Positions 1 through 20,712 of a DNA stretch of 20,712 nucleotides are shown piece after piece. The notes under the pieces are model-generated. The model searched no databases and had not been told where the DNA came from. It saw only the letters and a program-made list of their open reading frames with translations. A program made the position numbers and the translations under genes. Numbering within the stretch: position 1 is the stretch's first letter; each line of letters begins with the position of its first letter. Where the stretch lies: the IMG/VR virus record IMGVR_UViG_3300021085_002714, positions 1 through 20,712 of that record, one strand, 5' to 3'. Source of the stretch: a virus.

Positions 1-1
1 T

Positions 2-877
2 ACAATTTCTATATTAGTAAGAGCAGAACAACAAGAAGAAAAAGTTCCTATATGGTTAGTTGGTGATGAAGAAAGACAGTTTATAGAATATCCTATATTA
101 AGAAGGCCAGGATATGATTATGGATTAAGTTACAATAATTCTAGAGCATTTACAGCTCAACTTTGGAATAGTGAACGAGAACATCTATATCAATGGATAA
201 AGAGATATGAAAATCAATGGACAGTTATAACTCTTGTTGTTGATACTGATAATTCTAACATTCACTTTTATATGAATGGAAAAGAATCTGATGCAAGGTG
301 GGGAACTGGTACTCACTCACCATTAAAATATCAAGGTAATCTAAAAAGATATGGAAGTGTTCCTTTTTATTTAGGAACAACGACTTCAGTTCCCATCGAT
401 AATGTACAAAGATGGTTTAGGGGAGATATAGCAGACCTTAAAATATATAAAGGTGTATTATCGACAGAAGAAATTAAAGAAATACCAAAAACAATAATTG
501 ATGATAGATTAGTACTTCATTATGATTTTAGTGATGGAACTGCAACAGATAAATCGGGTAGAGAAAATCATGGAGAAGTTATAAACTGTAATCACAAAAA
601 GGGTAGTATAAATATTCCACACACTTCTGTACCTCACAGAAGATTAGGTAGATTATTCTGTTTACCTCATAAAGATGAAGGATTGGTAAAAAATGAACAT
701 GGTAAAGATGTTTGGGCAAAAGGAGAAACTACTGCAAGAAATGAAAGAAGATTTGTTCATCAGATGCAAGGTGGAAAATGGGACTATAAAAACGATGGTA
801 TGAATACCTTAAAATATAACCTAGTAAGTATTGAAGATATATCTGATAAAGCAAAAATGATAAACGTTACATTATGA
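2..877 (+). CDS. LamG-like protein with galactosyltransferase (GT7)-like C-terminus, 5' partial
   Basis: The reading frame is open from the first bases of the window, so the true start lies upstream; 291 residues are visible. The first ATG (272) falls inside a beta-rich stretch and is not a natural start. Visible residues 1-160 look like a LamG/concanavalin-A-like jelly roll, with a typical closing strand near residues 137-150 (FRGDIADLKIYKGVLS). LVLHYDFSDGTATDKSG at about 172-188 looks like the opening of a second LamG unit that is not completed. Residues 210-291 instead resemble the tail of beta-1,4-galactosyltransferases: an R-x-G-R...LPH strand, N..R, then DGMNTLKY at 265-272, equivalent to the family's DGLNSLxY. 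The catalytic GT domain, if present, would lie upstream of the window. Inferred role: glycan binding or transfer. It overlaps the next gene by 4 nt (ATGA). LamG call fairly secure, GT7 tail tentative. Confidence 0.7.
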   Translation, partial: TISILVRAEQQEEKVPIWLVGDEERQFIEYPILRRPGYDYGLSYNNSRAFTAQLWNSEREHLYQWIKRYENQWTVITLVVDTDNSNIHFYMNGKESDARWGTGTHSPLKYQGNLKRYGSVPFYLGTTTSVPIDNVQRWFRGDIADLKIYKGVLSTEEIKEIPKTIIDDRLVLHYDFSDGTATDKSGRENHGEVINCNHKKGSINIPHTSVPHRRLGRLFCLPHKDEGLVKNEHGKDVWAKGETTARNERRFVHQMQGGKWDYKNDGMNTLKYNLVSIEDISDKAKMINVTL

Positions 878-2280
878 ACCATCTACAAGATGTAAATAAC
901 AAACTAAATAAAGTTGGTTGTGGATTTTGTTTAGCAAAATGGACTCAAGTAACGATGCACCTTAGTACAGGTATGACTCATTCATGCCACCACCCATCTC
1001 CACACAAAATACCCTTAAGAGAAATACAAAGAAATCCATCTGCATTACACAATACAAGAAATAAAAAGGATAAACGGAGAGAAATGTTATCTGGTAAAAG
1101 GCCTGATGAATGTAACTACTGTTGGAATGTAGAAGATAACTCAAATTCATACTCTGATAGAACATTCAAATCTTCGGAACAATGGTCATGGCCAGAATAC
1201 GAAAAAATTAAGAATTCAAATTGGAGAGATAACTTCAATCCAAAATATGTTGAGGTTTCATTTTCGAACACTTGTAATTTTAAGTGTGCATACTGTGGTC
1301 CACAGTATTCTTCTAAGTGGGTAGAAGAAATAGAGAAACATGGTCCGTATAATACCTCTACAAATTATAATCAAATAGATACTCTTAGGAAAAAAGGAGA
1401 GATGCCCTATAAAAAGAGTGAAAAAAACCCCTATGTTGATGCTTTTTGGGAATGGTGGCCAGATTTGTATAAAGATTTGCATACTTTTAGAATTACTGGT
1501 GGAGAACCTTTACTTTCTAAAGATACATTTAAGGTATTAGAGTATATTAGAGATAATTGGGAGGAAAATCCAAATCTATCTTTAGCTATAAATACAAACA
1601 TGAATGTACCTAAAGGATTAATGAATCGTTTTATAGAATTGTGTGAAGATTTATCTAATAATAACAAAGTTAGAGAACTTATAATATTTACATCAGTTGA
1701 AGGAACAGATAAGCAAGCTGAATATACTAGATATGGGTTACATTATGAAACCTTTTGGAAAAATGTTGATACATTCCTAACCAAACTACCAAAAGTTACA
1801 GTAAACATTATGGCAACTTTTAATGCACTTTCAGTTTTCACATATAGTGATTTAATTGATAGAGTTTTTGATATGAAAAAGAAACATCAAAATGGTCAAA
1901 GATATTGGGTTTCTGCAATTCAGTTAGATACTTCATATTTAAGATGGCCATCTCACTTATCTGTTAGAATCTTAGATGATGAACACAAACAACTAATACT
2001 AGAATCTGCTAAGAAGGCTTTGTATTATGGTATTAAACAATTTACACACGATAATTATGGATTTTCTAATGTTGAGATACAAAAGATAAAAAGAATATAT
2101 GATTACTCGATAGGTCATAATGTGATATATGATATAGAAAAAAATAGAAAAGATTTCATAAAATTTGTAGATGAATTGGATAAAAGAAGAGGTACAAATT
2201 TTATAGAAACATTTCCACAACTAAAAGAGTTTTATGTTAGAAATAAGAAAGGGAAATCCATGGATATTTTGGCCAAGTAG
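874..2280 (+). CDS. Radical SAM protein 1, N-terminal SPASM/twitch-like module (CHH subtype)
   Basis: 468 residues. The radical SAM core carries the CX3CX2C motif CNFKCAYC at C134/C138/C141, which binds the SAM-cleaving [4Fe-4S] cluster, and GGEP at 209-212, which contacts SAM. Ahead of it is a cysteine module (C19, C38, C80, C83) built like a SPASM or twitch domain, which normally binds an auxiliary cluster and sits C-terminal to the core; here the order is inverted. The usual CC pair of the module is replaced by SCHHP (37-41). The core strand usually reading SIDG reads SVEG. The tail has LDKRR...FPQLKEF, shared with the other array members. It starts in an ATGA overlap with the LamG/GT7-like gene and overlaps the next LamG gene by 47 nt. 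It is closest to radical SAM protein 2 (2822). Family assignment is secure; reaction and substrate are unknown. Confidence 0.93.
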   Translation: MNHLQDVNNKLNKVGCGFCLAKWTQVTMHLSTGMTHSCHHPSPHKIPLREIQRNPSALHNTRNKKDKRREMLSGKRPDECNYCWNVEDNSNSYSDRTFKSSEQWSWPEYEKIKNSNWRDNFNPKYVEVSFSNTCNFKCAYCGPQYSSKWVEEIEKHGPYNTSTNYNQIDTLRKKGEMPYKKSEKNPYVDAFWEWWPDLYKDLHTFRITGGEPLLSKDTFKVLEYIRDNWEENPNLSLAINTNMNVPKGLMNRFIELCEDLSNNNKVRELIIFTSVEGTDKQAEYTRYGLHYETFWKNVDTFLTKLPKVTVNIMATFNALSVFTYSDLIDRVFDMKKKHQNGQRYWVSAIQLDTSYLRWPSHLSVRILDDEHKQLILESAKKALYYGIKQFTHDNYGFSNVEIQKIKRIYDYSIGHNVIYDIEKNRKDFIKFVDELDKRRGTNFIETFPQLKEFYVRNKKGKSMDILAK

Positions 2281-2815
2281 TATTTGTGATAGTCTACCAG
2301 AAAATCCAGCGGATAAATTACTTAACGGAAAACATTCTTATAAAATAGAATTATCCTTTACATTATTAGATAACTCATCTGATAAAAAAACTCTATTTTG
2401 TATATTACCAAAATACTCTGGTATTGATATAGAAAAAGAAAAACTATTTTTATTAGTAGGTAAAGAAGATAAAACCGAGTTTTATAACTTAGATTATGAT
2501 ATTTATCCTCATAAAAAAACACATATATTGTATGAGTATATTTATAGTGAGAAACTATGTATTACTATAAACAATAAACTAATAAAAGAAGTTAATTTAA
2601 CAGAACCACTTGGGTTTGATGAAAATCCACACATTATACTTGGGTCAGGAAACTTTCCTAAAAATGGGTTTAACTTAAATTACACAGATGTAAATTTCCA
2701 CGAGTTTAAGTTTTATTCAAATGGAGAGTTATTATCTAATCACGATTTTGAAGAATTTATTTTTGATAAATCAGTTGATAAAACAACAAATTGTAATTTT
2801 ATACATAAACTTTAG
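2234..2815 (+). CDS. Small LamG/ConA-like jelly-roll protein
   Basis: 193 residues, beta-rich and without signal peptide or membrane segment. The pattern fits a single LamG-like jelly roll: polar strands ending in NFHEFKFYSNGELLSNHDFEEF, the usual closing hairpin of phage and bacterial LamG domains. It then runs into DKTTNCNFIHKL, resembling the DxSGxxNHG opening of a following LamG repeat, like the arrangement in the gene at the left edge. The start chosen (ATG 2234) overlaps radical SAM gene 1 by 47 nt; no later in-frame ATG preserves the N-terminal strand. It lies between the two most similar radical SAM genes and 6 nt before the second. Inferred role: carbohydrate or protein binding, perhaps presenting a substrate. 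No catalytic residues are recognisable. The fold call rests on sequence pattern only. Confidence 0.68.
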   Translation: MLEIRKGNPWIFWPSSICDSLPENPADKLLNGKHSYKIELSFTLLDNSSDKKTLFCILPKYSGIDIEKEKLFLLVGKEDKTEFYNLDYDIYPHKKTHILYEYIYSEKLCITINNKLIKEVNLTEPLGFDENPHIILGSGNFPKNGFNLNYTDVNFHEFKFYSNGELLSNHDFEEFIFDKSVDKTTNCNFIHKL

Positions 2816-2821
2816 AGTTAT

Positions 2822-4453
2822 ATGAAGAGTATATTCGGAAAAAGAGAAAATGAAACATTTCAACAATATAGAGAACGTTCTATAAATTCTATCTCAAAAT
2901 CATTTTGTGGTGCCAAGTGGTACAATGCAACTATATGGTTAGGTAATGGAACAACGGCAAGTTGTCATCACCCACCTGCTCATAAAATACCTTTAGATGA
3001 GGTTGCCAAATCATATAAAGCTCTTCATAATACAACATATAAAAAAGCAATTCGTAAAGAAATGTTAGATGGGGTAAGACCCAAAGAATGTGAGTACTGT
3101 TGGAAGATAGAAGATTTGGGAGATGATAAAGTTTCCGATAGAGTTTACAAATCAGTAATATATTCAGATGAAGAACTTATCGAAGCAAAAGAAAAGTTTG
3201 GAGCAGGTTTAGATGTTGACTTGAAAACATTAGAAATTGCATTTGATGCAAACTGTAATTTTGGTTGTTCTTATTGTAACGCTTCTTTTTCTACTACATG
3301 GCAAAAAGATGTAAAACAATTTGGACCTTATCAAAATTTAGTATCTGATGGTGCTGGTGCATTCCAACACGATGGTGGTCATGCAATGCCGTATGGAAGA
3401 AAGAATGAAGGAAATCCATATGTAGAGGCTTTTTGGAAATGGTGGGAATCAGAATTACAATATACTTTAAGGGAATTGAGAGTAACAGGTGGTGAACCTT
3501 CAATGTCACCTGATTTTTGGAAACTAATGGATTGGTGGAAAGCAAATCCTGATTGTAAAGTACCTTTTGCCGTTAACTCTAATTTAGGACAAAAGAAAAA
3601 ATTATTAGATGCTCTAATTGAATCATCTAAAAGTTTTAAGGATTTTAGTATCTATACATCAAATGAAGCAATAGGTATTCAAGCTGAGTACATTAGATAT
3701 GGACTTGATTGGGATGTTTGGTTGAATAATATGCACAGAGTAAATTCAGAAGGAAATATTAAATCAGTAAATGTAATGATGACAATAAATGCACTTTGTT
3801 TATTTTCTATTACCGAGTTTATGGATGAAATGTTAATTCTAAAAGAAAAATACGGCCAAACAGCGGCAGTAATGTCTTTTAACATACTTCGATTTCCTTC
3901 TTTTCAATCAATAGTAACTTTACCTGAAAATATTAGATTAGAAAGAGCAGACCATATTGAAAAATGGTTAGAAAAAAATTGGAAAGGTGGAAGAGACGGT
4001 TTATTAGATATGGAAAGGGATGGTATAATTCGTACTATTGATTACATCAGAAGAATTGAATCTGGTCATAGACATACTTCATCTAAAGAAAGTAGAGAAA
4101 GAGATTGGAAATCATTTTATTCTCAATATGATAAAAGAAGAAAAAAAGATTTCTTAAAAGCATTTCCAATGTTAAAAGAATGGTGGGATAGTATACCTGA
4201 AACAAATGTGGCACAACTTAAGGGTGTAATTGATGGAGATGATGCTAAATCAAATAGATATGTTGATGAGGTATTGAAAAAAGCTAAAGATGAAGGTTGG
4301 GTATTGAATCCTCAATGGGCTAATCCAGGTGCACAAGATTACATAGAACCAGATGACCAACAACAAGATGATATGATTGATTTAGTGGAACAATTAAATG
4401 CAACCTCAGATGATAAGCATGTTGGTGGAGTGGTAGGAAAGAAATTATTATGA
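2822..4453 (+). CDS. Radical SAM protein 2, N-terminal SPASM/twitch-like module (CHH subtype)
   Basis: 543 residues, the longest of the array. The core cluster motif CNFGCSYC is at C145/C149/C152 and GGEP at 223-226. The N-terminal cysteine module has C29, C48, C90 and C93. As in protein 1, the CC pair is replaced by SCHHPPAHKIPL (47-58), and the SIDG-like strand reads TSNEA. Proteins 1 and 2 also share a stretch before GGEP (MPY...NPYV-AFW-WW), so they form a pair with the LamG gene between them. The array tail motif YDKRR...FPMLKEWW is followed by an acidic, glutamine-rich extension of about 80 residues (DDQQQDD near its middle) that the other members lack. It ends in an ATGA overlap with the next gene. 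The fold is secure; the substrate is unknown. Confidence 0.93.
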   Translation: MKSIFGKRENETFQQYRERSINSISKSFCGAKWYNATIWLGNGTTASCHHPPAHKIPLDEVAKSYKALHNTTYKKAIRKEMLDGVRPKECEYCWKIEDLGDDKVSDRVYKSVIYSDEELIEAKEKFGAGLDVDLKTLEIAFDANCNFGCSYCNASFSTTWQKDVKQFGPYQNLVSDGAGAFQHDGGHAMPYGRKNEGNPYVEAFWKWWESELQYTLRELRVTGGEPSMSPDFWKLMDWWKANPDCKVPFAVNSNLGQKKKLLDALIESSKSFKDFSIYTSNEAIGIQAEYIRYGLDWDVWLNNMHRVNSEGNIKSVNVMMTINALCLFSITEFMDEMLILKEKYGQTAAVMSFNILRFPSFQSIVTLPENIRLERADHIEKWLEKNWKGGRDGLLDMERDGIIRTIDYIRRIESGHRHTSSKESRERDWKSFYSQYDKRRKKDFLKAFPMLKEWWDSIPETNVAQLKGVIDGDDAKSNRYVDEVLKKAKDEGWVLNPQWANPGAQDYIEPDDQQQDDMIDLVEQLNATSDDKHVGGVVGKKLL

Positions 4454-5823
4454 AAATAAAACCATCAGAAGGAAATAAAACTTTTTGTATGGCACCTTGG
4501 TCTCATACATACCTTTCACCACAAAGTGAGAGAAGGTTATGTTGTGCTTCTAGAGAAAAGGCTAATTGGGCAACACAATACATTGATGGAGATTCTGCAG
4601 ATGAGGATTCAACTTATAATCCTGGTACATTAAAAGAACATTGGAATTCTGAATATATGAAAGGAATTCGTAGAGACCTAATGGCAGGTAAAGAAATACC
4701 ACAATGTACTGTTTGTAATGATAAACTACTAAATATTTCAATTTATAGAGATTACTTTACAAAAACATTGTTCCCAAATAAGATTGATGAGGCTTTTGAA
4801 AAAACAAGAGAAGATGGTCATACTGAGATGTTACCAATTTCATTTGATTACAGAGTACGAAATCTTTGTAACTTCAAATGTAGAATGTGTGGTGACCAGT
4901 TATCATCATCTTGGGAAGCTGAGAGAAGAGCAATGGGAGATTATGACCAAGAAGGTAATACAGATTTTTGGGCATTAAAAGAAAACAAACCTGCGATAGA
5001 AAATTTTCAAAAAGATGTTGCTGAAGCCGAATTATGGGAAGCAGTTAAGAGTGGAGTAATAGAAGAAATATATTGGGTAGGTGGAGAACCTCTAATGTGG
5101 GAGATACATTGGGAAATTATGGAATACTTAGTTGAACATGATTTAGCTAAAAATGTATGGATACGATATAATACGAATTTTAGTAGAACAACATATAAGA
5201 AGTGGAACTTAAGAGATATGCTTCCTCACTTCAAGACGGTTCAGATATGTGCATCTATCGATGGAGTTGGTGAAAATGTTGAATATGTTAGACACGGTAT
5301 AAAGTGGGATAGTTGGATACAAAATTTCAAAGATTTTACTTTCCTTAATAAAAAGTATGGTGATTATGGAATTGCATTCGATTTAACAATCACAACACCA
5401 GGCCTTTTCTGTTTGAAAGAGATGTTAGATTTGGCACTTGAACTGGATGTACATACATTAATAAAAACTACATTTGCATTTGATAGTTCTATAATGATGT
5501 GTCCTCAAGTATTACCTCGTGAATTATATGATGAAATTCTTGATGACTTGATAGAATATGTAACACCTAAAGTCCAAAACACTAAGTATTCAAATTGGAT
5601 AGATTGTTTGGTAGACTTAAAATCTAGACAAGTTTTTTCTGAACAATATGATGATTGGCAAGATGGATTAAAAAATGGTAAAAGAAGATTACAGAGAGTA
5701 GATAAGTGGAGAAGAAACGAAGGAGATATTGAAAAAATTTATGCACAAAATCCTAAAGTATTAAAATGGTGGAATTCAATAGATTTATCAGAAACTCCTG
5801 AGATAACAACAAATATAATATGA
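4450..5823 (+). CDS. Radical SAM protein 3, N-terminal SPASM/twitch-like module
   Basis: 457 residues. The N-terminal module has FCMAPW with C13, the CC pair C31/C32, and C86/C89, typical of SPASM/twitch auxiliary-cluster ligands. The radical SAM motif CNFKCRMC lies at C140/C144/C147 and GGEP at 211-214. It keeps the canonical SIDG strand followed by EYVRHG. The C-terminal tail reads VDKWRR...NPKVLKWWNSI, the same motif as in proteins 1 and 2. It overlaps the upstream gene by 4 nt (ATGA) and the downstream gene by 4 nt, implying translational coupling. I expect it to match NCBI's family of radical SAM proteins with an N-terminal twitch domain. No substrate can be inferred beyond the glycan-like context. 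Confidence 0.93.
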   Translation: MKIKPSEGNKTFCMAPWSHTYLSPQSERRLCCASREKANWATQYIDGDSADEDSTYNPGTLKEHWNSEYMKGIRRDLMAGKEIPQCTVCNDKLLNISIYRDYFTKTLFPNKIDEAFEKTREDGHTEMLPISFDYRVRNLCNFKCRMCGDQLSSSWEAERRAMGDYDQEGNTDFWALKENKPAIENFQKDVAEAELWEAVKSGVIEEIYWVGGEPLMWEIHWEIMEYLVEHDLAKNVWIRYNTNFSRTTYKKWNLRDMLPHFKTVQICASIDGVGENVEYVRHGIKWDSWIQNFKDFTFLNKKYGDYGIAFDLTITTPGLFCLKEMLDLALELDVHTLIKTTFAFDSSIMMCPQVLPRELYDEILDDLIEYVTPKVQNTKYSNWIDCLVDLKSRQVFSEQYDDWQDGLKNGKRRLQRVDKWRRNEGDIEKIYAQNPKVLKWWNSIDLSETPEITTNII

Positions 5824-7046
5824 TAGCCGCTGGAGAAGAATATAGAAAAAAATCATTTTGTGTATTACCCTTTACACATTTGGCAACTCATCCAATTGGA
5901 ACAGTTACTCCTTGTTGTATAACTGATATGACAAATAGCGTATCAACTGCTGCAAATAAAGATGGCCATCATTTATTCTTATCTAAAGATAGTTTAGATG
6001 ATATATCTAATTCAGATAAATTTAATAAGATACGAAAACAAATGGTTAATGGGGAATTCCCATCTGTTTGTCAAAAATGTTACAAATATGATTTTAATGA
6101 GGTTCATTCTAAGAGAATGGAATCCAACTTAAAATTTGCTCATTTAATTGATGAATGTTTTAAGAATGTTAATCCCGATGGTTCACTAAAAACAGTAAAC
6201 TACAAATATGTAGAATTAAGATTAGGAACAGTTTGTAATCTAAAATGTACTACTTGTAATCCGTTTTCATCTAATAGGTGGCATCAAGATATAGGTGCAT
6301 TTAAGGGAACAGAATTTGAAAGAGATTACTTTAGAAATGATATAAAAACAGAATGGTATAGAGATTATGATTTTTATGATGAATTATATACTAGATGTAA
6401 TGGGTTAGAAGAAGTTTGGATAAATGGTGGTGAGCCTACTTTAATAAAAGAACATGGATATTTCTTAAATAAATTCGTAGAAGATGGTAGGAGTAAAAAT
6501 GTAGATTTACATTACAGCTTAAATTGTACTCAGTTTCCAGACCATTTTATTGAATTATGGAAAAACTTTAGAAAGGTAAGAATACACTTATCGATAGATG
6601 ATATAGAAGATAGAAATTATTATGTAAGATTCCCATCAGACTGGAATCAGATATATAAATCATTTCAAAAAATAATCAAATATAAAGATGTATTTGATTT
6701 AGAAGTTTGCCAAACAGTATCTGCACTGAATGTACATAAAATGAATGATTTCAAAGATTGGGTAGATAGTTATGATTTAATAATTGCTCATAACTATGTA
6801 CATTGGCCGAATCATATGCACGTTTCATTGATACCAGATGAGATGAAAAAAGAAGTAAAGAAAAATATTAGTTCCTTGGCTCCACATGAAAAAGATAGGT
6901 TGATGTTGGAGCTAGATAAGCCGAGAGATTTGGATAATGAGAGGAGATTTTATAGTTTTATTAACTTATTAGATGAAAAAAGAAAAGTATATATAGGTGA
7001 TTACTTAGAAGAGTGGGATAAGTATTTTAAGGAAAGAAAAATATGA
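5820..7046 (+). CDS. Radical SAM protein 4, N-terminal SPASM/twitch-like module
   Basis: 408 residues. N-terminal module: C14 in FCVLPF, CC pair C32/C33, and C84/C87. Core: CNLKCTTC at C139/C143/C146 and INGGEP with GGEP at 203-206. The SIDG strand reads SIDD, and the usual EYxRxG motif reads YYVRFP, a local divergence from its neighbours. The tail keeps LDEKR followed by LEEWDKYF, a shortened form of the array tail. Start and stop both lie in ATGA overlaps, so the gene is embedded in a coupled run. Assignment to radical SAM is secure; specific function is unknown. Confidence 0.92.
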   Translation: MIAAGEEYRKKSFCVLPFTHLATHPIGTVTPCCITDMTNSVSTAANKDGHHLFLSKDSLDDISNSDKFNKIRKQMVNGEFPSVCQKCYKYDFNEVHSKRMESNLKFAHLIDECFKNVNPDGSLKTVNYKYVELRLGTVCNLKCTTCNPFSSNRWHQDIGAFKGTEFERDYFRNDIKTEWYRDYDFYDELYTRCNGLEEVWINGGEPTLIKEHGYFLNKFVEDGRSKNVDLHYSLNCTQFPDHFIELWKNFRKVRIHLSIDDIEDRNYYVRFPSDWNQIYKSFQKIIKYKDVFDLEVCQTVSALNVHKMNDFKDWVDSYDLIIAHNYVHWPNHMHVSLIPDEMKKEVKKNISSLAPHEKDRLMLELDKPRDLDNERRFYSFINLLDEKRKVYIGDYLEEWDKYFKERKI

Positions 7047-8284
7047 AAAATATGTGTACAGTACCATGGGTAGGTTTTTCAAATGACCCTGATGGTAGAA
7101 TTAGAGCTTGTTGTATATCTAAAGACCATGTTACCAAAGAAGATGGTTCATATTTTTATACTCAAAAAGATAATATCAAAGATATATTTCACAGTAAGTA
7201 TATGAATGATTTACGACAAGAGTTTAAGGATGGTAAAATGCCTTCAAACTGTTCAACTTGTTGGAAAGATGAAGAAAATGGTTATACATCTAAGAGACAA
7301 CATTACAATCAGATTATAAAAGAGTATTTGGGTGAACATGCTATACCAGAAATCATAACATCACAACCAGTTTCAGAATATCCTTTTGATTTTCAAGTAA
7401 TATTAACTAATGCTTGTAATCTTAAGTGTAGAAGTTGTGGTAGTTCACATAGTACAGAGTGGTATAAAGAATTAAAAACAATGACACCTGAAACTGTGGG
7501 TGAAATTGGTAATTATTTATATCCACTTCCACATGGACAAGCTGGAGATAGGAAGGGTGAGTTTATTTCATCAATGGAAGATTGGTTACCTTTTGTAAAG
7601 AGAATAGAAATAGTAGGTGGAGAGCCATTCTATACTAAGAATTGGGAAAATGCATGGAACTTTATGATTGAAAAGGGAAAAGCTCAAGATATTATATTAA
7701 ATATGTCAACCAATGCAACAATTATTAATGAACCACTGGTTCGTAGGATAGCTGAAAACTTCAAAAGAGTTGGTATAGGGTTGAGTATTGATGGAATGGG
7801 TAAAACTTTTGAGTATTTGAGAAAAAATGCAATATGGGATGAGGTTACTAAGAATCTAATTAAATTCAATGAAATAAATTTAGATTATCAGGCACATAAC
7901 AAAACATTTTTTAACTACACATATACAACCTCTTGGATTAATGCGTATGAACTGCCAGAATTCCATGATTGGATAAGAGAATATACACCAAGTTTTAATA
8001 TTTGGATGAATATAATTCATAGTCCTGAACATATGTGTTTATATATGATACCAAAAATATCAAAAGATAGAATTAAGAAAAAATGGTTATCATATGATTG
8101 GGGTAAATTTCAAAAAGATATAGATGGTATGATTTCATATATGTACTCGAAACAACCATCAAAAAGTGAAATAAAAAAGGTGTATAAAAGATATACAATA
8201 TTAGATAAATACAGAACTGAAAGTACATTCGATGTAGTTAAAGATAACTTTCCTGAATTGGAAGAATTTTTTGAAGATGAGTAG
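7043..8284 (+). CDS. Radical SAM protein 5, N-terminal SPASM/twitch-like module
   Basis: 413 residues. The cysteine module begins almost at the N-terminus (C5 in CTVPW), followed by C23/C24 and C70/C73. The core has CNLKCRSC at C125/C129/C132, VGGEP with GGEP at 192-195, and SIDG with EYLRKN. The tail reads LDKYR...FPELEEFF, matching the array consensus. The DNA coding for its CX3CX2C motif is identical over 28 bases to that of radical SAM protein 7. It starts in an ATGA overlap and its stop overlaps the start of the next gene. Confidence 0.93.
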   Translation: MKNMCTVPWVGFSNDPDGRIRACCISKDHVTKEDGSYFYTQKDNIKDIFHSKYMNDLRQEFKDGKMPSNCSTCWKDEENGYTSKRQHYNQIIKEYLGEHAIPEIITSQPVSEYPFDFQVILTNACNLKCRSCGSSHSTEWYKELKTMTPETVGEIGNYLYPLPHGQAGDRKGEFISSMEDWLPFVKRIEIVGGEPFYTKNWENAWNFMIEKGKAQDIILNMSTNATIINEPLVRRIAENFKRVGIGLSIDGMGKTFEYLRKNAIWDEVTKNLIKFNEINLDYQAHNKTFFNYTYTTSWINAYELPEFHDWIREYTPSFNIWMNIIHSPEHMCLYMIPKISKDRIKKKWLSYDWGKFQKDIDGMISYMYSKQPSKSEIKKVYKRYTILDKYRTESTFDVVKDNFPELEEFFEDE

Positions 8285-9518
8285 AGAACTTGCACTAGAA
8301 TCAAAAACATTTTGTTCTGCACTTTGGACTGGTATATATCAAGCTCCGAATGGCGATGTTTCCCCATGTTGTGTTTGGAATAAACCATTAGGAAATGTAA
8401 ATGGCTCTAGTATTAATGAAATATACAAATCAGATAGAATTCTTACTTTGAAACAAAAAATGTTAAGAGGAGAAACTCTTACCGAATGTAATTACTGTAA
8501 TAAACTAGAACAAGATACAGGTGATGAATCTACTAGAGATTTTTTTAATAGACACTTTTTCGATTTTATTGATTTCGAATCTACTAATGATAAGTTTGTT
8601 TATTGGGATTTAAGAATATCAAATTTATGTAATTTTAAGTGTAGAATGTGTTCACATGGACTTAGTTCTGAATGGTATGATGATTGGCAAAAAATAAAAG
8701 GAACAACCGAAAATAAAGTAATTAAGATTGATGATAAATCAAGCTTTTGGGATGAGTTAATTCCTCATTATGATTTTGTACAAAGTATTTATTTTGCTGG
8801 TGGAGAACCATTCTTAAACGAACATCATTATAGAATACTACAAGATTTAATTGATAGAGAATTATATGATACTAAAATTATTGTTAATACAAATGCTTCT
8901 ATAACACATTGGAAAAAGAAAAAAATACTTGATTATTATAAAAAGTTTAATTGTATAGTTTTTGGATTTAGTATAGATGGTAGTAATGAGGTTGGTGAAT
9001 ATATTAGAAAAGGATTGGATTATAAAAAGTGGAAAAAAACTATCAAAGAATATGTTAATTATATAGTGAAACGAAATAGTAAAGATATAACATACGTTTT
9101 TCAACATGCTTATGGAGTTACTAACTTTCATAACATATATGATTATATAGTAGATTTATTCAAAAGTGATTTGGTAACAAACTATACTCATTTTCAATTT
9201 CAACCAATAATGCATCCACTAGAACAATCTGTTACATCATTACCACCAAGTGTATTTAATAAATTTAAGGAAGATATAAAAAACATACCAAACATAGTTT
9301 CACAGTATGATTTAGATGAGGATATTTTAGATAGAATACAAGTACAACTAAATGGAATTATAAATTATGTAGAAAATAATCCATTTAGAAAAAACATATT
9401 AAATGATTTTTATCAAAAACAAGAAAAACTTGATAAATTAAGAAACGAGAGTATATATAATGTAATACCTGATTACAGAAAACAGTCAATAAATAGAGAT
9501 GGGAAAAAACTTATATAA
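8277..9518 (+). CDS. Radical SAM protein 6, N-terminal SPASM/twitch-like module
   Basis: 413 residues from the ATG at 8277. A TTG at 8271 would add two residues, but the ATG gives an 8-nt overlap with the upstream stop (ATGAGTAG), in keeping with the other junctions, so I prefer it. Module cysteines: C13 in FCSALW, C31/C32, C71/C74. Core: CNFKCRMC at C118/C122/C125, FAGGEP with GGEP at 175-178, SIDG with EYIRKG. The tail LDKLR...IPDYRKQ is a weak version of the array motif. It pairs with protein 7: both have WDxRISN before the cluster motif, LSSxW after it, a DDKxSF stretch, and IYFAGGEP. Confidence 0.92.
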   Translation: MSRELALESKTFCSALWTGIYQAPNGDVSPCCVWNKPLGNVNGSSINEIYKSDRILTLKQKMLRGETLTECNYCNKLEQDTGDESTRDFFNRHFFDFIDFESTNDKFVYWDLRISNLCNFKCRMCSHGLSSEWYDDWQKIKGTTENKVIKIDDKSSFWDELIPHYDFVQSIYFAGGEPFLNEHHYRILQDLIDRELYDTKIIVNTNASITHWKKKKILDYYKKFNCIVFGFSIDGSNEVGEYIRKGLDYKKWKKTIKEYVNYIVKRNSKDITYVFQHAYGVTNFHNIYDYIVDLFKSDLVTNYTHFQFQPIMHPLEQSVTSLPPSVFNKFKEDIKNIPNIVSQYDLDEDILDRIQVQLNGIINYVENNPFRKNILNDFYQKQEKLDKLRNESIYNVIPDYRKQSINRDGKKLI

Positions 9519-10815
9519 CATACAAGAATTAAAAGATTCTAAATCTTTTTGTATAGCTCCTTGGATAACAGCTCACACTTATCCAAGTGGAGATATATTC
9601 CCATGCTGTTTATATAACACAGACCCAGCTGATTATAAAGATACAGACCCATTGAAACCACCATTTGGTAACGTTAATAGAGATGAATTAAAAACCACTT
9701 GGAATTCTGATAAATACAAGGAGATGCGATTACAAATGTTGGATGGTAAGAAGCCTGTGGGATGTACTCGTTGTTATCACTTAGAAAAGAACGATGGTGA
9801 TTCGTATCGTAAAAAGTTTAGAAGAGACTTTGAGCACAAATATGAAATTGTTAATCAAACTCACGAAGATGGTACATTAGAAGATATGAAACTATATATG
9901 TGGGATTTCAGAATATCAAATTTTTGTAATCTTAAGTGTAGAAGTTGTGGTCCTGATTTATCATCAGCCTGGTTTCAAGATTATATGAAACTTTTTCCTG
10001 AAGATACCGAAAGAAGAGCTCTAATAAACATAAATGATAAAGCATCTTTTATGGATATGATTGAATCTCAATATGAATATGTGGAAGAAATATATTTTGC
10101 AGGAGGAGAGCCTCTTGTAATGCCAGAACATTGGTATATGTTAGAAAAGTTAATTCAAATGGAAAAAACCGATACACTAATTAGGTACTCAACTAACTTT
10201 TCTAAATTAAAGTTTGCTAAAAAACATATATTTGATTATTGGAAGAAGTTTGATAACTTAGATTTATATCTTAGTGTAGATGGTGTTGATGAAATAGGTG
10301 AATACGTTAGAAAAGGATTTATTAGTAATCAATTTATTCAAAATGTTAAAGATTTCTTAAATTCAGATGTAGGATACAGACAATTTGGATATATGGTAAC
10401 ATATGGTTCTCTAAACTTCTTACACTTATTTGATATTGTACTAAAGTTTTTTAATGAAGGTATTCTTGATAAAGAAAGACATGAAAAGCAGATAACAATG
10501 GCTTTTAGCCCTATAACACAACCTAATTACTATAATTGTCAACATTTACCTAATTGGGCAAAGAATAAATTCAAACTTAGGTTATCTACTTTTAGAAATG
10601 AACTAGAAAATATAGATGTTAGTAATGAAGTATGTGATATGATAATGAGAGATTTACAGAATGCTTATGATAGAGCGATTGAAACTCCATTTAACTTAGA
10701 ACAAATGAAAGTATTGAAATCATCTACTGAAAAATTAGATGTAATAAGAAAAGAAAGATTTGAAGATGTATTCTACTACTACGATGGTACAGATTCTCTA
10801 CTTAGGAATAATTAA
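9499..10815 (+). CDS. Radical SAM protein 7, N-terminal SPASM/twitch-like module
   Basis: 438 residues. Module cysteines: C18 in FCIAPW, C36/C37, C89/C92, with about 15 extra residues between the CC pair and the rest compared with protein 6. Core: CNLKCRSC at C143/C147/C150, FAGGEP with GGEP at 202-205, SVDG with EYVRKG. Tail: LDVIRKERFEDVF. It shares RISN, LSSxW and IYFAGGEP with protein 6 and probably arose with it by duplication. It overlaps protein 6 by 20 nt and protein 8 by 1 nt (TAATG). Fold secure, substrate unknown. Confidence 0.93.
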   Translation: MGKNLYNIQELKDSKSFCIAPWITAHTYPSGDIFPCCLYNTDPADYKDTDPLKPPFGNVNRDELKTTWNSDKYKEMRLQMLDGKKPVGCTRCYHLEKNDGDSYRKKFRRDFEHKYEIVNQTHEDGTLEDMKLYMWDFRISNFCNLKCRSCGPDLSSAWFQDYMKLFPEDTERRALININDKASFMDMIESQYEYVEEIYFAGGEPLVMPEHWYMLEKLIQMEKTDTLIRYSTNFSKLKFAKKHIFDYWKKFDNLDLYLSVDGVDEIGEYVRKGFISNQFIQNVKDFLNSDVGYRQFGYMVTYGSLNFLHLFDIVLKFFNEGILDKERHEKQITMAFSPITQPNYYNCQHLPNWAKNKFKLRLSTFRNELENIDVSNEVCDMIMRDLQNAYDRAIETPFNLEQMKVLKSSTEKLDVIRKERFEDVFYYYDGTDSLLRNN

Positions 10816-11924
10816 TGAAAACAAAAACTAATCTTAAAGATTTTGTATGTTGGTTTCCTTTTGGATTTACCGAGATAACACATGATAGACAAACTTTGTG
10901 CTGTTCGGGTTGGTTAACTAAAGATATTGGTTCAAATAAAAATCTAAAAGAAAATTGGGATAGTGATATTGCAAATGATATTAGAGAATCTGTATTAGAT
11001 GGTTCTTTTAAGTATTGTAAAAAAGATACTTGTCCATTTTTAAGTACAGTAATCAATTCAGGAATAGAAACTGGTCCAATTCTTAAGAAAAACAAAATAG
11101 GATTAAGTGGAGTAAATACATTAGAAGAATACAAACCGAAGCACCCATTAAAGGGAGCTGAAGAAACATTTGGGTATCCTAGTACTCCTACTCAATTTAA
11201 GGTAGTTTGGGATAATACTTGTAATTTATCATGTCCCTCATGTAGGCCTAACTTTATAACCAATTCAGATGGTAATACATTGAATACTGAAGAAATATTT
11301 AATGATATTATAACCCATTATGGCAAAGGTGTACACACGATGATGATGAGTGGATATGGAGACCCATTTTATAGCACAGGATTATTTAACTTTTTACAAA
11401 CAATAGATTCTAGTAATTGGCCAAGTCTAGAAAACATACATTTACATACAAATGCGATGTTATGGAATGAAAGAAATTGGAATATTATAAAAAATTCTCA
11501 CAGATGGATAAATTCTGCAGAAATATCTATCGATGCAGCTAATAAAGAAACATATCAAAAAGTTCGTAGAGGTGGTAAGTGGGATTTACTCTTAAAAAAC
11601 TTAGAGTTTATAAGTACTCTTGGTTTACGAGAGATAACATTCTCATTCGTAGTTCAGAAAGATAACTATACAGAGATGTTAGATTTTTATTTATTAATAA
11701 AAGATATATTTAAGAATAGTGATATAAATATTTTGTTTTATTATTACAAAATCTTAGATTGGGGTGTGATGAGTAAGGAAGAATACGAAGAAGCAGCTGT
11801 TTGGAAGGAATCACACAAAGAATATAAGTTATTTACAAAAGAAGTGACTGAGTTTATCAAAGAACACGATGAATCAGTATCACATAGTTTATGGGAATAT
11901 GAAGAAAAGAACAGTTTACTATAA
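10815..11924 (+). CDS. Radical SAM protein 8, divergent, lacks GGEP
   Basis: 369 residues, shortest and most divergent of the array. The N-terminal cysteine module is a different subtype: C12 in VCWFPF, CC pair C29/C30 followed by SGW, a WDSDIANDIRESVLDGSF stretch, then C68 and C73 (CX4C rather than CX2C). The core motif CNLSCPSC is at C136/C140/C143. Where the others have GGEP, this one has SGYGDP (179-184), so the SAM-contacting loop is changed but glycine-rich. SIDA replaces SIDG and VRRGGKW follows. The shared C-terminal tail motif is absent. It starts at a TAATG junction and overlaps the cupin gene by 26-56 nt. Probably a separate SPASM-type enzyme recruited to the cluster, acting on a different substrate or step. 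Confidence 0.9.
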   Translation: MKTKTNLKDFVCWFPFGFTEITHDRQTLCCSGWLTKDIGSNKNLKENWDSDIANDIRESVLDGSFKYCKKDTCPFLSTVINSGIETGPILKKNKIGLSGVNTLEEYKPKHPLKGAEETFGYPSTPTQFKVVWDNTCNLSCPSCRPNFITNSDGNTLNTEEIFNDIITHYGKGVHTMMMSGYGDPFYSTGLFNFLQTIDSSNWPSLENIHLHTNAMLWNERNWNIIKNSHRWINSAEISIDAANKETYQKVRRGGKWDLLLKNLEFISTLGLREITFSFVVQKDNYTEMLDFYLLIKDIFKNSDINILFYYYKILDWGVMSKEEYEEAAVWKESHKEYKLFTKEVTEFIKEHDESVSHSLWEYEEKNSLL

Positions 11925-12426
11925 GGATAGACCATTAGATGATTATCATTTCTATGATGGTAAGGTACTTCCAAAAGTTAAGGTAGTACAGTACCCTACT
12001 TTCTTTGAAGGAGGTTCATCTATATCATTTACTTATGATTCTTTCAATCACGATAAGTTAATTCCTGCTACAGAGAGAACTGATAACATTATTTTTCGAA
12101 AAGACCTAAAGATTTCAATTAAAAGGGGAATAAAGGATGGTGTATTTTTTGATAGTTGTTATAATTTTGTAACTTGCTTGAAAGGATATATCTTTTTAAG
12201 TGTAACCAACTTAATGAAAGGTACGGATACTTATAATTTTAGTGAGTCGTTTATATTAAGTGATGAAAATCCAATACAAGTGTTGATTCCACCGTTTTAT
12301 GGATTTGCATATCAGTCATTAGAAGATTCTATAATATTAGATAAAATGGCATATAAATCTGAACAATCACTTATACAAGAAAAAATAGATATTAATAAAC
12401 TAGACATAGAATGGCCATGGGAATAA
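11899..12426 (+). CDS. RmlC-like cupin (degenerate dTDP-sugar epimerase-like)
   Basis: 175 residues from ATG 11899; an upstream in-frame ATG at 11869 would add ten residues and lengthen the overlap with radical SAM gene 8 from 26 to 56 nt. The order of motifs follows dTDP-4-dehydrorhamnose 3,5-epimerase (RmlC): a FRKD-K-S strand, a KRGIKDGVFFD loop (about 75-85), CLKGYIFLSV, VLIPPFYGFAYQ, and the closing DIEWPW. RmlC converts dTDP-4-keto-6-deoxyglucose to the rhamnose precursor through a histidine in a RGLHYQ loop. Here that loop reads DGVFFD, so the arginine and catalytic histidine are absent, and the IPpGfaHGF histidine is also replaced. It may therefore be a binding or non-canonical isomerase protein. 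Its presence supports a nucleotide-sugar theme for the block. Confidence 0.72.
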   Translation: MKKRTVYYKDRPLDDYHFYDGKVLPKVKVVQYPTFFEGGSSISFTYDSFNHDKLIPATERTDNIIFRKDLKISIKRGIKDGVFFDSCYNFVTCLKGYIFLSVTNLMKGTDTYNFSESFILSDENPIQVLIPPFYGFAYQSLEDSIILDKMAYKSEQSLIQEKIDINKLDIEWPWE

Positions 12427-12533
12427 TAAAATTTATAAAAGATTTCTTAAAAAAAAGAAAACAAGATAAAATTTACAAGAAAAGATTAGAAGAACTTCGT
12501 AAAAGAGACCCATTTACTTACAAAAATCATTAA
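12417..12533 (+). CDS. Small basic hypothetical protein (38-40 residues)
   Basis: An ORF of 38 codons from ATG 12417; ATG 12411 in the same frame would make 40. It overlaps the end of the cupin gene by 10 or 16 nt and fills the stretch before the next gap. The product is strongly basic, with a GIIKFIKDFLKKRK amphipathic-looking start followed by a KRLEELRKRDPF helix. No domain is recognised. Overlap style and lysine/arginine-rich composition without stop codons favour a real gene, but an ORF this short could be chance. It is not obviously a leader-core precursor peptide. Confidence 0.5.
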   Translation: MGIIKFIKDFLKKRKQDKIYKKRLEELRKRDPFTYKNH

Positions 12534-12547
12534 ACTTAACAATTTCA

Positions 12548-12559
12548 ATATTTATATAC
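12548..12559 (+). promoter_or_regulatory. Putative promoter-type element ATATTTATATAC
   Basis: This lies in the 44-nt gap before the 1054-residue gene, 18 nt before its ATG and followed by a ribosome-binding site (TAAGGTG, 12563-12569). The same 12 bases recur in the next gap at 15767-15778. The core TATTTATA is the reverse complement of the T4 late-promoter octamer TATAAATA and is close to self-complementary, so direction cannot be decided from sequence. Confidence 0.4.
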
Positions 12560-12577
12560 TGATAAGGTGTACCAGAT

Positions 12578-15500
12578 ATGAATGAACTTTCCAAATTTCT
12601 CGTAGAGAGTATAATGGAGGATGCGAATCCTATTAAAAAAACAGTAGTTATCTATGTGGGTAGGTTTCAACCTATGCACAAAGGACATGCTGGTACTTAC
12701 CAACACCTTGTCAAAAAGTTCGGTAAGGATAATGTTTATGTTGGTACATCTGATAAGGTACAATTACCTAAATCACCTTTTAACTTCAAAGAAAAGGTGA
12801 AAATTATGACTACTATGTTTGGAATTCCAAAATCCAAAATACATAAAGTCAAGAATCCATACAAACCCACAGAAATTCTTAAAAAGTTTGATGAGAAAAC
12901 AACTGCATTTGTAACTGTTGTTGGTGAGAAAGATAAAAATAGATTAAAACCAGATAGTGGTAAATACTTTCAATCATACAAAGGAGACCCATCAGAAGGA
13001 TATCTAGATAGAGGATATGTTTATGCAGCACCATCAAGTGGTGGAGGAATAAGTGGTACAGAAACTCGTAATGGTTTATCAGTTGGTTCTGATGACCAGA
13101 AAAAGAATTTCTTTAAGAAACGAGCATATGGAAAGTTTAATGCAACGATTTTTAAGATGATTACTGATAAACTTGATGAAGGAATTGAAATTTCTAAAGA
13201 GATGATTGAAGATTGGCTCATTAATGAAAGTTCGAATATTACCACAGGTCAAGTTGATGATGGGCCAAACTTCTTCATTCCTAACTACGATGTATTTTCT
13301 CGTATATCTGCAAAACGTGCAGCAAATATTGGATATGAAGTAGTAAATATGATTACATCAAAAGAAATTGAAGATTACTATGACCATCCAACTTATCCTG
13401 ATGGACCTGTTAAAGCAGTAACTCCATTCCCAGCTGGTGTACTTGGTACACAAACCGCAACTAACCAAGTTGATATATACTCAAGTGATGCTTATTCTAA
13501 ATGGTTTACTCATGTAACTCGTAAAGCAGCAATGGTTGGTTATGAATTGGTAAAAGGATTGGATACTACTAAAGATACCAAAGATGCATCATTGGATTCT
13601 CAAAAAGGTGATAAGAAATCACAAGAAGAATACGAGGCTTCTCTAAACGAGAACATAGTACTACCAATTAAGGTTGGGGATACTATTATGACTGGTAGAT
13701 TTAAGAATAAGAAAACAGTTGTTAAAGCAATCGGTAAAGATGAACATGGAATGCCAACAATCAATGGTAGAAAAGTGGTTACCTTTAGAATGGTTAAAGA
13801 AGGATTCATCTCAGAACTTGCAGGAACAGAAGTAAAGTGTGAAAAATGTAATCACCAATGGGAAATCGAATCTGATGATAGTGAAAAGTACTTATGTCAT
13901 TCATGTGGATGGGATTCACAAAAAGGAGAGTACGATTTTGATGCATTTGATTCGTGGCAAGAGAAAATGGGTATATCCGAAGATGTGGATATCGATGAAA
14001 GAAGTAAAGGTAAACTCAGACCTGCTGATAAGTTGAGAAGAAAAGCAGCAATGGCTGGAAAACGTGCTCAAATCGCAAGAAGAAGAGCAAGAACGATGAA
14101 AAGAAGGAAACCTCTTTCTAAACTTAAGAAAATCGCATACAAAAAGGCATATCTACAAGTTTATGATGAATTTAGAGAAGAATTGTTTCCAGGTATCTCT
14201 AAAAAAGATTTATCTATCCAACAAGCAAAGATAGTTCACAAAAATGTAGTAAGAAAAAAAGGAAGAGTTCTTAAAAGAGCAAAATTTAGATTCTTACCAG
14301 CATTAAGAGATGCAGAAGCACAGAAATTCGCACAAAAGAACGAAGATTCCAATCCAAATGCACATCCACAAGGTAAAAACAAACTTACTAATCGTACAAC
14401 TGTGATGGATATGTTAGATGTAATCTCTCATAAGGAATTTAGGGGTAAAGATTACGATAAACTATCAGATTCACAGAAGAAAAAGGTATTAACGGTTGCT
14501 AAACAGCAGAAATTCATCAAAGAAGGTAAAGAGGTGATAACTGAGGGTGGTGCGTATGGACATATGTCTCATCCATTTGATACTGATATCAATTTAACCT
14601 TTGGACAACTTAAAGATATCGTAAATCGTGCACTCGAAGGTACACTTGAGTTCACAAGAGAGAAAACAGATGGTCAAGCACTAGCTATTTCATGGAGAGA
14701 TGGTAGGTTAGTAGCAGCGAGGAACAAAGGACACCTAAAGAACAGAGGTGAGAACGCTTTAGATATCAAAGGGGTATCAGATAAGTTCCAAGGTAGGGGT
14801 GGATTGAGTGATGCATACAATTATGCGATGAAAGACCTCTCAAATGCAATCAAATCACTTAACGATAAACAAAGAGATAAGATATTCAAACAAGGTGCGT
14901 GTTTCATGAACCTTGAAGTGATATACCCAACATCAGTAAACGTTATTCCTTACGGCCAAGCGTTACTTGTGTTCCATGGTACTATGGAATTCAACATGGA
15001 AGGTGTTGCAATTGGAGAAAATGGTGAATCAGCAAGAGTATTAGCTGGTATGATTAAACAAGTCAACAAAGATGTACAAGATAATTACACTATTCAAGGA
15101 CCTCCTATCGTAAAATTACCAAAATCACAAAATTTATCTACTAAACGTAGTAAATACTCATCTAAAATCACTAAATTACAAAAAGAGTTTGGATTAAAGG
15201 ATACAGATGGTGTTGCAAACTATCACCAAGCGTGGTGGGAACAATGGGTAGATAAAAATTCTCCATCATCACTTGATAACAAAACCAAAATGGGGTTAGT
15301 TAAGAGATGGGCGTTCATGGATAAAGGATTTAGATTAGATAAAAAGAACATTACTGATGAAAAAACATTAGAATGGGCTAAGAAAACAGACAAAGATGAC
15401 CAAAAGAAGATTAGTAAGAAGAACTTAATGAAGTTCGAACAGATATTCTTAGGTTTGGGTGCAGAAGTGTTAGAGTTCACCTCATCTGCACTAACAGTTA

Positions 15501-15742
15501 ACGCTGATTCAGCAGTTCGTGATATGAAAAAACGAATTGATAAGACAATAAAAGATGTTAAGAAATCAGGTGACCCAAAAAAGATAGAAAAACTTAAATT
15601 AGAACTTGGTAGATTAAAATCTATCGGTGGTTCTAAAAAGATTGTACCAAATGAAGGTATTGTATTCTTATATAAAGGTAACACCTTCAAACTCACAGGT
15701 ACATTCGCATCGGTAAACCAAATACTTGGTATTTTCTTCTAA
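12578..15742 (+). CDS. Mosaic nucleotidyltransferase / ligase-like protein, possible processed polyprotein
   Basis: 1054 residues. In order: (1) about 20-205, a cytidylyltransferase/NMNAT-type nucleotidyltransferase with VGRFQPMHKGH (HxGH at 34-37); (2) 218-358, a segment with a duplicated motif RISAKRAANIGYEVV (242-) and HVTRKAAMVGYELV (312-); (3) 359-413, an SH3-like strand set (IKVGDTIMTGRFKNKKTVV); (4) a CX2C...CX2C zinc ribbon, C421/C424 and C440/C443; (5) about 474-620, an extremely Lys/Arg-rich segment; (6) 657-1054, an ATP-dependent ligase-like domain with motif I EKTDG (K696 the expected adenylated lysine), NLEVIYP near 778, EGIVF at 1026-1030 and FKLTG (K1038). Modules are separated by LVE, INE, LNE, ISE, ISE and ITE tripeptides resembling T4 prohead-protease sites. 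Whether both catalytic centres work is not known. It begins a new unit after a 44-nt gap. Confidence 0.82.
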   Translation: MNELSKFLVESIMEDANPIKKTVVIYVGRFQPMHKGHAGTYQHLVKKFGKDNVYVGTSDKVQLPKSPFNFKEKVKIMTTMFGIPKSKIHKVKNPYKPTEILKKFDEKTTAFVTVVGEKDKNRLKPDSGKYFQSYKGDPSEGYLDRGYVYAAPSSGGGISGTETRNGLSVGSDDQKKNFFKKRAYGKFNATIFKMITDKLDEGIEISKEMIEDWLINESSNITTGQVDDGPNFFIPNYDVFSRISAKRAANIGYEVVNMITSKEIEDYYDHPTYPDGPVKAVTPFPAGVLGTQTATNQVDIYSSDAYSKWFTHVTRKAAMVGYELVKGLDTTKDTKDASLDSQKGDKKSQEEYEASLNENIVLPIKVGDTIMTGRFKNKKTVVKAIGKDEHGMPTINGRKVVTFRMVKEGFISELAGTEVKCEKCNHQWEIESDDSEKYLCHSCGWDSQKGEYDFDAFDSWQEKMGISEDVDIDERSKGKLRPADKLRRKAAMAGKRAQIARRRARTMKRRKPLSKLKKIAYKKAYLQVYDEFREELFPGISKKDLSIQQAKIVHKNVVRKKGRVLKRAKFRFLPALRDAEAQKFAQKNEDSNPNAHPQGKNKLTNRTTVMDMLDVISHKEFRGKDYDKLSDSQKKKVLTVAKQQKFIKEGKEVITEGGAYGHMSHPFDTDINLTFGQLKDIVNRALEGTLEFTREKTDGQALAISWRDGRLVAARNKGHLKNRGENALDIKGVSDKFQGRGGLSDAYNYAMKDLSNAIKSLNDKQRDKIFKQGACFMNLEVIYPTSVNVIPYGQALLVFHGTMEFNMEGVAIGENGESARVLAGMIKQVNKDVQDNYTIQGPPIVKLPKSQNLSTKRSKYSSKITKLQKEFGLKDTDGVANYHQAWWEQWVDKNSPSSLDNKTKMGLVKRWAFMDKGFRLDKKNITDEKTLEWAKKTDKDDQKKISKKNLMKFEQIFLGLGAEVLEFTSSALTVNADSAVRDMKKRIDKTIKDVKKSGDPKKIEKLKLELGRLKSIGGSKKIVPNEGIVFLYKGNTFKLTGTFASVNQILGIFF

Positions 15743-15766
15743 AATTATCGGTTTCTTTAATTTTAT

Positions 15767-15778
15767 ATATTTATATAC
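15767..15778 (+). promoter_or_regulatory. Putative promoter-type element ATATTTATATAC
   Basis: This is identical over 12 bases to the element at 12548-12559. It sits in the largest gap of the window (15743-15834, 92 nt), 56 nt before the next start codon. The remainder of the gap is AT-rich and holds only a weak 5-bp inverted repeat (ACCTA/TAGGT near 15787-15807), which I do not call a terminator. Confidence 0.4.
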
Positions 15779-15834
15779 AACAATATAACCTAATGTGTAA
15801 TAATAGGTAACGAATTTAAGAAAAAACATTTAAT

Positions 15835-16395
15835 TTGGAAATAATAGAAATTCCGTATTTATTATCACAAGAAAAATGTTCGTATGTTATTGAACTGGCA
15901 AAGAAACATGGAATATTGAATTCAAAAAATGATACTAGCTTGAACGCTAATTTTATTATAGAATATGATGAACATGATGATGATGTTCTTGATTCCATAG
16001 AAAATTCTATATCAAGTCAAATTGGTATATCAGTAAAAAATTTTGAATGTTTACAAGTAGTTAGATATAATGTTGATGGAAATATTAAACCACACTATGA
16101 TTGGTTAGATGTTAATGACGAGAAATTATCAGATGAACTGAAAGAAGAGGGAAATAAAACGCACTCATGTCTTGTTTATCTAAATGATAATTTTAGTGGA
16201 GGTGAAACTTATTTTATTAATGAAAATAAAAAAATAATTCCAAAAAAAGGTAAGGGATTAATATGGACAAATATTAAAAACGGAGAATGTCTATATGAAT
16301 CATTACACGAAGGACTACCTGTTACTGAAGGAGAAAAGTGGATTTTAGTAACATGGATTAGAGAAAATGAAATTAGAAAAAACCAAAATGGGTAA
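15835..16395 (+). CDS. 2OG-Fe(II) oxygenase, prolyl-4-hydroxylase-like
   Basis: 186 residues. This is a double-stranded beta-helix dioxygenase using Fe(II), O2 and 2-oxoglutarate, typically to hydroxylate a protein or other substrate. Visible ligands: HYD (H87, D89) and distal H158 in LHEGLPV for iron, with K168 in GEKWILVTW for the 2-oxoglutarate carboxylate. NFSGGETYF is the usual strand between them. Only a TTG start (15835) keeps the N-terminal strand EIIEIPYLLSQEKC; an in-frame TAA at 15817-15819 blocks further extension and no ATG lies between. AAGAA at 15818-15822 is a weak ribosome-binding site. It sits among structural genes and overlaps the next gene by 8 nt. Family secure; the target is unknown. 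Confidence 0.9.
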   Translation: MEIIEIPYLLSQEKCSYVIELAKKHGILNSKNDTSLNANFIIEYDEHDDDVLDSIENSISSQIGISVKNFECLQVVRYNVDGNIKPHYDWLDVNDEKLSDELKEEGNKTHSCLVYLNDNFSGGETYFINENKKIIPKKGKGLIWTNIKNGECLYESLHEGLPVTEGEKWILVTWIRENEIRKNQNG

Positions 16396-17047
16396 AGAAT
16401 TCAAAAAGAAATATATGCACCCAACTCGTAGAAAGTTGGTAGACATGGTTCAAACTGGTGAGTATGATAAGAATACTACTATTGGGTATGATAAAGCAGA
16501 AGAAACTCGTAAAGTAGGTGATGTTTGGGAAGATGAACACCATAAGTACGAGAAGAAAGATGGTTTTATAGTAAAAACTGGTAAAAACCATGAACAAATA
16601 CAAGAAATTAGAAAATATCTTGAAGATAAAGCAAAATGTAAGAATCCTGAGTGTAAAACTATAAAGAAAACAGATAAAGATAAACAATTTATAGAAAAGG
16701 GAGGGTTTTGCTTAAATTGTACAGTAGATAGAGAACATGAAATAAAAACTGCTGGTATCTGGCAAGAATATCAAGATTACAAAGTTTGGACAAGAATGAT
16801 TATTTTTGGAAAAACTAAATTAGAAAGTTATAGCCAATCTATATCCGAAGTTAAGGAACAATACGAAATGATTGGTTCAGATGGGAAAGTTACTGAAACT
16901 TGGAAACTACCAAAACCCATCGAAGAGGTGAAAAAAGAAATTCAAGAACTCATTGATTATGGAAAAAATGAAATTAAGGAGTTAGAAGAAAAAAGAAGAG
17001 TAGCCTTCAATAAAATTAAGGAGAAAAACTATGAACATTATATTTAA
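16388..17047 (+). CDS. Zinc-binding phage protein of unknown function
   Basis: 219 residues from ATG 16388, chosen because it overlaps the upstream stop by 8 nt (ATGGGTAA) and begins MGKEFKKKYMHPTRRKL; ATG 16367 would add seven residues. A treble-clef or ribbon-like metal site is likely: C84-X4-C89 (CKNPEC) and C108-X2-C111 (CLNC). The last 50 or so residues are charged and helical (VKKEIQELIDYGKNEIKELEEKRR), probably a coiled coil. I do not recognise a named domain. Position between the oxygenase and the terminase suggests a conserved late or structural-module gene. Its 3' end carries the ribosome-binding site of the next gene. Confidence 0.75.
   Translation: MGKEFKKKYMHPTRRKLVDMVQTGEYDKNTTIGYDKAEETRKVGDVWEDEHHKYEKKDGFIVKTGKNHEQIQEIRKYLEDKAKCKNPECKTIKKTDKDKQFIEKGGFCLNCTVDREHEIKTAGIWQEYQDYKVWTRMIIFGKTKLESYSQSISEVKEQYEMIGSDGKVTETWKLPKPIEEVKKEIQELIDYGKNEIKELEEKRRVAFNKIKEKNYEHYI
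17018..17023 (+). promoter_or_regulatory. Strong Shine-Dalgarno AAGGAG
   Basis: AAGGAG lies 7 nt before ATG 17031, inside the end of the upstream gene. It supports that start, which overlaps the upstream stop by 17 nt. Confidence 0.7.
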
Positions 17048-17720
17048 TCTATTTGCTAAAAGGTGGAAAGAATTATTAATTCTACTTTTAATTTCAATAA
17101 TCTTTTTTATGAGAGGATGTGATTCTGATTATGGAGATAAGGAAATAATAAACATAGATGGTGAGGACTTTGAACTACTAGAACAAAAAACCGATACCAT
17201 TTATGTAGAAAAAGAAGTTAAAGTAACAAAGTATGTACCAAAGTACATTACAAAAGAAGTAATTAAAGAAGTTCAAATACCAGCAAATGTAGATTCACTT
17301 GCTATCATTAAAGATTACTTCTCAAAGGTAACAGTAACCGATACTCTAAACCTTGATTATGATTTTCCAAAAGAAGTTACAGATTCTTTAGGAAATAAAC
17401 CAGCAAGTAGTTTAGGATATGGTATTCTTACTGATATTATCTCACAAAACAGAATCGAATCAAGAGAAATTGATTGGTTCTTCAAGATTCCAACTGTTTA
17501 CAATACTACAATTGTAAAAGAGTTACCTAAAACTGAATTTTATTATGGTTTTGGAGTAGGAGTTGACCAAACAAATGGATTTGGTAACTTAAGTTTGAAT
17601 GGATTGGTAAAAACTAAGAAAAAACAAATATATGGCCTCAACCTAGGATTATCAAATCAGGCAGGACAATATAAACCATTCATTGGTACATCCTTTTATT
17701 GGAAAATAGGAAAAAAATAA
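17031..17720 (+). CDS. Membrane-anchored protein with beta-rich C-terminus, unknown function
   Basis: 229 residues. A single hydrophobic helix at about 14-27 (ELLILLLISIIFFM) follows a short basic N-terminus (KRWK), consistent with an N-in membrane anchor. RGC at 28-30 is not a canonical lipobox because arginine occupies -2. Residues 55-90 form a Lys/Glu/Val-alternating stretch (VEKEVKVTKYVPKYITKEV). The last 65 residues alternate Gly/aromatic strands (FYYGFGVGVDQTNGFGNLSL ... FIGTSFYWKIGKK), resembling a small outer-membrane-type beta-barrel tail. A spanin-like or envelope role is possible but unproven. It starts with a strong ribosome-binding site and ends 1 nt before the terminase gene. 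Confidence 0.72.
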   Translation: MNIIFNLFAKRWKELLILLLISIIFFMRGCDSDYGDKEIINIDGEDFELLEQKTDTIYVEKEVKVTKYVPKYITKEVIKEVQIPANVDSLAIIKDYFSKVTVTDTLNLDYDFPKEVTDSLGNKPASSLGYGILTDIISQNRIESREIDWFFKIPTVYNTTIVKELPKTEFYYGFGVGVDQTNGFGNLSLNGLVKTKKKQIYGLNLGLSNQAGQYKPFIGTSFYWKIGKK

Positions 17721-17721
17721 A

Positions 17722-19314
17722 ATGGCTAAACAAAGTCTAAAAGAAATAATAAAAATTGAGTATCAGAAATGTGCTCAAGACCCTATATACTTCATGAAGA
17801 AGTACTGTATGATACAACATCCAGTTAGGGGTAAGATTCCTTTTCACTTATATCAGTTTCAAGAAAGAACTTTAGACCAATTCGCAGAACATCGTTATAA
17901 CATTATCCTTAAATCTCGACAAACAGGTATCTCAACCTTAACTGCTGGATTTTCACTTTGGAAGATGTTATTCAATCAAGATTTTAATGTATTGGTAATT
18001 GCAACTAAACAAGAGGTTGCTAAGAACCTTGTAACGAAGGTTCGTGTAATGAATCAGTACTTACCATCGTGGTTAAAACAAACAACAGTAGAGGATAACA
18101 AACTATCCCTTCGATACTCAAATGGTTCTCAGATAAAAGCAACTTCAGCCGCTGGTGATGCTGGTCGTTCTGAAGCACTATCCTTATTAGTATTTGATGA
18201 GGCGGCATTTATTGATAAGATTGAAGATATATGGGTATCATCACAATCAACACTATCGACTGGGGGTAATGCAATTATCCTTTCTACTCCAAATGGTGTA
18301 GGAAACTTCTTTCACAAAACTTGGGTAGGTGCAGAAGATGAAACAAATACCTTCAATACTATTAGATTACATTGGAGTGTACATCCTGAACGAAATCAAG
18401 ATTGGAGAGATGAACAAGAGGTACTATTAGGACCAAAAGGAGCAGCACAAGAGTGTGATTGTGATTTCGTTTCTTCTGGTGATACTGTAATAGACCCACA
18501 ACTCCTTATGTTCTATAAAGAATCATATGTACAAGAACCAGTAGAAAAGACTGGGTTCGATGGAAACCTTTGGAAGTGGGAATATCCAAACTATCAGAAA
18601 TCTTACATGGTAGTTGCCGATGTTGCTCGTGGTGATTCTGCCGATTTCTCGGCTTGTCATGTTATTGATATAGAAGAATCATCTCAAGTTGCAGAATACA
18701 AAGGTAAATTAGATACAAAAGATTTTGGGAACTTCTTAGTTTCCCTTTCAACTGATTATAATAATGCATTACTCGTTATTGAGAACGCAAACATTGGTTG
18801 GGCAGTAATACAACAAGTAATTGATAGAGGATATGGTAATCTTTTCTACATGAGTAAAGATTTGAAGTATGTAGATGTTGAGAATCAATTAAACAATAAA
18901 TACAACAGAGAAGAACGAAGTATGACAGCAGGTTTTTCTACTACCTCTAAAACAAGACCTCTAATTATTTCAAAGTTAGAACAATATATTAGAGAAAAAG
19001 ATATAACCATTCGTTCACAGAGAACAATAGATGAATTATTTACATTTATATGGAATGGTAACCGAGCAGAAGCAATGAGAGGTTATAATGATGATTTAAC
19101 TATGTCCCTTGCAATATCATTGTGGGTTAGAGATACTGCTTTGAGATTAAGACAAGAAGGAATTGATTTAACTAAACAGGCATTGGGTGGAATTAGTGCA
19201 CATCAATTAGATGTAGGTAACATGGGATTTGGAGGAAATTCATCAATGGATGAAAATCCATGGCAAATGAGAGTTGGAGACAATAATGAGGATTTGACTT
19301 GGTTAATTAAATAA
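17722..19314 (+). CDS. gp17: Terminase large subunit (T4 gp17-type)
   Basis: 530 residues, somewhat shorter than T4 gp17. This is the DNA-packaging motor ATPase and headful nuclease, which docks on the portal of the prohead. ATPase domain: Walker A KSRQTGIST at 64-72 and Walker B LLVFDEA with D159/E160, followed by the ILSTPNG coupling motif. Nuclease domain (RNase H fold): D300 in VVADVARGDSADF, E354 in LLVIENANIG, and D457/D458 in GYNDDLTMSLA, matching the acidic triad of the family. It begins 1 nt after the preceding stop and is followed by a 31-nt gap, a small gene and the portal gene, a T4-like arrangement. Confidence 0.97.
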   Translation: MAKQSLKEIIKIEYQKCAQDPIYFMKKYCMIQHPVRGKIPFHLYQFQERTLDQFAEHRYNIILKSRQTGISTLTAGFSLWKMLFNQDFNVLVIATKQEVAKNLVTKVRVMNQYLPSWLKQTTVEDNKLSLRYSNGSQIKATSAAGDAGRSEALSLLVFDEAAFIDKIEDIWVSSQSTLSTGGNAIILSTPNGVGNFFHKTWVGAEDETNTFNTIRLHWSVHPERNQDWRDEQEVLLGPKGAAQECDCDFVSSGDTVIDPQLLMFYKESYVQEPVEKTGFDGNLWKWEYPNYQKSYMVVADVARGDSADFSACHVIDIEESSQVAEYKGKLDTKDFGNFLVSLSTDYNNALLVIENANIGWAVIQQVIDRGYGNLFYMSKDLKYVDVENQLNNKYNREERSMTAGFSTTSKTRPLIISKLEQYIREKDITIRSQRTIDELFTFIWNGNRAEAMRGYNDDLTMSLAISLWVRDTALRLRQEGIDLTKQALGGISAHQLDVGNMGFGGNSSMDENPWQMRVGDNNEDLTWLIK

Positions 19315-19318
19315 CTAT

Positions 19319-19328
19319 ATATTTATAA
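19319..19328 (+). promoter_or_regulatory. Putative promoter-type element ATATTTATAA
   Basis: This is the third copy of TATTTATA (19320-19327), in the 31-nt gap between the terminase and the 130-residue gene and 17 nt before the start codon. It differs from the other two copies after the core (AAG instead of TAC). Confidence 0.38.
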
Positions 19329-19330
19329 GT

Positions 19331-19338
19331 TGAGGAGA
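19331..19338 (+). promoter_or_regulatory. Shine-Dalgarno TGAGGAGA
   Basis: GAGGAG at 19332-19337 lies 8 nt before ATG 19346. It favours that start over the in-frame ATG at 19355. Confidence 0.7.
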
Positions 19339-19345
19339 TAATAAT

Positions 19346-19738
19346 ATGATATCAATGAAAAAACTATTAAATGAAGATAAAAAGTACTGTAATGAGTACT
19401 TTGTAGAAAACTATGATGATATAAAAGAGTTCTTAGAATTCATAGAATCATATAAATCCGATATCAACGAAGCTGAATACCAAGGTAGAACAGTAAAACT
19501 TGGTAAACCAACGAGAGGCGATGTTAAGAAATTCAAAGTATATGTCAAAAACCCACAAGGTAACGTTGTAAAAGTTAACTTTGGACATGGAGGAACTTCT
19601 GCAAAGAAGCAAGGAGAGAAAACAATGAAAATCAGAAAATCTAATCCAGATGCACGAAAAGCATTTAGAGCTAGACATAACTGTGATTCACCAGGTCCAA
19701 GACACAAAGCAAGGTATTGGTCTTGTAGAAAATGGTAA
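19346..19738 (+). CDS. Conserved phage protein, probable prohead-associated, with cleavable N-terminus
   Basis: 130 residues. The N-terminal 42 residues are helical and acidic (DIKEFLEFIESYKSDINE); the rest is basic and compact. The C-terminal half holds KFKVYVKNPQGNVVKVNFG and then RKAFRARHNCDSPGPRHKAR followed by YWSCRKW, a His/Cys-rich ending that I recognise as recurrent in T4-like and marine phages, although I cannot name the family with confidence. INE at 40-42 followed by A43 matches the [LI]xE site of T4 prohead proteases, so a propeptide of 42 residues may be removed. The position between terminase and portal fits a capsid-assembly component. The start is supported by a strong ribosome-binding site. 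Confidence 0.75.
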   Translation: MISMKKLLNEDKKYCNEYFVENYDDIKEFLEFIESYKSDINEAEYQGRTVKLGKPTRGDVKKFKVYVKNPQGNVVKVNFGHGGTSAKKQGEKTMKIRKSNPDARKAFRARHNCDSPGPRHKARYWSCRKW

Positions 19739-19779
19739 AACAAAAATAAATAAAGGTTATAAATTAAAACAGGAATAAA

Positions 19780-20712
19780 ATGGCAGATACTTCATTTTTC
19801 GGCAGACTTACAAAACTTTTTCGTTCTCAAGCGGTAGTTACTATCGATAAGGATGGAAAAAGAAACGTATTTGATGGTGATGAAAGACAACAAACAAACT
19901 TATCATCATTAAGAGACCGATATACTAAATTACAGAAATCCTTCTTTGAACAATCAGGTGGTGCACAATCTATGGCATACCAACAAGTTCGTAGAGAGGT
20001 ATTCAGAGATTACGATGCAATGGATAATGACCCAATATTAGCATCAGCACTCGATATATACGCAGATGAATGTACATTAAAAAACGAATTTGGTGATGTA
20101 CTTCTTATTCAATCAGAAAATCAAAAAGTACAAGAAATATTACAGAACTTATTCTATGATGTATTAAACATAGAATTCAACCTGTGGCCTTGGACAAGAA
20201 ATCTAGTAAAGTATGGAGATTTCTTCTTAGGTTTAGAAGTTGCTGAAGGTAAGGGTATCGTAAATGTTACTCCTCATTCAGTTTACAACACAGAAAGATT
20301 AGAAAGAACAGACCCATCGAATCCAAACTCGGTAAAATTCAAAATTACGGAAGACCCGAATGGAAAAGAAGAATATGAAAACTTCGAAATCGCTCACTTT
20401 AGATTATTAGCAGATACTAACTGGTTACCTTATGGTAAATCAATGGTTGAAAATGGTAGAAGATTGTGGAAACAATTATCTCTAATGGAAGATGCTATGT
20501 TAATCCATAGAATCATGAGAGCACCTGAAAAAAGAGTTTTCAAAATTGATATTGGTAATATCCCACCAACAGAAGTGGATAACTATATGCAGAGAATCAT
20601 CAACAAGATGAAGAAAGTTCCTTTCATCGATAGAAATACTGGTGATTACAACTTAAAGTATAATATGCAAAATCTAACTGAAGATTTTTACTTACCAGTT
20701 AGAGGTGGTGAT
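19780..20712 (+). CDS. gp20: Portal vertex protein (T4 gp20-type), 3' partial
   Basis: The first 311 codons are present; the frame is open to the window edge. The portal is the dodecameric ring at one capsid vertex through which the terminase pumps DNA and to which the tail attaches. Family signature: YDAMDNDPILASALDIYADE at 78-97. It is followed by WPWTRNLVKYGDFFLGLEV, HFRLLADTNWLPYGKSMVEN and MRAPEKRVFKIDIGNIPP, all in the usual order of gp20-like proteins. ATG 19780 is preceded by AGGA (19771-19774) with 5 nt spacing. The 41-nt gap before it lacks the TATTTATA element but has AATAAATAAAGG. Prohead protease and major capsid genes would be expected beyond the right edge. Confidence 0.95.
   Translation, partial: MADTSFFGRLTKLFRSQAVVTIDKDGKRNVFDGDERQQTNLSSLRDRYTKLQKSFFEQSGGAQSMAYQQVRREVFRDYDAMDNDPILASALDIYADECTLKNEFGDVLLIQSENQKVQEILQNLFYDVLNIEFNLWPWTRNLVKYGDFFLGLEVAEGKGIVNVTPHSVYNTERLERTDPSNPNSVKFKITEDPNGKEEYENFEIAHFRLLADTNWLPYGKSMVENGRRLWKQLSLMEDAMLIHRIMRAPEKRVFKIDIGNIPPTEVDNYMQRIINKMKKVPFIDRNTGDYNLKYNMQNLTEDFYLPVRGGD

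Follow-up and report, generated by a model that had tools for sequence, protein, structure and literature searches.

An array of eight consecutive radical-SAM genes lies at positions 874-11924 (+ strand) of a DNA stretch of 20,712 nt from an uncultivated T4-like phage, referred to here as the window. On balance it is probably a glycan-editing cassette, whose enzymes would carry out successive radical C-H edits of a surface glycan made by the phage. This reading fits because the first enzyme, RS1, is constantly accompanied by GT7-LamG and LamG genes, because the neighbourhood is rich in sugar genes and has a bacterial parallel, and because the enzymes form an ordered series. We infer the glycan substrate, the succession of steps, the chemistry and the recipient from gene company and homology.

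The array and its setting

The open reading frames of the array and its surroundings are listed below.

2-877, + strand: GT7-LamG, C-terminal LamG half; open 5′ frame, Laminin_G_3 match (GT7, galactosyltransferase-like)
874-2280, + strand: RS1, N-twitch radical-SAM enzyme, core array member; NF033640, 345.6 bits
2234-2815, + strand: small stand-alone LamG (lectin-fold) protein; in one cluster with the LamG region of GT7-LamG; AlphaFold model
2822-4453, + strand: RS2, N-twitch radical-SAM enzyme; NF033640, 316.6 bits
4450-5823, + strand: RS3, N-twitch radical-SAM enzyme; NF033640, 316.5 bits; own orthologous clade, support 1.0
5820-7046, + strand: RS4, N-twitch radical-SAM enzyme; NF033640, 323.3 bits; PF13186 SPASM, residues 14-88; own clade
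7043-8284, + strand: RS5, N-twitch radical-SAM enzyme; NF033640, 289.5 bits; SPASM, residues 5-74; own clade
8271-9518, + strand: RS6, N-twitch radical-SAM enzyme; NF033640, 307.9 bits; TTG start as listed
9499-10815, + strand: RS7, N-twitch radical-SAM enzyme; NF033640, 337.7 bits; SPASM, residues 18-93
10815-11924, + strand: RS8, divergent N-twitch-type radical-SAM enzyme; NF033640, 58.6 bits (below cut-off); PF04055, 46.6 bits
11869-12426, + strand: RmlC-like cupin (dTDP-sugar 3,5-epimerase family); PF00908, 35.6 bits (cut-off 27)
17722-19314: terL, large terminase gene
from 19780: gp20-like portal gene

The original prediction described eight adjacent genes encoding CX3CX2C and an N-terminal cysteine module, and all eight products carry both. 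Its junctions were also as measured: a single LamG interruption, one 6-nt gap and overlaps of 1-20 nt in the radical-SAM run. RS1 overlaps the LamG gene by 47 nt, the gap separates LamG from RS2, and the junctions from RS2 to RS8 are, in order, overlaps of 4, 4, 4, 14, 20 and 1 nt. The RmlC-like gene overlaps RS8 by 56 nt, and adjoins RS8 in two other loci (L136 and L056) too.

A LamG/GT7-like flank had been proposed. Its identity was correct, with the amendment that the 5′ gene encodes the C-terminal LamG half of a truncated GT7-LamG fusion: the gene is cut by the window edge and is whole in L056. Full-length GT7-LamG proteins combine PF13733, PF02709 and PF13385, and the product of 2-877 falls in the same cluster. 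The right flank of the array contains the RmlC-like gene, a gene whose 1054-aa product has a cytidylyltransferase-like domain, a gene for a 2OG-Fe(II) oxygenase, terL and the portal gene. The T4-like setting that had been predicted is supported by terL together with the gp20-like portal. The nearest relatives of terL are in Microcystis and Flavobacterium phages, at 54-56% identity, which is too low to name a host. An Rfam search of the window found no families, and promoter and terminator scans of the window gave results no better than shuffles.

Family membership and protein models

A profile search of all eight proteins was made with the NCBIfam model NF033640 (N_Twi_rSAM, twitch domain-containing radical SAM protein; cut-off 170 bits). 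RS1-RS7 passed the cut-off over the full model (289.5-345.6 bits) and share its layout of N-terminal twitch and radical-SAM core. RS8 reached 58.6 bits, over model positions 2-349 of 398, and is for that reason called divergent; the alignment indicates a relative with the full architecture that is not a member of NF033640. The model name gives no substrate or function, and an ordered phage array with GT7-LamG and LamG is an addition to what it describes.

In all eight proteins the twitch-type auxiliary cysteine domain is N-terminal to the radical-SAM core. Six cysteines are invariant among them (C18, C37, C89, C143, C147 and C150 in RS7 numbering); as aligned, RS8 is without the last CxxC cysteine of the N-terminal domain. 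From the CX3CX2C motif, the window enzymes are predicted to bind a [4Fe-4S] cluster and to cleave SAM. Pfam matches to SPASM were found in RS4-RS7. A profile of the eight proteins, over positions 12-90, matched the C-terminal twitch domain of BtrN (2-deoxy-scyllo-inosamine dehydrogenase; PDB 4m7t) with an E-value of 5.5e-5. BtrN acts on a sugar-like substrate. The likeness is one of domain sequence and does not extend to overall architecture, as the twitch domain is C-terminal in BtrN and N-terminal in the window enzymes; BtrN is moreover a single enzyme of an antibiotic pathway, in contrast to the multi-enzyme array found here.

The AlphaFold (AF2) model of RS1 had a pLDDT of 93.8, from 37 sequences. 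Compared with solved structures, it matched SkfB best (Z 14.7, rmsd 3.6, 228 residues), followed by DesII (Z 13.9), BlsE (Z 13.0) and MoaA (Z 12.7), and CteB (5why), SuiB and anSME were also high. The substrates of SkfB, DesII, BlsE and MoaA are a peptide, sugars and GTP. Since its fold neighbours include enzymes that act on peptides, nucleotides and sugars, the fold does not choose the substrate of RS1. Structure comparison was accordingly rejected as a test of sugar against peptide: SkfB lies within Z 1 of DesII, giving no separation. The product of the interrupting gene (2234-2815) had no Pfam match; its AlphaFold model (pLDDT 90.5) has a LamG/pentraxin/CBM40 fold (Z 14-16), with CBM40 lectins close to it at a Z of about 14.

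Age and conservation of the array

At least 412 relatives of RS1 were found in viral contigs, the best at 86% identity. The locus with this closest RS1 (L056) contains the whole eight-gene array in the same order. The CX3CX2C motif was intact in 537 of 537 full-length copies, a set made up of the window and the fetched viral loci, in which some loci overlap and the length filter biases toward intact genes. With this many full-length copies, all with an intact motif, the array is not a product of chance. Between the window and L056, dN/dS was 0.05-0.28; these ratios are rough because dS is near saturation. Pseudogene decay was rejected on the intact motifs and the low ratios. Split copies exist, for example RS3 in L097, and the copies in relatives are almost all intact rather than frameshifted.

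In a tree of 188 representatives, with some deep branches weakly supported, each window protein fell in its own orthologous group. RS6 and RS7 are the only close pair (joint clade support 0.992), and orthologues of RS8 are present in other arrays (clade support 1.0). Recent tandem duplication was rejected, since most slots are separate deep clades common to different phages. The eight enzymes thus represent, for the most part, orthologous groups that separated long ago and that purifying selection has maintained. The original prediction had left the choice between a multi-step pathway and diversification on one scaffold; old diversification into ordered, conserved enzymes fits better than redundant copies.

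Whole viral records hold between 1 and 14 radical-SAM copies, so the eight copies of the window are within the range. The expectation that such enzymes usually occur singly was mistaken for this subfamily, which is commonly present in multiples in such phages. A tblastn search of cultured-phage records with RS1, GT7-LamG and the GT2-like protein returned no record. When phage records were searched in the same way with RS7, there were just three matches, two of them Vibrio phages and the third a single-cell contig, at 21-24% identity; none is a close relative.

Architecture of RS1 loci in environmental phages

A GT7-LamG/RS1/LamG core recurred in the survey of copy number and neighbours among viral contigs. 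The gene upstream of RS1 belongs to the GT7-LamG cluster in 61 of 73 distinct loci, and the gene downstream encodes the small LamG protein in 65 of 75. The genes commonly run methyltransferase, GT2-like protein, 68-aa protein, two GT7-LamG, RS1, LamG, RS2 and a variable series, with adhesin-like genes on one side of the cassette and the tail sheath gene on the other.

In some loci RS1 is the only array enzyme, in some it is paired with RS2, and in others it has more partners, to a maximum of seven; their order is largely fixed. The following counts refer to 69 loci that were chosen through RS1 and whose relatives share blocks by descent. RS1 stands alone in 12 and is found as an RS1-RS2 pair in 14; RS2 is present in 55; RS3 was never seen without RS2, nor RS5 without RS4. 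The complete set of eight was found in the window and in a single related contig, counted twice (as L056 and L137), and in no other locus. The order is not strict, because RS8 stands earlier in some arrays. This nested composition may be caused by inheritance in blocks instead of by the order of steps. A second lineage (L009-L055) has a different series of five to seven genes, with carbamoyltransferase genes.

Other neighbours in the phages include glycosyltransferases (GT7, GT2-like, GT25 and Gly_transf_sug), nucleotide-sugar enzymes (GDP-mannose dehydratase/epimerase, UDP-glucose dehydrogenase, DegT and RmlC), E1_dh, Methyltransf_24, carbamoyltransferase and SGNH esterases. A search of 26 records for a phage-encoded 2Fe-2S ferredoxin as electron donor found none. 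An A-type Fe-S carrier is encoded in 7 of the 26, too few to claim it as a linked partner.

Bacterial homologues

In a Bdellovibrionaceae MAG, a pair of RS1-like genes lies amid GT2 genes and genes for a sugar nucleotidyltransferase, a GDP-mannose dehydratase and an E1/transketolase, and the locus looks like a polysaccharide cluster. In the phylum of this MAG, 55 of 192 sampled genomes were above the NF033640 cut-off, many with multiple copies; in that of a Rhodobacteraceae MAG the count was 3 of 200. Around bacterial homologues (20 regions), GT2 was the commonest neighbour family (11 of 141 neighbours, a raw count); methyltransferases, WbsX, TylF, RmlD and DegT were also found, and many neighbours were without any family. 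Three 'bacterial' contigs (L148, L149 and L151) are probably phage DNA binned with MAGs, and were kept out of this argument because of their phage-like neighbours. The bacterial homologues that we found have no established unrelated function. The predicted link to carbohydrate or to the surface held up on three sides: RS1 lies between GT7-LamG and LamG, sugar-modifying genes are neighbours, and bacterial relatives occur near glycosyltransferases.

Relation to known radical-SAM phages

The original prediction was aware of no function described for a phage array of this kind. Arrays themselves had been reported. Campylobacter phages CP220 and CPt10 encode 11 and 12 radical-SAM proteins, with a five-gene interchangeable module (2010; PMC2853527), the marine T4-like genome TARA_ERS488813_N000010 has 12 radical-SAM genes (2017; PMC5332604), and pelagimyophages carry radical-SAM cassettes in a host-recognition cluster (2020; PMC7029224). 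None of the three papers gives a tested function for these genes.

CP220 and CPt10 resemble the window in being distantly related to T4 and in having many radical-SAM genes in an exchangeable cluster, which lies beside genes for a sugar-nucleotide-transferase fold and an amidinotransferase. In the CP220 region examined, however, the radical-SAM proteins match the window profile in its core alone, from model position 111 onward, or not at all; by this comparison they are without the N-terminal twitch and belong to a different subfamily. TARA_ERS488813_N000010 and the pelagimyophages share with the window a T4-like genome with multiple radical-SAM genes, in their case marine, and cassettes that vary and lie within or close to the host-recognition cluster; this comparison covers the published counts and positions.

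Multi-copy radical-SAM phages and the NF033640 family model were thus already known. In the open-access literature searched, we found no prior description of the GT7-LamG/RS1/LamG cassette and no report of a phage editing a surface sugar chain with radical-SAM enzymes. Judged against that literature, the following are new: the core is conserved, old orthologues form a graded series with an order, the array is linked to glycan loci of bacteria, and its twitch domain is related to that of BtrN.

Glycan editing and its alternatives

Possible alternatives to glycan editing are, by rank, peptide modification, small-molecule chemistry and DNA modification. The enzymes might epimerise or crosslink proteins or peptides in the manner of RiPP maturases, the targets being, for example, the LamG proteins, the products of upstream tail-fibre or adhesin genes, or a small precursor. 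Peptides are the substrates of many characterised SPASM/twitch enzymes, SkfB is the best fold match of RS1 with CteB, SuiB and anSME also high, and in many loci a conserved small gene encoding about 68 aa (cluster c5) lies three genes upstream of RS1. The c5 protein, however, combines a helical body that is conserved with a short tail that is acidic and variable; no core peptide is evident in it, and it is not convincing as a RiPP precursor. No Pfam RRE or PqqD match was found in the eight proteins at E <= 0.1, a search that divergent RREs and unlinked precursors could escape, and the neighbours that have a family are mostly sugar enzymes. We regard peptide modification as unlikely.

A pathway of antibiotic type, in which nucleotide-sugars or a small aminocyclitol-like molecule are altered before assembly, would suit a twitch domain nearest to that of BtrN. 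It would also suit the carbamoyltransferase genes of the second lineage, a protein (c15) that resembles an amidinotransferase by eye, with no Pfam match, and the pairing of radical-SAM genes with an annotated amidinotransferase in CP220. The constant partners of RS1 are nevertheless GT7-LamG and LamG rather than small-molecule scaffold enzymes, and no dedicated scaffold synthase was recognised. We rate this pathway as less probable still than peptide modification. As for hypermodification of phage DNA, DNA modification is known in T4-like phages, and some pathways of thymidine hypermodification involve radical-SAM enzymes. A part in such chemistry is very improbable here: no base-hydroxymethylating or DNA-glucosylating gene was recognised among the annotated neighbours, and the bacterial homologues sit near glycosyltransferases.

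In the glycan-editing reading, the GT7-LamG glycosyltransferase would build a short glycan, with other glycosyltransferases and the methyltransferase encoded upstream in relatives, and LamG domains would hold it. RS1, whose constant partners are GT7-LamG and LamG, would cleave SAM at the [4Fe-4S] cluster of CX3CX2C and make the first radical C-H change on the sugar; the N-terminal twitch cluster may help to transfer electrons, a role proposed in BtrN. RS2 to RS8 would act after RS1, each on another position or residue, by epimerisation, dehydrogenation or deoxygenation. By changing its list of enzymes the phage would change its surface chemistry. As structural genes surround the cassette, we lean towards virion proteins as the recipient, over the alternative of a host-surface glycan.

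A more specific version is tentative, and we would sooner doubt it than rely on it: an assembly line of N-twitch enzymes might rework a finished surface glycan one position at a time, RS1 acting first and each added enzyme extending the edit, so that diversity would come from radical enzymes and not from glycosyltransferases. Little work has been done on radical editing of surface glycans. A widespread phage system for it, if real, would explain the abundance of radical-SAM genes in some T4-like phages, a puzzle since the Campylobacter phage genomes of 2010. As RS1-only, RS1-RS2 and longer arrays all exist, the proposed pathway can be rebuilt enzyme by enzyme.

Genes in and beside the arrays

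To the right of the radical-SAM array, the window encodes a large protein that, judged from its sequence, is possibly a fusion:
12578-15742, 1054-aa protein with a cytidylyltransferase-like domain at its N-terminus
Farther along the same protein lies an EKTDGQ stretch, which is like the KxDG motif of nucleotidyl ligases.

A family of approximately 400 aa (neighbour-gene cluster c3) recurred in or near radical-SAM arrays at 62 loci, and those of its representatives that were scanned gave no match in Pfam, NCBIfam or PHROGs. Two members, from the fetched loci, are:
L062:13552-14877, c3 family member
L053:8743-9939, c3 family member

An A-type Fe-S carrier gene was present in 7 of the 26 phage records with genes for radical-SAM proteins of the N-terminal twitch type (N-twitch), namely G005, G008, G010, G013 and G421-G423.

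Copies of two array members, RS3 (L097:14726-16027) and RS2 (L021:8242-9536), are each split into two ORFs, which may reflect either true decay or assembly error.

Hosts and bacterial relatives

At L132:11623-12684, a psbA-like gene (photosynthetic reaction centre) lies directly 3′ of an orthologue of the core array member RS1 (54%). Because the two genes adjoin, at least one RS1-carrying phage probably infects a cyanobacterium.

Some genomes of the phylum of the bacterial-side locus L150 carry several chromosomal N-twitch radical-SAM genes each, adjacent or scattered (for example G139:C9, G057:C4 and G049:C79), apparently an uncharacterised bacterial expansion.
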